Assembly (NCBI RefSeq): GCF_004799665.1
Contig: NZ_CP031310.1
Coordinates: 984,887-1,048,886 of the forward strand
Reading direction: 5' to 3'
From: Halapricum salinum
Lineage (GTDB): Archaea; Halobacteriota; Halobacteria; Halobacteriales; Haloarculaceae
Length of the DNA stretch: 64,000 nucleotides
The position numbers were made by a program, and so were the translations under genes. Positions 1-64,000 of this stretch are shown in pieces. Position 1 is the first letter of the stretch. The number at the start of each line of letters is the position of its first letter. Under the pieces are notes generated by a model, which was not told the origin of the DNA, did not search any database, and saw only the letters and a program-made list of their open reading frames with translations.

Positions 1-232
1 CGTCAAGAACACGGGATCCTTGCAGTTGGCCGCCGATAGTAACACGATGGACGTGCTGGTCAACGGCCAGTACGAGACGGACGTGACTGTCACGCTGCTC
101 GAGGATTCCGTCACGTGGGATTCGGGCGACGTCGTCCGCCTCGACATCAGCAGGAGTCTGGCGACCAACGAGGACCACCGGATCCAGCTGACGGTCAACG
201 GTGACGAGGAGGTGTTCCAGTTCAACACATGA
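1..232 (+). CDS. arlG: archaellum stator protein ArlG (FlaG), C-terminal part
   Basis: This is the last 77 codons of a gene that begins before the window; the frame is open from base 2. The visible part is beta-rich and acidic, with an N-G-Q-Y-x-T-D-V stretch and a final beta hairpin, like the immunoglobulin-like soluble domain of ArlF/ArlG proteins. In other archaea these bind the S-layer outside the membrane and act as the archaellum stator. The product is named G rather than F mainly from position: it lies directly before arlH and its stop codon overlaps the arlH start (ATGA). The N-terminal membrane anchor is outside the window, so F versus G cannot be settled from sequence alone. Confidence 0.75.
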   Translation, partial: VKNTGSLQLAADSNTMDVLVNGQYETDVTVTLLEDSVTWDSGDVVRLDISRSLATNEDHRIQLTVNGDEEVFQFNT

Positions 233-990
233 GTGTCGCAACGAACGATCTCTTCTCGCTCGGCATGGACGAACGGGACCGACTGAACAAGGAACTCGGC
301 GGGGGCATCCCGCCCGGGAGCATCGTCCTCGTCGAGGGCGACTACGGGGCCGGGAAGTCCGCCATGAGCCAGCGCTTCTCCTACGGACTCTGTGAGACTG
401 GCCACCGCGTGACGATGCTCTCGACCGAACTCACGGTCGGGAGCTTCCTCGACCAGATGCACAGCCTCGATTACGGGATGGTCGAGCACATGCTCGACGA
501 GAACATCCTCTTTCTACACGCCGACATCGGCGACTCGAACAACTTCTCCAGCGAGAGCAGCGACGACGACCGCAAGGACCTGCTGCGCCGCCTGATGGAG
601 GCCAACGTCATGTGGGACGCCGACGTGATTCTCATCGACACCTTCGACGCCATCCTGCGGAACGACCCCAAGTTCGAAGCCCTCGTGCGAAAGAACGAGG
701 AACGGCAGGCCGCCCTGGAGATCATCTCCTTTTTCCGTGAGATCATCGCCCAGGGGAAAGTCATCGTCCTGACCGTCGACCCCTCGACGCTGGACGAGGA
801 CGCCATCGGGCCGTTCCGGTCGATCGCCGACGTTTTCCTCGAACTGGAGATGATCGAGGTCGGCAACGACGTCCGTCGTCAGATCTCGGTCAAGCGGTTC
901 GCCGGCATGGGCGAGCAGGTCGGGGACACCATCGGATTCTCCGTCCGTTCTGGGACCGGGATCGTCATCGAATCACGGAGTGTGGCCTAA
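229..990 (+). CDS. arlH: archaellum ATP-binding protein ArlH (FlaH)
   Basis: This 253-residue RecA/KaiC-like ATPase is one of the cytoplasmic motor-complex components of the archaellum. A Walker A loop G-D-Y-G-A-G-K-S lies at residues 37-44, and a hydrophobic strand ending in Asp (V-I-L-I-D-T) near residue 137 is the Walker B. Length is close to that usual for ArlH. In characterised archaea ArlH binds but hardly hydrolyses ATP and regulates the ArlI motor. The start overlaps the arlG stop and the stop lies 2 nt before arlI, so the genes are cotranscribed. Confidence 0.95.
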   Translation: MSVATNDLFSLGMDERDRLNKELGGGIPPGSIVLVEGDYGAGKSAMSQRFSYGLCETGHRVTMLSTELTVGSFLDQMHSLDYGMVEHMLDENILFLHADIGDSNNFSSESSDDDRKDLLRRLMEANVMWDADVILIDTFDAILRNDPKFEALVRKNEERQAALEIISFFREIIAQGKVIVLTVDPSTLDEDAIGPFRSIADVFLELEMIEVGNDVRRQISVKRFAGMGEQVGDTIGFSVRSGTGIVIESRSVA

Positions 991-992
991 CC

Positions 993-2672
993 ATGACCGA
1001 GCAAGGACGTCCAAAACCGTCGGACGAACTGCGCCAGTACGCAGCCAAACGACCGCATCTGCGTGACCACCTGAAGAAGTTCAAGCAGATCACCGGCGAG
1101 TTCCCGATGTTCGTCGAGGAGGCCAAAGGCGAGTACGAGACCGATCGTCCCAACGTCCTCTATCCCGTCGGTGGGCCGATCTTCTGTCACATCTACGGCG
1201 ACGTCGGCCAGGACATGAAGTACTACGCCATCGAGCCGGAACTGGCCGACGAGGAGCGCGTCGTTTTCAACAAGGTCCGGGATCGGCTGCTCGAACGCAG
1301 CGTCAACAAGCCTGCCCCGACAGACGAAGCCGAGTACGACGACCGCATCGAGGAACTGCTCGGCGAGACCACCAACGTCAAGAAAAACGAGAGTGGCAAC
1401 GGTGTCCTGAGTCGCCTGCGAAACCTCTCTAGCGTGGGCAAAATCGATGTCAAACCCGAAACCTACGAGAACATCCGCTACCGTCTCAACCGGGACATCG
1501 TCGGTCTGGGCCCGCTGGAGCCGATCATGCGTGATCCGGCCAACGAGGACATTCACGTCATCGGCCGCGACGAGTGTTACGTCGACCACGGCGTCTTCGG
1601 CATGCTCGAGACGACCGTCGAGTGGAACAGCAAGGAGGACTTCGACCAGTGGCTCCGGAACATGGGCGAGCGCATCGGCGACCCCGTCTCCGATTCGGAT
1701 CCCATCGTCGACTCGACGCTCCCCGACGGATCGCGTCTGAACCTGATCTACTCCGACGACGTGAGCCTCAAGGGACCCTCCCTGACCATCCGGCAGGGCG
1801 ACGAGACGCCGCTGTCGATGTTCCAGATCACGAAGTGGGGGACGCTGTCCCCGCAACTGGCCGCGTATCTCTGGCTCTGTCTCGAGAACGAGCAGACGGT
1901 GTTCGTCGTCGGAGAGACCGCGTCCGGGAAGACCACCACGCTGAACGCCTCCTTCGCGTTCATCCCCCGTGACCACAAAATCTACACCGCAGAGGACACC
2001 GCAGAGGTCATTCCACCCCACGATACCTGGCAACAACTGCTGACCCGTGAGGGTGACGAGGAAGACGGCGGCACCGGCGTCGACATGTTCGACCTGGTCG
2101 CGGCCGCACTGCGTTCGCGCCCCGACTACATCATCCTCGGCGAGGTCCGTGGTGAGGAGGGGCGGATGGCGTTCCAGGCCGCCCAAACTGGCCACCCGGT
2201 CATGCTGACGTTCCACGCCTCCGATATCGTCTCGATGATCCAGCGCTTTACCGGCGAGCCGATCAACGTCCCAGAGACGTTCATGGACGTCGCCGACGTC
2301 GCGCTGTTCCAGAACCGCGTCAAGCAGGGCGACGACGTGCTGCGTCGCGTGACGTCGGTCCAGGAGATCGAGGGGTACTCCAAGGAGATGGAGGGCGTGA
2401 TCACTCGGCAGGTGTTCTACTGGGACCCGGTCGAGGACGAGATCGTCTTCCAGGGGATGAACAACTCCTACGTGCTCGAAGAGCAGATCGCGACCCTGCT
2501 GGGCTACGAGGACACCCGCGAAATATACGACGACCTGCAGTTCCGTGCGGACATCATCCAGCGCGCCATCCAGGAGAACATCCTCGGCTACCACGAGGTC
2601 AACGAATTCATCGCGAACTACCAGCGTGACGGCCTCGAAGGAATCCCGTTCGACATCCACCGCCCAGACTGA
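993..2672 (+). CDS. arlI: archaellum motor ATPase ArlI (FlaI)
   Basis: This 559-residue secretion ATPase of the type II/IV superfamily powers assembly and rotation of the archaellum. The C-terminal ATPase domain has Walker A G-E-T-A-S-G-K-T-T-T near residue 307, an Asp box region following it, and Walker B Y-I-I-L-G-E-V-R-G-E-E near residue 378, followed by a conserved His-containing stretch T-F-H-A-S-D. The N-terminal third is the acidic, variable domain typical of haloarchaeal ArlI. It follows arlH by 2 nt and its TGA overlaps the arlJ ATG by one base, so all are in one operon. Confidence 0.96.
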   Translation: MTEQGRPKPSDELRQYAAKRPHLRDHLKKFKQITGEFPMFVEEAKGEYETDRPNVLYPVGGPIFCHIYGDVGQDMKYYAIEPELADEERVVFNKVRDRLLERSVNKPAPTDEAEYDDRIEELLGETTNVKKNESGNGVLSRLRNLSSVGKIDVKPETYENIRYRLNRDIVGLGPLEPIMRDPANEDIHVIGRDECYVDHGVFGMLETTVEWNSKEDFDQWLRNMGERIGDPVSDSDPIVDSTLPDGSRLNLIYSDDVSLKGPSLTIRQGDETPLSMFQITKWGTLSPQLAAYLWLCLENEQTVFVVGETASGKTTTLNASFAFIPRDHKIYTAEDTAEVIPPHDTWQQLLTREGDEEDGGTGVDMFDLVAAALRSRPDYIILGEVRGEEGRMAFQAAQTGHPVMLTFHASDIVSMIQRFTGEPINVPETFMDVADVALFQNRVKQGDDVLRRVTSVQEIEGYSKEMEGVITRQVFYWDPVEDEIVFQGMNNSYVLEEQIATLLGYEDTREIYDDLQFRADIIQRAIQENILGYHEVNEFIANYQRDGLEGIPFDIHRPD

Positions 2673-4417
2673 TGGCGACGAAAGACTCTGCGTCGGCGGA
2701 CCTCTCGCTGTCGAGCACCTTCGCAGGACTGCTCGATTCGTACCGGCGGATGGACATCCCGCTGCAGCGGTACCTCCTGACGATCCTGTTGCCGGCGGTC
2801 GTGTTTTTCTTCGTGACGATCCTGGCCGCGCTGTTTCTGGACCTCCCCGCGGTGGCGACGGTCCCGATGCCCCTGCTCGGTGTGTTGATGCTCGTGACCG
2901 CGGTGTTCTACCCCAAGATCCAGCTCTCCCAGCGCAAGCGCGAACTCAACAACCGTTTTCACCTGATGGTCACGCACATGACCGTCCTCTCGACGACGAA
3001 GATCGACAGGATGGAAGTCTTTCGCGCACTCGCAGAGGAAGACGAGTACGGGGAACTCGCCACCGAGCTGGGTCGGATCGTCGAACTGGTCGACACATGG
3101 AACCAGAGCCTCGACGACGCGCTGCGCCGTCGCGCCAAGCAGGTGCCCAGCGACACGCTCTCTGATTTCTTCGATCGGCTGGCGTACAACCTCGGGGCCG
3201 GACAGGCCCTGGAGGACTACCTCGTCAGCGAGCAGGACATGATAATCGAGAACTACACGACAGTCTACGAGGGGACCCTGGGGAACCTGAACGTCATGAA
3301 GGACCTCTACCTGTCGATGATCCTCTCGATGACGTTCGCGCTGGTGTTCGCGGTCGTCCTCCCGGTGCTGACTGGGACGAACCCGACGATGACCGTCAGC
3401 GCCGTCATCCTCCTCTTTATCTTCGTGCAGACGGGGTTCTACATCGCCATCCGCTCGATCGCCCCTCACGACCCGGTCTGGTTCCATCCCGAGGAGTACC
3501 CGTCGCCGGTCGACGGTCGGCTCAACAAGATGTTCGCGATCGGGATCGGGCTGTCGCTCCTGCTGGCGTTTATCACCTACGGCGGCCGGATGGGAATCAG
3601 CCCCATAACACTCGACATGATCACGCCGTTCTGGTCGCCGCCACCGTTGCCGCTGTACGCCGCGGTCCCGATCACGCCGCTTCTCATCCCGGGGCTGGTG
3701 ATCCGGGCCGAAGAACAGCGGATCCAGGGCCGCGACGAGGAGTTCCCCAGTTTCATCCGCGGACTCGGTGCCACCGAGGGCGCAAAGCAGTCGACGACCT
3801 CGACGGTCCTGAAGACACTCCGCAAGAAGGACTTCGGCCCGCTCACGCCCGAGATTGACAACCTCTACAAGCGGTTGAACATGCGAATCGAACCCGCCAG
3901 CGCGTGGCGACACTTTACTGCGGAGTGTCGGTCCTACCTCATCCAGACGTTCTCGGAGATGTACCTCGTCGGGCGCGGGATGGGCGGCGACCCCAAGCAA
4001 CTCGGTGAGTTGATCGCCGAGAACATGAACCAGGTGCTACAGTTGCGCCAGCAGCGCAGACAGGAGACGACGACCCTGATCGGCCTCCTCTATGGGATCA
4101 CCGCCGCCTCGACCTTCGCCTTTTTCATCGGGCTGCAGGTCGTCAACCTCCTGACCGAGCTGAGCCTCGATCTCGCCAGCAGCAGCGAGTTCAACGTCGC
4201 TTCACTGATCAACACCAGCGTCTACAACATTCCGTTCATCGAGTTCCTGCTGATCATCATCGTCGTCTTCAACGGGTTGCTGTCGGCGCTGATGATCCGC
4301 ACCCTCGACGGCGGCCACAAAATGAACTCCTACATGCACTTCGTCATCCTGACGTGGCTCGGTGCGCTGACCGCCATCTTCACCAAGTGGATGGTCACGC
4401 AGTTCCTCGGGATCTGA
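2672..4417 (+). CDS. arlJ: archaellum membrane platform protein ArlJ (FlaJ)
   Basis: This 581-residue polytopic membrane protein carries two T2SSF-type (GspF-like) cytoplasmic segments. Hydrophobic stretches are visible near residues 35-70, 205-275, 290-345, 465-490 and 520-580, consistent with about nine membrane helices. ArlJ is the inner-membrane platform on which ArlI acts and through which archaellins are assembled. Translation is coupled to arlI by a one-base overlap. This is the last archaellum gene visible; a promoter for the following zinc-finger gene lies just after its stop. Confidence 0.95.
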   Translation: MATKDSASADLSLSSTFAGLLDSYRRMDIPLQRYLLTILLPAVVFFFVTILAALFLDLPAVATVPMPLLGVLMLVTAVFYPKIQLSQRKRELNNRFHLMVTHMTVLSTTKIDRMEVFRALAEEDEYGELATELGRIVELVDTWNQSLDDALRRRAKQVPSDTLSDFFDRLAYNLGAGQALEDYLVSEQDMIIENYTTVYEGTLGNLNVMKDLYLSMILSMTFALVFAVVLPVLTGTNPTMTVSAVILLFIFVQTGFYIAIRSIAPHDPVWFHPEEYPSPVDGRLNKMFAIGIGLSLLLAFITYGGRMGISPITLDMITPFWSPPPLPLYAAVPITPLLIPGLVIRAEEQRIQGRDEEFPSFIRGLGATEGAKQSTTSTVLKTLRKKDFGPLTPEIDNLYKRLNMRIEPASAWRHFTAECRSYLIQTFSEMYLVGRGMGGDPKQLGELIAENMNQVLQLRQQRRQETTTLIGLLYGITAASTFAFFIGLQVVNLLTELSLDLASSSEFNVASLINTSVYNIPFIEFLLIIIVVFNGLLSALMIRTLDGGHKMNSYMHFVILTWLGALTAIFTKWMVTQFLGI

Positions 4418-4441
4418 GGGTGACAATCCGCTTTGGCAACC

Positions 4442-4449
4442 GTTAAAAG
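4442..4449 (+). promoter_or_regulatory. TATA-like element before the zinc-finger gene
   Basis: An A/T-rich box (gttaaaag) ends about 26 nt before the ATG at 4475, the spacing expected for a leaderless archaeal transcript. It suggests that the zinc-finger/aEF-1beta pair has its own promoter rather than depending on the archaellum operon. Confidence 0.5.
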
Positions 4450-4474
4450 CCGCGATGTGAAAGGACGTGTACGG

Positions 4475-4654
4475 ATGAGCGAGAGCCAACAGAAGCGGCG
4501 GCAAAAGTGCATCTCCTGTGGGATCAACATCTCCGGGACCAACGCCGCTGCGTTCAAGTGCCCCGACTGCGGGCACCAGATCTACCGCTGTGCGAAGTGC
4601 CGCAAGCAGAGCAACCTCTATGAGTGCCCCGACTGCGGGTTCACCGGACCATAA
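4475..4654 (+). CDS. small four-CxxC zinc-finger protein, HVO_2753-like
   Basis: This 59-residue protein has four zinc-knuckle half-sites (C-I-S-C-G, C-P-D-C-G, C-A-K-C, C-P-D-C-G) that would form two zinc-binding sites. I recognise it as matching Haloferax volcanii HVO_2753, a structurally characterised zinc-finger microprotein whose deletion affects swarming and biofilm formation. The internal ATG at 4475 is chosen because the longer frame starts with a TTG and contains the promoter. The gene ends 2 nt before the aEF-1beta start, as in Haloferax. Here it also lies directly downstream of the archaellum operon. The molecular function is not known; RNA or protein binding is plausible. Confidence 0.88.
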
Positions 4655-4656
4655 CC

Positions 4657-4923
4657 ATGGGAAAAGTCGCTGCCAAGATCAAGGTCATGCCGAACAGCCC
4701 GGACGTCGACCTGGACGCCCTCCAGGACCGTCTCGAAGCAGCCCTCCCCGAGGGCGCGAAGATCAACGGTTTCGAGCGTGACGACGTGGCTTTCGGCCTC
4801 GTCGCACTGCTTCCGACCGTGATCGTCCCCGACGAATCCGGCGGCACCGAAGCCGTCGAAGAGGCCTTCGGCGAGGTCGAGGGCGTCGAGAGCGTCTCCG
4901 TCGAGAACGTCGGCCGCGTCTGA
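4657..4923 (+). CDS. ef1b: translation elongation factor aEF-1beta
   Basis: This 88-residue protein is the archaeal guanine-nucleotide exchange factor for aEF-1alpha, the size and ferredoxin-like layout of the family. It opens [11 protein letters not shown], and contains the F-G-L-V-A-L and E-G-V-E-S-V strands typical of EF-1B. ATG 4657 follows the zinc-finger stop by 2 nt, so the two are cotranscribed. It acts in the cytoplasm in each elongation cycle. Confidence 0.95.
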
Positions 4924-4984
4924 TCGAGTCGTTTTCCCGCGCCGTCCGTGTCACCGCCGGCCACGACAGTAGCGGAACGCACGT

Positions 4985-4991
4985 TTTATAT
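4985..4991 (+). promoter_or_regulatory. TATA box for rpl21e-rpoF
   Basis: The heptamer tttatat ends 28 nt before the rpl21e ATG at 5019. The 95-nt gap after aEF-1beta has no other feature, so this is the likely promoter of the L21e-RpoF unit, giving a leaderless or nearly leaderless transcript. Confidence 0.65.
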
Positions 4992-5018
4992 GGCCGACCG
5001 GACTACCGAACGGCAAGA

Positions 5019-5309
5019 ATGCCCAGTTCGAACGGTCCGCTCAAGGGAACACGCAACAAGCTCAAAAACGACCCCCGCGACCGGGGGACCTCGCCGCCAC
5101 AGCGCGCCGTCCAGCAGTTCGAGGCGGGCGACACCGTCCACCTCGCGATCGACCCCAGCGTCAACGAGGGTCGCTTCCACCCGCGCTTCAACGGCCACAC
5201 CGGCACCGTCGCCGGTAGCCAGGGCAAGGCCTACAAGGTCGAGATCACGGACGACGGCGTCGAGAAGACGCTGATCGTCAAGCCTGCGCACCTCCGACGA
5301 CAGGAATGA
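5019..5309 (+). CDS. rpl21e: 50S ribosomal protein L21e
   Basis: This 96-residue protein has the L21e signature: an N-terminal basic stretch (K-G-T-R-N-K-L) followed by the SH3-like barrel with [11 protein letters not shown]. It is an archaeal/eukaryotic large-subunit protein. Its stop overlaps the rpoF start by four bases (ATGA), the conserved archaeal arrangement of L21e with RNA polymerase subunit F. Confidence 0.97.
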
Positions 5310-5662
5310 CGATCTTCAAAGAGATCGTCGACGAGGAGTACCTGACCCTCGCGGAGGCGAAGGAGCACCTCGAAGACATCGAACGCGAGCGCGCACTCGA
5401 CGAGGATCGCGAGATGCGCTACGAGCTCACGCGGGCCGTCGAGCACGTCAACCGCTTCGCGGTGTTAGACGTCGAAGAGTCCGAGGAGTTCGTCGCCGAA
5501 CTCCAGGAGCTGGAAAAGATCGACGAGGCGACCGCCTACAAGATCGCCAACCTCCTGCCGCAGGATCGAGACGAACTCCGTGCCGTCTTCGCCCAGGAGC
5601 GGTACTCGCTGTCTGGCGAGGAACTCGACGACGTGCTCAACGTCGTCGCGAAGTACGTCTGA
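5306..5662 (+). CDS. rpoF: DNA-directed RNA polymerase subunit F (Rpb4-like)
   Basis: This 118-residue all-helical protein matches archaeal RpoF/Rpb4, which with RpoE forms the stalk of RNA polymerase. Recognisable parts are the helix E-Y-L-T-L-A-E-A-K and the HRDC-like C-terminal region with A-Y-K-I-A-N-L-L-P and D-E-L-R-A-V-F. It is translationally coupled to rpl21e. In most haloarchaea DUF655 follows directly; here a convergent gene and its neighbour separate them. Confidence 0.95.
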
Positions 5663-7024
5663 TCACTCCTCGGCGCTCTCTTCTTCCTCGTTGTCCTCGT
5701 CTTCGCCGTCGACGTCGACCCGGCGAGAGACGTCGACGCGATAGTTCTGGAGGATATCCCGGCCGAGCAGGACGGGGTACTGCATGTGACTACGGTCTTC
5801 GACGCTGGCGGTGACGGTGTGGCGGCTCCCGCCGACGGCGACGACCAGATCGACGACCGGCCGGCTCTTGGAGGCCTTGCGGCTGCCGGATTTGACCTTC
5901 GTGATCGACTTGATCGGGCCAGCACCGATGTCGGCGGCCAGTCCGGTGTCGATGCTGGTCCGGGTCGCGCCGGTGTCGGATTTCGCCAGAACGGTCTTCG
6001 AGCCGCTCGTGCCGCTGACGATGACTTCCTCGATGTAGCCGATGGTCTGTGGCTCTCGGGTGCTGGCCGTGACGGTGCTGGGCCGGCAGTCGGGCACCGA
6101 GTCGTCCAGTACCGCGGCCAGTTCCGCGACTCGATCCTCGTCGATCGTGCCACCGCCCCGCTCGATCGCGTGCGCGGCGATGTAGGGCGCGGGGCTGTGC
6201 CCGGTCGCCTCGTAGAGACCCTTGAATCCCGCCGTCGGATTGACTTCGAGGACGAGCCAGCCGTCCTCGCTCTCGACGAGGTCGACGCCGGCGTAGTCCA
6301 GTTCGACGGCGTCGGTCGCCCGGCGCGCGATCTCCAGCACCGAGTCGGGGACGTCGTCGGTGGCGTCGACGACCTCACCGCCGAGGGCGACGTTGGTCCG
6401 CCAGTCGTTCTCGGGGGCGTAGCGATACATCGCGCCGACAACCGTGTCGTCGACGACGTACACCCGGAGGTCACGAGCCCGCGCGTCGGGGTCGCGCTCG
6501 ACGAGCGACTGGAGGAACGCGTAGCGGTTGCCGACCCGGGCGTTGACGCGGTCACCGGGACCGACCTTCCAGGTGCCGCCGCCGTTGGTTCCGATGGCAG
6601 TCTTGTAGACGGCCTCGGTGTCTGCGTCGGTCAGCCAGGCGTTGAGGCGTTCGGACTCCAGGGCCAGCAGCGCGTCGGGGACGGGGACGGCTGCGTCTGA
6701 CAGCGCTGCGGCCGTCGTGACCTTGTGCATCGCGGTCAGCGTGGCGGCGGGTTCGTTCAGCGTCGGCCGCAGGCGGGCGAGCGTGTTCGCCAGCCCGAGT
6801 TCCTCGCAGGGTTCGGTCGACTTCGAAAGCAACAGGCGATTGACGACGACGTCGACGTCAGGCTGGAGAGTCACCTCGCCGTCGGTGACGTCGACGACGA
6901 GATTCTCCCGGCGGAGCCACGCGGGATCGTGGCCCAGTGCCTCGACGGCGTTGCAGATGGCCTTGGTCTCCTTGCTGTTGTGAAGGCTCAGGACACCCAC
7001 GGTGACGGGCCTCGGTGCGGTCAT
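5663..7024 (-). CDS. RimK-type ATP-grasp ligase fused to RimB-like aspartic-protease-fold domain
   Basis: This 453-residue protein has two parts. Residues about 1-300 are an ATP-grasp ligase of the RimK group (alpha-L-glutamate ligase), with the nucleotide-binding K-T-A-I-G-T-N-G-G-G loop and the metal-binding V-L-E-V-N-P motif. Residues about 320-435 form a RimB/ATP-dependent zinc-protease-like retropepsin-fold domain, with S-D-T-G-A-T-R-T-S and L-L-G-R-D-I-L. ATG 7024 is used because the longer frame runs through the upstream promoter region. The tail is strongly acidic. It is convergent with rpoF, touching its stop, and divergent from the deacylase at 7119. In bacteria RimK adds glutamates to ribosomal protein S6 and RimB works with it; the archaeal substrate is unknown. 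Confidence 0.85.
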   Translation of the reverse strand: MTAPRPVTVGVLSLHNSKETKAICNAVEALGHDPAWLRRENLVVDVTDGEVTLQPDVDVVVNRLLLSKSTEPCEELGLANTLARLRPTLNEPAATLTAMHKVTTAAALSDAAVPVPDALLALESERLNAWLTDADTEAVYKTAIGTNGGGTWKVGPGDRVNARVGNRYAFLQSLVERDPDARARDLRVYVVDDTVVGAMYRYAPENDWRTNVALGGEVVDATDDVPDSVLEIARRATDAVELDYAGVDLVESEDGWLVLEVNPTAGFKGLYEATGHSPAPYIAAHAIERGGGTIDEDRVAELAAVLDDSVPDCRPSTVTASTREPQTIGYIEEVIVSGTSGSKTVLAKSDTGATRTSIDTGLAADIGAGPIKSITKVKSGSRKASKSRPVVDLVVAVGGSRHTVTASVEDRSHMQYPVLLGRDILQNYRVDVSRRVDVDGEDEDNEEEESAEE

Positions 7025-7118
7025 AGACAGACGTGAGTCGGCGGCGGTGAAGAACCCTCGGCCGACCCGTCCCGGAGTGGGCGTCACACGTTTTACTATT
7101 CCGCGCCACGGGAACTGT

Positions 7119-8126
7119 ATGGACGACGAGGAACCGTTCACCTACGACGGTGGGCGGGTCGATCCGGGCGAGACCCAGAACCTCCGATATACGGTCAGCG
7201 AGACGTATCTGGGCGACCCAGTCAAGATGCCGGTGACGATCGTCAACGGCGAGCGGCCGGGACCGTCGATCGCGCTCACGGCCGCGGTCCACGGGGACGA
7301 ACTCAACGGAATCGAGGTCGTCCGCGAGGTCGCCCACGAGTGGGATCTCACGGACCTCGCTGGAACGCTCGTCTGTCTCCCAGTGCTGAACGTCCCGGGG
7401 TTCGTCGCACAGGAGCGATACCTCCCGGTCTACGACAGGGATCTCAATCGCGCGTTCCCGGGCGAAGTCGGCGGGACCAGTTCCAAACGGATGGCCCGGT
7501 CGATCTTCGACAACTTCCTCGAGCCCTGTGACCTCTGTGTCGACTTCCACACGTCGACCCGAGGACGTTCGAACATGCTCCACGTCCGGGCGGAGATGGC
7601 CAACAAGCGCGTCGAGCGGTTGGCCCGCGCGTTCGCCTCGAACGTGATCATCGACACCGAGGGGACCGCCGGGACGCTCCGCCGGGAGGCCACCAGGGCC
7701 GGCGTGGCGACAGTCACGATCGAGATGGGTGAAGCCCATCGGTTCCAGCGCTCGCTCATCGATCAGGCACTGGAGGGTATCCGGAGCGTCTTTGCCGAGT
7801 ACGGCGTCCTGAAAACCGAGGTCGTCAGGTGGCCCGGGTGGCGGACCGTCGTCGACGGTTCCAGCGAGAAGACGTGGGTGCGGGCCGACGCGGGCGGTCT
7901 CGTGGACATGCACGCCGACCGCGGCGCGTTCGTCGAAGCTGGGTCGACCATCTGTACGATCGCCAACCCCTTCAAGACCGCGACAGTGAGGGTCCACGCG
8001 CCGTTCGACGGCGTGTTGATCGGCGTCCTCGAGAACCCCGTCGTCTACCCCGGCAATCCCCTCTGTCACCTGGTGAAAGTCGACCAGCCGACACAGCGCG
8101 CGATCGAGCGCAGTCAGTCAGCGTGA
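7119..8126 (+). CDS. succinylglutamate desuccinylase/aspartoacylase family protein
   Basis: This 335-residue zinc carboxypeptidase-fold deacylase has the metal ligands H-G-D-E-L-N-G-I-E (about residues 56-64) and D-F-H-T-S-T, and a candidate catalytic Glu in T-I-E-M-G. A C-terminal barrel near residues 245-335 resembles biotinyl-lipoyl-like domains. ATG 7119 is used; the longer frame overlaps the divergent promoter, where a ttttacta box lies near 7091. It is head-to-head with the RimK-RimB fusion; bacterial RimK-RimB genes often neighbour such a deacylase, suggesting a shared pathway for adding and removing an amino-acid tag. The substrate is unknown. Confidence 0.85.
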   Translation: MDDEEPFTYDGGRVDPGETQNLRYTVSETYLGDPVKMPVTIVNGERPGPSIALTAAVHGDELNGIEVVREVAHEWDLTDLAGTLVCLPVLNVPGFVAQERYLPVYDRDLNRAFPGEVGGTSSKRMARSIFDNFLEPCDLCVDFHTSTRGRSNMLHVRAEMANKRVERLARAFASNVIIDTEGTAGTLRREATRAGVATVTIEMGEAHRFQRSLIDQALEGIRSVFAEYGVLKTEVVRWPGWRTVVDGSSEKTWVRADAGGLVDMHADRGAFVEAGSTICTIANPFKTATVRVHAPFDGVLIGVLENPVVYPGNPLCHLVKVDQPTQRAIERSQSA

Positions 8127-8175
8127 TGGCGCGATCTGCGGGTCTTTAAGTGTATTCTCGTCGTAGCGTTCGAGC

Positions 8176-8757
8176 ATGACCAACGGGGACACCGACGACA
8201 GTTCGTCGGACGTACCGACAGCCGTCGTCCTCGACTATCTGCCACACGGCCGTTCGAGCGACGACCGACCCCAGTACGAGAAAGAGCCGCTCGCCTTCGC
8301 AGTCTCGACCGGCGCGTTCCGACTGTACGAGATGGTGCTGACCGACGACGCCGACATCTCGATCGGTGACCGCGTCCCCGTCGACCGCGGCGCGGGAGTC
8401 GAACGCCTCCACCAGATCGACTACGAGGACCTGCCGGGTGGCGCTCAGTCCGAACTTGCGTACGCAATCGAGGACATCATCGACGCCGACACCCAGCGGT
8501 TCGTCGACTTCTACAACGACGCCCAGCCGATCACGACCCGCCTGCACGCGCTGAACCTCCTGCCCGGGATCGGCAAGAAGCTGCGGAACAACATCCTCGA
8601 CAAACGCAAGCGCCGCCCCTTCGAGAGTTTCGAGGATCTGGAAGCCCGCGTCAGCGGCCTCCACGATCCCAAGGAGGTGCTGATCGAGCGCATCCTCGAA
8701 GAGATCAGCGAGGAAGATCTGAAGTACCGGATCTTCGCCCAGCGCGACAGCGAGTAA
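8176..8757 (+). CDS. DUF655 helix-hairpin-helix protein
   Basis: This 193-residue protein matches archaeal DUF655, with an OB-like N-terminal half (V-L-D-Y-L-P-H-G-R) and a helix-hairpin-helix core (N-L-L-P-G-I-G-K-K-L-R-N) near residues 128-140, suggesting nucleic-acid binding. It ends 1 nt before rsmA, an arrangement conserved across archaea. A role in RNA binding or rRNA maturation alongside RsmA is inferred from position only. A tttaag box near 8144 may serve as promoter, separating it from the deacylase upstream. Confidence 0.88.
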   Translation: MTNGDTDDSSSDVPTAVVLDYLPHGRSSDDRPQYEKEPLAFAVSTGAFRLYEMVLTDDADISIGDRVPVDRGAGVERLHQIDYEDLPGGAQSELAYAIEDIIDADTQRFVDFYNDAQPITTRLHALNLLPGIGKKLRNNILDKRKRRPFESFEDLEARVSGLHDPKEVLIERILEEISEEDLKYRIFAQRDSE

Positions 8758-8758
8758 G

Positions 8759-9646
8759 ATGGACGGACCCGACCACGAGGGGGACGCTGGCAGCACCCTC
8801 GACGACGACCGCGAGTTTCGCGACCCCGACGCACTGCTCGCTCGCGCCGGTTCGCGCGGCGACCCCAACCGCGACCAGCACTTCCTGGTCGACGACCGCG
8901 TGCTCGACCGGCTGCCGAGCTACGCGACCGAGATCGACGCCGACCTGAGCCACGTGCTGGAGATCGGCGCGGGCAACGGCGCGCTCACCGATCGACTGCT
9001 CGCGGTCGCCGAGAAGGTCACCGCGGTCGAACGCGACCCCGACCTCGCCGCGTTCCTCCGCGAGGAGTTCGCCGACGAGATCGCGGCCGGTCGCCTGACC
9101 GTGATCGAGGGCGACGCGCTGAACGTCGACCTGCCCGAGTTCTCCGCGTCGATCTCGAATTTGCCCTACGGCGTCTCCAGCGAGATCACCTTCCGACTGT
9201 TGCCTCGTGGCGTCCCACTGATCCTGATGTTCCAGCAGGAGTTCGCAGAACGGATGGCCGCCGACCCCGGGACCGACGAGTACGGCCGCCTGTCGGTGAC
9301 GACGGGCCACTACGCCGACGTCGAGGTGGTCGAGCCCGTTCCCAAAGAGGCGTTCTCGCCGCCGCCGGCCGTCGAGAGTGCGGTCGTCCGGGCGCTGCCC
9401 CGCGAGCCCGACTACGAGGTTCCTGACGACGAAGTGTTCATGGACTTCGTGAAGGCCGTGTTCACCCAGCGCCGGAAGACGATGCGCAACGCGATCCGCA
9501 ACACCGGCCACATCTCGGGGCTGGACGACCCCGACGCGGTGGTCGACGCTGCCGAGAAATCGCTGATGAGCAAACGGGCAGGTGACGTCACGCCCGCCGA
9601 GTTCGCGAACCTGGCACGCCTCGCGGTCGAGGTGGGCGAGCCGTGA
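8759..9646 (+). CDS. rsmA: 16S rRNA dimethyladenosine transferase RsmA (KsgA/Dim1)
   Basis: This 295-residue SAM-dependent methyltransferase dimethylates the two adjacent adenines in helix 45 of 16S rRNA. Motif I is E-I-G-A-G-N-G-A-L-T, motif II contains V-E-R-D, and the catalytic motif IV is I-S-N-L-P-Y-G. The C-terminal helical part has F-T-Q-R-R-K-T-M-R-N. The start lies 1 nt after the DUF655 stop, and the mscS start overlaps its TGA. The N-terminal 35 residues are an acidic haloarchaeal extension. Confidence 0.96.
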   Translation: MDGPDHEGDAGSTLDDDREFRDPDALLARAGSRGDPNRDQHFLVDDRVLDRLPSYATEIDADLSHVLEIGAGNGALTDRLLAVAEKVTAVERDPDLAAFLREEFADEIAAGRLTVIEGDALNVDLPEFSASISNLPYGVSSEITFRLLPRGVPLILMFQQEFAERMAADPGTDEYGRLSVTTGHYADVEVVEPVPKEAFSPPPAVESAVVRALPREPDYEVPDDEVFMDFVKAVFTQRRKTMRNAIRNTGHISGLDDPDAVVDAAEKSLMSKRAGDVTPAEFANLARLAVEVGEP

Positions 9647-10791
9647 GCGCGGCCGGGACTGTCCCTGTCGACGTCCCACTCGCTGCCGTCGGTCAGCTAT
9701 TCTCGACTCCGACCGAGCGGTGGGCGGGGACCGCGGCGGTGCTGGTCGGCGTGCTCCTCGCCAGCTGGGCCATCCGCCAGGTCGGACTGGTGTTGCGGGA
9801 CCGCTACGATCCGAGCGGGAGTCTCCTCGAAGCCGCGCAAGCGGCGCTGATCGTCGTCCTCTCGGCGGCCGCGATCGCCGCCGTCCTGAACATCTGGGAC
9901 GCCAGCGCGGAAGCGACGGCCATCTCGGAGACATTCGACCCCAGCCCGACGACGGTCGTCCGGGCGCTGGTGTCACTGCTGTTGTTGCTGGGGGCGTGGG
10001 GCGCGACCGTGTTCGCGAAGCGGCTGATCAACGTCGTCTTCGAGGAACACGACGCCTTCTCGCGCCACCAGCGCGAGGTCGGCTACCACGTCGTCCAGCT
10101 CTCGCTGTACCTGCTCGCGCTCGTCGCCGGCGTCGCCGTCTGGGGGATCGATCTCTCTGACATCCTGCTCGGGGCCGGCTTCCTGTCGGTCGTCGTCGGA
10201 CTGGCAGCCCGCCAGACGCTGGCGTCGGTGCTGGCGGGATTTGTCCTCCTCTTTGGCCGGCCGTTCGACATCGGCGACTGGATCGCCGTCGACGAACACG
10301 AGGGGATCGTCACCGACGTCTCGATCTTCAACACCGAAGTGCGGACGTTCAACGGCGAGTACGTCACCGTGCCAAACGACGTCGTGACCGCGAAGAGCCT
10401 CGTCAATCGCTCGCGGCGGGGCCGCCTCCGGATCGACGTCGAGGTCGGCGTCGACTACGACGAGGACGTCGAGCAGGCCCGCGAGCTGGCGACCGAAGCC
10501 ATGCGCGACATCGACATCGAGGAGATCCGCGACCACCCCAAACCCAGAACAGTCCTGACGGGATTCGGCGACTCTGCGGTCGTCATGGAGCTTCGATTCT
10601 GGGTCGACGACCCGACGGCCGAGCGACGGTGGACCGCCCAGACCGCGGTCGTCAGGTCGGTCAAGGACGCCTTCGAAGAGAGCGAGGTGACGATCCCGTT
10701 CCCACAGCGGACGCTCAGCAGTCGCCCGCCCGACGGGCTGCAGCTTCGAGGCGAGAGCCGGGCCGTCTCCGAGTCGGGTGAGGCTGAATGA
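9643..10791 (+). CDS. mscS: MscS-family mechanosensitive channel
   Basis: This 382-residue protein has four or five N-terminal hydrophobic segments (residues about 20-185), then the MscS pore helix G-L-A-A-R-Q-T-L-A-S-V and the beta domain with G-R-P-F-D-I-G-D-W, V-D-V-S-I-F-N-T and V-P-N-D-V-V. It would open under osmotic downshock, relevant to a halophile. It starts with GTG overlapping the rsmA stop and overlaps the methylase gene by four bases, so translation is coupled. Position between rsmA and a HemK-type methylase matches Haloferax. Confidence 0.93.
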   Translation: MSAAGTVPVDVPLAAVGQLFSTPTERWAGTAAVLVGVLLASWAIRQVGLVLRDRYDPSGSLLEAAQAALIVVLSAAAIAAVLNIWDASAEATAISETFDPSPTTVVRALVSLLLLLGAWGATVFAKRLINVVFEEHDAFSRHQREVGYHVVQLSLYLLALVAGVAVWGIDLSDILLGAGFLSVVVGLAARQTLASVLAGFVLLFGRPFDIGDWIAVDEHEGIVTDVSIFNTEVRTFNGEYVTVPNDVVTAKSLVNRSRRGRLRIDVEVGVDYDEDVEQARELATEAMRDIDIEEIRDHPKPRTVLTGFGDSAVVMELRFWVDDPTAERRWTAQTAVVRSVKDAFEESEVTIPFPQRTLSSRPPDGLQLRGESRAVSESGEAE

Positions 10792-11387
10792 TGGGAGACG
10801 AGGAAGTTGACGAGGGAGTGCCGGCGCTGGCCGAACGGCGCGACCTCGAGCAGGTCTATCAGCCGGCCGAGGACTCACACCTGCTGGCCGAGGCCGCCCG
10901 CGAGGCCGTCGAACCGGGCGAGCGCGCACTCGACGTCGGGACCGGCTCGGGCTACGTCGCCAGTGCGCTTGCCGAGGCCGGTGCCGAAGTGGTCGCGACC
11001 GACGTCAATCCACTGGCCTGCGAGCAGGCGCGTGAATCGGGAGTCCCGGTCGTCCAGGCCAACCTCGCCGACCCCTTTCGAGCGTCGGTGTTCGACCTCG
11101 TGACGTTCAACCCGCCCTATCTGCCGACGCCACCCGAGGAAGCCATGAACGACTGGATGGAACGGGCGCTGTCGGGCGGCGAGAGCGGCCGCGTAGTGAT
11201 CGCACCCTTTCTGGAAACCGCCGGTCGCGTGCTCGCGCCCGACGGGCGGGTCCTCCTGCTCGTGAGCACGCTCACGGACGTCGAGGCGGTCGAAGAGCTG
11301 GCAACTGCGGCCGGCTTCACCACCCGAGAGGTCGCCGACGAATCCCATCCCTTCGAACGACTGGTCGTCCTCGAACTCCGTCGCTGA
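10788..11387 (+). CDS. HemK2/PrmC-type protein glutamine methyltransferase
   Basis: This 199-residue SAM methyltransferase has the HemK2/Mtq2-type opening V-Y-Q-P-A-E-D-S-H-L-L, SAM motif I L-D-V-G-T-G-S-G, and the catalytic F-N-P-P-Y-L. The N-P-P-Y signature marks N5-glutamine methylases; the E-D-S opening and short length favour the eukaryotic/archaeal type that modifies the GGQ motif of release factor aRF1. Two ATG codons start the frame (10788, 10791). It closes the rsmA-mscS translationally coupled group. Confidence 0.88.
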   Translation: MMGDEEVDEGVPALAERRDLEQVYQPAEDSHLLAEAAREAVEPGERALDVGTGSGYVASALAEAGAEVVATDVNPLACEQARESGVPVVQANLADPFRASVFDLVTFNPPYLPTPPEEAMNDWMERALSGGESGRVVIAPFLETAGRVLAPDGRVLLLVSTLTDVEAVEELATAAGFTTREVADESHPFERLVVLELRR

Positions 11388-11482
11388 GACGCTCGCTCGA
11401 TTATTTCCGCTCGAACGTGTCTGATCTGTTCCACAGGCGTTACGTAGTATTGGTGTCACTATAGTACGATACGGAGCCGGGC

Positions 11483-13363
11483 ATGGGGACAGTTATCGAC
11501 GTCCACGGATCGGGAAAGGCAGGCCTCGACGCGGCGACAGACGAGCGTCTGAGCGGGCAGTATCTGGCAGACAGGCCGCTCTCGGCGTCGGTCGGCGACA
11601 ACGAGCAGGTGGCGTTCGTCATCGTGAACAAGCGCGGTGGTGTGACCGTCGAGCGAAAAAGTGGGAGCGAGAGCTACAAGCCGGGCCGGAACTACCGGAC
11701 ACTGGTCGCAGTGACGGACGTCCGGCTGTTGATCGCAGTCGGCGGTGCGGGCGAGAGCGGCGACCGGATCGTCTCGGTCCCGCTGTCGACGATCACTGGC
11801 GTCGACACCGAGAGCAGCTTTCTCGGCGGGGCGCTGGTCGTCGCGACCGACGCGGGCGAGCGGTGGTCGATTCCGTGTCGGGACGACCTCGATCCCGTCG
11901 TGTCGTATCTCCAGCACGCCAAGCGAGCGTGGTCGAAGGTCGACCGGCTACTGGCGGAAGTCGACGAACGGATCGGGGCGGCCGAAGACCGTCTCGAAAC
12001 CGGGGACCACGAGGGGGCACTCGAAGCGGCCGACGACGCCATCTCGGTCGTTGCCCACGCCCGCGAGGAACTCGGGACGTTCGAGATGGGGCGTGGCGTC
12101 GTCGCCAACGCCGATTTCGAGCGTCGCGAGGCGTCGATACGGACGGTCCAGCGGCGGGTCCACGCAGGCGTCGCCAGCGAACAGGTGGAGCAGGCCCGAG
12201 ACACGGCCGAGGCCGACCGCTACCGCGAGGCACACGACCACTTCGAGCGCGCCAGAGCGGCCTGCGAGCGGGCGCTGGCGATCGACGCCGACGAACCGAG
12301 CGAGGACGACCTCACTGAACGACAGGGCGAGATCGAGCGCGAACTGCGCGATCTCGAAGGCGCACCCGCCGCGGCCGCGGCCGACGTGCTCGACGAGGCC
12401 CGCGAGATCGACGACCCCAGCGAGCGAGCGGCGGCGCTGGAGGACGCTCTCGAGGCCCAGCGCGACCTGCTGGGGCTATGCTGGGGGCCCGAGGCAGCGT
12501 TCGACGGTGACCCCGAAGAGATTCGCGAACGGATCGTCGCGATCGTCGAGGAGATCCTCGCAGCCCGTCTCGACGCAGTCAGACGATCGCTGGTCGCAGC
12601 CGATCGCCTGGACGTCCGTGATCGGGGAGACGACGCGCTCGCGGAGTGCGCTCGTGCTACCGAGCATATCGACGCGGCGCGTGCGGTCGCCCGCGAGCTA
12701 CTGCCCGAACGGGTCGAGGCGCTGGACACCTGGGCCGAAACGGTCGACGAACAGCGCGCCAGAGTCCAGAAAGACGATTCCGGAACGACGGCCGCCGTCT
12801 CCGGTGTGAGTAGCGACGCCGCGGCGGCCGGACCAACCACAGCCGAGTCCACGGAACCGACAGACGCAGTCGTTGCCGGAATCGCGACCGTCGACGACGC
12901 GTCGGCCGGCAGCGAGGACGATACTGGACCGCCAGTGGCGGGCGAAGAAATCGAGCCCGAATCGCTGGCCGAACGGTTGGCGACACTCGATAAATCGGCA
13001 TTCACCAGCCTGATCGCGGACGTCTGGCGAGACCTGGGCTGGCGGACGACGGCGTTCACCGAATCGATCGACCAGTACGACGTGATGGCGACCCGGGCAG
13101 ACCCGGTCGAACTCCGCATGCTGATCTGGGCAGTCCACCGTCCCGACGGCGACCTCGACACCGCGGTCGTCGACCGATGTGCGACCGATCGGGCGAACGT
13201 CGACCGGGCCGACGTCGCCGCGCTCGTGACGACCGGCGCAGTCCCGGAGGCAGTCCGCGAGCGCGCGAGCGAACACAACGTCAAACTCCTCGAACGAACG
13301 GACCTGCTCGACCTGCTCGAACGCGAGCAGTTGGCCCACCTGATCGACGGTCTCCGCCAATAA
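11483..13363 (+). CDS. PH-like domain, helical linker and Mrr-like nuclease-fold protein
   Basis: This 626-residue protein shows three parts: residues about 20-135, a beta-rich bacterial PH-like domain (V-A-F-V-I-V-N-K-R-G ... Y-R-T-L-V-A-V-T-D-V-R-L-L-I); about 145-430, Ala/Glu/Arg-rich helical repeats; about 440-500, an acidic low-complexity linker; and about 500-626, a domain resembling Mrr/REase-like folds (F-T-S-L-I-A-D-V-W-R-D-L-G-W ... Y-D-V-M-A-T). In the last part the Lys of the usual Q/E-x-K motif appears to be replaced (A-V-H-R), so cleavage activity is doubtful. No operon partner is evident; metE1 follows after its own promoter. Its role is unknown; a membrane- or DNA-associated defence or repair function is speculation. 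Confidence 0.7.
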   Translation: MGTVIDVHGSGKAGLDAATDERLSGQYLADRPLSASVGDNEQVAFVIVNKRGGVTVERKSGSESYKPGRNYRTLVAVTDVRLLIAVGGAGESGDRIVSVPLSTITGVDTESSFLGGALVVATDAGERWSIPCRDDLDPVVSYLQHAKRAWSKVDRLLAEVDERIGAAEDRLETGDHEGALEAADDAISVVAHAREELGTFEMGRGVVANADFERREASIRTVQRRVHAGVASEQVEQARDTAEADRYREAHDHFERARAACERALAIDADEPSEDDLTERQGEIERELRDLEGAPAAAAADVLDEAREIDDPSERAAALEDALEAQRDLLGLCWGPEAAFDGDPEEIRERIVAIVEEILAARLDAVRRSLVAADRLDVRDRGDDALAECARATEHIDAARAVARELLPERVEALDTWAETVDEQRARVQKDDSGTTAAVSGVSSDAAAAGPTTAESTEPTDAVVAGIATVDDASAGSEDDTGPPVAGEEIEPESLAERLATLDKSAFTSLIADVWRDLGWRTTAFTESIDQYDVMATRADPVELRMLIWAVHRPDGDLDTAVVDRCATDRANVDRADVAALVTTGAVPEAVRERASEHNVKLLERTDLLDLLEREQLAHLIDGLRQ

Positions 13364-13390
13364 TTACTACAGGGCATTTCTCGAAGTAGT

Positions 13391-13400
13391 AAATATTAAA
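13391..13400 (+). promoter_or_regulatory. TATA box for metE1-metE2
   Basis: The box aaatattaaa ends 26 nt before the metE1 ATG at 13426, standing out in a short AT-rich gap. This spacing fits a leaderless transcript. Confidence 0.65.
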
Positions 13401-13425
13401 GCTCGTCATTTCGTAGTCCACTCCA

Positions 13426-14427
13426 ATGACAGACATCGTATCGACGACACCGGGTCTGTATCCGTTGCCGGACTGGGCGAAAGACGACCTCTCGGGGCTG
13501 AAAGGCCACCAGAAAGACGACCTCATCAGCGGTGACGAGGGCGAGGAGATCGTCTCCGTCTACGACGAAGCCCGCGCCGACGTGATCGAAACTCAGCAGG
13601 CCGCCGGGCTGGATCGCGTGGTCGAGGGTCAGCTCCGCTGGGACGACATGCTGGCCCACCCGCTGGCAGTCCACGACAGCGTCGACACCCGCGGGATCGT
13701 CCGCTACTACGACAACAACAACTTCTATCGGGAGCCGGTCGTCACCGACTCCCTCTCGAAGGACGGCGGTGACGTCGCCGCCGACCTCGGTGCGGCCGCC
13801 GATCTGGTCGACGACGAGGCTCTGCAGGCTGTGCTGCCGGGTCCCTATTCGCTGGCGGATCTGGCGACTGACGAGTACTACGAGGACGAGGCGGAGTTCC
13901 TCGACGCCGTCGCCTCGTTCCTGCGCGAGGAAGTGAACGAGTTCCCCGAGGTCGAGACGCTGTTCCTGCTCGAACCGTCGCTCGTGACCGACGCGCCCGG
14001 CGACGGCGCGGACGAACGCGCCAGCGAGGCGATCGATTCGGTCGCCAGCGCCGCCGACGCCGAGGTCGTCGTCCAGACCTACTGGGGCGCGCTGGAGGAG
14101 AAGGTCCACGCCCATCTGCTCGACGCCGACGTCGACGCCGTGGGCTACGACTTCGTGACCGACCACGAGGCCAACCTCTACAACATCAACGAGTACGGCA
14201 CGAAAGACGACATCGCCTTGGGCGTCGTCGACGGCCAGAACACGCTGGTCGAGACGCCCGGCGAGATCCGCGAGCGGATCGAGTGGGTCGACGAACAGAC
14301 CGCCAACGACTTCGAGACCGTCTACGCGACTGCCAACACCGAGCTGTTCTACCTCCCCGTCAACAAGTTCGAGGAGAAACTCCAGGCGCTCGCTGGCGTC
14401 GCCGAAGTCGAGGAGGTGCAAGCATGA
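13426..14427 (+). CDS. metE1: cobalamin-independent methionine synthase-like subunit without zinc site (MetE1)
   Basis: This 333-residue TIM-barrel protein is of the MetE/UROD family (T-T-P-G-L-Y-P-L-P at the N terminus, G-P-Y-S-L-A-D-L-A near residue 140). The zinc-ligand stretch equivalent to H-x-C in MetE reads V-Q-T-Y-W and the late Cys is also absent, so it cannot form the usual homocysteine-activating zinc site alone. Its stop overlaps the start of metE2. Haloferax has the same pair (HVO_2743/HVO_2742 as I recall), so the two probably act together in the last step of methionine synthesis. Confidence 0.85.
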   Translation: MTDIVSTTPGLYPLPDWAKDDLSGLKGHQKDDLISGDEGEEIVSVYDEARADVIETQQAAGLDRVVEGQLRWDDMLAHPLAVHDSVDTRGIVRYYDNNNFYREPVVTDSLSKDGGDVAADLGAAADLVDDEALQAVLPGPYSLADLATDEYYEDEAEFLDAVASFLREEVNEFPEVETLFLLEPSLVTDAPGDGADERASEAIDSVASAADAEVVVQTYWGALEEKVHAHLLDADVDAVGYDFVTDHEANLYNINEYGTKDDIALGVVDGQNTLVETPGEIRERIEWVDEQTANDFETVYATANTELFYLPVNKFEEKLQALAGVAEVEEVQA

Positions 14428-15491
14428 GTACACGAGAGCAATTCCGACCGGAGGATCACGAGAACGACCACTTCCTGCTGACGACCGTCGTCGGCTCCTA
14501 TCCCAAGCCCAAGTGGCACGACCGCGCCCGCGAACTGTTCGAGGATGACGACTCGGACTTCGATCTCGACGACTGGGAAGAGTCCAAAGACGACGCCGCC
14601 CGACTCATCACTGAAGAGCACGAACGCGCGGGCGTCGACGTCGTCACCGACGGCGAGATGCGCCGCAACGAGATGGTCGAGTACTTCGCCCACCGGATCG
14701 ACGGCTACGACTTCAACGGCCGCGTCAAAGTGTGGGGGCACAACTACTTCGACAAGCCCTCCGTGGTCGACGAAGTCGAGTACGACGAGCAGTGGCTGGT
14801 CGAGGAGTTCGAGTTCACGAACGACGTCGCCGACGCCCCAGTCAAAGTGCCGATCACTGGCCCGTACACCCTGGCGTCGTGGAGCTTCAACGAGGTCTAC
14901 GACGACGAGGAGCAGTTGACCTACGCGCTGGCCGACCTCGTGAACGAGGAGATCGAGGCGCTCGTCGATGCGGGTGCCCGCTACATCCAGATCGACGAGC
15001 CCGCGCTGGCGACGACGCCGGACGACCACGCCATCGTCGGCGAGGCCCTCGAACGGATCGTCGACGACGTGCCCGAGGACGTGCGCCTGGGCTTGCACGT
15101 CTGTTACGGCGACTACTCGCGGATCTACCCCGAGATTCTGGACTACCCGGTCGAGGAGTACGACCTCGAACTGGCCAACGGCGGCTACGAGCAACTGGAC
15201 GTCTTCAAGGACGACGAGTTCACCAAGGACTTCGCGATGGGCGTCGTCGACGTCCACACCGCCGAGGTCGAGTCCGTCGAGGAGATCAAGGAGAACATCA
15301 AGAAGGGGCTGGAGGTCGTCCCGCCGGAGCAACTGACCGTCTCGCCGGACTGCGGTGTGAAGCTACTGCCCCGAGAGGTCGCCTACGGCAAGATGGAGAA
15401 TATGGTGAAGGCGGCTCGCGAGATCGAGCAGGAACTCGACGCTGGCGAGATTGATGTTGTGGCTGGTGCGGAAGCGAGTGCGGACGACTGA
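14424..15491 (+). CDS. metE2: cobalamin-independent methionine synthase, zinc-containing subunit (MetE2)
   Basis: This 355-residue protein matches the C-terminal catalytic half of MetE: T-T-V-V-G-S-Y-P-K-P opens the barrel, I-D-E-P-A-L lies near residue 190, and zinc ligands are supplied by H-V-C-Y-G-D and S-P-D-C-G-V-K. It transfers a methyl group to homocysteine; core MetE enzymes of archaea may use a methyl donor other than polyglutamyl-methyl-THF. The start overlaps metE1 by four bases. The last codons (I-D-V-V-A-G-A) use ATT and GTT, unusual here, and a second copy of this tail lies about 185 bp downstream. Confidence 0.92.
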   Translation: MSTREQFRPEDHENDHFLLTTVVGSYPKPKWHDRARELFEDDDSDFDLDDWEESKDDAARLITEEHERAGVDVVTDGEMRRNEMVEYFAHRIDGYDFNGRVKVWGHNYFDKPSVVDEVEYDEQWLVEEFEFTNDVADAPVKVPITGPYTLASWSFNEVYDDEEQLTYALADLVNEEIEALVDAGARYIQIDEPALATTPDDHAIVGEALERIVDDVPEDVRLGLHVCYGDYSRIYPEILDYPVEEYDLELANGGYEQLDVFKDDEFTKDFAMGVVDVHTAEVESVEEIKENIKKGLEVVPPEQLTVSPDCGVKLLPREVAYGKMENMVKAAREIEQELDAGEIDVVAGAEASADD

Positions 15492-15678
15492 ACTAGCGTA
15501 CGCGGCTGAAGGCCACGTTTCACTGAACCGAGCGGAGCGAGGTTCAGCCTTTTTCCCCACGTTTTTGCGAGGAGTGGTTCCCACAGCGAACGCAGTGAGC
15601 GAGGAAACCCGACGAAGTAAAAAGTGGGTGTAGATCGATGTCGTGAGTGGTGCAGCGACTGCTGACGACTAGCGAGAT
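15450..15678 (+). repeat. diverged direct repeat of the metE2 3' end
   Basis: The last ~45 bases of metE2 (15450-15497) recur at about 15634-15674. In the second copy the same frame reads I-D-V-V-S-G-A-A-T-A-D-D-stop, against I-D-V-V-A-G-A-E-A-S-A-D-D-stop in the gene. Differences include synonymous ATT/ATC and GTT/GTC changes and a 3-nt gap. The sequence between contains a short inverted repeat (ctgaacc ... ggttcag). It looks like an insertion that replaced the original gene end. Confidence 0.6.
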
Positions 15679-15762
15679 TCCGAGTGTAGCGAGGACTCTC
15701 GATGGAGCGAGCGGGGAGCGCCAGCGACCCGCGAGCAAGAACGTACGCGCCGAAGGCGCGTT
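15492..15762. other. non-coding gap after metE2
   Basis: No convincing gene is seen. Besides the metE2 tail copy, a second short repeat pair is present: cgtacgcggctgaaggcc near 15496 and cgtacgcgccgaaggcgc near 15742, each followed by a gtttca-type stretch. A T-run after the ctgaacc/ggttcag hairpin (about 15522-15552) may terminate metE2 transcription. Confidence 0.5.
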
Positions 15763-16236
15763 TCATTCGACCGGGCCACAGTTCGTCGTGACGTCGGTGA
15801 GTGGGGCGACATCGGTCACGGGGTCCCGGATGAACCAACTCACGGTGAGACAGTGGTCACCGAGCGTCTGCCCTTCGTACTGCGTTCCCCGCTGGCGATG
15901 GTCGAGGGTGTATCGCTGGTCGGACTCGATTACAAGCTCGGAGGTGTACGAGAACGCGTCGACGGCACCCTCGGGCGTGACGACCCACTCTGCTGAGGGG
16001 CCCACAGAGATCGGGCGGACCTCCTGGGTGTAGCTGTCGGTACTGCCGTTGCCGGTGGACGCTATCGATAGCGCGACCTCAAGCGGTGACTCGGTGAAAT
16101 TGAGCACTCGTTCGAACCGCAATGGAATCTGTGGGATGTCTTCGGATTCGGAGAGGCAGCCGACTGTGGCGAAAGCGCCGGACAGGAGACCGGCTCGCAG
16201 AACCGTGCGGCGACGCAGTCGGAGAGGGCCAGGCAT
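15763..16236 (-). CDS. Tat-exported lipoprotein of unknown function
   Basis: This 157-residue protein has an N-terminal R-R-R-T-V-L-R twin-arginine motif, a hydrophobic stretch and a lipobox T-V-G-C-L (Cys near residue 28), so it should be folded, exported by Tat and lipid-anchored. The rest is beta-rich with two further Cys residues (D-H-C, N-C-G) that could pair. No family recognised. It faces metE2 convergently and has a repeat-bearing 3' flank. Confidence 0.65.
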   Translation of the reverse strand: MPGPLRLRRRTVLRAGLLSGAFATVGCLSESEDIPQIPLRFERVLNFTESPLEVALSIASTGNGSTDSYTQEVRPISVGPSAEWVVTPEGAVDAFSYTSELVIESDQRYTLDHRQRGTQYEGQTLGDHCLTVSWFIRDPVTDVAPLTDVTTNCGPVE

Positions 16237-16578
16237 GCGGGTGTCTGGATTCGTATTCGGAAGGTGGAATTAAATTATGTCTGGTTTCAGAGCGCACGAG
16301 ATCAGTGACTGTCGTCCACACGGATACGGCGGTGACCGCGCCGCTACAACAGTCAAATCATCATAGCCATCGCCACACGCCTCCCCAACCGACTGCGTTA
16401 CTCGCTTCGCGTCGCTCGCTGTGTTACTCATCCCTCGCACGTCGCTGTCGGCGCACCAGCGAGCCGACAGCGCGCGCCAGCGCGGAATTGGACGTTTGAC
16501 ACCTTCCCCGCCAAGTCCTATCAGGCATGATAACTGAGGGGGCACGTTTAATCTGCAGGCGCTACCGTTGGGAGATAT
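16237..16578. other. intergenic gap with hairpin-rich GC stretch
   Basis: No gene is supported. Bases about 16365-16485 form a GC-rich palindromic stretch including a perfect 9-bp stem gctgtcggc/gccgacagc at 16444-16471. A TATA-like tttaat at 16547-16552, about 27 nt before 16579, is the probable promoter of the transducer gene. Confidence 0.5.
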
Positions 16579-17484
16579 ATGGCTTCAGATACTGGTGGCT
16601 CCGGCGACGGGTTCGGAGCCGCGAGCACGTCAGACGTCGACGCGGCCGAACTCGGCAGCGCGATCGACGAACTGTTGCGCGCCTCCGAGAACGTCTCCCA
16701 GAGCTCACAGCAGATCAGCGATCTCGCCCAGGAACAGTCCGACAACATGCGCGAAGTGGCGGGCGAGGTATCGAACCTCTCCGCCACCGTCGAGGAAGTC
16801 GCCTCCAGTGCCAACGAGGTCAAGGCTGTCTCCCAGCAGGCCCGCCAGTTGGCGAATCAAGGCCGTGACGTCGCCGACGAGGCGATCACCGCCATGGAGG
16901 CCGTCGACGACGCCAACGAGGAGGTAAGCGACGACGTCATCCAGTTGCGCAACCGCATCGACGAGATCGACGAGATCGTCGACGTCATCAACGACATCGC
17001 CGACCAGACCAACATGCTGGCGCTGAACGCCTCGATCGAGGCCGCACGAGCTGGCGAGGCCGGCGAAGGCTTCGCGGTCGTCGCCGACGAGGTGAAGTCC
17101 CTGGCCGAGGAGTCCCAGCAGAACGCCGCCGAGATCGAGGCGATGGTGAGCGACATCAAAGACGACACCGAGAGCACCGTCGACTCGATCAAGGAGGCCA
17201 ACGAACAGGTCGACGAAGGGATCGAGCAGGTCGGCGAGGCCGTCGAGATCCTGAAGAAGATCGACCAGGCCGTCAAGGAGGCCGCCCAGGGCGCCGAAGA
17301 AGTCGCCGAGGCCACCGACGACCAGGCCGCCTCCACCGAGGAAGTCGCGAGCATGGTCGATCAGACCGCCGAGTCCGCCGACCGCGTCGCCAGCGAGATC
17401 GAGCAGATCGCCGCCGCCAACGAACAGCAGGCCGCGAAGGTCAACGAGATCCAGAGCATGATCTCGCGGCTGGATCTGGACTAA
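16579..17484 (+). CDS. soluble methyl-accepting transducer lacking a sensor domain
   Basis: This 301-residue protein is almost entirely the MCP signalling coiled coil. The conserved hairpin tip (D-Q-T-N-M-L-A-L-N-A-S-I-E-A-A-R-A-G-E) lies near residues 140-160, flanked by Glu/Gln/Ala-rich methylation helices. There is no transmembrane segment, HAMP, PAS, Cache or globin domain; only about 25 low-complexity residues precede the helix. It should couple to CheA/CheW in the cytoplasm, but its input must come from a partner or from the bundle itself. No chemotaxis genes adjoin it here. Confidence 0.88.
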   Translation: MASDTGGSGDGFGAASTSDVDAAELGSAIDELLRASENVSQSSQQISDLAQEQSDNMREVAGEVSNLSATVEEVASSANEVKAVSQQARQLANQGRDVADEAITAMEAVDDANEEVSDDVIQLRNRIDEIDEIVDVINDIADQTNMLALNASIEAARAGEAGEGFAVVADEVKSLAEESQQNAAEIEAMVSDIKDDTESTVDSIKEANEQVDEGIEQVGEAVEILKKIDQAVKEAAQGAEEVAEATDDQAASTEEVASMVDQTAESADRVASEIEQIAAANEQQAAKVNEIQSMISRLDLD

Positions 17485-17557
17485 TACTGTCGGGCAGACG
17501 TATTTCTCGCGCTCCCGGACCACAACACACCTAAAGGGGCCACTCTACCGGGCAGAC

Positions 17558-18589
17558 GTGGAGACGACCCATCGAATCGTCACGGGCGACGCACGCGACC
17601 TCGACCTCCCCAGCGACAGCGTCGACCTCGTCGTCACCTCACCGCCGTACCCGATGATCGAGATGTGGGACGACGTCTTCGCCGCTCTCGATCCCGCTAT
17701 CGGCGCGGCGCTCGACGCCGGCGACGGCGACCGTGCCTTCGATTTGATGCACGACGTTCTGGACTCGGTGTGGGCCGAACTGCAGCGCGTGCTCGCACCC
17801 GGCGCGATCGCGGCGATCAACGTCGGCGACGCCACCCGCAATCTCGATCGCTTTCGGCAGTATCCCAACACTGCGGAGATCACGCGCCGCCTTCGCGAGC
17901 GCGGCTTCGACGTGCTCCCCGATATCGTCTGGCGAAAACCCGCAAACAGCGGCGCGAAGTTCATGGGATCGGGGATGATTCCGCCGAACGCCTATCCGAC
18001 GCTCGAGCACGAGTCGATCCTGCTCGTCCGCAACGGCGGCCGCCGGTCGTTTCCGGCCGGGGCCGATCGCCGCTACGAGAGCGCGTACTTCTGGGAGGAG
18101 CGCAACCGCTGGTTCTCGGACCTGTGGACCGACGTCCGTGGAACCGGCCAGGACCTCGACGCGGGCGTCCGAGACCGCTCGGGTGCGTTCCCGGTCGAGA
18201 TCCCGCTACGCCTGATCCGGATGTTTTCGGTCTACGGCGACACCGTCCTCGACCCCTTCTGGGGGACCGGCACGACCAGCCTGGCCGCGATGTTCGCGGG
18301 CCGACACTCGGTGGGTTACGAACGCGACGCCGACCTCCGGGCGGCGTTCGACCACCGCATCGACGGGGTCAGCGTGCGTTCGCGCGAACGTGCTCGCGAG
18401 CGACTCCAGCGTCACGAATCGTGGGTCGCCGATCACGAAGCCGACGGCGGCGACCTCGAATACGAGGCCGACTATTACGACACGCCTGTTCGGACGAAAC
18501 AGGAGCGCGGAATCCGCCTCTATACCGTCGCGGACGTTCGCGAGACTGCGGACGGATACACGGCGACCCACGCGCCCTACGACCCCTAA
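17558..18589 (+). CDS. zim: CTAG-specific DNA methyltransferase (Zim family)
   Basis: This 343-residue amino-methyltransferase has the catalytic T-S-P-P-Y-P motif near residue 28 and a SAM-binding D-P-F-W-G-T-G-T-T at residues about 229-237, the N4/N6 beta-class order. The W-R-K-P-A-N-S-G-A-K-F-M-G-S-G segment matches my knowledge of the orphan haloarchaeal Zim methylase (HVO_0794), which modifies CTAG. The start is GTG 17558. No restriction endonuclease gene is adjacent. CTAG is rare in the window, as is usual in haloarchaea. Confidence 0.85.
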   Translation: METTHRIVTGDARDLDLPSDSVDLVVTSPPYPMIEMWDDVFAALDPAIGAALDAGDGDRAFDLMHDVLDSVWAELQRVLAPGAIAAINVGDATRNLDRFRQYPNTAEITRRLRERGFDVLPDIVWRKPANSGAKFMGSGMIPPNAYPTLEHESILLVRNGGRRSFPAGADRRYESAYFWEERNRWFSDLWTDVRGTGQDLDAGVRDRSGAFPVEIPLRLIRMFSVYGDTVLDPFWGTGTTSLAAMFAGRHSVGYERDADLRAAFDHRIDGVSVRSRERARERLQRHESWVADHEADGGDLEYEADYYDTPVRTKQERGIRLYTVADVRETADGYTATHAPYDP

Positions 18590-18625
18590 CGGGGAGCTTT
18601 TGTCCCGGCCGGCACAACGACGCCT

Positions 18626-19342
18626 ATGAACTTCGACTCGTTCGTGCTGGCGGCCGCAACCGCCGACCTGCACGACGAACCCGACGCCCGCGAGCACGCC
18701 GACTGCGTGGAGTTTCGGATGGATCTGGCCGACGATCCCCTGACCGCGCTCGACGCCTACGACGGTGAACTACCGATCCTCGCGACGAACCGTGCCGAGT
18801 GGGACGGCGGCGAGGCCGACGACGACGCGACACGACTGGACGTACTCGAAACCGCGGTCGAGTACGACGCCGTCGAGGCGGTCGATATCGAACTGAAGAC
18901 CATGCGCGACGGCGGGACGACCGGCACCGGACAGCCGGGCGTCGACGGCGAGCGCGTGGCCGCTCACGCCCGCGAGCACGGCGCGAACGTGGTCGTCTCA
19001 TGGCACGACTTCGAGGCCACGCCCGGGATGGGAGAGTTACAGGAGACGCTGCGTGAGGCCTGCGAGTACGGCGACGTCGGCAAAGTCGCCGTGACGGCCC
19101 AGGCACGAGCGGACGTGCTGGACCTGCTGGTCGCGACCCGGGCTGCGACCGCCGAGGGCGACACCGTTGCGACGATGGCGATGGGCGAACCCGGCCGTCA
19201 CTCCCGGGCGGTCGCGCCCCTCTACGGCTCGCGGATCGGGTACGCGCCCGTCGATCCCGCCGAGGCGACCGCGCCGGGGCAGTACGATCTGACGACGCTG
19301 CGGAAACTGATCGACACGCTCGCGGGAGAAAGTCAAGCTTAA
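18626..19342 (+). CDS. aroD: 3-dehydroquinate dehydratase type I
   Basis: This 238-residue enzyme dehydrates 3-dehydroquinate to 3-dehydroshikimate. Type I features are E-F-R-M-D near residue 31, the catalytic His region V-S-W-H-D-F, the Schiff-base Lys in G-K-V-A-V-T-A, and the closing motif M-G-E-P-G-R-H-S-R. It lies near aroB' and aroA', so three early shikimate-pathway genes are within 8 kb. Confidence 0.94.
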   Translation: MNFDSFVLAAATADLHDEPDAREHADCVEFRMDLADDPLTALDAYDGELPILATNRAEWDGGEADDDATRLDVLETAVEYDAVEAVDIELKTMRDGGTTGTGQPGVDGERVAAHAREHGANVVVSWHDFEATPGMGELQETLREACEYGDVGKVAVTAQARADVLDLLVATRAATAEGDTVATMAMGEPGRHSRAVAPLYGSRIGYAPVDPAEATAPGQYDLTTLRKLIDTLAGESQA

Positions 19343-19348
19343 CAACGT

Positions 19349-19777
19349 ATGACCGAGAATTCCAGCGATACGGTGTCAGGATCGCAAAAGCGCCCGTGGC
19401 TCGCGGCTGCTCTCTCGTTGCTCTACCCAGGTGTGGGCCACCTCTACTTGCGGGAGTGGGTTCGAGCAGCGCTGTGGTTCGGGCTGCTCGTCACGGCTGC
19501 GCTCGTGCTCTTTCCCGCCGATATCACGCCGGAGACGGCCAGCATCGATGCACTGATCGAGATGAGCCGACAGCTCCCGCTGTACGCCCAGTTGACCATG
19601 CTGGTACTCACGGTGTTGTGCATGCTCGACGCCTACGCGCTGGCGAGCCGGCACAACGAGACTGTCTCCCGGGAAGCTGGCGAGGCCGCCAGTCGCTGTC
19701 CGTCATGCGGCCACGACCTCGAAGACGAAGAACTCGATTTCTGCCCGTGGTGTGCCGAACCGCTGAGTGAAGAGTAA
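19349..19777 (+). CDS. small membrane protein with C-terminal zinc ribbon
   Basis: This 142-residue protein has hydrophobic segments near residues 15-60 and 80-105 and a C-terminal zinc ribbon C-P-S-C-G ... C-P-W-C near residues 115-135. The N-terminal P-W-L-A-A-A-L-S-L-L-Y-P-G-V-G-H-L-Y resembles TM2-like small membrane proteins. It starts 6 nt after aroD and is probably cotranscribed. Function unknown. Confidence 0.75.
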   Translation: MTENSSDTVSGSQKRPWLAAALSLLYPGVGHLYLREWVRAALWFGLLVTAALVLFPADITPETASIDALIEMSRQLPLYAQLTMLVLTVLCMLDAYALASRHNETVSREAGEAASRCPSCGHDLEDEELDFCPWCAEPLSEE

Positions 19778-21022
19778 TCAGTCTCCATCGGACTCGAACC
19801 GCCGCATGACGGCCGTCTCGATCGGTTTCGAGTACGACATCAGCGTCGTGCCGATGATCGCCATCACCAGCACGTAGCCGACGGCGAACGCGCTGATCTG
19901 ATTCGCAGTCTCCTGCGGGATCGTCCCTGCGGCCGCACCCGAGACCGCGAGCGTTGCGATGATGAGTGAGAACTCCCCGCGAGTCGTCATCGCGAGCCCG
20001 ACTCGCGTGGACCGGCGAGCGTCCAGATCGAAGGCCCGACCGCCGAGAAAGCCACTGAGGAACTTCGTGGGCGTACTCGCGAGCATGGCGACGGCGATCA
20101 GGCCCGCGACGCCGGCGACCAGGTACGGGTCGGTCACCAGCCCGATCCAGAAGAAAAACACCGCGGCGAACGTGTCCCGGAACGGTTCGAGCAACTCCTC
20201 GATCTGCTGGACGTGGCCAGTCGAGGCGAAGCCCATCCCGACGAAGAAGGCCGCGACCGCCTCGCTCACGCCCAGCGCCAGCGCGGCGCCGGCGACCAGC
20301 ACAGTGAGGCCGATCGTCCGCAACACCACGAACTCGTGTGAGTTCGTCCCGAGCAGGCGCTCGAACAGGGGCGTCCCGAACTGGACCGCGACGAGCAAGA
20401 GGGCGATGAATCCGAGCCCGACCCCGACCGACGTCGCGGCTGCGGCGACGTCGCCACCGCCGAGGACGACGGCGGCGGTCACCGCCAGATAGACCGCGAT
20501 CAGGAGGTCCTCGTAGACCAGTACGCCGAGGATCGGCTCGGCCTCGTCGTTGGCGATCCAGCCCAGATCGAGCAGCGACTTGGTGATGATCGCGGACGAG
20601 GAGATGTAGACGATCCCGGCGACCAGAAACGCCGGCAGTAACGAACCGAAGAACAGCCAGCCCAGCGCGAACCCGACGGGGAAGTTGATCAGGGCGTCGA
20701 TCGTCCCGGCCCGTCCGATCTGTTTGCGACGGGCGAGCAGTCGCTCGATGTTGAACTCCAGCCCGAGGAAGAAGAGGAGAAAGACGATCCCCAGTTCCGC
20801 GCCGAGTTCGACGAACTCCGTCTCGGCGATGTACAGGCCCTCTCTCGGGAGCGCGGTGCCGGCGACCGAACTCGGGAGGTCGAGCCGACCGACGACGTAC
20901 TCACTGGCGACCATCCCGGTCACGATGTAGAAGGGGATGACCGACTGGCCGAGCCGGTTCGCGAACCAGCCGACAGTCGCGATCGACGCGAACATGACGC
21001 CGACTTCGAGGAGGTTAGCCAC
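19778..21022 (-). CDS. CPA2-family cation:proton antiporter (KefB/NapA-like)
   Basis: This 414-residue protein has about 12-13 hydrophobic segments and CPA2 features such as F-L-L-F-F-L-G-L-E-F and the Y-E-D-L-L segment near residue 170. It would exchange K+ or Na+ for H+. It has no C-terminal nucleotide-binding domain; the separate RCK-C gene just upstream on the same strand (21086-21574) probably supplies regulation, as in KhtTU-type systems. Confidence 0.9.
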   Translation of the reverse strand: MANLLEVGVMFASIATVGWFANRLGQSVIPFYIVTGMVASEYVVGRLDLPSSVAGTALPREGLYIAETEFVELGAELGIVFLLFFLGLEFNIERLLARRKQIGRAGTIDALINFPVGFALGWLFFGSLLPAFLVAGIVYISSSAIITKSLLDLGWIANDEAEPILGVLVYEDLLIAVYLAVTAAVVLGGGDVAAAATSVGVGLGFIALLLVAVQFGTPLFERLLGTNSHEFVVLRTIGLTVLVAGAALALGVSEAVAAFFVGMGFASTGHVQQIEELLEPFRDTFAAVFFFWIGLVTDPYLVAGVAGLIAVAMLASTPTKFLSGFLGGRAFDLDARRSTRVGLAMTTRGEFSLIIATLAVSGAAAGTIPQETANQISAFAVGYVLVMAIIGTTLMSYSKPIETAVMRRFESDGD

Positions 21023-21085
21023 GGCTCTGCACCCCCGCGCGGTACGGTCTCGATCGCGGTCGCCGTCGCCCTGTCACACCTGCGT

Positions 21086-21574
21086 TCATCCGTCACCGAC
21101 CAGCAGGTCCTCGAAGGCGTCACACTCCTCGCCCGTCCCGATGACGACGACCGTGTCTCCCTCCCGGAGTTCGGTTTCGGGACTCGGGCTCTCGAGCGTC
21201 TGGCCACCCCGCTCGATCGCGACGATGATCACGCCCGTCTCTCTGCCGACGTGCGCGCCCCCGATCGTCTCGCCGGCCAGCGGCGAGCCGGGCTGGATCT
21301 CGTACCACTCCAGCAAGATCCCACCGGGAAGCGTCGTCTTCTGTTTCTCGGCCTCGACCGGCTGGAAGTACGCCCCCTCCAGAATCGTCCCGACCGTCCG
21401 CGCGAGGTCGTCGTTCAGTTCGAACAGTTTCTCTGAGTCTGCGTCCGGCGTCGGACGCCGGAACACCTCCCGCTTGCCCGTGTTGTGTGTGACGATGATC
21501 AGATCGACGTCCCCGTCGAGGTCGACGACGTGTTTCTTGCCCACGCCGGGCAGGTCGCTCTCTTCGATTGTCAT
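21086..21574 (-). CDS. RCK-C (TrkA-C) domain regulator of the antiporter, KhtT-like
   Basis: This 162-residue soluble protein ends in a TrkA-C domain (residues about 85-158: G-S-P-L-A-G-E-T-I ... G-V-I-I-V-A-I-E-R-G-G ... L-R-E-G-D-T-V-V-V-I-G). The N-terminal half resembles the KhtT N-terminal domain. It lies 63 nt upstream of the antiporter gene and is likely its gating subunit, sensing a small ligand or pH. Confidence 0.85.
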   Translation of the reverse strand: MTIEESDLPGVGKKHVVDLDGDVDLIIVTHNTGKREVFRRPTPDADSEKLFELNDDLARTVGTILEGAYFQPVEAEKQKTTLPGGILLEWYEIQPGSPLAGETIGGAHVGRETGVIIVAIERGGQTLESPSPETELREGDTVVVIGTGEECDAFEDLLVGDG

Positions 21575-21596
21575 GGTCGTACTCGCGGCGGCACGC

Positions 21597-21606
21597 CTAT
21601 AAAAAC
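21597..21606 (-). promoter_or_regulatory. TATA box for the RCK-C/antiporter operon
   Basis: Read on the minus strand the box is gtttttatag, 22 nt before the start codon at 21574, typical of leaderless haloarchaeal promoters. Confidence 0.6.
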
Positions 21607-21620
21607 TCAGATGGGCGCGG

Positions 21621-22796
21621 TCACTTCTCGATGATCGACTCTTCGACGGCCTCGCCGAAGTGTCGCGCGGTATCCTCGTAGTAGATCAGAATCTCGTCGC
21701 CGGGTTCGAGGTCAGTGACGGCTTTGCGCCCCTCGCGGGTGCGAACCTTGATCGTCTCGGCGTTCTGCAGCAGTGTCTCTATGCGGTCGACGTCGCCGTC
21801 CTCGCGCTGTAGTTTCGCCTGCACGCGAAACATCGGTCGTTTCTCGATCTTCGCGCGGCCGACGATGGCCTCGCGGGTGTGGCCCTCGCTGTCGACGACC
21901 TGGACCTCGTCGCCGCTCTGCAACTCCGAGAGGTACTTCGTGCCGCCGTCGGGCGTCCGGACGTAGGCGTGGACCGCGCCGGCGTTGACCCGGAAGGGGC
22001 GGGAGGCGACGTAGGGTGACTCGGCGGTCTCTGCGTGGACGAAAAAGAGGCCACGGGACATCGATCCGACGAGCATCCCCTCGTCGTGTTCCAGCAGGCT
22101 CCCGGTGTCGATACAGACCCGGTCCGCGGAGCCGGTCTGCTCGACAGCCGTCACTTCGGCGTACGTGAGTTCGAGGGACTCGCGGCCGGCCTCGTCCCGA
22201 ACTTCGACGGTCTTTCTGATCTCGTCGGGGTCGTCGGTGTCCAGCAGGACGCCGTCCGCGCCGATCTCGAGCGTCTCGTAGGCGGTGCGGGCGTCCCCGG
22301 CGGTCTGGACGCCGGTGATGAGGTCGGTCTCCTCGCCGACGCGGGCGATCAGATTCTCCAGGGGGATGATCTGCCAGTCGTCGCCGATGACGATGGTGTA
22401 GTCGGCTTCCGTCGCGACTTCTTCGGCGAAGCCCTCGTAGTCCTTGCTCAGGATGCGGACGTAGCCGCCGTCGGGACCGTCCTCGGCCCGCAGCGCAGAG
22501 AGGTCCGCAGAGCCCGAGAAGTCCGCAGGTAGCTCGACAGTGCCGTCGCCCTCGCCGTCCTTGCCGACGATGGTGGCGTCCGGTTCGGGTTCGTCGCCCT
22601 CGGCCTCCATCACGTGGACGTCGCCCCCGGCGAAGGCAGCGATGTTGACCTGCCCGAGTTCCCGGACGCGGTCGACGTCGTGTTTGTCCACCAGAACCCA
22701 GTCGACGCCGGCCTCCAGCCCGGCAGTGATCCGTCGCTTCCGTGTCTCCCAGTCGCCGACGTCGCTGTCGGCCTTGAGCCAGACGGTCCGTGTCAT
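21621..22796 (-). CDS. aroB': 3-dehydroquinate synthase II (AroB')
   Basis: This 391-residue protein matches archaeal 3-dehydroquinate synthase II, which oxidatively deaminates and cyclises 2-amino-3,7-dideoxy-D-threo-hept-6-ulosonate to 3-dehydroquinate using NAD+. Characteristic segments are W-L-K-A-D near the start, the mid-protein G-A-D-G-V-L-L-D-T and the C-terminal half with S-R-P-F-R-V-N-A-G-A-V-H-A-Y. The internal ATG 22796 is used; the longer frame lacks family similarity. Its substrate is the product of AroA' encoded at 25384-26178. Confidence 0.95.
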   Translation of the reverse strand: MTRTVWLKADSDVGDWETRKRRITAGLEAGVDWVLVDKHDVDRVRELGQVNIAAFAGGDVHVMEAEGDEPEPDATIVGKDGEGDGTVELPADFSGSADLSALRAEDGPDGGYVRILSKDYEGFAEEVATEADYTIVIGDDWQIIPLENLIARVGEETDLITGVQTAGDARTAYETLEIGADGVLLDTDDPDEIRKTVEVRDEAGRESLELTYAEVTAVEQTGSADRVCIDTGSLLEHDEGMLVGSMSRGLFFVHAETAESPYVASRPFRVNAGAVHAYVRTPDGGTKYLSELQSGDEVQVVDSEGHTREAIVGRAKIEKRPMFRVQAKLQREDGDVDRIETLLQNAETIKVRTREGRKAVTDLEPGDEILIYYEDTARHFGEAVEESIIEK

Positions 22797-22890
22797 TGTC
22801 CCTACGCTCGCAGTCGGGGCGCTTGAGAGTGGCGGTTGCTGCCGACCGTGCCGACGACGAGCCGACATCGACACCTCCGCCTGTTCAGTC

Positions 22891-23301
22891 TCAGTCCACT
22901 CGTCGCTGGCCGACTGGTCGCTGTGAGTCGCCGACGGCGGCGCGTGCGTCCGCAACCGATTCCGTCTCCAGAAGCCGTTCGAGTCGGCGCTCGAACTCGG
23001 CGTCGGTGAGTTCGCCGCGGGCGTAGCGCCGCCGGAGGTCGTCCAGCGCGTCTGCCTGCCCGGACTCCGCCGTGCCATCTCTTCCCCGCTCGCGGTCCGC
23101 CTCGGCGCGTTTGGCCAGCCCGACCGCGATAGGCATGACGACACCGAAGCCGACGATGAAAGTCACCCAGAAGAACTCGAAGCCGGCCGCGAGTAGTCCG
23201 AACGCGACTGTCAGCGTGAGTACGGTGACGGCACCTGGAACGAGCGGCGCGAGCGAGTCACTGTCCTCGAGATCGAATGCGCATCTGTCTGCGTGTTTCA
23301 T
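22891..23301 (-). CDS. small membrane protein with SHOCT domain
   Basis: This 136-residue protein has two hydrophobic helices (residues about 20-65) and a SHOCT motif near residues 88-118 (L-R-R-R-Y-A-R-G-E-L-T-D-A-E-F), a short helical oligomerisation module common in haloarchaeal membrane proteins. It is divergent from the lipoprotein gene at 23413. Specific function unknown. Confidence 0.75.
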   Translation of the reverse strand: MKHADRCAFDLEDSDSLAPLVPGAVTVLTLTVAFGLLAAGFEFFWVTFIVGFGVVMPIAVGLAKRAEADRERGRDGTAESGQADALDDLRRRYARGELTDAEFERRLERLLETESVADARAAVGDSQRPVGQRRVD

Positions 23302-23379
23302 GTCTGCATCGAGGGCCGCAAGTACGGTGAGTCTTCTACCAACGTGTTGGGCTCGATGATCGCGGATCGCGAACAGGTG

Positions 23380-23388
23380 TTTATTTAT
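23380..23388 (+). promoter_or_regulatory. TATA box for the lipoprotein gene
   Basis: The box tttatttat ends 25 nt before the ATG at 23413 in the divergent gap, supporting that internal start over the longer upstream frame. Confidence 0.6.
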
Positions 23389-23412
23389 CTCCAGTTTGTG
23401 GAGTGGATAGAT

Positions 23413-24357
23413 ATGCGACGGATAGCCCTCCTGCTCGTCTGTGTGTTCGGACTCGCGCTGGCGGGGTGTTCAGGTCCGAGCGACGGGACGGGTGGCGGCC
23501 CTGCCGCGGATCTCACTGCCGCCGAGCCGCCGCCGATCACGACCGAACGGACTCCTTCGGACGGTCCGCGAGGCGGAAAGACAGTCGAGACGGCGAGGCC
23601 CGACGCGACCTTCGAGGGCGTCGAGATGCCGCCTGGCACCGACAGACGGGGGATCGTCAATAGCGACGCGCTCGCACGAGCTAACGAGCGACTGTTGGGC
23701 GGGACGGACTTCGTGCTCGAAATCAACGAGACCACCGCAGAATGGACGAACGGAACGGTCGAGTTCCGTCGTGTTACCCGGGGAACAATCGCCGTGAGCG
23801 ACGACGTAGCCACGTACCAGTCCAACTACGTCCGCCTGCACGCCGAGGAGCGACGCGTACTACAGAGGGAGGGGTACATCGAGAACGGGACCGAGTACAG
23901 CGTCGAGAACGAGACCAGATACGACGCCGAAAACGGGACCATCCAGCACACCGAAAACGAGACGTATCGAAGTATGAGTAGATCAGTCTCGAGACTGAGC
24001 GAATCGACCGCTCGGTTCACGCTCAAGGGGCAACTCGACAGTGGTCACTGGGTGCCGACCGACACCACGACTGTCGACGGTCGCCCAGCGATCGCCTTTA
24101 TTTTCAGCCCCAGTGACGATTCCGAGATGTCCTTTGGAGGACGAATGGTGGTCGATACGCGCGGGCTCGTCCACGAACTCAGCTATCGGGTCGACCGTCG
24201 AGATGGACCAGAGCGGCGGGTCGTCTCGGTCACCTACGATCTCGACACGCCCGCCAGCGTCGATCCCGACCCGCCGCCGTGGCTACCGGCAGCCATCGAT
24301 GCCACCGAGAGTGCGGACCGACCAGCCGAACCGACCGTCACGACGGTCCCAGAGTGA
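23413..24357 (+). CDS. secreted lipoprotein of unknown function
   Basis: This 314-residue protein begins M-R-R-I-A-L-L-L-V-C with a hydrophobic signal and lipobox A-L-A-G-C-S (Cys near residue 19), so it is a Sec-type lipoprotein. Ser/Thr/Pro-rich linkers follow. Between residues about 140 and 200 there is an unusual run of N-G-T and E-N-E/G-T repeats, giving many potential N-glycosylation sequons. The C-terminal part is beta-rich, vaguely like outer lipoprotein carrier folds seen in haloarchaeal lipoproteins. No named family recognised. Confidence 0.72.
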   Translation: MRRIALLLVCVFGLALAGCSGPSDGTGGGPAADLTAAEPPPITTERTPSDGPRGGKTVETARPDATFEGVEMPPGTDRRGIVNSDALARANERLLGGTDFVLEINETTAEWTNGTVEFRRVTRGTIAVSDDVATYQSNYVRLHAEERRVLQREGYIENGTEYSVENETRYDAENGTIQHTENETYRSMSRSVSRLSESTARFTLKGQLDSGHWVPTDTTTVDGRPAIAFIFSPSDDSEMSFGGRMVVDTRGLVHELSYRVDRRDGPERRVVSVTYDLDTPASVDPDPPPWLPAAIDATESADRPAEPTVTTVPE

Positions 24358-24415
24358 GCCGTTCCCGACCGTCGAGACCCAGAAACTCTTGTACTGTGGC
24401 CGACTAGGCCTTCCA

Positions 24416-25090
24416 ATGACTTACGACACCGTCCTGTTCGACCTTGACAGCACGCTGTGTCGCTCGACCCAAGACGACGCGGAGGTCCACGCCGCGGCCT
24501 TCGAACGGGCGGGGATCGATCCCTTCTGTGACGTCCAGACCATCCGCGAGGTCGGACCCGGGGTCGGCAACGCCGACAGCGACCACGATTTCTTCCGACG
24601 ACTGTTCGGCCTCGCGGCCGAGCGCGTCGACGCCGGCTCGGTCGACACCGACGCGCTCGCCAGGGCGACCCTCGCAGTGAAAGACGACACGGCCGTCGAA
24701 TGGCGACCCGGTGCCCGGCAAGCGTTCGAAGCGGCCCGCGAACGAGCGACAGTCGGCCTCGTCACCAACGGCAGCCGAGAGACACAGCAGACCAAACTCG
24801 ACGTACTCGGGCTCGACGACGCCTTCGAGACGGTCGTCTACGCCGGTGACGGCCCCGCTCCCAAACCCAGTCCCGATCCCTTTCACGAGGCGCTCGACGC
24901 GCTCGACCGCGATCCCGCGGAGGGGCTGTACGTCGGCAACGACTACCGGGCGGACGTGATCGGCGCGAAACGCGCCGGACTGCGAGCCTGCTGGGTCCCC
25001 GACGAACATGACCTGGGCGCGCCTGCCGACCCGGCGCACACGCCGGATTATACGTTCGACTCCCCGGACGGGCTGGCGACCATCTTCTAG
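24416..25090 (+). CDS. HAD-superfamily hydrolase
   Basis: This 224-residue phosphatase-like protein has the four HAD motifs: F-D-L-D-S-T-L at residues 8-14 (nucleophile Asp), T-N-G-S-R near 119, K-P-S-P-D-P near 150 and G-N-D-Y-R-A-D near 174. The cap is helical, as in phosphoglycolate phosphatase-like members. Substrate cannot be told. Its stop overlaps the stop of the small zinc-finger gene on the other strand. Confidence 0.88.
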   Translation: MTYDTVLFDLDSTLCRSTQDDAEVHAAAFERAGIDPFCDVQTIREVGPGVGNADSDHDFFRRLFGLAAERVDAGSVDTDALARATLAVKDDTAVEWRPGARQAFEAARERATVGLVTNGSRETQQTKLDVLGLDDAFETVVYAGDGPAPKPSPDPFHEALDALDRDPAEGLYVGNDYRADVIGAKRAGLRACWVPDEHDLGAPADPAHTPDYTFDSPDGLATIF

Positions 25091-25257
25091 GCGAGATCGC
25101 CGACCGGATCGCTGAAGATATCGTCCGGATCGATCTCGGAGTGCCTCGACTCGATGTGGCGATAGACGGCGATCCGCGCGCCCTCGAAGGCACAAAATGG
25201 ACACGTCCCGATAACGGGATCGACCACACGTCGCTCGACGGCGGGTGCGTCTGTCAT
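25087..25257 (-). CDS. small C2H2-type zinc-finger protein (56 aa)
   Basis: This short frame reads M-T-D-A-P-A-V-E and contains C-P-F-C followed by H-I-E-S-R-H, a C-x2-C-x(n)-H-x4-H arrangement like a C2H2 zinc finger, then an acidic tail. It uses normal codons for the region and ends convergently with the HAD gene, sharing bases of the CTAG at the two stops. Small zinc-finger microproteins are frequent in haloarchaea. A long imperfect inverted repeat lies directly before its ATG and may contain its promoter. DNA or RNA binding is plausible but unproven. Confidence 0.7.
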   Translation of the reverse strand: MTDAPAVERRVVDPVIGTCPFCAFEGARIAVYRHIESRHSEIDPDDIFSDPVGDLA

Positions 25258-25343
25258 CTATAGTAGCCATTGAAAGTCAATGCACACACGATCGCACGAC
25301 AACAGTGCGATCGGTGTGTAAATCGTTTCAATTGTTACTATAG
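25258..25343. repeat. 86-bp imperfect inverted repeat
   Basis: Two arms of about 40 bp (25258-25297 and 25305-25343) are separated by 7 nt. Outer ends are ctatagta and its complement; the inner stem is cgatcgcac/gtgcgatcg. Between these the arms match only partly. It sits between the AroA' gene and the small zinc-finger gene, both on the minus strand, so it could be a terminator for the first, an operator for the second, or a small mobile element. Confidence 0.75.
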
Positions 25344-25383
25344 TCTGTGTTGTGTACCCGGGCGGAAAACTGTGTCCGCGAGA

Positions 25384-26178
25384 TCAGGGCTCGACGGTCA
25401 GCCCGGCGGCTTCCAGCGCGTCGCGCGCCCTGGCGTCGTCGTGGATGACGCTCGCGACGGCGCTGGTGATCTCCTCGGGGTCGTCGTGCTGGAAGATCGA
25501 CCGCCCCATCGAGACGCCCGCCGCGCCGGCGTCCATCGCACCGCGGACCATCTCCAGGGTCTGCTGATCGGTGCCTTTCGAGCCGCCGGCGATGACGACC
25601 GGTTTGGCGGTCGACTCGACGACGTGGGCGAAACTGTCGGCGTCGCCGCTGTAGGAGGTCTTGATTACGTCCGCGCCCAGTTCCTCGGCCAGTCTGACGG
25701 CGTGGCCCAGGGCCTCGGGATCGGAGCCGTCGATACCCGGCCCGCGGGCGTAGGCCATCGCCAGCACGGGGATGTTGAATCGTCCCGCTTCAGTGGTCAG
25801 CTCACCTAGCTGGGTGATCTGCTCGGGTTCGTACTCGGAGCCGACGTTGATGTGAAAGGAGACGGCGTCGGCGCCCGCTCGGATGGCGTCTTCGACCGTT
25901 CCAGTGAGGCGTTTGTCGTCCTCGTCGGGGCCGATGGTCGTCGAGCCGTTGAGGTGGACGATGTAGCCCGCGCCGTTCTTGTTCGGGTGGACCCGCTCGG
26001 CCAGCCCCTTCTGGGTGAGGACGGCGTCCGCGCCGCCCGCAGTGATCCCGTCGATGGTGGACTCGATGTCTTTGAGGCCTGTGACAGCCCCCATTGTGAT
26101 CCCGTGGTCCATGGGGACGATGAGGTGGCGCCCCCCTGTCCCGATGCGCGCGAGTCGTGCGTCTTTCCCTGCGCTCAT
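25384..26178 (-). CDS. aroA': 2-amino-3,7-dideoxy-D-threo-hept-6-ulosonate synthase (AroA', class I aldolase family)
   Basis: This 264-residue class I aldolase-like enzyme has the catalytic Lys region V-I-K-T-S-Y-S-G, V-P-M-D-H-G-I near the N terminus and G-G-S-K-G near residue 205. In archaea this family makes the seven-carbon precursor of 3-dehydroquinate for aromatic amino acids and is often annotated fba2. ATG 26178 is used; seven extra codons upstream are possible. Together with aroB' and aroD it supports the archaeal DAHP-independent pathway rather than glycolytic FBP aldolase, though the latter cannot be excluded from sequence alone. Confidence 0.9.
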   Translation of the reverse strand: MSAGKDARLARIGTGGRHLIVPMDHGITMGAVTGLKDIESTIDGITAGGADAVLTQKGLAERVHPNKNGAGYIVHLNGSTTIGPDEDDKRLTGTVEDAIRAGADAVSFHINVGSEYEPEQITQLGELTTEAGRFNIPVLAMAYARGPGIDGSDPEALGHAVRLAEELGADVIKTSYSGDADSFAHVVESTAKPVVIAGGSKGTDQQTLEMVRGAMDAGAAGVSMGRSIFQHDDPEEITSAVASVIHDDARARDALEAAGLTVEP

Positions 26179-26302
26179 TAGTATGTGACTCTGTGGCAAG
26201 TGACGGTTAAAACGATTTCGAGACGCCGACCCGCTGGCGACACGCTCGGCGGGACAGTGCCGGACCGAAACGTCTGTGTCGCTGGCGCACGCACCCGTCG
26301 GT

Positions 26303-26752
26303 GTGCCACTGACACCCGGTGACGACGCGCCGACGTTCGCCGCCCAGAATCAGCACGACAAGCGGGTCGTCTGCCAGTACGACCGCCCGACAGTCGTCTA
26401 CTTCTACCCCCGCGACGACACGCCCGGCTGTACGATCGAAGCCGAGGGATTCGACGACTCGCTTTCGGCCTATCGGGAGGCCGGCGTCACTGTCTACGGC
26501 GTCTCGACCGACGACGTCGAGAGCCACCGCGAATTCGCCGACGAATACGACATCGCGTTCGACCTGCTGGCCGATCCCGACGGCAATATCGCCGACTCGT
26601 TCGATGTCCCGGTCGAGAACGGCGCGGCCGCCCGGACGACGTTCGTCGTCGTGGACGGCCAGGTCGTCGCGACCTACGAGGGCGTCCACCCCGAGGGCCA
26701 CGCCGCGGACGTGCTGGAAGATCTAGTCGAGACTGGGATCGTTTCGCCGTAG
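26303..26752 (+). CDS. bcp: peroxiredoxin of the BCP/PrxQ group
   Basis: This thiol peroxidase of about 149 residues has the peroxidatic site Y-P-R-D-D-T-P-G-C-T near residue 40. The position five residues later, Cys in E. coli Bcp, is Glu here, so a resolving Cys must be elsewhere or supplied by another thiol. GTG 26303 (V-P-L-T-P-G-D-D-A-P) is preferred because it matches the usual family start; a GTG at 26276 would add nine residues. It reduces peroxides in the cytoplasm. Confidence 0.88.
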   Translation: MPLTPGDDAPTFAAQNQHDKRVVCQYDRPTVVYFYPRDDTPGCTIEAEGFDDSLSAYREAGVTVYGVSTDDVESHREFADEYDIAFDLLADPDGNIADSFDVPVENGAAARTTFVVVDGQVVATYEGVHPEGHAADVLEDLVETGIVSP

Positions 26753-26873
26753 GGGCCACTTCGTCAGTTGATTTCCCGATACGGTTCTTCATATTTGCTT
26801 CAGGGAGGTTCACAACTTTCTCCTGACGGGAGGGAACTGATAGTTAGTCGTTCCAGCAAGCCTGTCGCACGTT

Positions 26874-26990
26874 CGCTAGGAGTTGACCTCGAAACCCTTG
26901 GAACCCCCACCGGTGGAAAGCCCTCACCTCGATCGCTAGGAATCAGTGACAACTTCACCAACTCGGGAAAGCCCTCACCTCGTTCGCGGT
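26874..26990 (-). repeat. two reverse-oriented ~51-bp tail-repeat units
   Basis: The motif ggaaagccctcacctcg occurs at 26915-26931 and 26966-26982, 51 bp apart, and cgctagga occurs at 26874 and 26934. Read on the minus strand these correspond to the units at 27390-27455 and 57465-57590 (consensus about CCTAGCCAGCGAGTCGAGGG then CTTTCC). Confidence 0.7.
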
Positions 26991-27056
26991 CGCTACGCGG
27001 CATATCCTCGCTCGCGGTGCTCGCTCGGATAGTGGCCGCCGTAGCGACTAGATAAA

Positions 27057-27312
27057 CGCGAGCGAGGTTCGCCCTTTCATCCACCAGGCTTCCGACCGCA
27101 CCGCATTATCGTTCCCCCACACCTCCCCGGTTCCGGCGCGAGTGCGCCGCGAGAGCAAGCTCTCGCGAGCCCTGCGTCGCTTCGCGCCGCAGGACGCCGG
27201 AACACGCTTCCTGACCGCCCCGCAGTGGCCGGGAGCGCGTCTTGTCGAGTGACCTGGGGAAGGGCAGGTTTGCTGTGCTGTTTCCTGGAGGATGAAAGGG
27301 CGAGACTCGGTG
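27057..27312 (+). repeat. structured intergenic element, copy 1
   Basis: The ends form an imperfect inverted repeat: cgaggttcgccctttcatcc (from 27063) pairs with the complement of ggatgaaagggcgagactcg (27290-27309). Inside are blocks shared with copy 2 at 57077-57318: ctccccgg, then a hairpin, then acacgcttcctgaccg, gtggccg and ggggaagggcagg. The hairpin of this copy (27130-27203) is closed by gttccggcg/cgccggaac and contains nested stems; its sequence is unlike that of copy 2. Non-coding on both strands as far as I can see. Could be a structured RNA, a mobile DNA element, or both. Confidence 0.75.
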
Positions 27313-27335
27313 GCGGTGAGCGTAGCGAACAGATG

Positions 27336-27386
27336 CGCTCAGCAACAGGGTTCCCGTGAGTGGAACGAACGGGATGCTGCTGAGCG
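27336..27386. repeat. second hairpin of structured element copy 1
   Basis: A perfect 9-bp stem cgctcagca/tgctgagcg closes a loop with an inner gttcc/ggaac stem. It sits between the outer inverted repeat and the tail units, the same place as a larger, unrelated hairpin in copy 2. Confidence 0.7.
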
Positions 27387-27389
27387 TGC

Positions 27390-27455
27390 GCCAGCGAGTC
27401 GAGGGCTTTCCTGCGTTATCAGCGTTGCAGTTATTGTCTCCTAGCCAGCGAGGCG
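27390..27455 (+). repeat. forward tail-repeat units, copy 1
   Basis: ccagcgagtcgagggctttc (27391-27410) and cctagccagcgaggcgagag (27440-27459) are two units about 51-53 bp apart, matching the array after copy 2. Confidence 0.7.
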
Positions 27456-27507
27456 AGAGGGTACGCCAAGGACCATTCCATCGATATCGAGAACCTCAGC
27501 CACGTTC

Positions 27508-27747
27508 TCAAGTATTCTCGTCGGACGAAGAGCGCAACAGGATGTCCGGTAGCACGTCCGACGGGTACTTTCCGGTTGCAACTCGCCACACGACGTACGC
27601 CGGAATCAGATAGATGAGCGTGAGGCCGATGGCATTTACGACTGTATTGAATGAGGATGAATAATATGGTTCGGGAAAAATCTCAAAAAATATGAAGACG
27701 ATGAACCAGAGCTGTGCACCATTGAATAGAACGCCTTCGTTGTCCAT
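27508..27747 (-). CDS. small two-helix membrane protein, AT-rich gene
   Basis: This 79-residue protein has two hydrophobic helices (residues about 12-25 and 36-55) rich in aromatic residues, and a polar C-terminal tail. Its ATG follows the TAA of the upstream gene at 27748 directly, so the two are one transcript. Base composition is markedly more AT-rich than the surroundings, suggesting recent acquisition. No family recognised. Confidence 0.6.
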   Translation of the reverse strand: MDNEGVLFNGAQLWFIVFIFFEIFPEPYYSSSFNTVVNAIGLTLIYLIPAYVVWRVATGKYPSDVLPDILLRSSSDENT

Positions 27748-28581
27748 TTATCGTTTCAGAGCATCCTCGGGGTCATTGAACTTTCCGATATCCCACAGAG
27801 TATCGGCATCAGTGTTGATATCTATGCTCAGGGGGTCTATCCCGATCGACACATTGTCGATTGGAATACTATGCTCAACCCAAAATGCTTCTGTGTGTTT
27901 GTAATACCCCAATATTGAACCTGCAACACCATCCAAGTTCTCTAATTCAGCATAGAGTTCAACGTATGAATTGTTTGGGAGAACTAACGGATCTGCCGAT
28001 AAATTGATTTCTCCAACAAGTCCTCCTCCGCTGCCACCTGTGGAATCAGAAAAGAAGCTTGCTGAATGAGGATTCTCGGCGTAGACATCCGGCTCACCTA
28101 CCAACGACCAGTGGTCACCATTAAACGCCATCCCGACGGCATCATTTGCATATGTCGCTGACCCTACTGAAGACTCGACATTCTCAAGATCGACCATCAC
28201 ATGGACGCTTATTTGATCTGTATGCGGAATCGTAACGGAAGCCACACTTAATTCCGAGTCACTTTTTTCATATCGATCCATCGTAGACACTTCATCGTCC
28301 GTCTCAAAGCTACTCTCTGGCGTGCCGGAGTCATGTACATATGCTAGATCGGCACGTTCCAACACGGACTCCACTTCATCTGAACCTCCCTCTCGAAATG
28401 CTGAACTCATTTGTTCGTGTAGCTCACCATTCGCTCCAGAAGGTCTGAACGCGGCTCCTTCACCTGGGGAATGAGACCTTCCACTGTTTTCTCTTTTTCC
28501 GCTTGCGATACCAATACTACTAATCAGTGAAAGTGAGCCGACTGATTTGATGAATTTTCGTCTTCTCTCTCTCTCATACAT
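27748..28581 (-). CDS. Tat-exported protein of unknown function, AT-rich gene
   Basis: This 277-residue protein starts M-Y-E-R-E-R-R-R-K-F-I-K with a twin-arginine motif and a short hydrophobic stretch, without a lipobox, so it is predicted to be exported by Tat and released or held by its partner. The mature part is acidic, Ser-rich and beta-rich. ATG 28581 is preferred over the upstream one because the R-R motif then lies close to the N terminus. AT-rich codons (AAT, GAT, TCA) contrast with neighbours. It is probably cotranscribed with the small membrane protein downstream. No recognised domain. Confidence 0.65.
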   Translation of the reverse strand: MYERERRRKFIKSVGSLSLISSIGIASGKRENSGRSHSPGEGAAFRPSGANGELHEQMSSAFREGGSDEVESVLERADLAYVHDSGTPESSFETDDEVSTMDRYEKSDSELSVASVTIPHTDQISVHVMVDLENVESSVGSATYANDAVGMAFNGDHWSLVGEPDVYAENPHSASFFSDSTGGSGGGLVGEINLSADPLVLPNNSYVELYAELENLDGVAGSILGYYKHTEAFWVEHSIPIDNVSIGIDPLSIDINTDADTLWDIGKFNDPEDALKR

Positions 28582-28660
28582 CAACAACCAAAAACAAATA
28601 CACATATAAATACTATCATTCGAATATAGTTAAATAGTTTATTCTCATGGTGACGATCGT

Positions 28661-29356
28661 TCACAATTGGTCATCCCCGTGTAAGGGAATGACGTACGCC
28701 TCGACAAACGTGACCAACTTCTCGACCAGTTCCTCGCGAGTCTCGAAGTACATGAATCTGAGGTCGTAGGCGTCGTCCATCTCGTCGATAGACGCACTAC
28801 TGAATCTCGGATCGTACGTTCCGTTGTCTCTTCGTTCCCCCTCTGCGAAGATGCAGAACATCCGTGGATCCCGCAGGGACTCGCCGGGTTTCCGGAGTCG
28901 AAAATGTTCAGGGATCGCACCCGTTTCTGCTCCGACACCAGTCGTGAGTCCTGCCTTGGTGAACACGAACGCGTTTCCTGCACTTGCTCTGGCAAAGGCC
29001 ACGGACTGATCGATGACGGCCATCCCTGGCTCGTCCAGCCCTTTGTCCGCTACTTCCTTCCGCGTCGGGATATCGACGTCACTCGCGATGAACGCAGTCG
29101 CCGCTGTTGCCTCGGAGATTCGCGATGCTATCTCCCGGAGAGTCGTCTCGATGAGATCCGGCTGTGGAACCTCATTACTCGGCGCGAGCGGATCCGTCGG
29201 AAGCGGGAACTCCCCCTCTGCATAGACGTATTTCGGATCCAACAACCGATACGGCCCCATCAAGAACAACAGTGGTGCTGACTCAGGGGCAGAAATAGAA
29301 CGCTCGATGATGTCTCCCACCGACTCCCCCCGGTATCTCATCTGCTCCATCGACAT
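28661..29356 (-). CDS. haloarchaeal conserved protein with nucleoside-deoxyribosyltransferase/TIR-like features
   Basis: This 231-residue protein (DUF7509-like, from memory) has a strand L-L-F-L-M-G-P-Y-R-L-L near residue 28, a helical region, A-F-I-A-S-D near residue 86, then S-V-A-F-A-R-A-S-A-G-N-A-F-V-F and G-V-G-A-E-T-G near residue 145, and a final M-Y-F-E-T-R-E-E-L. The order, with a G-x-x-x-E-x-G helix after a strand, recalls nucleoside 2-deoxyribosyltransferases and related TIR/STALD folds, which cleave N-glycosidic bonds of nucleotides or NAD. This fold match is my inference. It is divergent from the HTH gene at 29451. Confidence 0.6.
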   Translation of the reverse strand: MSMEQMRYRGESVGDIIERSISAPESAPLLFLMGPYRLLDPKYVYAEGEFPLPTDPLAPSNEVPQPDLIETTLREIASRISEATAATAFIASDVDIPTRKEVADKGLDEPGMAVIDQSVAFARASAGNAFVFTKAGLTTGVGAETGAIPEHFRLRKPGESLRDPRMFCIFAEGERRDNGTYDPRFSSASIDEMDDAYDLRFMYFETREELVEKLVTFVEAYVIPLHGDDQL

Positions 29357-29404
29357 CGTTTCGAGAGAGTCCCCCCAATATATAAATTAGTGTTGGAGAC
29401 GCGT

Positions 29405-29420
29405 CTTAACCAGCGTTAAG
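29405..29420. promoter_or_regulatory. palindromic operator candidate
   Basis: cttaac-cagc-gttaag is a perfect 6-bp inverted repeat, directly before an attttaac TATA-like box (29421-29428) and 31 nt before the ATG of the winged-helix gene. The position over the promoter elements suggests autorepression by that regulator or control of both divergent genes. Confidence 0.6.
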
Positions 29421-29450
29421 ATTTTAACGATAGGATCACGAGTAATCAGT

Positions 29451-29816
29451 ATGAGCGAGCGAGAGACAGTTCGAGACGACCGACCAACTGCGCGCGAGCG
29501 AGTCGAGGAGGAGTTGCTCGGGGAGGACCTCGATCTCGGACGAGAGGTGGCTCGGCTCAGCGCGATGGGTGAGGCGACGCGGTTTACGATTCTCTATCTG
29601 CTCGCGACCGACGGTGAGACCTCCAGCGGCGAACTGGCGACGTTGCTCGACAGACGCCAGAACGACCTCTATCACCATCTGAACAAACTGGAAGAAGCGG
29701 GGCTCGTCGGGAAGTACCGCGAAGGTGGCGATCGCGTGTACGAACTGTCACCGCTGGCAGAAGCGATCGTTCCACAGATATTCGACTCGATCCGGGATCG
29801 GGCAGTCGTCGCCTGA
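29451..29816 (+). CDS. ArsR-like winged-helix transcriptional regulator
   Basis: This 121-residue protein has a helix-turn-helix in residues about 40-105: A-M-G-E-A-T-R-F-T-I-L-Y-L-L, S-S-G-E-L-A-T-L-L-D-R-R-Q-N-D-L-Y-H-H-L-N-K-L and the wing with Y-R-E-G-G-D-R-V-Y-E-L-S. The HHLNKL recognition-helix end is typical of ArsR-type haloarchaeal regulators. No metal-binding Cys is present. It is divergent from the gene at 28661-29356 with a palindrome between them, so that gene is the likely target. Confidence 0.85.
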   Translation: MSERETVRDDRPTARERVEEELLGEDLDLGREVARLSAMGEATRFTILYLLATDGETSSGELATLLDRRQNDLYHHLNKLEEAGLVGKYREGGDRVYELSPLAEAIVPQIFDSIRDRAVVA

Positions 29817-29863
29817 CTTGCCCTACTGAAGTGCGGTCAGGTCGCTGATAGCTGGTGGGCGTA

Positions 29864-30796
29864 TCACTCTGCCAGCAGTGCCGTCCGCAGGCCTTCGGCC
29901 ACGTCCGCGATCGCTTCCGTCGAACGGTCGATCTGATCGGTCATCGAGACGAACCCGTGGATCATGTCTTCGTACTCGACGTGGCGGACAGCGACGCCCG
30001 CCGCCTGGAGTTGTTCGGCGTAGGCACGTCCGCCGTCTCTGAGCGGGTCGAACCCGGCCGTGATGACCGTCGCCGGCGGCAGTCCCGAGAGATCACAGGC
30101 TCTCGTGGGGTCGGCGTAGGGGTTCTGGAGGGTGATCTCGCTGCCGTAGTAACAGTCCCGAAACCACTCCAGGTCCGCGCGCGAGAGCACGAGATCGGCG
30201 TGTTCCCGAACTGACTCCTGGTCTTCTCTGGTCCCGACACCCGGGTAGATCAGCGCCTGGTAGTCGATCTCGGGGCCGCCGCGGTCGCGGGCGGCCAGTG
30301 TCGTGACCGTAGCCAGATTCCCGCCCGCGCTGTCGCCGACGACCGCCAGTTGGCCCGTCCCGCCAAGGGAGTCGGTGTGATCGGCGACCCACTCGGTCGC
30401 GGCGATGGCGTCCTCGACAGCACCAGGAAACGGGTGTTCGGGCGCGAGCCGATAGTCTACCGAGACGACGACACACTCGCTCTCGCGGGTCAGATACCGA
30501 CAGAGGGCGTCGTGACTCTCCAGATCGCCGCTGACGAACCCACCGCCGTGGAAGTAGACGATCGTGGGAAAAGGTGTCTCACCCTCGGGGCGGTAGATTC
30601 GGATCGAAATCTCGCCGTCGGGACCGGCGATCGCCCGGTCGTGGACGGTCCCGACGGATGGGGCGTCCCGGAGCCACGCGCCCAGGCGTGTGAGCCAACG
30701 GAGCCCCCGGACGCTCTGGTCTGGCAACAGGCGCTGCACCCGCCGCTGACGTCGGACCATCGTCGCTGCCTGCGGGTGGAGGCCGTCCGGTAGCAT
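29864..30796 (-). CDS. alpha/beta-hydrolase esterase, hormone-sensitive-lipase family
   Basis: This 310-residue enzyme has the H-G-G-G-F oxyanion motif near residue 79, the nucleophile elbow G-D-S-A-G-G near 153, and later Asp and His candidates (G-F-D-P-L, M-I-H-G-F). It would hydrolyse short-chain carboxylic esters in the cytoplasm; no signal peptide is visible. It follows the 30800-31360 gene on the same strand with only 3 nt between, so they are probably cotranscribed. Confidence 0.9.
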   Translation of the reverse strand: MLPDGLHPQAATMVRRQRRVQRLLPDQSVRGLRWLTRLGAWLRDAPSVGTVHDRAIAGPDGEISIRIYRPEGETPFPTIVYFHGGGFVSGDLESHDALCRYLTRESECVVVSVDYRLAPEHPFPGAVEDAIAATEWVADHTDSLGGTGQLAVVGDSAGGNLATVTTLAARDRGGPEIDYQALIYPGVGTREDQESVREHADLVLSRADLEWFRDCYYGSEITLQNPYADPTRACDLSGLPPATVITAGFDPLRDGGRAYAEQLQAAGVAVRHVEYEDMIHGFVSMTDQIDRSTEAIADVAEGLRTALLAE

Positions 30797-30799
30797 CGG

Positions 30800-31360
30800 C
30801 TAGGCGAGTGTGACTTCGATTCGACCTCGCCGGAGCCGGTGAACGACGGTCTCGATCTCGACGCCGGCCGGCAATTCCTCGATCAGCGTCACGACCCGGG
30901 CACGGCGACCGGGTTCGATCGTCACCGATCGGGTGTGACAGCCCGGCCCGAACCGATCGGGGTCCAGCGAGAGCGACGACGGCTGGTAGGTGTAATCGTC
31001 GGTGCCGAGAAACCGTGTCCGATTGGGATTCCAGCGTAGTGGCTCGTCGCCGGTGTTCTCCAGATCGAGCAGTATCAGCAGTCGCTGCTGGGCTTCCTCG
31101 GCCGCGTCGAGCTGGTGGTCGTAGGCGACTGCGCCGAGTTCGACGTTTGGGACGGCCAAGATCGTTCCCGAGATGCCGTCCGTCCGGATCGCCGCCGAGC
31201 GGCCAGCCAGTTGTCCGGCCAGTTCGGCGTTCGACCGACCAACGGGGCCGGTGGCCTCCCGCGACGGTTCCCCACCGCTATCGTGGAAGTCGACGCGCCG
31301 GACCGACCGTTCCGGTCCGGACCCACGTCCCTGATTGCGTCGCACGTGTTGGCCATTCAC
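30800..31360 (-). CDS. conserved hypothetical beta-rich protein
   Basis: This frame of 186 residues has a low-complexity N-terminal part and a beta-rich half from about residue 65 (L-L-I-L-L-D-L-E-N-T-G-D-E-P-L-R-W, then R-R-A-R-V-V-T-L-I-E), like Ig-like DUF4352-type domains that describe accessory or chaperone-like folds. No signal peptide is clear. The start is uncertain: valine codons further in could also serve. It precedes the esterase with 3 nt spacing. Confidence 0.55.
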   Translation of the reverse strand: MNGQHVRRNQGRGSGPERSVRRVDFHDSGGEPSREATGPVGRSNAELAGQLAGRSAAIRTDGISGTILAVPNVELGAVAYDHQLDAAEEAQQRLLILLDLENTGDEPLRWNPNRTRFLGTDDYTYQPSSLSLDPDRFGPGCHTRSVTIEPGRRARVVTLIEELPAGVEIETVVHRLRRGRIEVTLA

Positions 31361-31452
31361 ACGGCCCCTATGAATATCCTCCGGCGTCGCACTCTGTGGA
31401 CGGTTCGGCCGCTATGGGAGGTCTTTTTACTGAGAGTGCCGGACAGGGGAAT

Positions 31453-34338
31453 ATGACCGCTCCGCCACGCAACGACGAGTACGAACCGGGTGCCCTGGAG
31501 CACAAGTGGCGCACCCGCTGGGACGAACAGGGGCGCTACGAGGCCGACCCCGAAGAGGGCGAGGAGGACCCCACCTTCATCACGGTCCCCTACCCCTACC
31601 CCAGCGGCGGAATGCACATCGGCCACTGTCGCACGTTTACTGTGCCCGACGTCTACGCCCGCTATCGCCGCCTGCAGGGCGATAACGTCCTCTTTCCGCT
31701 GGCCTGGCACGTCACCGGCACGCCCATCATCGGCGCTGTCGAGCGCCTCAAAGAGGGCGAGGAAGAACAGCTGTCGGTCCTGCGAGACACCTACAACGTC
31801 CCTGAGGACACCCTGCAGGACCTGGAGACCCCGATGGGCTTCGCCCGCTACTTCATCGAGAACCACTACAAGAAGGGATTCAAGCAACTCGGCCTCTCGA
31901 TCGACTGGCGCCGGGAGTTCACCACGAACGACGAGCGCTACTCGAAGTTCATCACCTGGCAGTACGAGACGCTCAAGGAGCGCGGGCTGCTGGAGAAGGG
32001 GCTCAATCCGGTCAACTACTGTACCAACGAGGAGCAGCCGGTCACGACCCACGACCTCCTCGAAGGTGAAGACGCGGAGTTCCAGGAGTTCACGCTCGTG
32101 AAGTTCGGGGCCGAGATCGACGGTCAGGAGGTCGTCGCGCCGATGGCGACCCTCCGGCCCGAGACGGTTCGCGGTGTGACAAATGCGTACGTCAATCCCG
32201 GCGCCGAGTACGTGCTCGCCGACGTGGACGGAGAGACGTGGTTCTGCTCGGCCGAGGCCGCCGAGAAGTTCGAGTTGCAGGCCCGCGACGTCGAGATCAG
32301 AGTGGAGGTCGCTGTCGAGGACATCATCGGCCAGACGGTCACCAACCCCGTCACCGGCGACGAGGTGCTGATCCTCCCGGCGGACTTCGTCGACGCCGAC
32401 AACGCCACCGGGGTCGTCATGTCCGTGCCCGCCCACTCGCCGGACGACTACGTGGCGCTGCAAGAGGCGAAAGCTGACGACGAGCGCATGCGCGAGTACG
32501 GGATCGACCCCGACGCTGTCGAAGCTATCGAACCGGTCCCGATCCTCTCGATCGAGGGCTACGGCGAGATCCCAGCGAGGGACGCCGTCCAGGCCGCCGG
32601 AATCGAATCCAGCGACGACCCCAAACTGGAAGACGTGACCGCGGATCTCTACCAGGACGAGTTCCACGCTGGGCGACTCCTCGATTCCTACGGCGAGTTC
32701 GCGGGCGAGGTCATCGAGGACGTCCGGGAGCGGTTCCGCGATCACTACCGTGACGAGAATCTGTTCGACCTGATGTACGAGTACACCGAAGAGGTCGTCT
32801 GCCGGTGTGGCGGCGACGTCGAGGTGGCGCGTGCGGACACGTGGTTCCTCCGCTACAGCGACGAGGAGTGGAAGCAGAAGGCCTACGACGCCGTCTCCCA
32901 GCTGGAGGCGATCCCAGAGAGCACCCGCGAGCAGTACGACCACACCATCGGCTGGCTCGAAGAGTGGCCGGCCATTCGTAACTACGGCCTCGGCACGCGA
33001 CTGCCGTGGGACGAGGACTTCGTCATCGAGCCCCTGAGCGACTCGACGATCTACATGTCCTACTACACCGTCGCCCACCGCCTGCAGGACGTGCCCGTCG
33101 AGGAGATGGATCACGACTTCTTCGACACGCTGTTCTACGGCGAAGACGCGGTGGACGAGCCGGACGAACGGGCGCTGGACCTTCGCGAGGAGTGGGACTA
33201 CTGGTACCCCGTCGACTTCCGGTGTTCGGGCAACGACCTGATCCAGAACCATCTGACCTTCTACCTGTTCCACCACGCCGAGCTGTTCGACCAGGCCAAC
33301 TGGCCCCAGGGGATCACCGTGATGGGGATGGGCCTGCTCGAAGGTGAAGCGATGTCCTCCTCGAAGGGGCACGTCGTGCTCCCCGGTGAAGCGATCGACG
33401 AGTACGGGGCCGACACCGTCCGGTTCTTCCTTCTCAACAGCTCCGAACCGTGGCAGGATTTCGACTGGCGAGCCGACCAGGTCGGGACGACCCGGAACCA
33501 GCTCGAACGGTTCTGGTCTCGGGCCCAAGAAGTCATTCAGACACCCGTCCCCGAGGGCGCTCGCGACGAACTGAAACACGTCGATCGCTGGCTGCTGTCG
33601 AAACTGCAGAGTACAGTCAGGGAGGCTACGGGGTCGATGGATCGTTTCGAGACGCGCAGTGCCTCCCAGGCTGCGTTCTACCAGTTCGACGAGCACCTGA
33701 AGTGGTACCGCCGCCGGACCGACACCGACCGGCCGGGCGCGAAGTGGGTGCTGCGCGAGGTATTGCGGACCCGGCTGCGGCTGCTGGCTCCGTTCGTCCC
33801 GTTCATGGCCAACGAACTCCACGAACAGCTGGCGGGCGAACCCGTCGAGGACGCCGCCTGGCCCGAACCCGACCCCGAGTTCGAGTCGAAACGCACCGAG
33901 GTCGAGGAGTCGCTGATCGCCGACGTCACCGACGACGTGGCCGACATCGTCGACGTCACCGACACCGACCCCGAGACGATCCGGCTGTACGTCGCCGCCG
34001 ACTGGAAGCGGACGGTCTTCGATACCGTCGTCGAGACGGGCCCGGACGTCGGCGCGGTCATGGGGAAGGTCATGCAGCACGAATCGCTGCGGGAGAAGGG
34101 GAACGAGGTCAACGACCTCGCTCAGGAGATGGTCAGCGTCGTGCGCGAGCGCGACGACGAGACGCTCCAGGCGATGGGCGAGATCGACGAGCAGTCGGTC
34201 TACGAGGCCGCCCGGTCGTTCCTCGCCGGGGAGTTCGACGCCGACGTCGAAGTGTACGCCGAGGACGAAGATCCGTACGACCCCGCCGGGAAGGCGAGCC
34301 AGGCCGAGCCGTTCCGGCCGGCCGTCCACCTCGAATAA
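31453..34338 (+). CDS. leuS: leucyl-tRNA synthetase
   Basis: This 961-residue class I aminoacyl-tRNA synthetase carries P-S-G-G-M-H-I-G-H (HIGH signature) near residue 57 and A-M-S-S-S-K-G (KMSKS-type) near residue 634. The CP1 editing domain lies between, with T-L-R-P-E-T near residue 233 and V-P-A-H-S-P-D-D near 325. The archaeal/eukaryotic-type layout and length fit. ATG 31453 is used; the open frame to the left lacks homology and overlaps the divergent gene. Confidence 0.96.
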   Translation: MTAPPRNDEYEPGALEHKWRTRWDEQGRYEADPEEGEEDPTFITVPYPYPSGGMHIGHCRTFTVPDVYARYRRLQGDNVLFPLAWHVTGTPIIGAVERLKEGEEEQLSVLRDTYNVPEDTLQDLETPMGFARYFIENHYKKGFKQLGLSIDWRREFTTNDERYSKFITWQYETLKERGLLEKGLNPVNYCTNEEQPVTTHDLLEGEDAEFQEFTLVKFGAEIDGQEVVAPMATLRPETVRGVTNAYVNPGAEYVLADVDGETWFCSAEAAEKFELQARDVEIRVEVAVEDIIGQTVTNPVTGDEVLILPADFVDADNATGVVMSVPAHSPDDYVALQEAKADDERMREYGIDPDAVEAIEPVPILSIEGYGEIPARDAVQAAGIESSDDPKLEDVTADLYQDEFHAGRLLDSYGEFAGEVIEDVRERFRDHYRDENLFDLMYEYTEEVVCRCGGDVEVARADTWFLRYSDEEWKQKAYDAVSQLEAIPESTREQYDHTIGWLEEWPAIRNYGLGTRLPWDEDFVIEPLSDSTIYMSYYTVAHRLQDVPVEEMDHDFFDTLFYGEDAVDEPDERALDLREEWDYWYPVDFRCSGNDLIQNHLTFYLFHHAELFDQANWPQGITVMGMGLLEGEAMSSSKGHVVLPGEAIDEYGADTVRFFLLNSSEPWQDFDWRADQVGTTRNQLERFWSRAQEVIQTPVPEGARDELKHVDRWLLSKLQSTVREATGSMDRFETRSASQAAFYQFDEHLKWYRRRTDTDRPGAKWVLREVLRTRLRLLAPFVPFMANELHEQLAGEPVEDAAWPEPDPEFESKRTEVEESLIADVTDDVADIVDVTDTDPETIRLYVAADWKRTVFDTVVETGPDVGAVMGKVMQHESLREKGNEVNDLAQEMVSVVRERDDETLQAMGEIDEQSVYEAARSFLAGEFDADVEVYAEDEDPYDPAGKASQAEPFRPAVHLE

Positions 34339-35751
34339 CTACGCCCGAGGGAGTTCGACCCGGAAGACTGCCCCGGTCGGCTCGTTGTCGGTGACAGTGA
34401 TCGTCCCGTCGTAGCGATCGATCAGCAGATCCACGAGATACAGCCCCATCCCGGTCTCGGGGGCTTGCCCGCTCGTCGCGTCGCTCTCGAACAGTCGCTC
34501 TTTCTGGGTGTCCGACAGCCCCGGCCCGTCGTCGGCGACTCCGAGTGTGACCGTCGCAGCCTGTTGCTCGACCGAGACCGTCACCGTCGGCTCCTGGCAG
34601 TCGTTGTGCCGGATCGCGTTGTCGAGCAGGTTCGACACGACGGCGTCGAGGAGGTCGTCGGCACGGACGGCGACAGCCGGGAGGTCACGACAGTCGATCG
34701 TCGCCTCGGGGTAGTGCTCGCGCGCCTCGTCGATGGCCGCCTCGACGATCGGCCGGAGGTCGACTGCGGCCAACTGCGGTTCCTCCTCGGCGTCGATGCG
34801 ATCTGCCAGCCGCCCGGCAGTCTCGGTCAACTCGACGATGTGTTCGGTGGCGCGTTCGAGCCGCGCGAGGACGTCGTCGTGATCGTCGTTCTCCGCGCGG
34901 AGGTGTTCGATCCCACCCCGGATCGTCGTGAGGTCGTTGCGCACGTCGTGGCGCAGGAGTCGATTCAGCAGCCGTAGCTGGTGACTTCGGCGTTCGAGGG
35001 TCCGCTCGTGTGCTCGCTGGTCGGTGATGTCCCGCCCGATCCCGCAGGCGACCTCGCCGAGTTCAGGGTGCTCGAATGCGTGGGTCCTGAACGAGAACGG
35101 AATGCGATCGCCATCGGCGCTCTCGATCGTCCCCTCGGTGGTAGCGGCCCCGGTCTGGAAGACTGTTTCGAGGTACGTCTCGACAGCGTCGGCGTCGGTC
35201 TCGGCGAACAGCGACGCGACGTGCATGTCGGCGATCTCGGCGTCGGTATACCCCGTGACAGCGGTGAGGCGGTCGTTCCAGCGGTGCAGCGACCCGTCGG
35301 GGTCGACCAGGTAGAACACGTCGTCGATGGTCTGGACGACGGCGTCGGCGGTCCGGGCCTGCGTCTCCAGTTCGTTCCGAAGATCGGTGATGTCTCGCGA
35401 GATCCAGACGACGTGCTCGCGGTCGGCGCTCGTCTCGATCGGGGCGACCCGCGCCTCGAACCAGCGCCGCCCCTCGACGACCTCGAGCGGGTAGCGGATC
35501 GTCTGAAACTGCCCTGTCCGGATCGCGTCGCTGATGACGTTCATGAACCGCGTCGCCGTCTCCGCGGGCAGCAGGTCGGGGATTCGCTCGCCCTCGAGGG
35601 CCTCGGGATCTTCGTAACCCAGTGATTCGGTCTCGGGACCCGCCAGCACCTCGACGTAGGTCCCCTTCTCGTCGAGGACGAACCCGATGTCCGGGAACGT
35701 CCGGAGGACGGCCGTCAGCAGTTCGTCAGTCGTCGCCGGCGGCTCTCCCAT
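34339..35751 (-). CDS. PAS-domain sensor histidine kinase
   Basis: This 470-residue soluble kinase has two PAS domains (residues about 8-120 and 128-245), an H-box L-L-R-H-D-V-R-N-D-L near residue 263 and a HATPase domain with N-box N-L-L-D-N-A-I, G1 D-D-G-P-G-L and G2 G-M-G-L-Y-L. The H-box form is typical for haloarchaeal kinases. No membrane helices are seen, so the signal is cytoplasmic. ATG 35751 is used rather than a longer frame overlapping the small gene at 35837. No response regulator lies nearby. Confidence 0.9.
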   Translation of the reverse strand: MGEPPATTDELLTAVLRTFPDIGFVLDEKGTYVEVLAGPETESLGYEDPEALEGERIPDLLPAETATRFMNVISDAIRTGQFQTIRYPLEVVEGRRWFEARVAPIETSADREHVVWISRDITDLRNELETQARTADAVVQTIDDVFYLVDPDGSLHRWNDRLTAVTGYTDAEIADMHVASLFAETDADAVETYLETVFQTGAATTEGTIESADGDRIPFSFRTHAFEHPELGEVACGIGRDITDQRAHERTLERRSHQLRLLNRLLRHDVRNDLTTIRGGIEHLRAENDDHDDVLARLERATEHIVELTETAGRLADRIDAEEEPQLAAVDLRPIVEAAIDEAREHYPEATIDCRDLPAVAVRADDLLDAVVSNLLDNAIRHNDCQEPTVTVSVEQQAATVTLGVADDGPGLSDTQKERLFESDATSGQAPETGMGLYLVDLLIDRYDGTITVTDNEPTGAVFRVELPRA

Positions 35752-35836
35752 GTGGTTGCCTTCCGTGTCCACCCGGTTGAAAGTATTGCCCAGACCAGCG
35801 CCAGTCTTTATGCTCCGACCCGACCTAGCTGCACGT

Positions 35837-36052
35837 ATGAGTGCTTCCGAGATGGAATCAGCCGACGAGACGCCGGCCCCGGTCGTGAAAAAGATCATCA
35901 GGACGGTGACGCCGGGGTACGGGAGTCACGAGGACGCTGGGATGAACGCCGTCGGGTGGACCCTGTTTCTCGGGCTAGTGATCATTATGCTCCCCTTCCT
36001 CCCGCTGCTGGTCATCGTCTGGGCCATCTCGAAGCTGCTGGAGAAACTGTGA
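35837..36052 (+). CDS. small conserved haloarchaeal membrane protein (DUF7535-like)
   Basis: This 71-residue protein has a basic segment (V-V-K-K-I-I-R-T-V-T-P-G-Y) and one long hydrophobic helix (W-T-L-F-L-G-L-V-I-I-M-L-P) at residues about 41-68. I recall similar proteins across haloarchaea under DUF7535. Divergent from the histidine kinase gene, with a tttatgct box about 25 nt before the ATG. Function unknown. Confidence 0.72.
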   Translation: MSASEMESADETPAPVVKKIIRTVTPGYGSHEDAGMNAVGWTLFLGLVIIMLPFLPLLVIVWAISKLLEKL

Positions 36053-36069
36053 CTGCAACGCGAATACCG

Positions 36070-36160
36070 CAGGAACACCCTCGACTCGCTGGCTCGGAAT
36101 CGATGACAGCAACACGAACAAGCAGGGCTTTCGAGAAGGTGGCTGCAGTAGTGACGGTTC
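36070..36160 (-). repeat. degenerate tail-repeat remnant
   Basis: accctcgactcgctggctcg near 36077-36096 followed by gatgacagcaac, and agggctttcgagaaggtggc near 36124, resemble the reverse of the 51-bp tail units found with both structured elements. The outer inverted repeat and core blocks are absent, so this is a fragment. Confidence 0.5.
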
Positions 36161-37675
36161 CTAGCTCAGCCAGTCAGTGAAGTCGCCGTCGACGAGCGTC
36201 GCCTCCTGTTCGCGAATGTACTGGGCCTGCATGCCCCAGATCGCCTCCGCAAGCGGGACACCCTCCTGCACCCGGCGACGGACGTAGCCGAACTTCCAGC
36301 GCGCGGGCGTGATCCGGCGGTCGACGCGCTCGCGCAGCGGCCGGATGTACCGGCGGGCGGCCTCGGTCGAGAGGCCGTGCAACTCCAGGCCGTCGCGGGC
36401 GTGCTCGAACAATTCGCCGTATATCTCGTCGAGATCGGTCGTCTCGCCGCCCCCGGTGATCCAGGTGAGGTGGGCGTCGAGTCCGTCCCGCATCGCGTTG
36501 TAGAAGTTCGCCTCGGCGGTTTTCCAGTCGAGCGTTCGGACAGGGTGCTCGCGCCGAACCAGACTCTCGAGCAGGCCGGCGAACACGGCCTGAAAGGCGA
36601 TGGCGTCGCGGATCGTCGGCTGGCCGGGCAGGGGTCGAAACTCGATGCGGGCGTTGGCCTGCGAGCGGGTCGCGCCGTCGAAGACTGGTCGAATCCACCG
36701 CCAGTACGAGCCGTGTTTGTGCCGGACGTGGGCGAACTGGTCGTCGAAGCGCTCGCCGTGCGTCACCTCCATGGGGACGATGGTCTCGTCGGCGACGATC
36801 GAGTCGATGGCGTCCTCGACGCTCTCGAAGTCCGAGGGGAAACACACCTTCTTCGGGACGGACTCGTCGGTGGCGTTCAGCACCGACTCGAACACCGAGA
36901 TGCGATGTTCCATCCAGGCGTCGTCCAGGATGGTCGCGTCGGGCACGTCGTCGTAGAGATCCGGCGGGAAGAAGGGTGAGTTGACACCCATCGCCAGCAG
37001 CGGGCCGGCGATGCGCAGCGCGTAGGCGAAGTATTCGGGGAGGTCAGGTGCGTGGGGGACCTGGACGTGGGGCTGGATCGACGTGATGAGGCTCTCGGGC
37101 ATCACAGTGTCTGCTTCGAGCGTGACGTTCGGGGCGTCCAGACACAGCCCGGAGGGGTAGTCCGTGTTGGCCATCGCGTGGTAACGAACGGCGTCGGACA
37201 TGTTGGTCCCGATCCTGACGCCGTCCTGTTCGATCGAGTCCGAGAGGTACTGCCGGGCGGTCTCGCCCGTCGGCGGGACTGTCCACATGCCGTCGCTGAC
37301 CAGCCGGATGTTCTCCGCGCGGGTCCGCTCCTGGGCGGGCACGAGATTGGCCTGCAGTTCCCGCTCCTGGGCCTCCAACCCGAAGGAATTGAGGGGCTGG
37401 GGACTGGTCTGCATCTCGGCGTTGTGCAGCCCGAGTTCCTTCTCGAAGCCGATTCGCTCCAGGAGGGGTCGTGGGACGCGCTGGAGGGCGTCAGTCCGGT
37501 CGTCCACGGCGTAGAGTTCGAGTTCGAGACCGACGATGGCCTCGCTGTTGTCGAAGGTCCCCTCCCGCACCTCGTCTTTGAGCCACTCGGCCTCCGCGGC
37601 CGCCCGTTCCTGGAAGGATTCAGCGTCGACTTCCAGTGATTCCTTGACGGCGGCCGCGAGTTCGGATGCCGACAT
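36161..37675 (-). CDS. glutamate-cysteine ligase (GCS2) family protein
   Basis: This 504-residue protein has features of the GCS2 carboxylate-amine ligase fold: V-G-L-E-L-E-L-Y near residue 44, N-A-E-M-Q-T-S-P near 85 and A-R-I-E-F-R-P-L-P near 343. Haloarchaea use gamma-glutamylcysteine as a main thiol, but the characterised Haloferax GshA is a shorter protein, so this one may act on another acceptor. ATG 37675 is used; the longer frame upstream is a shadow of the Usp gene. Confidence 0.8.
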   Translation of the reverse strand: MSASELAAAVKESLEVDAESFQERAAAEAEWLKDEVREGTFDNSEAIVGLELELYAVDDRTDALQRVPRPLLERIGFEKELGLHNAEMQTSPQPLNSFGLEAQERELQANLVPAQERTRAENIRLVSDGMWTVPPTGETARQYLSDSIEQDGVRIGTNMSDAVRYHAMANTDYPSGLCLDAPNVTLEADTVMPESLITSIQPHVQVPHAPDLPEYFAYALRIAGPLLAMGVNSPFFPPDLYDDVPDATILDDAWMEHRISVFESVLNATDESVPKKVCFPSDFESVEDAIDSIVADETIVPMEVTHGERFDDQFAHVRHKHGSYWRWIRPVFDGATRSQANARIEFRPLPGQPTIRDAIAFQAVFAGLLESLVRREHPVRTLDWKTAEANFYNAMRDGLDAHLTWITGGGETTDLDEIYGELFEHARDGLELHGLSTEAARRYIRPLRERVDRRITPARWKFGYVRRRVQEGVPLAEAIWGMQAQYIREQEATLVDGDFTDWLS

Positions 37676-37739
37676 ATCCCCGGGTTGTGCGCCGGAGGTG
37701 TTGACTGTGGCGGTCGAGTGACGGCTGTCCCCGAGCGAA

Positions 37740-38111
37740 CTACACCGGAACGACCACGACTGGCCGGTCTGTCTCGCCCGCGACCGCCGCGACCGTGCTC
37801 CCCAGGCCTGTCGTCTCGCCCTCGGGGTCGCCGCCGCGCTGGCCGAGTACGAGTTCGTCAGCCTCGACGTCCGCCGCCAGATCGAGAATCTCCGCGACGG
37901 GGTCGCCCTCGCGCTGTTCGCTCCACACAGTAGCGGGCGCGAGCCGCGCCCGGGCGACGTTGATCGCGTCGCCAGCGTCCCGTTCGGGGGCGTCAGGTTC
38001 GGCAACGCCGAGCACCATCACCGTGTCCTCGTCGCCCAGCCGGTCGGCGAGGTAGTCACAGGCCGCCGCGCTCGTGTGGACGGAGCTACTCGCGAGCAGG
38101 TACGTGGTCAT
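37740..38111 (-). CDS. universal stress protein family
   Basis: This 123-residue protein has a Usp-like fold: opening strand T-T-Y-L-L-A-S-S, middle L-A-A-D-V-E-A-D-E-L-V-L-G-Q-R-G-G, and final glycine-rich loop with G-S-T-V-A-A-V and V-V-V-V-P-V, as in ATP-binding Usp proteins. It starts at ATG 38111. It lies 64 nt upstream of the GCS2-family gene on the same strand. Confidence 0.8.
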   Translation of the reverse strand: MTTYLLASSSVHTSAAACDYLADRLGDEDTVMVLGVAEPDAPERDAGDAINVARARLAPATVWSEQREGDPVAEILDLAADVEADELVLGQRGGDPEGETTGLGSTVAAVAGETDRPVVVVPV

Positions 38112-38167
38112 GGTCGAGACGAAGCGTGCCAGGCCCATAGGCGTGACCGCCGGTCGCGTCGTGGCTG

Positions 38168-39259
38168 TCACGCCCGGCGACCACAGGCCGTCACGACCGC
38201 GATCCCGAGCAGCGAGACGGCCAGGATCGCGACGCCAAGGCCGTATCCCGGGCCGAAGCCGCTGCCGGTCTCTCCGTTAGCGTCTCCGGATTGCTGTTCG
38301 TCTCCGTCGAGACTCGACGAACACGGCGAGTGCACGAGGACGATCCACTGGACGTCCTGAGCGATCCCGGTCTGGGCGATGGTGGGTACTTTCGCCGACG
38401 CGACGAGGTAGCGCTCGCCGCGGAGACCGTATTCGGTGACGCGACCGTTCACCTCACCGCTCAGGATGCCACTGGCGGGTTCCGGTGCTCGCTGGACGGA
38501 CGTCTCGCCACCGCCGGCCGCTCGCGCTTCGAGGATCGGCTGTTCCCACGCGCTCGCCGAGTAGCTTCGAAGCTGCAGTCCAGTCGATCCGGTGTGGTCC
38601 ATGAGGATGCGGTTCTGTGCGTCGACGACCATCGTCACGCCGCTGTCGCCCGGTTGATCCAGCAACTCACTGGCTGCCGCGTGTGGCGCGACCGAGTAGA
38701 CGATGGCGCGCGTCGTCTCCGAATCGCCAGCGATCACCTGGACGAACGAGACCCGGACGGTCCCCGACTGGTCGACGTAGGCGTCCGTTCGGCTCACGCC
38801 CTGACCGATCCGTGCGTCTTCGAGGACCGCACTGAGACTGTTGTTCAGCTCGCTCGTCGAGGAACCTTCGTAACTGGTCGGGTCCGTGCTCGCAAGCACC
38901 TCCTCCCGGTCGAGGTCGACGTAGTGGACCGTCGCACCCGACCTACCCCAGTCCGCGTTCTGGTTTCGCTCTGAGAGAAACCACGACTGGATCTCGGAGG
39001 CGTTGCCCCGCTCGACGATCGGCTGCCGTCCCAACTGGGCTACCTCCTGGCTCTGGGTTCGAATCCACCGATTCACCGCATCGGCCGCGTTGCTCGCCTG
39101 TTGGCTCGCGGTCGCCTCGACCTGCTGCTCACAGACCGTCTCCTGTCCTGCGTCCGAACTACCAGCGCTCACGACCCCGAACGACGCCACGAGCACCGAC
39201 AGAAGCATCACGACCGCCAGTGATCGACGGCTCGCGATCCCCCACTCAGATACGTTCAT
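38168..39259 (-). CDS. extracellular Cache-like sensor protein without cytoplasmic output
   Basis: This 363-residue protein has an N-terminal hydrophobic signal/anchor (residues about 14-38), a long extracellular region with dCache-like features (A-D-A-V-N-R-W-I-R-T-Q-S-Q-E-V, then V-H-Y-V-D-L-D-R-E-E-V-L-A-S-T, then I-L-M-D-H-T-G), and a C-terminal membrane helix (residues about 335-358) ending in C-G-R-R-A. No HAMP, kinase or MCP part follows. Such a topology puts nearly all of it outside the cell. Function may be ligand binding that is passed to a separate protein. Confidence 0.75.
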   Translation of the reverse strand: MNVSEWGIASRRSLAVVMLLSVLVASFGVVSAGSSDAGQETVCEQQVEATASQQASNAADAVNRWIRTQSQEVAQLGRQPIVERGNASEIQSWFLSERNQNADWGRSGATVHYVDLDREEVLASTDPTSYEGSSTSELNNSLSAVLEDARIGQGVSRTDAYVDQSGTVRVSFVQVIAGDSETTRAIVYSVAPHAAASELLDQPGDSGVTMVVDAQNRILMDHTGSTGLQLRSYSASAWEQPILEARAAGGGETSVQRAPEPASGILSGEVNGRVTEYGLRGERYLVASAKVPTIAQTGIAQDVQWIVLVHSPCSSSLDGDEQQSGDANGETGSGFGPGYGLGVAILAVSLLGIAVVTACGRRA

Positions 39260-39342
39260 ATCCACTGCCACTTCACCCCATCTGATAAATCGGCCGAAAG
39301 CGAGAGCGCGAGATTTACGTCCCCCCACGACCCAGGAGTGGT

Positions 39343-40095
39343 GTGCGCGTCGAGAACAGCTTCATCCCGGTCGAGGGTGTCGGCGAGACGACCGAGCGAC
39401 GGCTCTGGGAACAGGGGATTACTCACTGGGAGGACTTCGACCCCGACGCTGTCGGCGAGACCACGGCCCAGCGAATCCAGTCGTTCATCGACGAGGGACG
39501 CCGCCATCTCGATTCGGATAACGCTGCCTTCTTCGGCCAGACGTTCCCCAGCGCCGAGCAGTGGCGGCTGTTCGAGACCTTCCGCGAGAACGCCTGTTTC
39601 TTCGACATCGAGACCACCGGCCTCGACCAGCATCGGAACGACGTGACGACCGTCAGCGCCCGCATCGGCGGCGAAACCGAAACCCTGGTCCAGGGCCGGG
39701 ACCTCCACGCCGACGCCCTGTCGGACCTGTTCGGCGACGCCGACCTGCTGGTCACCTTTAATGGCAAGCGCTTCGACGTCCCTTTCCTCGAAGCGAACTT
39801 CGACGTCTCTCTCGCCGAGAAGCCACACCTCGACCTCATGTATCCCTGCCGTCGACTCGACCTCACTGGCGGGCTGAAGACGATCGAGCAGGAGATCGGA
39901 ATCGAGCGCGAACGCCCGGACATCTCCGGGAAGGAAGCGGTCGACCTCTGGTATCAGTACGAGCGCGGCGACGAATCTGCATTGGAAACGCTGGTCTCGT
40001 ACAACCGCGAGGACGTCGAGAACCTCGAACCCCTCACCGAACGGGTCAACGAACGCCTCGAACGGACCGTTCTCCCGGACACGACGACTATTTGA
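39343..40095 (+). CDS. RNase H-like DEDD exonuclease with N-terminal HhH
   Basis: This 250-residue protein has a helix-hairpin-helix (V-E-G-V-G-E-T-T-E-R-R-L) at residues 10-50 and an exonuclease domain with F-F-D-I-E-T-T-G near residue 86 (DE), F-N-G-K-R-F-D-V near 140 (D) and N-R-E-D-V-E-N at 225 (D). These match YprB-type RNase H-like nucleases. The start is GTG 39343. Substrate, DNA or RNA, cannot be told. Confidence 0.85.
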   Translation: MRVENSFIPVEGVGETTERRLWEQGITHWEDFDPDAVGETTAQRIQSFIDEGRRHLDSDNAAFFGQTFPSAEQWRLFETFRENACFFDIETTGLDQHRNDVTTVSARIGGETETLVQGRDLHADALSDLFGDADLLVTFNGKRFDVPFLEANFDVSLAEKPHLDLMYPCRRLDLTGGLKTIEQEIGIERERPDISGKEAVDLWYQYERGDESALETLVSYNREDVENLEPLTERVNERLERTVLPDTTTI

Positions 40096-40206
40096 CTGCT
40101 CTTGCTGTCGGATTCTAAACCCCTTCGATTCCGTTGGAGATTTCGATATATGAGTCGTGGTGGCATCCGACGAGAGACGGTATCGGGGCTGGTCGCCAGC
40201 GCGGGA

Positions 40207-40830
40207 TCAACGGCCCGGTACGTCGGTACCGACCCTGTCTGTCGGCTCCGGTTGGCCGGGCCGGAGCAGGTGGTCTCGGCCGGCGACGATCCCGAGCACG
40301 AGGCCAGTGAAGTGTGCAATCAGGGCGTCGCGCTGGCCCGCGGTCACGACCGTCAGGACGACAGCGACGGTGACGATCGCGAGCAACTGGGTTCGCGGGC
40401 GGATCGAGATCCCGGACGCGGCGGCTTTCGTCAGGCGATTACCGGCGAGCACGTAGCCGAAGAGTGCGAAGACCGCGCCGCTGGCCCCGAGGACGGCTGC
40501 CGGCTGGCCGAGGACGTGCGTGGCGACCGTGACCTGCATCACGCCAGCGACGATCCCGGTCGCCAGGAAGAACGTATAGAACCGTATCGGCGAGGTCCGG
40601 CGTTCGAGCAGTAGTCCGAGTATCGCCAGCCCGACCAGATTCGTCAGGAGGTGACCGAACCCGGCATGGGCGAACACGCTGGTCACGAGCGTCCAGGGTC
40701 GTTCGGTGAGCGGCCAGGCGAGGGCAAACGTCCACGGATCGACGCCGAACAACCGGAGGAACGTCTGGACCGCCACGACGACGACCATGAGGAGGGCCAG
40801 TGTCAGGGTCGGACTCGCTGAATCGTCCAT
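40207..40830 (-). CDS. rhomboid family intramembrane serine protease
   Basis: This 207-residue protein has six hydrophobic segments and the rhomboid active site G-A-S-G near residue 120 with partner His in A-H-F-T-G near 180, plus H-A-G-F-G-H-L-L-T-N near residue 53. It cleaves membrane proteins within the bilayer. ATG 40830 is used. Substrates are unknown. Confidence 0.93.
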   Translation of the reverse strand: MDDSASPTLTLALLMVVVVAVQTFLRLFGVDPWTFALAWPLTERPWTLVTSVFAHAGFGHLLTNLVGLAILGLLLERRTSPIRFYTFFLATGIVAGVMQVTVATHVLGQPAAVLGASGAVFALFGYVLAGNRLTKAAASGISIRPRTQLLAIVTVAVVLTVVTAGQRDALIAHFTGLVLGIVAGRDHLLRPGQPEPTDRVGTDVPGR

Positions 40831-40867
40831 ACTCGTTCCACGTGGTCGACGGGAAAAAAGTGGGTGG

Positions 40868-41026
40868 TCACTTCGGCCGGATGCGCTGTCCCAGTTGCTC
40901 GAAGAGGCTGTCACAGGCGTCACAGTTCGAACACCCGATCTCCCCACAGTCGAGTGCCTCCCCACATCGCGGACACTGGAGCCCCCGCGAGGGATCGAAC
41001 TCGTAGTCACAGGTCGGGCAGTTCAT
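40868..41026 (-). CDS. small zinc-ribbon protein in the feo operon
   Basis: This 52-residue protein has Cys pairs C-P-T-C, C-P-R-C-G, then C-G-E-I-G-C, C-D-A-C, giving at least two zinc or iron sites. Its ATG overlaps the feoB stop (ATGA), so translation is coupled. This suggests a small partner of FeoB, possibly the functional counterpart of the Cys-containing FeoC seen in some bacteria; that is inference. Confidence 0.8.
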   Translation of the reverse strand: MNCPTCDYEFDPSRGLQCPRCGEALDCGEIGCSNCDACDSLFEQLGQRIRPK

Positions 41027-42903
41027 AGGACCACCGCCAGCAGGCCGCCGACGCCGAAGGCCGCGATCCACGACCCGAGCCACATCACCAGCGCGCTCCT
41101 GGCGTCGCGTTCCTTGAGGATCATCACCATCGAGAGAATACACGGGACGAACAGCGTGATCACGACCAACCCGACGAACACCTCGGCCGGCCCGAGTGCC
41201 AGATCCGTCATCCCCGCGGCCGCGAAGTCCCTGCGGATCAGCCCCAGCAAGAGTACGCGCCCGAACTCCTGTGGCAATCCGAGCATGCCAGTGACAGGCG
41301 AGAGTGCCCGCTGGATCGCTGCGAGGCCACCGACGTACGCCAGCGCCGAGACGACGAGTGCCGTCGCCCCGAACAACGGGACCGCCTCCCGGAGGAACAG
41401 CTTCGTCCGGGTGGCGGTCTTCCGGAGGATGTTCCGCGCTCGGGGGACGCGCATCCGTGGGAGTTCGGTCACCAACGGTGTGCTCTCACCCGGCAGCGTC
41501 CGGTCGAGGAACACGCCGGCCACGCCGAGGACGACCAGCAGCACGCCGACGTACCCGAACCACCAGACGAGCCCCAGGCCAGCGAGCAACCCCATGATCA
41601 CGCCCAGCTGGGCCGAGCAGGGGACCGCCAGCCCGAGCAACCCGGTCGAGATGAGTCTCTCGCGCCGGGAGCCGACCATCCGGGTCGTGATGATCGCCAT
41701 CGTCACACAGCCGACGCCGACGATCATCGGGACGATCGCCCGACCGTTCAGCCCGATCCGAGTGAGCCCGCGATCCGTGAGAACGGCAAGCCGGGGCAAC
41801 ACGCCCGAGTCTTCCATGACGGAGATGACGAGATAGAACGCCACGACCAGCGGCAGCAGCACGCCGACGAGATACTGGACGGTTATCGTCAGCAGGCCGA
41901 GGTTGTCGTTGAGCAGCAGGAACTCGATCGGCTCGGCCCAGCTCGCGTTCGGGAGCAGTCCGCCCACGAACGATTCTACTGTAGGGTTGTAGTATGCCCC
42001 GAAGACCGTCACTTCCATGAAGTCGACCAGCCGCTGAGCGACCAGATCGCCGATGAGGTAGTAGATCACTCCGAGCATCGCCAGCGCGATCGGCGTCCCC
42101 GTCAGCGGATTCAACATGTAGTCGCTGAGCCGTTCGGCCCACGAGGACCCACGCTCGCGCCGTGCAACAGCATCCGCGACGACGTCTTCGACCCGACGTC
42201 GCCGATGGGTATAGACGTCCTCACGCTGGCCCGCGTCCACGAAGGTCAGAGCACCGCCGTCGGCCACGATATCGCCGTCAGCCACCTGCGAAGCCGTCGG
42301 TTCGTCTTCCTCGACAAGCAGCGTCTTCTCGGCTCGTGTCGCCCCGACGTCTTCCGGAAGGTCGTCGAACCACCGCTCGATCGGCGTCGACTCGGGCGCT
42401 GTGGCCTCGGGAAGTCGCGCACGCAGCCGATCGATCCCCGTCCCATCGACCGCTACCGTGGGAACGACCGGAACGCCCAGAGACTCTTCGAGCGTCTCGG
42501 CGTCGATGTCGATTCCGTCCGCGTCAGCCTCGTCCATCATATTCAGTGCGACGACCGTCGGGATCCCCATATCCAGCAATTGTAACGTCAGAAAGAGATC
42601 ACGCTCGAGGCGAGTGGCATCGACGACGTTGATCGCGACGTCAGCCTCGAGAACGATCTCACGAGTGATCCGCTCTTCCTCGTCGAAACTGGAGACGCCG
42701 TAGACGCCGGGCGTGTCCGTGAGTTTCGCGTCCTCGAAGGCCGCCTCGGTGACGTCGACGGTCGTCCCCGGGTAGTTCGAGACGTCGACGTAGCGCTCGG
42801 CCAGCGCGTTGAACACGACGCTCTTGCCGACGTTCGGACATCCAACCAGCGCGATCGTCTCCTCGGCGTCGACCTCGGTGGGGCCGTGGTCGTGACAGCT
42901 CAT
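41023..42903 (-). CDS. feoB: ferrous iron transporter FeoB
   Basis: This 626-residue protein begins with a G domain: G1 G-C-P-N-V-G-K-S near residue 22, G3 D-T-P-G, and G4 N-M-M-D near 120. The C-terminal part has about 10 membrane helices with two gate-like Cys-containing segments (V-G-V-G-C-V and P-C-S-A-Q). It imports Fe2+. Its ATG overlaps the feoA stop and its stop overlaps the zinc-ribbon gene, forming a three-gene coupled operon. Confidence 0.95.
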   Translation of the reverse strand: MSCHDHGPTEVDAEETIALVGCPNVGKSVVFNALAERYVDVSNYPGTTVDVTEAAFEDAKLTDTPGVYGVSSFDEEERITREIVLEADVAINVVDATRLERDLFLTLQLLDMGIPTVVALNMMDEADADGIDIDAETLEESLGVPVVPTVAVDGTGIDRLRARLPEATAPESTPIERWFDDLPEDVGATRAEKTLLVEEDEPTASQVADGDIVADGGALTFVDAGQREDVYTHRRRRVEDVVADAVARRERGSSWAERLSDYMLNPLTGTPIALAMLGVIYYLIGDLVAQRLVDFMEVTVFGAYYNPTVESFVGGLLPNASWAEPIEFLLLNDNLGLLTITVQYLVGVLLPLVVAFYLVISVMEDSGVLPRLAVLTDRGLTRIGLNGRAIVPMIVGVGCVTMAIITTRMVGSRRERLISTGLLGLAVPCSAQLGVIMGLLAGLGLVWWFGYVGVLLVVLGVAGVFLDRTLPGESTPLVTELPRMRVPRARNILRKTATRTKLFLREAVPLFGATALVVSALAYVGGLAAIQRALSPVTGMLGLPQEFGRVLLLGLIRRDFAAAGMTDLALGPAEVFVGLVVITLFVPCILSMVMILKERDARSALVMWLGSWIAAFGVGGLLAVVL

Positions 42904-43133
42904 CGATCGTCTCCTGCGAACGTGATCTCGATCTCGCGGGCCAGATCGGCTCCGAGTGCGAGTTCGGTCCCGTTACGACGCAGCACGATCGGCCCCTTCC
43001 GGAGCCGATGGCGGCACTCGACAGCCCCGTCGAGAAACCCCAGCCTGAGCAATCGCGCTCGGACGTCGTCGTCCGGAACGCGCTCCAGCATTACTGTCTC
43101 GCCTGGAGTTGTGTCCGCAAGTATCTCGGACAT
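42900..43133 (-). CDS. feoA: ferrous iron transport protein FeoA
   Basis: This 77-residue SH3-like protein has the FeoA pattern: R-L-L-R-L-G-F-L-D-G-A near residue 28, followed by I-V-L-R-R-N-G-T-E-L-A-L-G. It regulates FeoB. The iron-box palindrome starts one base upstream of its ATG, so regulation by a DtxR-type repressor is likely. Confidence 0.93.
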   Translation of the reverse strand: MSEILADTTPGETVMLERVPDDDVRARLLRLGFLDGAVECRHRLRKGPIVLRRNGTELALGADLAREIEITFAGDDR

Positions 43134-43147
43134 TTAGGTTCACCTAA
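43134..43147. promoter_or_regulatory. DtxR/IdeR-type iron-box palindrome
   Basis: ttaggttcacctaa is an inverted repeat (ttaggt ... acctaa) directly before the feoA start. It fits half-sites known for DtxR-family iron regulators such as IdeR, SirR and Idr. A second tacctactc-like half lies next to it. It predicts repression of the feo operon when iron is plentiful. Confidence 0.8.
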
Positions 43148-43248
43148 GAGTACCTACTCCGTACCCTCGATTAAGTAGCGGGCCGTGTTCCCAGCGACTG
43201 AGAAGGGTCGTCGCAGCCGTTTTCGTGCCGGCGGCCACAGTGGCGTGT

Positions 43249-43677
43249 ATGGCGAGCGGGACCTATACCCTCTTGATCGATCTCCCGGAGGCGGCGACGA
43301 TCACGTTCGGCGCGGCTGGCGAGCGCGACCTCGACGAAGGGATCTACGCCTACACCGGGAGCGCGTTCGGCCCGGGCGGTTTCTCCCGGATCGATCGCCA
43401 CCGCCGGGTCGCGACCGGCGACAACGACGCCCGCCACTGGCATGTCGACTATCTGCTCGGCCACCCCGGAACCCGGGTCGCCGCCGTCGTCCGCTCGGTC
43501 GACGCCGATATCGAGTGCGCCGTCAGCCGGCGTCTCGCTGGCGAACCCATCCCCGGAATCGGAGCCTCCGACTGTGACTGCGATAGCCACCTCGTCTCCT
43601 GCGGGCAGGGGTCAGGAATCGTCGGCGACGTTCGACGTGTGCATGCGGCCGTGCGAGAGTCGTCACGCCCAAGGTGA
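43249..43677 (+). CDS. DUF123 (GIY-YIG-like) protein
   Basis: This 142-residue protein matches DUF123: opening Y-T-L-L-I-D-L-P-E-A, G-I-Y-A-Y-T-G-S-A-F-G-P-G near residue 32, R-H-W-H-V-D-Y-L-L near 65 and C-x-C-D-S-H-L near 110. In some archaea the domain is fused to endonuclease III and resembles GIY-YIG nucleases. Divergent from feoA. Activity unproven. Confidence 0.82.
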   Translation: MASGTYTLLIDLPEAATITFGAAGERDLDEGIYAYTGSAFGPGGFSRIDRHRRVATGDNDARHWHVDYLLGHPGTRVAAVVRSVDADIECAVSRRLAGEPIPGIGASDCDCDSHLVSCGQGSGIVGDVRRVHAAVRESSRPR

Positions 43678-43686
43678 TCGACGGCT

Positions 43687-43983
43687 TCACGCGCGAGTCA
43701 GCGAGTACAGGATCAACCCGAGACCGACGATATCCAGTAGTTGATTCACCAGTCCGGCGAGGGCCGACCGCCCAGGCACGAGCGCGACGCCGAAGTAGAT
43801 CGGGCCGAGGATCAGGAGTCCGAGCGCCAAGAATAGCATCGCGCGGCTGTCGTTGCGTCGGTACCCGCGGACGGCCTGGTAGACCACGACGCTGCCGACG
43901 AGGACTCCAAGCAGCTGTATCAGCACCTCGACCACCCCGATATCGAAGGTGAACTGCACGATCTGGCCGACGACGCCCGTCAC
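43687..43983 (-). CDS. small three-helix membrane protein (DUF7521-like), first
   Basis: This 98-residue protein has three hydrophobic helices and the short loop V-R-G-Y-R-R-N-D-S-R-A between the first and second. It starts with GTG 43983. It resembles the gene at 44050-44358 and both follow a winged-helix gene, a trio frequent in haloarchaea. Function unknown. Confidence 0.72.
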   Translation of the reverse strand: MTGVVGQIVQFTFDIGVVEVLIQLLGVLVGSVVVYQAVRGYRRNDSRAMLFLALGLLILGPIYFGVALVPGRSALAGLVNQLLDIVGLGLILYSLTRA

Positions 43984-44049
43984 GACCGCTCACCTCCGGC
44001 CGGGGCTGTCGCTCCCGCAGGCGGGCGTTCCTCGACGGCCGTGACGGTG

Positions 44050-44358
44050 TCACTCCCGAGCATAGATCGTTCCCAGAATTATCGCGAGTCCGGCCACGCG
44101 GCAGGTCGCGGTGAGCACGCCGATCGTCGGCGTCGAGACCGTCGTCGCCGTCGCCAGCCCCAGGTTCGCGAGTTTGGGGACGGCGACGATCAACAGCAGC
44201 CCGCCGCTGAGCGCGAGTAGCCGTGGACTCCGCGTCCGCCGGTAGCCACGATAGGCCCGGACCGCGAGCAACAGCGCCAGCACGATCGAGACGAACACGC
44301 CGGCGAACAGGCTCACCACGACGAGTGCGTCCCCGCCGACGGTCGTGATCGATGCCAT
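44050..44358 (-). CDS. small three-helix membrane protein (DUF7521-like), second
   Basis: This 102-residue protein has the same plan as the preceding gene: three helices with loop V-R-A-Y-R-G-Y-R-R-T-R-S. The two look like an old tandem duplication. It starts 2 nt after the winged-helix gene stop, so the three are cotranscribed. Function unknown. Confidence 0.72.
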   Translation of the reverse strand: MASITTVGGDALVVVSLFAGVFVSIVLALLLAVRAYRGYRRTRSPRLLALSGGLLLIVAVPKLANLGLATATTVSTPTIGVLTATCRVAGLAIILGTIYARE

Positions 44359-44360
44359 AG

Positions 44361-44702
44361 CTATCTGAGTTCGTCGTAGAGTTTGGTGAACCGGTCGGCC
44401 GGATCCGTCGTGCGCGTCACCTCGACGGCGTACTCGCCGGCGTCGAGTTCGACGGTCACTTGCTCCAGATTCGCCGCGTAGACTTTGTAGTGGTGGCCGT
44501 CCGGGTCGAGCTGTTGCTCTTCGGTCAACAGGTCGTGTTCGTTCAATCGCTCGATGCGGCGGTAGATCGTCGGCGGCGAAGCCCCGCAGGCGTCGGCCAG
44601 TTCGTTGGCCGACTGGGCCTCGACGCTCGTGTGCGCGAGGATCTCTCGTGCGTAGTCGTCCTCCAGCAGGGAGGCGATCGCCACGAGGTCCTCGTCACTC
44701 AT
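44361..44702 (-). CDS. winged-helix transcriptional regulator
   Basis: This 113-residue protein has an HTH: A-N-E-L-A-D-A-C-G-A-S-P-P-T-I-Y-R-R-I-E near residues 32-50, and a beta wing H-Y-K-V-Y-A-A-N. ArsR/TrmB-like; no ligand domain. ATG 44702 is chosen as the usual M-S-D-E-D start; a longer frame reaches 44849. It probably regulates itself and the two membrane proteins that follow. Confidence 0.85.
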   Translation of the reverse strand: MSDEDLVAIASLLEDDYAREILAHTSVEAQSANELADACGASPPTIYRRIERLNEHDLLTEEQQLDPDGHHYKVYAANLEQVTVELDAGEYAVEVTRTTDPADRFTKLYDELR

Positions 44703-44856
44703 CGACCACCCCTTCGAAACGATCCGACAAAAAATCCCCACACGTCGATCGACCCACCTACCGCTGTGCGATCCGCAGTCGACGCTGTCCGCGACCGTCG
44801 TTCGGTCTGTGCCCACACCCTGTGCAACGGCACCCACATATAAAGGCAAGCGACCA

Positions 44857-44877
44857 GACTTTCAGGGTCTGAAAGTC
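44857..44877. terminator. perfect 9-bp palindrome after the ABC ATPase gene
   Basis: gactttcag-ggt-ctgaaagtc lies 5 nt beyond the stop of the ATPase gene at 44882 and near a tatataaag box at 44839. It may terminate that transcript or be an operator for the winged-helix gene. The rest of the 180-nt gap shows no gene. Confidence 0.55.
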
Positions 44878-44881
44878 GGTC

Positions 44882-45985
44882 CTAGTCGGCCGCGTCGTAG
44901 ACTTGTATCGCGCCGGGTTCGAAGTAGATCGTGATCTCGTCGCCCTGCTGGAAGTCGCGACTGGGCTCGGTGTGAACGATCAGGTCGGTCTCGCCGAACT
45001 GGACTGTCACCTCGTAGCGCTCGCCGAGCAGTCCGTCGGCAACGACCGTCCCGGTGATCTCGAGGATGTCCGTTCCGCCGGGATCGAAGCGGCCGATCGA
45101 GATATCGGCTGGCCGGACGAAACAGCGGACTGACCCCGAGCCGACGTCGTCGGCCACATAGTCGCCACTGGACAGCGGGAACTCGATGAAACCGGCATCG
45201 ACGCGTTCCTCCTCTGGCGTGGTCCTGACGGTACCCGTGAATCGGTTTCGATCGCCGACGAACCGGCGCGTGAACGACGATTTCGGTCGCTCGTACAGCT
45301 CTCGGGGGCTGCCACGTTCGACAATTTCTCCGTCGCGCATGACGAGGATCCGGTCGGCCAGGTAGAAGGCTTCCTCCTGATCGTGGGTCACGTACAGCAT
45401 CGAGACGCCGATCTCGTGCTGGAGGCGCTGGAGTTCGTAGCGCATGTGCTTGCGCAATCCCTTGTCGAGGTTGCTCAGTGGTTCGTCGAGGAGGAGCAGT
45501 CCAGGATCGTGGACCAGCGATCGGGCCAGTGCCGTCCGCTGTTGTTGGCCACCGCTGAGATCCGTCGCCGGCGAGTCCTTCAGGTCGCCGATCTCGACGA
45601 GGTCGAGGATCTCCTGGACGCGTTCCTCGTAGCGATCTTTCGGCACGTCGTGGTCGGAGTGTTTCAGCGGGAAGACGACGTTCCCGTAGACGGTCTTGTG
45701 CGGCCAGATCGCGTAGTTCTGATAGACCATCCCGACGTCGCGAGCCTCGGGCGGGATCGAGACTCCGTCGCCCTCGACGAGATCGTCGCCGACATGGATC
45801 GTTCCATTGTCCGGTGATTCGACGCCGGCGATACATCGCAGTGCCGTCGTCTTCCCGCAACCGCTGGGGCCCAGTAACGCGACAATCTCGTCGGTTCCGA
45901 CAGTGATATCGACTCCCGAGAGCTCGAACTCCTCGCCGAAAGACTTTGTGAGTCCTGTCACAGCCAACTGTGGATCCGCGGCCAT
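44882..45985 (-). CDS. ABC transporter ATP-binding protein, PotA/FbpC-like
   Basis: This 367-residue ATPase has Walker A G-P-S-G-C-G-K-T near residue 39, signature L-S-G-G-Q-Q-Q-R near 143, Walker B L-L-L-L-D-E-P near 164, H-loop V-T-H-D-Q-E-E-A near 197 and a C-terminal TOBE-like region. It is divergent from the binding-protein gene at 46213 and probably energises the 12-TM permease at 47536, since no other permease is near. Confidence 0.92.
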   Translation of the reverse strand: MAADPQLAVTGLTKSFGEEFELSGVDITVGTDEIVALLGPSGCGKTTALRCIAGVESPDNGTIHVGDDLVEGDGVSIPPEARDVGMVYQNYAIWPHKTVYGNVVFPLKHSDHDVPKDRYEERVQEILDLVEIGDLKDSPATDLSGGQQQRTALARSLVHDPGLLLLDEPLSNLDKGLRKHMRYELQRLQHEIGVSMLYVTHDQEEAFYLADRILVMRDGEIVERGSPRELYERPKSSFTRRFVGDRNRFTGTVRTTPEEERVDAGFIEFPLSSGDYVADDVGSGSVRCFVRPADISIGRFDPGGTDILEITGTVVADGLLGERYEVTVQFGETDLIVHTEPSRDFQQGDEITIYFEPGAIQVYDAAD

Positions 45986-46212
45986 CGTGTCGGTCCCTAT
46001 ACGCCTGTCCCCACAAAAGGCCTATCGACGATTCTATACACGCTACAATACAGTTCATTTGAACATCACTAAACACATTTGTTAAATTACTAAACGGGTT
46101 TTTGGTTATATGCTAGCGTTCGAACCCCATTCGCTAGAAAACGGGGGTCTGTGTTCCTATTAAGACAGAATTTCCCCAAATCCTTTTATGTTATAGAAAA
46201 AATGGCTCTGGT
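45986..46212. promoter_or_regulatory. AT-rich divergent promoter region of the ABC cluster
   Basis: No gene. A cttttatg box at 46183-46190 stands 23 nt before the binding-protein ATG. Two short palindromes are present: gttca-tt-tgaac near 46050 and ctagcg ... cgctag at about 46115-46146, the latter with two CTAG sites. Either could bind a regulator acting on both directions. Confidence 0.55.
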
Positions 46213-47427
46213 ATGACTAATCGGCCCAACCACGATCGGCGAACGTTCCTCAAGATTGGCGGCTTGTCGGCAGCGGTCGTCACTGCAGGCTGTCTCGGTG
46301 GGGATAATGACGAGTCTGGCGCGGAGACGACTCCAGACCGTGATCAAGACCCCGAAGAGTGGCGTGCGGAAAAGAAAGAACAAGCACGCGAGGAGCTGAG
46401 CGGGGATAAGCTACAAGTCTGGATCGAAGGTGCGAGTTCTGAGGACATAGAGCGGTCCGTTTATAATGGACACCCAGTCGATTCGTTGCCGGAGTCGATG
46501 CAAGGGGAGCCACTGATCCCGGACGGGAGTCCGTGGGAACCGCTGAAGGACAACGTAGAGGTCATCCCCCTCAATTCACAGGAGCAAGCGAGCCGCTACC
46601 GACGTGAGCAACAATCCGGCAACGTGACTGCAGATATCCTGACGACGGTGTATCTCCCACGGCTGATTTCGAGAGACATCCCGCTTGCGAACCTCTCTGG
46701 CGTCCCTGGTTGGCAAGAAAACGTCCCGGAGGAACTCCAGTCGAAGACGTCCCGAATCGGCTACTATCAGCAACAAGTCTACGGCACCTTTTATAATAGT
46801 TCCACGGTCGAGAGCGCCCCAGAAACCCTCCTAGATCTTCTGGACCCTCAATTCAGTGACGATAGTATTATCCTGGACGTGACGCCCAATCCCGCGTCAG
46901 CCACGCCATTCATAGGCGAGGAGTACGTCGACAGTGTACCGCCTCGCTTGGAGGCGGTCGATTCAGACATGACCGGCGGCGAATTCATCGAAGCGCTGGC
47001 GAATCAGAACCCGAAATTCGACGAGAGTGCTTACGGGATGACACTCGATACCGCCCAAGGGGGCTCGGACATTACGTTCCTCGGGCCGCTGAGCGTGATG
47101 TACGACCAGCAGGCCGAAGGCCTACCGATCGAACCCCTGGAACATCCGAGCGGCTACGTGTTCGTTCCCTCGGGGATCGGTGTCCCCGACGACCCACCAC
47201 ACCCCAACGCCGCGAAACTCTTCGCCGACTACCTGCTGTCGACCAGGGGTGCCCAGGTATTCCAGAAGGGAATCGTCACGGCCGACTTCGAGATGTCGAA
47301 CCCCCAGGGAGCGCTCGATTGGCTGTACGCTGACTGGCAGCAACCGTACGCGCAACTGGATATCGATCGGGACCTCTCGGAAGTCGAATCCGAGTGGAAA
47401 GACTACTTCGGCGTCCCGAACGTATAG
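46213..47427 (+). CDS. ABC transporter substrate-binding lipoprotein
   Basis: This 404-residue protein has a Tat motif (D-R-R-T-F-L-K), hydrophobic stretch and lipobox T-A-G-C-L (Cys near residue 29), then an acidic linker and a type 2 periplasmic-binding-like fold (I-L-T-T-V-Y-L-P-R, later L-F-A-D-Y-L-L-S-T-R-G-A-Q-V-F typical of iron/spermidine/thiamine-type binding proteins). Ligand unknown. More AT-rich codons than surroundings. It is followed by the permease at 109 nt. Confidence 0.87.
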   Translation: MTNRPNHDRRTFLKIGGLSAAVVTAGCLGGDNDESGAETTPDRDQDPEEWRAEKKEQAREELSGDKLQVWIEGASSEDIERSVYNGHPVDSLPESMQGEPLIPDGSPWEPLKDNVEVIPLNSQEQASRYRREQQSGNVTADILTTVYLPRLISRDIPLANLSGVPGWQENVPEELQSKTSRIGYYQQQVYGTFYNSSTVESAPETLLDLLDPQFSDDSIILDVTPNPASATPFIGEEYVDSVPPRLEAVDSDMTGGEFIEALANQNPKFDESAYGMTLDTAQGGSDITFLGPLSVMYDQQAEGLPIEPLEHPSGYVFVPSGIGVPDDPPHPNAAKLFADYLLSTRGAQVFQKGIVTADFEMSNPQGALDWLYADWQQPYAQLDIDRDLSEVESEWKDYFGVPNV

Positions 47428-47535
47428 ACGAGGCCCGAATATTCACAGGTCGACTGTCTGAAGTCACTCACTTCCCCGTGGCTGATCGTCTCATCCCGGC
47501 TGCTCTAGCCACGGCACGTCGGCTGTTCCAGACCT

Positions 47536-49296
47536 ATGGATAACGACACATTGAAACGGTTTGCGAGGGCGTTCGACAGCTTGCAGACGTATCTTCGGTC
47601 GGCGCTAACCAGCCGGGTCGGACTATTCTTGGTCCCCTTCGTCTTCCTCCTGACGCTGATCGGGATCCCCCTCGCGTTCTTCTTCTGGAGTTCGCTGTGG
47701 ACGACGACTCCCGGGTTCGGCGGCGAGGTCACACTTTCGGGGTACGAGACGCTGTTGACGCACCCCGACGTTCACCAGACGTTGTGGAACACAGCGATCC
47801 TCACCATCTTCGGGACGCTCGTGGCGCTCGTCATCGGGATAAGTGCAGTGATCTTCACACTCAAGATGGATCTCCCTCGATGGGTGCAGAGTACGGTTAG
47901 CGCGCTGATGATCGTGCAATTTCTGATCCCCGATTTCATCCAGGGCTTGGCTTGGGATTTTTACCTCGATCCGTACGGTCCGATCAATCGGATACTCGTG
48001 TTGTTCCCGATGATCAACGAACCGGTCGTCAGCGCGAACAATATCTGGACGATCGCATTCATCTTCGGGACGCACTACGCCGGGCTCGTGTACCTTCTCA
48101 CGAGCGGGGCTGCTCGCTCGATCCCGCCACAGCTCGAAGAGATGTCACTCATCTCCGGTGCTGGTCGTCGCACGATCTTTGCCCGGATCGATCTTCCGCT
48201 GATCGTTCCTTCACTGCTCGTCGCGACCGTAATCGTCTTCGTCCGCGGTGTTCAGTCGTTCTCGTTGCCGCTGGTACTCGGCCTCCAGAACCAGGTATAT
48301 ACGGTCGCGAGTCTGATGTACCTCGAACTGTCTGAGTTTCCGGTCAATTTCACCTTCGTCGGCTCGTTGGGCGTGACGATCTTGTTCGTCAGCCTCTGGC
48401 TGTTAGCGATACAGCGCCGGCTCGTCGGGAGCGACGCACGCTACGAGACGATCACCGGCCACGGAGAACACACTGATTCGTTCCGTTATTATCATAACAA
48501 CTACTTCACCGTCTCCTTCGTGCTTCTGCTAGTAATTGTATATATACTACCGATCACGATGATATTTATCGGGAGTCTCCAACGTGCCTGGGTCGGATTT
48601 CGATTCGAATTCGTTCAGTGGTCGCTGGAAGGGTACCGTGGACTCCTCTTCGGGACGTGGACAGATGTCTTCCAGGAGTCGTTGCTCAACTCTGCGATAG
48701 TAGGTGTGGCTACCGGCACCCTGGCGATTATACTCGGTCTCATCATCTCGTATCTGAGTGTGAAGACTGACTGGGGTGGTGGAACGGTGTTAGGTTATCT
48801 GTCGTACGCTCCGATCGCGATTCCAGGCATCGTCCTCGCCTCGGCGCTCCAGTGGCTGATACTCGAGTACAACGATCTACTTGGCTTCCTCTATGGGTCG
48901 CTGATAATCATCGCGATAGCCTTTGCCGCAAAGTTCCTGGTCTACGGCGTTCGCGCCGCGAACTCCTCGCTTCGATCAATCGGCTCGAACCTAGACGAAA
49001 TTGCGCGGGTGTCGGGGGCAAATCGATCCGTATTGCTACGGGAGATATACGCGCCACTGATTGCACCTGGATTACTCGCTGGATTCATCATTATCGTGGT
49101 AGATACAACCAAAAGTCTGTCAATTCCGATAATCCTGGGCGGAAATCAGGATATGATCGTCCAATCTGCGATCTGGTACTTTATTTCACAGGGTGAACTC
49201 AACGTCGCAGCCGCGTACTCAGTGTTGTTGATCTCTGGTGTAACACTTCTCTACATGCTCGCGTATCGACTCGGATTCGACCTGACGAGTATTTGA
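47536..49296 (+). CDS. ABC transporter permease, double-length (FbpB-like)
   Basis: This 586-residue protein holds two MetI-type permease halves (residues about 30-280 and 315-580), each with about six membrane helices and an EAA-like loop (L-E-E-M-S-L-I-S-G-A-G near 195; L-D-E-I-A-R-V-S-G-A-N near 490). One chain thus supplies both membrane halves, as in FbpB/iron(III)-type importers. It lies between two substrate-related genes. Confidence 0.9.
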   Translation: MDNDTLKRFARAFDSLQTYLRSALTSRVGLFLVPFVFLLTLIGIPLAFFFWSSLWTTTPGFGGEVTLSGYETLLTHPDVHQTLWNTAILTIFGTLVALVIGISAVIFTLKMDLPRWVQSTVSALMIVQFLIPDFIQGLAWDFYLDPYGPINRILVLFPMINEPVVSANNIWTIAFIFGTHYAGLVYLLTSGAARSIPPQLEEMSLISGAGRRTIFARIDLPLIVPSLLVATVIVFVRGVQSFSLPLVLGLQNQVYTVASLMYLELSEFPVNFTFVGSLGVTILFVSLWLLAIQRRLVGSDARYETITGHGEHTDSFRYYHNNYFTVSFVLLLVIVYILPITMIFIGSLQRAWVGFRFEFVQWSLEGYRGLLFGTWTDVFQESLLNSAIVGVATGTLAIILGLIISYLSVKTDWGGGTVLGYLSYAPIAIPGIVLASALQWLILEYNDLLGFLYGSLIIIAIAFAAKFLVYGVRAANSSLRSIGSNLDEIARVSGANRSVLLREIYAPLIAPGLLAGFIIIVVDTTKSLSIPIILGGNQDMIVQSAIWYFISQGELNVAAAYSVLLISGVTLLYMLAYRLGFDLTSI

Positions 49297-49340
49297 CCGG
49301 TGCTGCGAGGCGATTCCCACATTCGTACGCTGCACACTGG

Positions 49341-49350
49341 TTTTTATGTA
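49341..49350 (+). promoter_or_regulatory. TATA box before the decarboxylase-like gene
   Basis: tttttatgta ends 22 nt before the ATG at 49372, so this gene can be transcribed apart from the permease and leaderless. Confidence 0.55.
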
Positions 49351-49371
49351 GGTTCCAGATCATCTCCGACC

Positions 49372-50364
49372 ATGACAGTCGATCTCTCGATTGCGTGTTG
49401 GCACCGAGACCTCTCCCACGCACTACAGACTGGCGAGGTCGAATTGGAGGGGATCGACACAACCGTCCTGTCGGAATACCCTCCAAAACGCCATCGACGG
49501 TTCTTCGAACGCGGGGATTACGACGTCGCGGAAGTTTCCCTGGCTTCGTATCTCTCGGCTCGCAAAGACCGCGAGCGATATCCGTTCACGGCGATCCCGG
49601 TGTTCCCCGCAAAACGGTTTCCACACTCGTTTTTCTACAAACGGACGGATACGGATATTCAGAAGCCAGCTGATCTCGAAGGAAAAAAGGTGGGGATCCA
49701 GTCCTGGCAGACGACCAGAGACGTCTGGATGCGCGGGATCGCACGTGAATATTACGACCTTGATCTCACCAAAGTCCACTGGTATCAACGGAAGGAGAAC
49801 GACGTTCCGCTCTCGATTCCGGACCGCTATGATATCCAACCACTCCCCGAGAAGCCTGAATCGGTCGATGATCCGGATACGATTACCGAGGTGTTCTTCG
49901 ATGGGGAGTTAGACGCTGTCATCGAACCCGCGGGGCGGCTATTCTGGGACGTCGTCGAATCCGACGTTGCAGAACTCTTCTTTGACGATCCACTGACTGA
50001 AGAACGAGACTACTTCCGTGAAACCGGCATCCATCCCGTGTTGCACGTGATCGCATTACGCGAGGAGATCGTCGAAGAGCATCCGTGGGTTGCGGTGAAT
50101 CTCTTCGACGGATTCTGTGAGGCCCGCGACGTGTGTCTGGATGGGCTCAAAAGCCCCGCCAGGAACACTGCGATCACCTGGAACCATCTCCACCTCCGGG
50201 AGCAACGTGAGGTACTCGGCCCTGACGCGTGGGAGTACGGCCTCACGGACCGAAATCGACGGGAAGTGAGCAAGTTCATCGAGTACGCCGACAATCAGGG
50301 ATTGATTCCTCGTCCGTACGATGTCGACGAACTGTTCGTCGATTGTTCGGTCGCCAGGGACTGA
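49372..50364 (+). CDS. 4,5-dihydroxyphthalate decarboxylase/NMT1-like protein
   Basis: This 330-residue protein resembles the PhtD/NMT1 group, which has the type 2 binding-protein fold: L-S-I-A-C-W-H-R-D at the start, Y-D-V-A-E-V-S-L-A-S-Y near residue 47, D-L-E-G-K-K-V-G-I-Q-S near 102. It has no signal peptide, so unlike a binding protein it should act in the cytoplasm, perhaps decarboxylating a compound imported by the adjacent ABC system. Substrate is inference; homologues are often simply called substrate-binding. Confidence 0.75.
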   Translation: MTVDLSIACWHRDLSHALQTGEVELEGIDTTVLSEYPPKRHRRFFERGDYDVAEVSLASYLSARKDRERYPFTAIPVFPAKRFPHSFFYKRTDTDIQKPADLEGKKVGIQSWQTTRDVWMRGIAREYYDLDLTKVHWYQRKENDVPLSIPDRYDIQPLPEKPESVDDPDTITEVFFDGELDAVIEPAGRLFWDVVESDVAELFFDDPLTEERDYFRETGIHPVLHVIALREEIVEEHPWVAVNLFDGFCEARDVCLDGLKSPARNTAITWNHLHLREQREVLGPDAWEYGLTDRNRREVSKFIEYADNQGLIPRPYDVDELFVDCSVARD

Positions 50365-50561
50365 TCGTCGACAGGCACCGTCTGGGTATTTCGGACCGAT
50401 GGAAGACCCTGGCTCTCCGAGACTCCTCTGTGTCGGGCTTCTGAGTTTGCTCTCCGTGACCCAACAGTCTATCCTGGACCGGACGAAGGCTCACGTCGCT
50501 CGTCTTCTAGGTTCGAATCTCCGACGATATTTACGGCTCACGAGTTTGTTCGCCGAAAAGT

Positions 50562-50633
50562 AGTCCTGGGAGGATTCGAACCTCCGTCGTAGCCCCCAGA
50601 AGGCTACATGATTGGCCACTACACCACAGGACT
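50562..50633 (-). tRNA. tRNA-Gln (anticodon CUG)
   Basis: Read on the minus strand, 72 nt fold as a tRNA: acceptor agtcctg/caggact, T arm ggagg-ttcgaat-cctcc and an anticodon arm tagcc-ttctggg-ggcta whose loop places CTG at positions 34-36. CCA is not encoded. It marks the boundary between the AT-richer ABC cluster and a tandem-HNH gene, a common place for integrations. Confidence 0.93.
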
Positions 50634-50659
50634 GCATTCGTGAGAAGACCGTGGGTTTA

Positions 50660-51562
50660 CTAAATCCTGTCGCTTTCACCCGCTGCCGTCTCTGGAATTG
50701 TGAAGTGTTCTTTTCGATGGCAATTCGCACACAGGACGACACACTTCTCCATCTCCGCACGAACGTCGGTTTCAGGACAGCTGTTCGCGATCATCTCGCC
50801 GACACCCATTCGCTTCGACTCGACGTGATGGAATTGAAGACAGACGGGGTCTGTCTCCGAACAGCGCTGACATCCCCGGGTCCGTTTGTACTTGCGCGTC
50901 ATCCTCCGAAGTCGCTGTTCGTTCGTCGCTGGCTCGCCTCCAGGATCCGGCGACGACACCGACGCGTGTTCTTTCCGATGGCAATTTGCACACAACAGTT
51001 GGCACTTTCCTATCTCCGCTTCGATATCGGCTTTCGAGTAACCATACGGAACCATCTTGTTCACGGCCATCTCCTTGTCCGATGGCGATTCGTGATGGAA
51101 GTCCAGACAGGCTGGGTCCGTCTCCGCACAGCGGCTGCACCCTTCGCTTTCGGCTTTCTTCCTGTGGATCCACTGCCGAAGTCGTCGTCGACGTTCGAGT
51201 GATCGTTCTGTATTCCACTCGCGATTCTTGTAGTGCCAGCGTTGGTATTGTGTGAGTTCGTCCCACTCTTTACCCTCCGGTAACTCGACATCGTCGGGCT
51301 TCGGCTGGACACGCGAGCCGGATGATGGATTCGTCTCCAGCCCCGCCGCTTCCTTCGCCTCGTTCCAGCCGCCCATCACGCGCTGGATCGTCCCTGAAGC
51401 GGGCGTCAGCCCCAGCTGCTCGTACTGGGATTTCGTCGGCGACTCGCCCAGCTGTTCGGCGGCTTCGCGCAGCGCCCCGATACACTCGGCTTCCGTGCGC
51501 ACGGCCCGGAGTGTGCCGACTTCGTATATATACCTCGGGACGAGGGGGTGTGATTCCTTCAC
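50660..51562 (-). CDS. HNH-type protein with two tandem HNH-like domains
   Basis: This 300-residue protein has an N-terminal HNH-associated repeat ([12 protein letters not shown] ... S-Q-Y-E-Q-L-G) at residues about 20-70, then two similar zinc-binding modules: [10 protein letters not shown] ... F-H-H ... [10 protein letters not shown] (about 140-200) and [10 protein letters not shown] ... F-H-H ... [10 protein letters not shown] (about 230-290). The duplicate looks recent. It lies 27 nt from tRNA-Gln. It could be a homing-type nuclease or a cryptic genomic parasite. Confidence 0.8.
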
Positions 51563-51614
51563 AGTACGGCTCGGGACCGATACGTCCTTGCCAGCGGGGC
51601 CAGCACAGAGAGAT

Positions 51615-52226
51615 ATGTACGTCGGACGATTCGTGGTCGTCGGCCCGGAGGTCGGCGCCTACCGCGTCTCCTCGCGCTCGTTCCCGAACCGCCAGGCCGT
51701 CGCCCGCGACGGCACCGTCACCATCGAACCCACCCCGGACGCACCGCCGTCGGACAACCCCTACATCTCCTACAACGGGCTGCGCGTCACTTCGCGGGGC
51801 GCGGTCGTCGGCAACGGCAGCCACGTCGACCCCATCGCCGAGAAACTCGAACTCGGCTATCCCGCCCGGGACGCGCTCGCCGAACCGCTGCTCGCGCTGG
51901 ACTTCGAGAAAGACGACTACGACACCCCTCGTATCGCCGGCATCGTCGGCCTGGAGGACGATCCCACCGCCGACGACGCGGTGATCGGGACGGTCCGCCG
52001 GGACGCCCTGTTGGTCGAGGAAATCACCGAGCCGACGCTAGTCGCGACCTACGAGAAGAACAGTCCTGAGTCGTTCGACTTCGAAGCGGCTGACGCCGCC
52101 AGCGCGGCCCGCGAGGCCTACGACCTGGAGTTCGAACACGCCGTCTGTGCCGCGGGCGTCGCGGTCGACGACGACGGCTTCGAGACGAGTGTCGTCAATG
52201 AATCGCTCGCCGGACACCACGACTGA
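51615..52226 (+). CDS. purO: archaeal IMP cyclohydrolase PurO
   Basis: This 203-residue enzyme closes the purine ring of FAICAR to give IMP. It begins M-Y-V-G-R-F and has S-S-R-S-F-P-N-R near residue 19, N-P-Y-I-S-Y-N near 49 and N-G-S-H-V-D-P near 68, as in archaeal PurO. ATG 51615 starts it. Divergent from the HNH gene. Confidence 0.94.
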
Positions 52227-52298
52227 CAGCTATCACCACGGAGAACCCGGGGGAAATACTAAACGGTTACAATACCGACTAGCCGATAGTGGTTACTG

Positions 52299-53753
52299 AT
52301 GTCATCGGGTATTGATCGTCGCCTCTCGACAGGCGTGGCTGGTCTCGACGAGATACTGCAAGGCGGACCCCTCGCTGGCCGGAGCTATCTCGTCAGGGGG
52401 CCGCCCGGGGCCGGCAAGACAGTGCTCGGCTACGAATTCCTCACGGCCGACCCCGAGGCGGACGCGCTGTGCATCAATCTCGAAGAGAGCGAGGACGACG
52501 CCCGCGCGAACGCCGATTCGCTGGGATTCGACCTGTCGAACGTCTCGTTTCTCGATTTGAGTCCCGAGTCGGACTTCTTCGCCGACGATCAGTCCTACAG
52601 CGTCTTCGCACCCGAGGAGGTCGAACAGAACTCGCTCACCGACCAGATCGTCGACGCAGTACGGGATCGTAAGCCTGATCGGGTCTTTCTCGATCCGGTC
52701 ACGCAGTTTCGCAATCTGACCAGCGACGAGTTCCAGTTCCGCAAACAGGTCGTCTCTTTCATGCGCTTTCTGACCGAGTCAGAGGCGACAGTACTCTTCA
52801 CCTCCCAGCGGACGCCGAGCACGCCCGACGACGACCTGCAGTTTCTGAGCGACGGCATCGTCGAACTCGACCAGACTGACCACGGCCGGACGATCACGGT
52901 CCCGAAGTTCCGTGGGTCGGACCGCCGGGAAGGCACCCATACGTTCCGTATCACCGGCGACGGAATGGTCGTCTTCCCCAGACTCGTCCCGGACGAACAC
53001 GGGGCCGCGGTCGATACAGAGGCGATCGGCTCCGGACTGGACGGGCTGGACGCGCTGCTCGGCGGCGGGATCGAGCGCGGGACGATCACGATCGTCAGCG
53101 GTCCGACGGGCGTCGGCAAGACGACGACGGCGACGCTGTTCGCCCAGGCTGCGGCCCAGCGCGGCGAGCGGGCGGCGATCTACATGTTCGAGGAGTCACC
53201 GGCGACGTTCCGCCAGCGATCGAGCGCGCTCGGGATACCCGTCGAGGACCTCGAAGCGAGCGAGGACCTGCACGTCCAGGAGGTCGAGCCGCTGACCCGC
53301 TCGGCCGAGGAGTTCGCCCAGATGGTCCGCGAGCAGGTCGAACAGCGGGACACGGAGGTGGTCGTCCTCGACGGGATCAACGGCTACAAGCTCTCGATCC
53401 AGGGCGACGAGGAACCGCTGATCCGGAAACTCCACGCGCTCGGTCGGTATCTCAAAAACATGGGCGTGACGGTCATCTTCGTCGACGAGGTCGACACCGT
53501 GACGGGGAATTTCCAGGCGACGAACGTCGGGATCAGCTACCTGGCGGACAACGTCCTGTTCCTCCGGCACGTCGAACTCGACGGCCGGCTCCGAAAGGTG
53601 ATCGGCGTCCTCAAAAAGCGAGTCAGCGACTTCGAATCCACACTCCGGGAGTTCGAACTGGCCGAGGGTGAGATCAGCGTGGGCGAGCCGATGACCGACG
53701 TTCGCGGCCTGCTCCGGGGGACGCCCGAACGCATCGGCGACAGAGGTGAGTAA
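52299..53753 (+). CDS. double KaiC-domain ATPase
   Basis: This 484-residue protein has two KaiC/RadA-like domains, each with a Walker A: G-P-P-G-A-G-K-T at residues 34-41 and G-P-T-G-V-G-K-T near 268. The domains open with T-G-V-A-G-L-D-E-I-L and G-L-D-G-L-D-A-L-L. Such proteins in haloarchaea usually accompany PAS histidine kinases, as here 11 nt downstream. They are thought to be signalling ATPases; a clock role as in cyanobacteria is not implied. Confidence 0.92.
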   Translation: MSSGIDRRLSTGVAGLDEILQGGPLAGRSYLVRGPPGAGKTVLGYEFLTADPEADALCINLEESEDDARANADSLGFDLSNVSFLDLSPESDFFADDQSYSVFAPEEVEQNSLTDQIVDAVRDRKPDRVFLDPVTQFRNLTSDEFQFRKQVVSFMRFLTESEATVLFTSQRTPSTPDDDLQFLSDGIVELDQTDHGRTITVPKFRGSDRREGTHTFRITGDGMVVFPRLVPDEHGAAVDTEAIGSGLDGLDALLGGGIERGTITIVSGPTGVGKTTTATLFAQAAAQRGERAAIYMFEESPATFRQRSSALGIPVEDLEASEDLHVQEVEPLTRSAEEFAQMVREQVEQRDTEVVVLDGINGYKLSIQGDEEPLIRKLHALGRYLKNMGVTVIFVDEVDTVTGNFQATNVGISYLADNVLFLRHVELDGRLRKVIGVLKKRVSDFESTLREFELAEGEISVGEPMTDVRGLLRGTPERIGDRGE

Positions 53754-53764
53754 ACACGGGATCG

Positions 53765-55969
53765 ATGTCGACGGTCACGCTGTTCGTCGCCGAGGACCGC
53801 GACCGCCAGCTCCTCGCGGAGTGGCTCGGCGAGGAATACGAGGTCTCGACGCCCGTCGAGCCGCGCGTCGGCGTCGGCACGGATCTGGTGATCGTCGACG
53901 CCGCGTCGTTCCCGCAGCTCAAAGACGGGCTCCGCGAGTGGAAGACGGAAGCCGAACCGGTGTTCGCGCCGGTGTTGCTCGTGGCCGAACAGGCCCAGAG
54001 CGAGGCCTTCGATCCCAGCGACTGGGAGACGATCGACGGGCTGTACATCGTCGACGACATCGTCTCGATCCCCATCGAGAAGGCCGTGCTCTACCGACGG
54101 ATCGAGAACCTGCTGGAGCGGCGTGACCTCTCGGGACAGCTGGCGAGTCGCTATCGGCGGAGCGAACGGCGCTTCGAGCGGCTGTTCGACGGCGTTCCCG
54201 ATCCCGTGTTCGTCCTCAGCGAGGACGGCGCGCTCACCTCGGCCAACGAGGCCTTCCGGACGCTGACGGGGCTCGACGACGTGCCGGAGCGATCAGTTCG
54301 GCTCGCGGACGTCGACGTGCTCTCGGCGACGACCGCCGACCGGATCGAAGAGCAGGCTGCGGCCGCCTTCGCTGACGAGCCGTTGCCCGACCAACAGCCA
54401 ACAGTGCGCCTGGAGACGCCTGACGGCGAGGTTCGCTACGCGTCAGTATCGGCGGCGACGCTGGACGTCGAGGGTCAGCGAGAGGCCGTCGTCGTCCTTC
54501 GGGACGTGACCGAGCGCCGAGAACGCGAGCGCGAACTGGAACGGATCGAGCAGCGCTTCCGCCAGATCGCAGAACACGTCTCGGAGATCATCTGGCTGAC
54601 GACCATCGACGGCGACCTGCTGTACGCCAGCCCGGGCTACGAGGAACTGACGGGCCGCAGCGTCGAGGACCTGGCTAGCGATCCGGGGGAGATTGCGCTC
54701 GAACACGCCCACCCGGACGACCGGGAACGTCTCGAATCGTACATCGATCGAATTTTCTCCGATCCGGGCCAACAGGACGTCCACACGATCGAGTACCGGC
54801 TGCTGACCGCCGACGGCCAGACGCGCTGGATCGAGACGGACACCTACCCCGTCTACGGTCCCGACGGCCAGGTCACGCGACTGGTCGGCATCCTCGAAGA
54901 CGTGACCGAGCGCAAGCGACGCGAGCGCCGCTTCGACGCGATCTTCAACCAGACCTTCCAGTTGACCGGCCTGCTCGATCCCGACGGACGCGTGGTCGAG
55001 CTCAACGACCAGGCCGTCGCGTATCTGGATCTCGACCGGGAGGCGGCCGTCGGGGCCCGCGTCTGGGACGCTGCGAGCGGCATCTTAGACGCTCAGCGGC
55101 GCGATCGACTCGTCGAGCACGTCGAGCGAGCCGCTGCGGGCGAGTTCGTCCGCTACGAAGAGCGCGTCGTGGCCGCCGACGGCGTCGCCACACTCGACGT
55201 CTCGATCAAACCGATCAGGGACACCTTCGGAGAGGTCGTCCTGCTCGTCGTCGAGGCGCGGGACGTCTCCGAGCGAAAAGAGCGCGAACGCGAACTCGCC
55301 CGCCAGAACGAGCGCCTCGAGGAGTTCGCCAGCATCGTCAGCCACGACCTGCGCAACCCCCTTCAGATCATCCGCGCCCGACTGGGCATCGCCCGGGACA
55401 CCGGCGACCTCGATCACCTCGAACCGGCCGAGGACGCCGTCGACCGGATGGACCGACTCATCGACGACCTGCTGGATCTGGCCCGCCACGGCGACCTCAG
55501 TGTCGACGTCGAACCCGTCTCGATCGAGGAGGTCGCGACCCGGGCCTGGCTGAGCAGCGACGAGGGCGACGCGACGCTCGACGTCGCTGCGCCCGAACCC
55601 ATCCGGGCCGACCCAGACCGGGTCGCACAACTGCTCGAAAATCTCTTTCGCAACAGCGTGGAACATGGTTCCACGGGCAGTCGGACGCAGTCCGACGACG
55701 CCGTCGAACACGGCGGGACGAACGTCACCGTCCGGGTCGAACAGACCGCCGACGGCGTCGCGGTCGTCGACGACGGTCCCGGGATCCCGCCCGAGGAACG
55801 CGAGTCGGTCTTCGACCTCGGGCACACGACTGCCACTGACGGAACCGGCTTCGGACTGGCGATCGTCAAAGAGATCGTCGACGCCCACGGCTGGTCGATC
55901 GCCGTCGAGAACGATCCCGAGACTGGCGGGGCTCGCTTCGAGATCACCGGCGTCGAACGCCTGGAGTAG
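53765..55969 (+). CDS. multi-PAS sensor histidine kinase
   Basis: This 734-residue soluble kinase has an N-terminal receiver-like domain (residues about 1-125, with only V-I-V-D visible as an acidic strand end), then three PAS domains (about 138-255, 260-385, 390-505), an H-box S-H-D-L-R-N-P-L near residue 525 and a HATPase domain with N-L-F-R-N-S-V-E-H, D-D-G-P-G-I-P and G-T-G-F-G-L-A-I. It follows the KaiC-like gene at 11 nt and they probably act together. Confidence 0.92.
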   Translation: MSTVTLFVAEDRDRQLLAEWLGEEYEVSTPVEPRVGVGTDLVIVDAASFPQLKDGLREWKTEAEPVFAPVLLVAEQAQSEAFDPSDWETIDGLYIVDDIVSIPIEKAVLYRRIENLLERRDLSGQLASRYRRSERRFERLFDGVPDPVFVLSEDGALTSANEAFRTLTGLDDVPERSVRLADVDVLSATTADRIEEQAAAAFADEPLPDQQPTVRLETPDGEVRYASVSAATLDVEGQREAVVVLRDVTERRERERELERIEQRFRQIAEHVSEIIWLTTIDGDLLYASPGYEELTGRSVEDLASDPGEIALEHAHPDDRERLESYIDRIFSDPGQQDVHTIEYRLLTADGQTRWIETDTYPVYGPDGQVTRLVGILEDVTERKRRERRFDAIFNQTFQLTGLLDPDGRVVELNDQAVAYLDLDREAAVGARVWDAASGILDAQRRDRLVEHVERAAAGEFVRYEERVVAADGVATLDVSIKPIRDTFGEVVLLVVEARDVSERKERERELARQNERLEEFASIVSHDLRNPLQIIRARLGIARDTGDLDHLEPAEDAVDRMDRLIDDLLDLARHGDLSVDVEPVSIEEVATRAWLSSDEGDATLDVAAPEPIRADPDRVAQLLENLFRNSVEHGSTGSRTQSDDAVEHGGTNVTVRVEQTADGVAVVDDGPGIPPEERESVFDLGHTTATDGTGFGLAIVKEIVDAHGWSIAVENDPETGGARFEITGVERLE

Positions 55970-55984
55970 GGGTCAGACACCCAC

Positions 55985-56995
55985 TCAGGCGCGCGTCTCG
56001 GCCGGAATCGCCGCCAGGAAGTGCGAGAGGTGCAGGCGCTCGTTCGTCCCCTCGACCAGATCGAAATCGATCTCGCCCGCCAGCCGGTGGACTCTGGCCA
56101 GTTGCGGGCCAGTGTATCGCGAGCGCGACGCCCGGAGGATCGCTTCCATCAACTCCGCGCCGCTGTAGCCCTCGTCGACCAGGAGATCGTCGAGCGTCGA
56201 GCGCGCGTCGTTGAACCGCCCGTCCTCGGCGGCGTCGAGCATCGCCTCGACGTCGTCGTCGGCCTCGATGTCGCCCAGCACCTCGTAGGCCGTGTTCATC
56301 GTGATCTCGCCCTCGGCCTCGGCCGTGGTCTGGGCGCTCAGGATCGCCGTCCGGATGTCGCCGTCGGCGTAGCCCGCGACGTACTCCAGCCCCTCCGCGT
56401 CGTGAGCGACGCCTTCGGCCTCGACGATCCGTTCGAGGACGGAGACGAGTTCCTCGTGCGTGGGCGCACGGACTGGGACCGGGAAACACCGCGAGCGGAT
56501 CGGTGCGATGATCGAGGTGGGCTGGCGCGTCGCGACGACGAACTGCGTGGCCTCGTAGTACTGTTCCATCACCCGGCGGAGGGCCTGCTGGAAGTCCTCG
56601 CGCATGGACTCGGCGTTGTCCAGCAGGATCGTCTTGTACGACCCCGACATCGGAGTGTAGCTCGCGGATTCTTTGAGGACGTAGTTGATCATCTCCCGCT
56701 TGGTGAGGTCGCTCTTGCCCTGGAGGAAGGATCGAAAGCGGGGGTCGTTTTTGATCTCGGTCTTCGAGCGGTCGAAGAAGTCCGCGACGTTGAGTTCGAT
56801 GAAGTCGTTCTCGGGGTCGTCGTGGACCGATTCGGCGAGTGCGCGGACAGCGGCGGTCTTGCCGCTACCCTTTGGACCGTGGACGAAGAGGTTCATCGGC
56901 TCCTCGCGAGCGCGTTCCAGTCGCTCACGAACCGTCGACTGGGGCAGGTCCTCGATCGCCGGCGCGTGCGTCTCCGTCCACAGCGGCCCGTCCAT
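55985..56995 (-). CDS. rfcC: replication factor C small subunit, RfcC type
   Basis: This 336-residue AAA+ clamp-loader subunit has Walker A H-G-P-K-G-S-G-K-T near residue 39, a Walker B region I-L-L-D-N-A-E near 123 in which the usual D-E-A-D-like motif is altered, and the R-S-R-C-F (SRC) motif near 169. Haloarchaea have several small subunits and this is the divergent C type. It loads PCNA at replication forks. Confidence 0.92.
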   Translation of the reverse strand: MDGPLWTETHAPAIEDLPQSTVRERLERAREEPMNLFVHGPKGSGKTAAVRALAESVHDDPENDFIELNVADFFDRSKTEIKNDPRFRSFLQGKSDLTKREMINYVLKESASYTPMSGSYKTILLDNAESMREDFQQALRRVMEQYYEATQFVVATRQPTSIIAPIRSRCFPVPVRAPTHEELVSVLERIVEAEGVAHDAEGLEYVAGYADGDIRTAILSAQTTAEAEGEITMNTAYEVLGDIEADDDVEAMLDAAEDGRFNDARSTLDDLLVDEGYSGAELMEAILRASRSRYTGPQLARVHRLAGEIDFDLVEGTNERLHLSHFLAAIPAETRA

Positions 56996-57076
56996 CGATT
57001 CCTCGTAGGTGATCGGGTGTGATGAATCCTGCGAGCTAGGACTCGTAGCTACTGCCCTCGCCTACTCCTCGAAAGC

Positions 57077-57318
57077 GCGAGCGAGGTTCGCCCTTTCATC
57101 CGCCAAGAGGACAGCGTTGCGAGCGCGACGGAGCGCGCTCGTGATATTCCACCACTCCTCCCCGGTCGCTCGTCATCCGACGAGCGACACGCTTCCTGAC
57201 CGTCCCGCCGTGGCCGAGAGCGAGTGTCACGACGACAGTCGTGACCGACGACCCGGGGAAGGGCAGGCCTGCTGTGCGGGTGCGGTGCTGTCCTGGCGGA
57301 TTGAAAGGGCGAGACTCG
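57077..57318 (+). repeat. structured intergenic element, copy 2
   Basis: Blocks shared with copy 1: cgaggttcgccctttcatcc (57082-57101), ctccccgg (57158), acacgcttcctgaccg (57187), gtggccg, ggggaagggcagg (57255) and ttgaaagggcgagactcg at the right end. The outer ends pair better than in copy 1 (tccgcca/tggcgga). The equivalent hairpin is gtcgctcgtc-atcc-gacgagcgac (57165-57188), unrelated in sequence to that of copy 1. A further hairpin gtcacgac/gtcgtgac is at 57226-57245. Confidence 0.75.
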
Positions 57319-57342
57319 CTTGGGCCGAACGGAGTGAGGAGC

Positions 57343-57463
57343 GTCGCTGTGCAGGCTTTATCTGAAGGATGCGAGGGCGACCGGAGGGAGCCCTCGATAC
57401 GGAACGGGGAGCGAAGCGACCCGTGGAGTGAGTGAAACGAACGAAGATATCCTGCACAGCGAC
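57343..57463. repeat. long-range hairpin of structured element copy 2
   Basis: A perfect 13-bp stem gtcgctgtgcagg/cctgcacagcgac encloses 95 nt with inner stems cgagggc/gccctcg (57372-57396) and acggg/cccgt (57404-57424). It occupies the same place as the smaller hairpin at 27336-27386. Confidence 0.75.
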
Positions 57464-57464
57464 C

Positions 57465-57590
57465 CCGAGCGAGTCGAGGGCTTTCCCGAGTTGCTGTCAG
57501 CGATGTTGTAGCCTAGCCAGCGAGTCGAGGGCGTTCCCTGCTTGGTGGCAGTGCTGTCTCTGTCTCCTAGCCAGCGAGTCGAGATCGATC
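57465..57590 (+). repeat. array of three ~51-54-bp tail units, copy 2
   Basis: gcgagtcgaggg starts at 57469 and 57520, and gcgagtcgagat at 57574, at 51 and 54 bp. The second and third units begin cctagccagcgagtcgag. The sequences between are related but not identical (ttgctgtcagcgatgttg, ggtggcagtgctgtctc). Confidence 0.75.
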
Positions 57591-57664
57591 ACGTAACGAG
57601 CCGACGAAAACAGAAATCCCATATCGAAGTGGTCTTTTCCGGCCGCGACAGACCACGATCCAAC

Positions 57665-59320
57665 GTGACCTGCAGCCGACTTCGCGTCCTCGCGATCGAA
57701 GGCACCGCCTGGGCAGCCTCGGCTGCGGTCTTCGAGACGACCGACCCCACCGAACGAACCGACGACGAACGAGTCGACATTTTCACCGACGCCTACGCGC
57801 CCGACAGCGGCGGCATCCACCCCCGCGAAGCCGCCGAGCACATGCACGAGGCGATCCCCAAAGTCGTCGCACAGGCTCGCGAGACGGCCGAAACATGGGC
57901 AGCCGAACACGACGAGCAGACGCAGAATCCCGTCGATGCAGTCGCATTCTCCCGCGGCCCCGGCCTCGGGCCGTGCCTGCGAATCGTCGCCACCGCAGCG
58001 AGAGCGACGGCCCAGCGATTCGACGTCCCACTCGTCGGCGTCAACCACATGGTCGCTCACCTGGAGATCGGCCGCCACCGCTCGGGGTTCGAATCGCCCG
58101 TGTGCCTCAACGCCTCCGGAGCCAATGCCCACATTCTCGGCTTCCGGAACGGCCGCTATCGCGTGCTCGGCGAGACGATGGACACCGGCGTCGGCAACGC
58201 CATCGACAAGTTCACCCGCCATCTCGGCTGGTCCCATCCCGGCGGCCCCAAAGTCGAGCAGCGAGCCAAAGAAGGAGACTTTCTCGATCTGCCGTACGTC
58301 GTCAAGGGGATGGACTTCTCGTTTTCGGGGATCATGAGCGCCGCCAAGCAAGCGGTGGACGATGACGAGCCAGTCGAAGACGTCTGTTTCGCCCTGCAGG
58401 AGCACATCTTCGCGATGCTTACGGAGGTCAGCGAGCGTGCCCTCTCACTCACTGGTAGCGGCCAGCTCGTCCTCGGGGGCGGAGTCGCTCAGAACGCCCG
58501 CCTGCGGGGGATGCTCGAATCGATGTGTGCCCAGCGCGGGGCCGAATTCTACGCGCCCGAGCCGCGATTTCTGCGGGACAACGCCGGCATGATCGCCGTC
58601 CTCGGCGCGAAGATGTACGACGCGGGCGACACCCTCCCGATCGCGGAGTCACAGATCGATTCGAACTTCCGGCCCGATCAGGTCCCGGTCACCTGGCGCG
58701 AGCGAGAGGCGTGGACGGCAACGGGCGACAACGTCCGGGCCGGCGACGCTCTCCAGGGCGCGGAAGCGACGGTCACCTTCGAGGACGGCATCGTCACGAA
58801 GCGACGCCTCCCACGCGAGTATCGCCACGAGATCCTCGACGCGCGACTCCGCCGGACACGGACTCGACTGGAGGCCCGACTCACCAGTCAGGCCCGGCGC
58901 GCTGGCGTTCCGACGCCCGTCCTCCGGGACGTCGACCCCGATGAGGGCATGCTGGTCTTCGAGAAAGTAGGCGAGGCCGACCTGCGCGACCGACTCACCG
59001 AGGCGTCCGTCCGGGACGTGGCCGGTCACCTCGCGACGATCCACGACGCCGGGTTCGTCCACGGCGATCCGACGACTCGAAATGTGCGCGTCGACGGTGA
59101 CAGGACCTATCTCATCGACTTCGGGCTGGGCTACTTCACCGACGATCCCGAGGACTACGCGATGGACTTGCACGTCTTCGACCAGTCGCTGACCGGGACT
59201 GCCGACGATCCCGAGTCGCTGATCGCGGCCGCTCGCGAGAGTTATGAACGCGCCAGCGCCGATCCCGAGTCCGTCCTCGACAGCCTCGCCGAGATCGAGG
59301 GGCGCGGCCGGTATCAGTAG
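57665..59320 (+). CDS. kae1-bud32: KEOPS complex Kae1-Bud32 fusion
   Basis: This 551-residue protein joins Kae1 (residues about 1-335: V-L-A-I-E-G-T-A-W near the start, metal ligands H-M-V-A-H-L-E near 130, and V-L-G-G-G-V-A-Q-N near 277) to the Bud32 kinase (about 350-551: F-V-H-G-D-P-T-T-R-N catalytic loop near 463 and L-I-D-F-G-L-G near 480). It makes the t6A modification of ANN-decoding tRNAs. GTG 57665 is chosen because the family start (R-V-L-x-I-E-G-T) follows at once and the longer frame runs into the repeat array. Confidence 0.94.
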   Translation: MTCSRLRVLAIEGTAWAASAAVFETTDPTERTDDERVDIFTDAYAPDSGGIHPREAAEHMHEAIPKVVAQARETAETWAAEHDEQTQNPVDAVAFSRGPGLGPCLRIVATAARATAQRFDVPLVGVNHMVAHLEIGRHRSGFESPVCLNASGANAHILGFRNGRYRVLGETMDTGVGNAIDKFTRHLGWSHPGGPKVEQRAKEGDFLDLPYVVKGMDFSFSGIMSAAKQAVDDDEPVEDVCFALQEHIFAMLTEVSERALSLTGSGQLVLGGGVAQNARLRGMLESMCAQRGAEFYAPEPRFLRDNAGMIAVLGAKMYDAGDTLPIAESQIDSNFRPDQVPVTWREREAWTATGDNVRAGDALQGAEATVTFEDGIVTKRRLPREYRHEILDARLRRTRTRLEARLTSQARRAGVPTPVLRDVDPDEGMLVFEKVGEADLRDRLTEASVRDVAGHLATIHDAGFVHGDPTTRNVRVDGDRTYLIDFGLGYFTDDPEDYAMDLHVFDQSLTGTADDPESLIAAARESYERASADPESVLDSLAEIEGRGRYQ

Positions 59321-59365
59321 CCCAGAAGGCGCGACAGGTATCGGAGACCACCGTCGACAGGTGCC

Positions 59366-62300
59366 TCAGAAGTCGAATAGCTCTCGGTAGAGCGCGAAGA
59401 CGTCGCCGGCAGTCCCGCTCTGTCCGTCACCGTCGAAGTCGAACTGCGGCGGAGCCGAACGGATACGGTCGCCGTCACGACGTTCGAAGTAGGTGAAGAC
59501 ATCCGAGATCGTCGCCTTCCCGTCGCCGTCAATGTCTTCGAAGTGGCCATCGCCGTCGATATCCTGCGGCGCATTAGTGCCGACGATCGGGCCGTCCTCG
59601 ACCGTCGCGTCCCCGACAGTGCGATAGGGGATCGTCGCGGGCTGGTCGTCAGTGTGGGCGAGCGCCTCGGCGTTGCTCGTCCCGTCGGGCGTCATCAGAT
59701 CGATGACGTTCGGCGCGTCCTCGCTGCCAGCGCCACCGAAGCGCCAGGTGCTGGCCTCGCTTTCGACGGGGCGGACGTTGCTCTCGGTGTGGCCGTCGTA
59801 GCCCAGCACGAGGACGGCAAGCGCGCTCGTCGAGAGGGGCCCGACCGCGTCGGCGGGAACTGTGAGGACGATCGTCTCGGTGTCGACGCGGGTGCTTCCG
59901 GTCGCGATCTCCTCACCGTCGGGAGCCTCGACGGTCACCCCGTGTTCGCCGTTCGCGAGGATGCGACGGTGATACGGTGCCTCGAAGGCCGCGTCGACAC
60001 CGGCTCTCGCGTCCGTGGTCCCGCCGGATCGTGCAGGGTCGCGGACGTACACCTGGAGGAACTGTGTGCTGAACCCTCCCTCGAACTGCCAGGGATTTTC
60101 GAGCGTTCCACCGATCGAGACGCCGATCTCGTAGCTCGCGCCGACGCGATCGATTGTGACGCGCGTCAGGTCGAACGACCCCGCAGTGAATACGTGATTT
60201 CCAGGGTAGGTGTAGCTGCCCGGCCCGTGGTCGTCGCCCGTCGAGTCAGACCAGTCGGCGAGGCGGTCGACGCCCTGGATCACGGCCGTCTCGCGACAGC
60301 GCTCGTCGGCGTTCCGTTTGGGCACTGAGACGGTGATCGAGTTCTCGCCCGCGGTGATCGGGACCGCGGCGCTGAACTGTCCGTCTTCGACAGCGGGTTC
60401 GAAGACCGAGTCACCGACTTCGACCCTGACGGAGTCGGCGTCGGTCGTTCCCGAGATCGTGGTCGTGCCGACGTCTGCCCGCTGCGGTGCGTCGACCGAC
60501 AGCGACGGGCAGTAGGGCACGTCGCCCTCGGCGGGGACGAGCCGCATCGCGTGGCCGCCCCCGCGTGCCAGCTCGACCGTGATCGTCTCGCCGCCGGAGA
60601 CGGTGCGCTCCTCGACTGCGACCGCTTCTGGGTTGCTCCCGAGGCTCGTCTCGGGTGCGTCGGCGTAGATTTCGGCAACGTAGGCCTCGTCGTCCAGAAA
60701 GTCGAGCGCGAGATCGAGTGATCGGGACTCCCCGGACTGGGTGCCGACGTACCAGACGCCCTCTCGCTTGCGGGCGATCGAGACGTACGAGCCGAGTTCG
60801 GTGTCGACGACCCGGGTCTCGTCCCAGCTTGCGGGCACGTCCGCGATGAATTCGAACTCGGGGTAGACCTCGCCGTCGTCGTCGCGGTAGTTCTTCGGGA
60901 GGTCGGCGACCATCTGCAAGCCCGAGAAGAGGACGGGATAGTGGCTGAGCTGGCGGGCGCGCGTGCTGTTGACGTTGCTCCCGTCGTCGGTCAGGTCGAA
61001 GATTCCGGGCGTGTAGTCGACCGGCCCGGCGAGCATCCGGGTCTGGGCGACCAGGACGCTGTGATTGGCCGGCAGCCCACCAGTAAAGTTCTGATACTCC
61101 ATTCCCTGGACGCCCTCGCGGGTCATGAAGTTGGGCCAGGTCCGGCGCTCGCCGGTTGGTTTGATCGGCTCGTGTGCGTTGATCATCACCTCGTTTTGGG
61201 CCGCAGTGGCCACCATCCGCCGGTAATGCTTGACGGCCCACTGCGATTGCTGTTTCTGCCCGTTGTGGAACGGCGGATTGACGTAGCCGTTCTTGACCGC
61301 CGGAATCCCCCACTCGTTGTACTGGGCGAAGATGTCGGCCATATTCTCGTCGTAGCGAGCGGCCTGTGCGCCGGTCTCGTTGTGCGCGACGAAGCTGACG
61401 CCGCGCGAGCCGCCGTAGTCCAGAATCTCCTGCAGGTCGAAGTGCTCGGTCGGCCTGGTAAAGTCCTGGTCGTCGAAGCCCGCGAGTCCGCCGGGGTCCC
61501 AGCCGACGTTCCAGCCCTCCGCCAGCAGGTTCGGGATATCGTGGGCGGCACAGAAGTCGATATACTGTTTGGCGTTCTCGGTCGTCGCACCCACGCGGTC
61601 GCCGGGATGCCAGGTCGACTCGCCGATGTGTAGCTCCCACCAGATGCCCATGTACTTGCCCGGCTCGACCCAGCTCGGATCCTCGATTTTCGATTCCTGG
61701 GCGAGATTGACCACGAGATTCGACTCGATCAGGTCGCCGACGCCGTCGCCCACCTCGACAGTGCGCCACGGCGAGACGTGCGGGGCCGTTCCCCGGACTT
61801 TGGTCACCCCGTCAGGCCAGGTGACGAGAGTGGACTCGAAGGTCGTCCCGCCGACAGCGGCGAGTCGCATCGCCGCGTAGTCTGTGAGGTCGGCCTCGTG
61901 GATCGACAGTGCGGGGCCGTCGTCGAGGGCCATCGTGATCGGCGTGTTCGCGCCGCCGACGTCGCTGATCGCTGTCTCTCTGATCCGCTGTTCGTACTTG
62001 TTCGGGTCGTCGTTGTACCACGCCGCGTCGCCGTCGCCCGCCACCGCGAACGTCGTCCGCTCGTCGACGATCTCGAAGTCGTCCTCGCCGTGGATCGTGT
62101 ACCGCAAGCCGACGCCCTCTTCGAAGACGCGAATCGTGACCGTTACCGTTCGCTCGTCCTCGACGGTGACGGCCAGTTCGCGGTAGCGTTCGCGGATCTC
62201 GCTGTAGCGTCCCCACGGCGGCTCCCAGGTCCGGTCGACGCTATCGGTCGCCGAGCCGAGGACGGTGGCGTCGGTCCCGAAGGTCGATCCGTCGGCGAAT

Positions 62301-62596
62301 TCCAGGCCGAGTTCGGAGTCCTCGATGACGGGTTCGCCCGCGCGCTCGACTCGATAGGACAGCGCACCGTCGTCCGCGTCGAGCGTCACTGAGAGCGTTC
62401 CGCCGGGTGACTGTATGGTCTGGGTCGTCGCAGTCGGGCCGGACGTAATCGGGTCGGGGTGGGAGATCTGCTGGCCGATCTCCTCGGGGGCGGTCGCCAT
62501 CGCAGTCGGGAGTAGCGTCGCCCCGCCGGCAGCCGCGAGCGCTCCGAGAAAGGTCCGCCGACGAAGTGGTGATCGCTCCGCCTCGCGTGCGCACAT
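59366..62596 (-). CDS. secreted GH97 alpha-glucosidase with glucodextranase-type C domain and dockerin-like tail
   Basis: This 1076-residue enzyme starts with a Tat signal (R-R-R-T-F-L-G near residue 15). Residues about 50-690 are glycoside hydrolase family 97: W-W-E-L-H-I-G, then A-V-K-N-G-Y-V in place of the K-V-D-F of retaining members, N-A-H-E-P-I-K-P-T-G and E-G-V-Q-G-M-E-Y, which fit the inverting, SusB-like subgroup. An Ig-like linker follows (about 710-790), then a domain like the glucodextranase C part (about 800-960), then two dockerin-like calcium repeats (D-I-D-G-D-G-K-A near 1030; D-F-D-G-D-G-Q-S near 1055). It probably degrades alpha-glucans outside the cell. Confidence 0.88.
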   Translation of the reverse strand: MCAREAERSPLRRRTFLGALAAAGGATLLPTAMATAPEEIGQQISHPDPITSGPTATTQTIQSPGGTLSVTLDADDGALSYRVERAGEPVIEDSELGLEFADGSTFGTDATVLGSATDSVDRTWEPPWGRYSEIRERYRELAVTVEDERTVTVTIRVFEEGVGLRYTIHGEDDFEIVDERTTFAVAGDGDAAWYNDDPNKYEQRIRETAISDVGGANTPITMALDDGPALSIHEADLTDYAAMRLAAVGGTTFESTLVTWPDGVTKVRGTAPHVSPWRTVEVGDGVGDLIESNLVVNLAQESKIEDPSWVEPGKYMGIWWELHIGESTWHPGDRVGATTENAKQYIDFCAAHDIPNLLAEGWNVGWDPGGLAGFDDQDFTRPTEHFDLQEILDYGGSRGVSFVAHNETGAQAARYDENMADIFAQYNEWGIPAVKNGYVNPPFHNGQKQQSQWAVKHYRRMVATAAQNEVMINAHEPIKPTGERRTWPNFMTREGVQGMEYQNFTGGLPANHSVLVAQTRMLAGPVDYTPGIFDLTDDGSNVNSTRARQLSHYPVLFSGLQMVADLPKNYRDDDGEVYPEFEFIADVPASWDETRVVDTELGSYVSIARKREGVWYVGTQSGESRSLDLALDFLDDEAYVAEIYADAPETSLGSNPEAVAVEERTVSGGETITVELARGGGHAMRLVPAEGDVPYCPSLSVDAPQRADVGTTTISGTTDADSVRVEVGDSVFEPAVEDGQFSAAVPITAGENSITVSVPKRNADERCRETAVIQGVDRLADWSDSTGDDHGPGSYTYPGNHVFTAGSFDLTRVTIDRVGASYEIGVSIGGTLENPWQFEGGFSTQFLQVYVRDPARSGGTTDARAGVDAAFEAPYHRRILANGEHGVTVEAPDGEEIATGSTRVDTETIVLTVPADAVGPLSTSALAVLVLGYDGHTESNVRPVESEASTWRFGGAGSEDAPNVIDLMTPDGTSNAEALAHTDDQPATIPYRTVGDATVEDGPIVGTNAPQDIDGDGHFEDIDGDGKATISDVFTYFERRDGDRIRSAPPQFDFDGDGQSGTAGDVFALYRELFDF

Positions 62597-62682
62597 GGAG
62601 CGAAATCTATCGGGCCGGTCCCAATAGCCTGTCGAAGTGCTGGAGGACAAACGACTTAGTAGAGGCCGACCTATCATCGCGC

Positions 62683-62967
62683 ATGGCAGACAAACCACAG
62701 TCTGGAGAGATCTTCGGCGTGCCGTACAACTTCGAGCGACCGAGTCTGCGCCGCCTGCTGTCCTCGTACTGGCAGCCCGGTGAGGGCATGCTCGTCAAGA
62801 AGCCCTTCGGGATCGGCTACACGCTCAACCTGGCCAACTGGCGCTCGTGGATCGTGCTCGCGGCCGCCGGCGCCCTGCTCTACCAGGAACGCGGCAAGTC
62901 CGAGGACAGCGAGTCCGAGGAGCTCGAAGACGAATCCGACGAGCCCGTCGAAGTCATCGTCGACTAG
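62683..62967 (+). CDS. small conserved haloarchaeal protein (DUF5808-like)
   Basis: This 94-residue protein has F-G-V-P-Y-N-F-E-R-P and G-E-G-M-L-V-K-K-P-F-G-I-G-Y-T-L-N, then a membrane helix-like stretch (W-I-V-L-A-A-A-G-A-L-L) and a very acidic tail. I associate this pattern with DUF5808. The ATG at 62683 follows a divergent start of the GH97 gene. Function unknown. Confidence 0.78.
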   Translation: MADKPQSGEIFGVPYNFERPSLRRLLSSYWQPGEGMLVKKPFGIGYTLNLANWRSWIVLAAAGALLYQERGKSEDSESEELEDESDEPVEVIVD

Positions 62968-63027
62968 CTGTTTCGTCCCGATCCGGATATCGACGTGTCT
63001 TTTTGAGCGCCCTCCCATCGAGCAGGC

Positions 63028-63672
63028 ATGCTGCATTTCGTCACGGGCAACGCCGGGAAAGTCCACGAGGTCCAGTCCCTGCTCGACGCCGAGGTCGAGC
63101 AGTTCGAGTTCGACTACACGGAGATCCAGAGTCAGGACCTGCGAGAGATTGCTGCCCGCGGGGCGCGCGAGGCCTACCGAGAGGTTGGCGAACCGGTCAT
63201 CGTCGACGACTCGGGGCTGTTCGTCGAGTCGCTCGACGGGTTCCCGGGACCCTATTCGGCGTACGTCGAGGATACCGTCGGCGTCGAACGGCTCTGGCGA
63301 CTCGTCGAACCCGAAGCCGACCACAGCGCAGCGTTCCGGGCGGTCGTCGCCTACTGCGACGGCGGGGAGTTCGAAGCAACGCCCGAACCGGTCGACCGTG
63401 GCGAGCGACGCGGCCCGGATCAGGCTGCCGCCGAGCGATCGAGCGCGACCACTGACGACCAGGTCGATGCGGACGACCTCTCGGTCAAGTTCTTCGAGGG
63501 GGTCGTCCCCGGCGAGATCGTCGCGCCGCGGGGCGACGGTGGGTTCGGCTACGATCCCATCTTCGAACACGGCGGCCAGACCTTCGCCGAGATGGACACC
63601 GAACAGAAAAACGCCGTCTCCCACCGCGGCCGCGCCCTCGCACGCTTTGCCGAGTGGTACGAGCAGTCCTGA
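63028..63672 (+). CDS. rdgB: XTP/dITP diphosphatase (RdgB/HAM1)
   Basis: This 214-residue enzyme cleaves non-canonical purine NTPs such as dITP and XTP. Signatures are V-T-G-N-A-G-K near residue 5, V-D-D-S-G-L near 56, and F-G-Y-D-P-I-F near 175, close to the H-R-G-R-A end. An extra acidic insertion of about 25-30 residues lies near residues 118-145, beyond the usual family length, probably a surface loop. Confidence 0.94.
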   Translation: MLHFVTGNAGKVHEVQSLLDAEVEQFEFDYTEIQSQDLREIAARGAREAYREVGEPVIVDDSGLFVESLDGFPGPYSAYVEDTVGVERLWRLVEPEADHSAAFRAVVAYCDGGEFEATPEPVDRGERRGPDQAAAERSSATTDDQVDADDLSVKFFEGVVPGEIVAPRGDGGFGYDPIFEHGGQTFAEMDTEQKNAVSHRGRALARFAEWYEQS

Positions 63673-63722
63673 TTCTCTCGAAGGAAACCAATCACGTAGT
63701 ATTCCGATACCGTCGAAGGAAA

Positions 63723-64000
63723 CTACTCGTCAGGTCGCTCGTCGATGAGGACGACGGCCTCGCCGTCGATGACGGCTTCTTCGCCGTCGGTGACGGTCGT
63801 CGTCAGCCGATACTGGTTGTGACCGAGGTCCTCGACGATCTCACACTCGGCGGTGACGCGGTCGCCGATCCGGACTGGGGCGTGGAATTCGAGGTCCTGA
63901 GAGAGGTAGATCGTGAGGCCGGGCAGGCGCGCGAGCGCGGCGCTGATGAGGCCGCCGACGAGTGTCCCGTGGGCGATCCGGCCCTTGAACCGTGTCTGTT
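63723..64000 (-). CDS. MaoC-like dehydratase, C-terminal part (partial)
   Basis: The minus-strand frame reads from the window edge: R-F-K-G-R-I-A-H-G-T-L-V-G-G-L-I-S, then L-E-F-H-A-P-V-R-I-G-D and a beta-rich end. I-A-H-G matches the active-site end of the hotdog-fold MaoC/(R)-enoyl-CoA hydratase motif. The N-terminal part lies beyond base 64000. The gene ends at 63723 and is convergent with rdgB. Confidence 0.8.
   Translation of the reverse strand, partial: QTRFKGRIAHGTLVGGLISAALARLPGLTIYLSQDLEFHAPVRIGDRVTAECEIVEDLGHNQYRLTTTVTDGEEAVIDGEAVVLIDERPDE

Follow-up and report, generated by a model that had tools for sequence, protein, structure and literature searches.

A dispersed, gene-less palindromic repeat with a conserved fold in Halapricum salinum and other haloarchaea

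Among described systems, the haloarchaeal PATEs and SMR-A of Haloquadratum walsbyi (PMC3119063) resemble the element analyzed here in being transposase-free, palindrome-rich, and dispersed, with small repeats entering the palindromes of a larger element; no target duplication was seen in them, and none was callable here. However, PATEs have tnpB-related ends, whereas our element is unrelated to the tnpB ends at the 11 such loci of its own genome and has an inverted pair of ~100-nt arms plus tandem tails; its copies are also far more diverged than the homogeneous PATEs, and family-wide covariation and a GA/GNA loop signature are not described there. Bacterial REP, BIME, and REPIN sequences (PMC2817692, PMC3116915) are likewise intergenic, palindromic mosaics of modules with many copies per genome, but our element is much longer (450-760 bp), has ~35 copies, and occupies a genome without a RAYT (Y1) gene. 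In mitochondria, the palindromic GC clusters of yeast and the double-hairpin elements of fungi (PMC4478555) are similar as palindromic modules that insert, merge, and shuffle by an unknown mechanism; ours differs in host domain, its GC-rich background, a much larger composite structure, and a conserved core motif. Finally, DNA mini-hairpins such as d(GCGAAGC) are exceptionally stable when two G-C pairs close a GNA loop (PMC4686876); the tips of our signature hairpins fall in this sequence class, with GNA enclosed by two pairs that are mostly G-C, but there they are known as synthetic or aptamer sequences, whereas here the tip is flanked by tandem G.A pairs and a covarying stem and is repeated in genomes.

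The element is a haloarchaeal non-coding repeat of ~450-760 bp, composed of an inverted pair of hairpin arms, a structured core, and tandem tails. It was studied in a window of 64,000 nucleotides from the single-contig chromosome (3.45 Mb) of Halapricum salinum, and the positions given here are those of the window. To our knowledge, few descriptions exist from archaea of large, dispersed repeats whose fold is deeply conserved, and no published account of this family was found among 5.39 million open papers. The original prediction had outlined, at 26874-27455 (copy 1), an ordered, non-coding arrangement of tail units, inverted repeat, hairpins, and core that matched no known family. All of the parts lie at or within a few bases of where they had been placed (Table 1), the three overlapping ORFs are without a Pfam match, and none of 4227 Rfam models scored above its gathering threshold or with E < 1. 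Two corrections apply: copy 1 probably begins slightly to the left, with a decayed tail unit at ~26853, and 27130-27203 is a hairpin that holds an inserted double-hairpin module (27149-27195). Left tail units at 26915 and 26966 (22 nt) are 95% alike, and right tail units are located at 27390 and 27444.

Table 1. Parts of copy 1 and related features in the window
Feature	Position	Strand	Basis or remark
Outer left tail units (first decayed), ending in terminal motif CTAGGA(A), inverted relative to right tails	26853..26941	-	Sequence, repeats D1 and D3
Left hairpin arm: GAAAGCCCTC - stem - hairpin 1 (26988-27048) - stem' - TCGCCCTTTC	26967..27078	-	Reverse-complement type of right arm
Outer inverted repeat 27057-27088 / 27284-27315 closing the core	27057..27315	+	84% complementary; MFE fold
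Conserved core strand CCCCCACACCTCCCCGG	27113..27129	+	Kept in Haloglomus copies
Variable (nested) hairpin	27130..27203	+	Unfilled form in copy L036 is GTTCCGGCGCGAGTGGCGCCGGAAC
Nested double-hairpin module GCGAGAGCAAGCTCTCGC - GAGCC - CTGCGTCGCTTCGCGCCGCAG - GAC	27149..27195	+	
Core motif M1, GGCCGGGAG - hairpin - CGACCTGGGGAAGGGCAGG type, most widely conserved part	27220..27277	+	Model R1 match at genome 1012106-1012163; covariation
Right hairpin arm: GAAAG-GGCGA - stem - hairpin 2 - stem' - GAGGG-CTTTC	27294..27410	+	
Hairpin 2, signature loop GA-GT-GGA-AC-GA at tip	27336..27386	+	Stem 27336-27347 / 27375-27386, 92%
Right tail unit TCCTAGCCAGCGAGGCGAG	27439..27458	+	Sequence and repeat search
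Tail fragment of the same repeat (W3)	36052..36093	-	
Copy 2	~57034-57590	+	Own extra double-hairpin insert 57368-57432

A general plan was drawn from the comparison of 36 loci. Tandem inverted tail units (CTAGGAA-N25-CTCGAAAGCCCTCACCACGCTCG) precede the left arm, which is built as in Table 1; in the middle, TTTCANTCCNCCAGG / CCTGGNGGANTGAAAG form an inner inverted repeat, the variable hairpin sits between core strands CCCCACNCCTCCCCGG and ACGCTTCCTGACC, and M1 takes the form GGCCGGGAG-hairpin-CGACCCGGGGAAGGGCAGGC; the right arm, again with the pattern of Table 1, is followed by forward tail units terminating in TTCCTAGC. Three Haloglomus copies (L163, L164, and L200) have the identical order of parts in different letters. 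Where both arms are present, they lie 125-456 bp apart, with no gene inside any copy. Separately, a segment of ~170 bp (GCAGGCCTGCTGTGCTGTCACTACAAGCATACGGCG...GGAAAAAGTGG) is tandemly repeated within one copy (L054, 1700-2090), which shows a recent unit duplication.

The AT-rich stretch that had been noted as adjoining copy 1 (27.5-29 kb, on the right side) is not part of the repeat and contains ordinary genes. These encode a 285-aa protein that matches nothing in Pfam, a DUF7509 protein, and a regulator resembling ArsR (27748-29816), all three missing from the corresponding gap of the congener G004. Positions 25258-25346 hold a further palindromic repeat, distinct from the element and MITE-like, whose ends are of the CTATAGTAGCCATTGAAAG / CAATTGTTACTATAG type; 43-46 nt of it recur at 98-100% identity at four other places in the genome, one of them within a tail unit of an element copy (L057).

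Only two copies had been implied by the original prediction; the search that it had proposed, of the whole genome and other haloarchaea, instead located the element at ~35 places in the same chromosome and in many genomes, and dispersal is thereby demonstrated. A covariance model of M1 (R1) alone gives 34 matches in the chromosome. Among 98 well-assembled haloarchaeal genomes searched with the M1 model at E <= 0.001, 32 contain the motif, including 21 of 23 in family f7, 6 of 19 in the organism's own family (f1), 3 of 3 in f6, and 2 of 3 in f5, with none in the 35 genomes of f4 or the 12 of f12. When a 19-nt core pattern was searched over 84,980 named genomes, the matches listed were mostly from Haloarcula, Natrinema, Natronococcus, Haloglomus, Halosimplex, Halopiger, and relatives; the few bacterial ones among them were scattered and of a number attainable by chance. 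The plasmids and viral contigs searched had no match to the element, and an origin as plasmid or virus cargo was rejected on that ground. Within the genus, a first search returned no match in G001 or G002, one each in G003 and G005, and nine in the incomplete G004; ~35 copies here against zero or one in four of five congeners indicate a burst in this lineage or loss in the others.

Copies are intergenic, commoner between convergent or tandem genes and rare between divergent ones, and their insertion sites can be read against the congeners. The insertion and REARRANGEMENT comparison set all copies against 2.4 Mb of the 2.9-Mb G002. One site is near-exactly empty there, with the flanks of L034 ~14 bp apart in G002 versus 769 bp here; the flanks of L043 are 72 bp apart in G002 versus 634 bp here, and the junction at copy 1 (between bcp and an abhydrolase gene) is a 31-bp convergent gap in G004 versus 3.1 kb here, other genes included. 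These comparisons demonstrate insertion relative to the congeners. Where flank homology stops, the left edge is (G)CTAGGAA and the right edge TTCCTAGCCA; terminal CTAGGAA / TTCCTAG recurs, CTAGGAA forms the left edge in copies whose flank is conserved in G002, and at copy 2 that conservation reaches within 3 bp of the element. The repeat thus has terminal inverted repeats and is too short to code, as would be required of a MITE. No target-site duplication was callable at junctions compared with congeners, which are too diverged there.

Copies are also enriched at synteny breakpoints. For the 13 copies with both flanks mapped in G002, 4 were collinear, L034 and L043 among them, and 9 were not, compared with 6 non-collinear among 26 control points in the window, although the control points depend on one another, and other gene gain or loss may account for some of the breakpoints. 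At two gene junctions that G002 retains unbroken, the neighbors have been separated here and each half adjoins a copy (L033/L063 and L035/L052), as would be expected had copies recombined with one another. Our best reading, to which we assign a probability of roughly 0.55, is that the element is a non-autonomous mobile repeat based on palindromes whose copies double as recombination sites. The alternatives named at the outset, a mobile element or a structured RNA, were the right pair, and mobility gains support from the empty sites and the lineage-specific burst. The absence of any copy seen with a gene inside speaks against mobility, and no recent transposition is visible because most copies are only 68-80% identical to their best partner.

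Smaller double-hairpin modules have been inserted into the hairpins of copies. Several internal hairpins occur both filled and unfilled among copies: the nested hairpin of copy 1 carries the module of Table 1 and is bare in L036, all six genomic matches to the second half of this module fall within element copies, and a second module family, TAG-hairpin-(T/G)ACCA-hairpin-GAC, is found in five other copies. Two adjacent hairpins are therefore inserted as a unit into other sequence, as in the fungal double-hairpin elements, an analogy with no homology claimed. A scan of other genomes with a strict double-hairpin pattern gave nothing above control (a looser GNA loop pattern did).

Compensatory changes have preserved the fold. 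Compared with shuffled sequence, the RNA minimum free energy has z = -4.8 for 27057-27312 and z = -7.8 for the whole of copy 1, and folding as DNA gives z = -5.3 for the second hairpin and z = -3.5 for the nested one; in this copy, decay has affected part of the core hairpin's inner stem. In M1, 6 of 10 pairs are changed on both sides. A first register for its lower stem paired poorly and was replaced by the RNAalifold register, in which 7 of 11 pairs are changed on both sides and there is a tandem GA/GA internal loop. Right arms from this and other genomes (26 sequences) have 95% paired cells, and all 10 stem pairs are changed on both sides; the covariation score is 1.00, against 0.30 when shuffled and <=0.17 when slid, in this set selected for pairing. 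Because of that selection, we added an unselected set from other genomes only, taking every AAGGGCGA with its nearest downstream GAGGGCTT regardless of pairing, and these 29 arms are complementary at a mean of 9.1 of 10 positions versus 5.6 when re-paired between loci. Covariation, which the original prediction had suggested checking, is therefore strong in both arms and core. The conditions under which that prediction would have been refuted (a mere pair of copies, no sign of covariation, or membership of a named family) thus did not hold. Plain decaying mobile DNA would not have kept its stems paired at such an age, which counts against mobility alone; since copies at 68-80% identity still fold, either selection or palindrome-correcting template switching maintains the stems. 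For the same reason, the repeat may have a selected role as RNA or single-stranded DNA.

An 11-nt tip, GA-NN-GNA-N'N'-GA, recurs on the small hairpins within and beside the element, with stems that are free to vary. There are 46 such signature hairpins in the element's own loci (196 kb), whereas almost every control pattern gives 0-2, the signature's reverse complement scoring equal by construction; 1.6 Mb of G002 contains 32 (controls 0-6), and 0.9 Mb of other loci contains 60 (controls 0-13). Of the hairpins with a 6-bp stem, 22/25 (own loci), 26/38 (G002), and 35/41 (other loci) have a complementary inner NN pair. A lone GA-GC-GGA-GC-GA hairpin stands at 15525-15545 of the window with no element copy nearby. 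Because GNA mini-hairpins with G-C closing pairs are exceptionally stable as DNA, we lean towards folded DNA, which is an inference, since RNA likewise tolerates tandem G.A pairs. On an alternative reading, doubtful when taken as one joint claim, the repeat would be a device selected for its fold, in which a family-wide assembly of GNA-capped, tandem-G.A hairpins, hundreds of bases long, acts as folded single-stranded DNA (or a large RNA), is recognized by a putative haloarchaeal enzyme, and grows by double hairpins inserted into its own hairpins.

It is rather unlikely that the repeat is a structured RNA, free-standing or a 3'-UTR element, kept by host selection, with M1 and the arms folding in RNA and binding a protein and with dispersal secondary. 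The strong compensatory change in arms and core and the foldability of old copies agree with this, as does the occurrence of solitary M1, often a few bases past a stop codon, across Haloarculaceae and Natrialbaceae. However, the M1 strand has no consistent relation to neighboring genes, and as a strict 3'-UTR element M1 was rejected, the upstream gene being on the same strand in a modest majority only. Strand tests had a mixed outcome overall: on the motif strand of arms from other genomes, G.T mismatches outnumber A.C (17 versus 5), but GNA hairpin stems have no G.T excess (70 versus 73); GNA hairpins of G002 within <=75 nt of a stop codon are all on the sense strand of that gene, but the GNA sense-strand bias is not significant once clusters are merged (14/21, p = 0.19). 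Moreover, no conserved promoter was found by eye, no Rfam family matches, and the element cannot be essential because the congeners G001 and G002 have no detected copy.

More improbable still is a REP/BIME-like mosaic maintained, instead of by transposition, through its use by the host (as a bidirectional 3' end or terminator, or as a nucleoid or gyrase site) or through template switching that corrects its palindromes. The element does consist of intergenic palindromic modules in varying combinations, its preference for convergent or tandem over divergent gene pairs would suit such use, and quasi-palindrome correction would keep old stems paired; M1 of Haloarcula and Natrinema, with its T-flanked right-end hairpin abutting the stop codon of the next gene, points the same way. 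However, this explanation leaves unaccounted for the single-lineage burst, the 600-750 bp insertions at sites empty in congeners, and the conservation of single-stranded motifs, such as CGGGGAAGGGCAGG, across families. As a separate observation, M1 at L068, L069, L143, L193, and L197 and at the Natrialbaceae loci L146-L190 is often accompanied by a T-flanked right-end hairpin (CCACGTTTTT...AAAAAGTGG or GAAATTTTGC...GCAAAATTTCG) that ends a few bases from the stop codon of the next, minus-strand gene; the pair is possibly a bidirectional terminator.

If the element is, as we prefer, a non-autonomous mobile repeat, its folded arms, with their tandem G.A pairs and GNA-capped hairpins, would be the substrate for a transposase or endonuclease acting in trans, and the recognized form would probably be single-stranded or cruciform DNA. 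Old copies would then become landing pads for more hairpin insertions and substrates for recombination between copies. Y1 transposase (PF01797) is absent from this genome while present in control genomes, and DDE_3 transposase (PF13358) is also absent here, so mobilization by RAYT/Y1 or IS630 enzymes in this genome was rejected; the mobilizing enzyme may have been lost from it or be of another type than those tested. MITEs of the IS630/Tc1 type prefer TA targets, compare the TA within CTAG. It is very unlikely that the element is a PATE, in which the ends of an IS605/IS1341 (TnpB) transposon are fused: near-terminal palindromes, the lack of a callable target duplication, and small repeats inside palindromes recall the PATEs and SMR-A (PMC3119063), and the genome has 11 TnpB-type matches, but the flanks of all 11 tnpB loci have no similarity to the element (on which ground a TnpB omega-RNA origin was likewise rejected), there is no Y1 transposase, and PATEs lack terminal inverted repeats, whereas here the arms form an inverted pair and CTAGGAA motifs stand inverted at the termini. 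By eye, a CRISPR array was dismissed since the tail "spacers" are alike, and an integron attC since its core-site consensus is unmatched.

Overall, the element behaves like old gene-less mobile DNA whose fold is kept across many haloarchaea while its letters change. That it has been overlooked so far may partly be because none of the 47 sampled f4 and f12 genomes has any copy. If it were a device selected for its fold, it would represent an unrecognized class of mobile or structural element, one not detected in those two sampled families. The repeat lends itself to testing how palindromic DNA spreads and how it retains its palindromes, and it yields a covariance model and a loop signature that can be used for annotation. 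It may also explain some of the rearrangement breakpoints and 3'-end structures of Haloarculaceae and Natrialbaceae.
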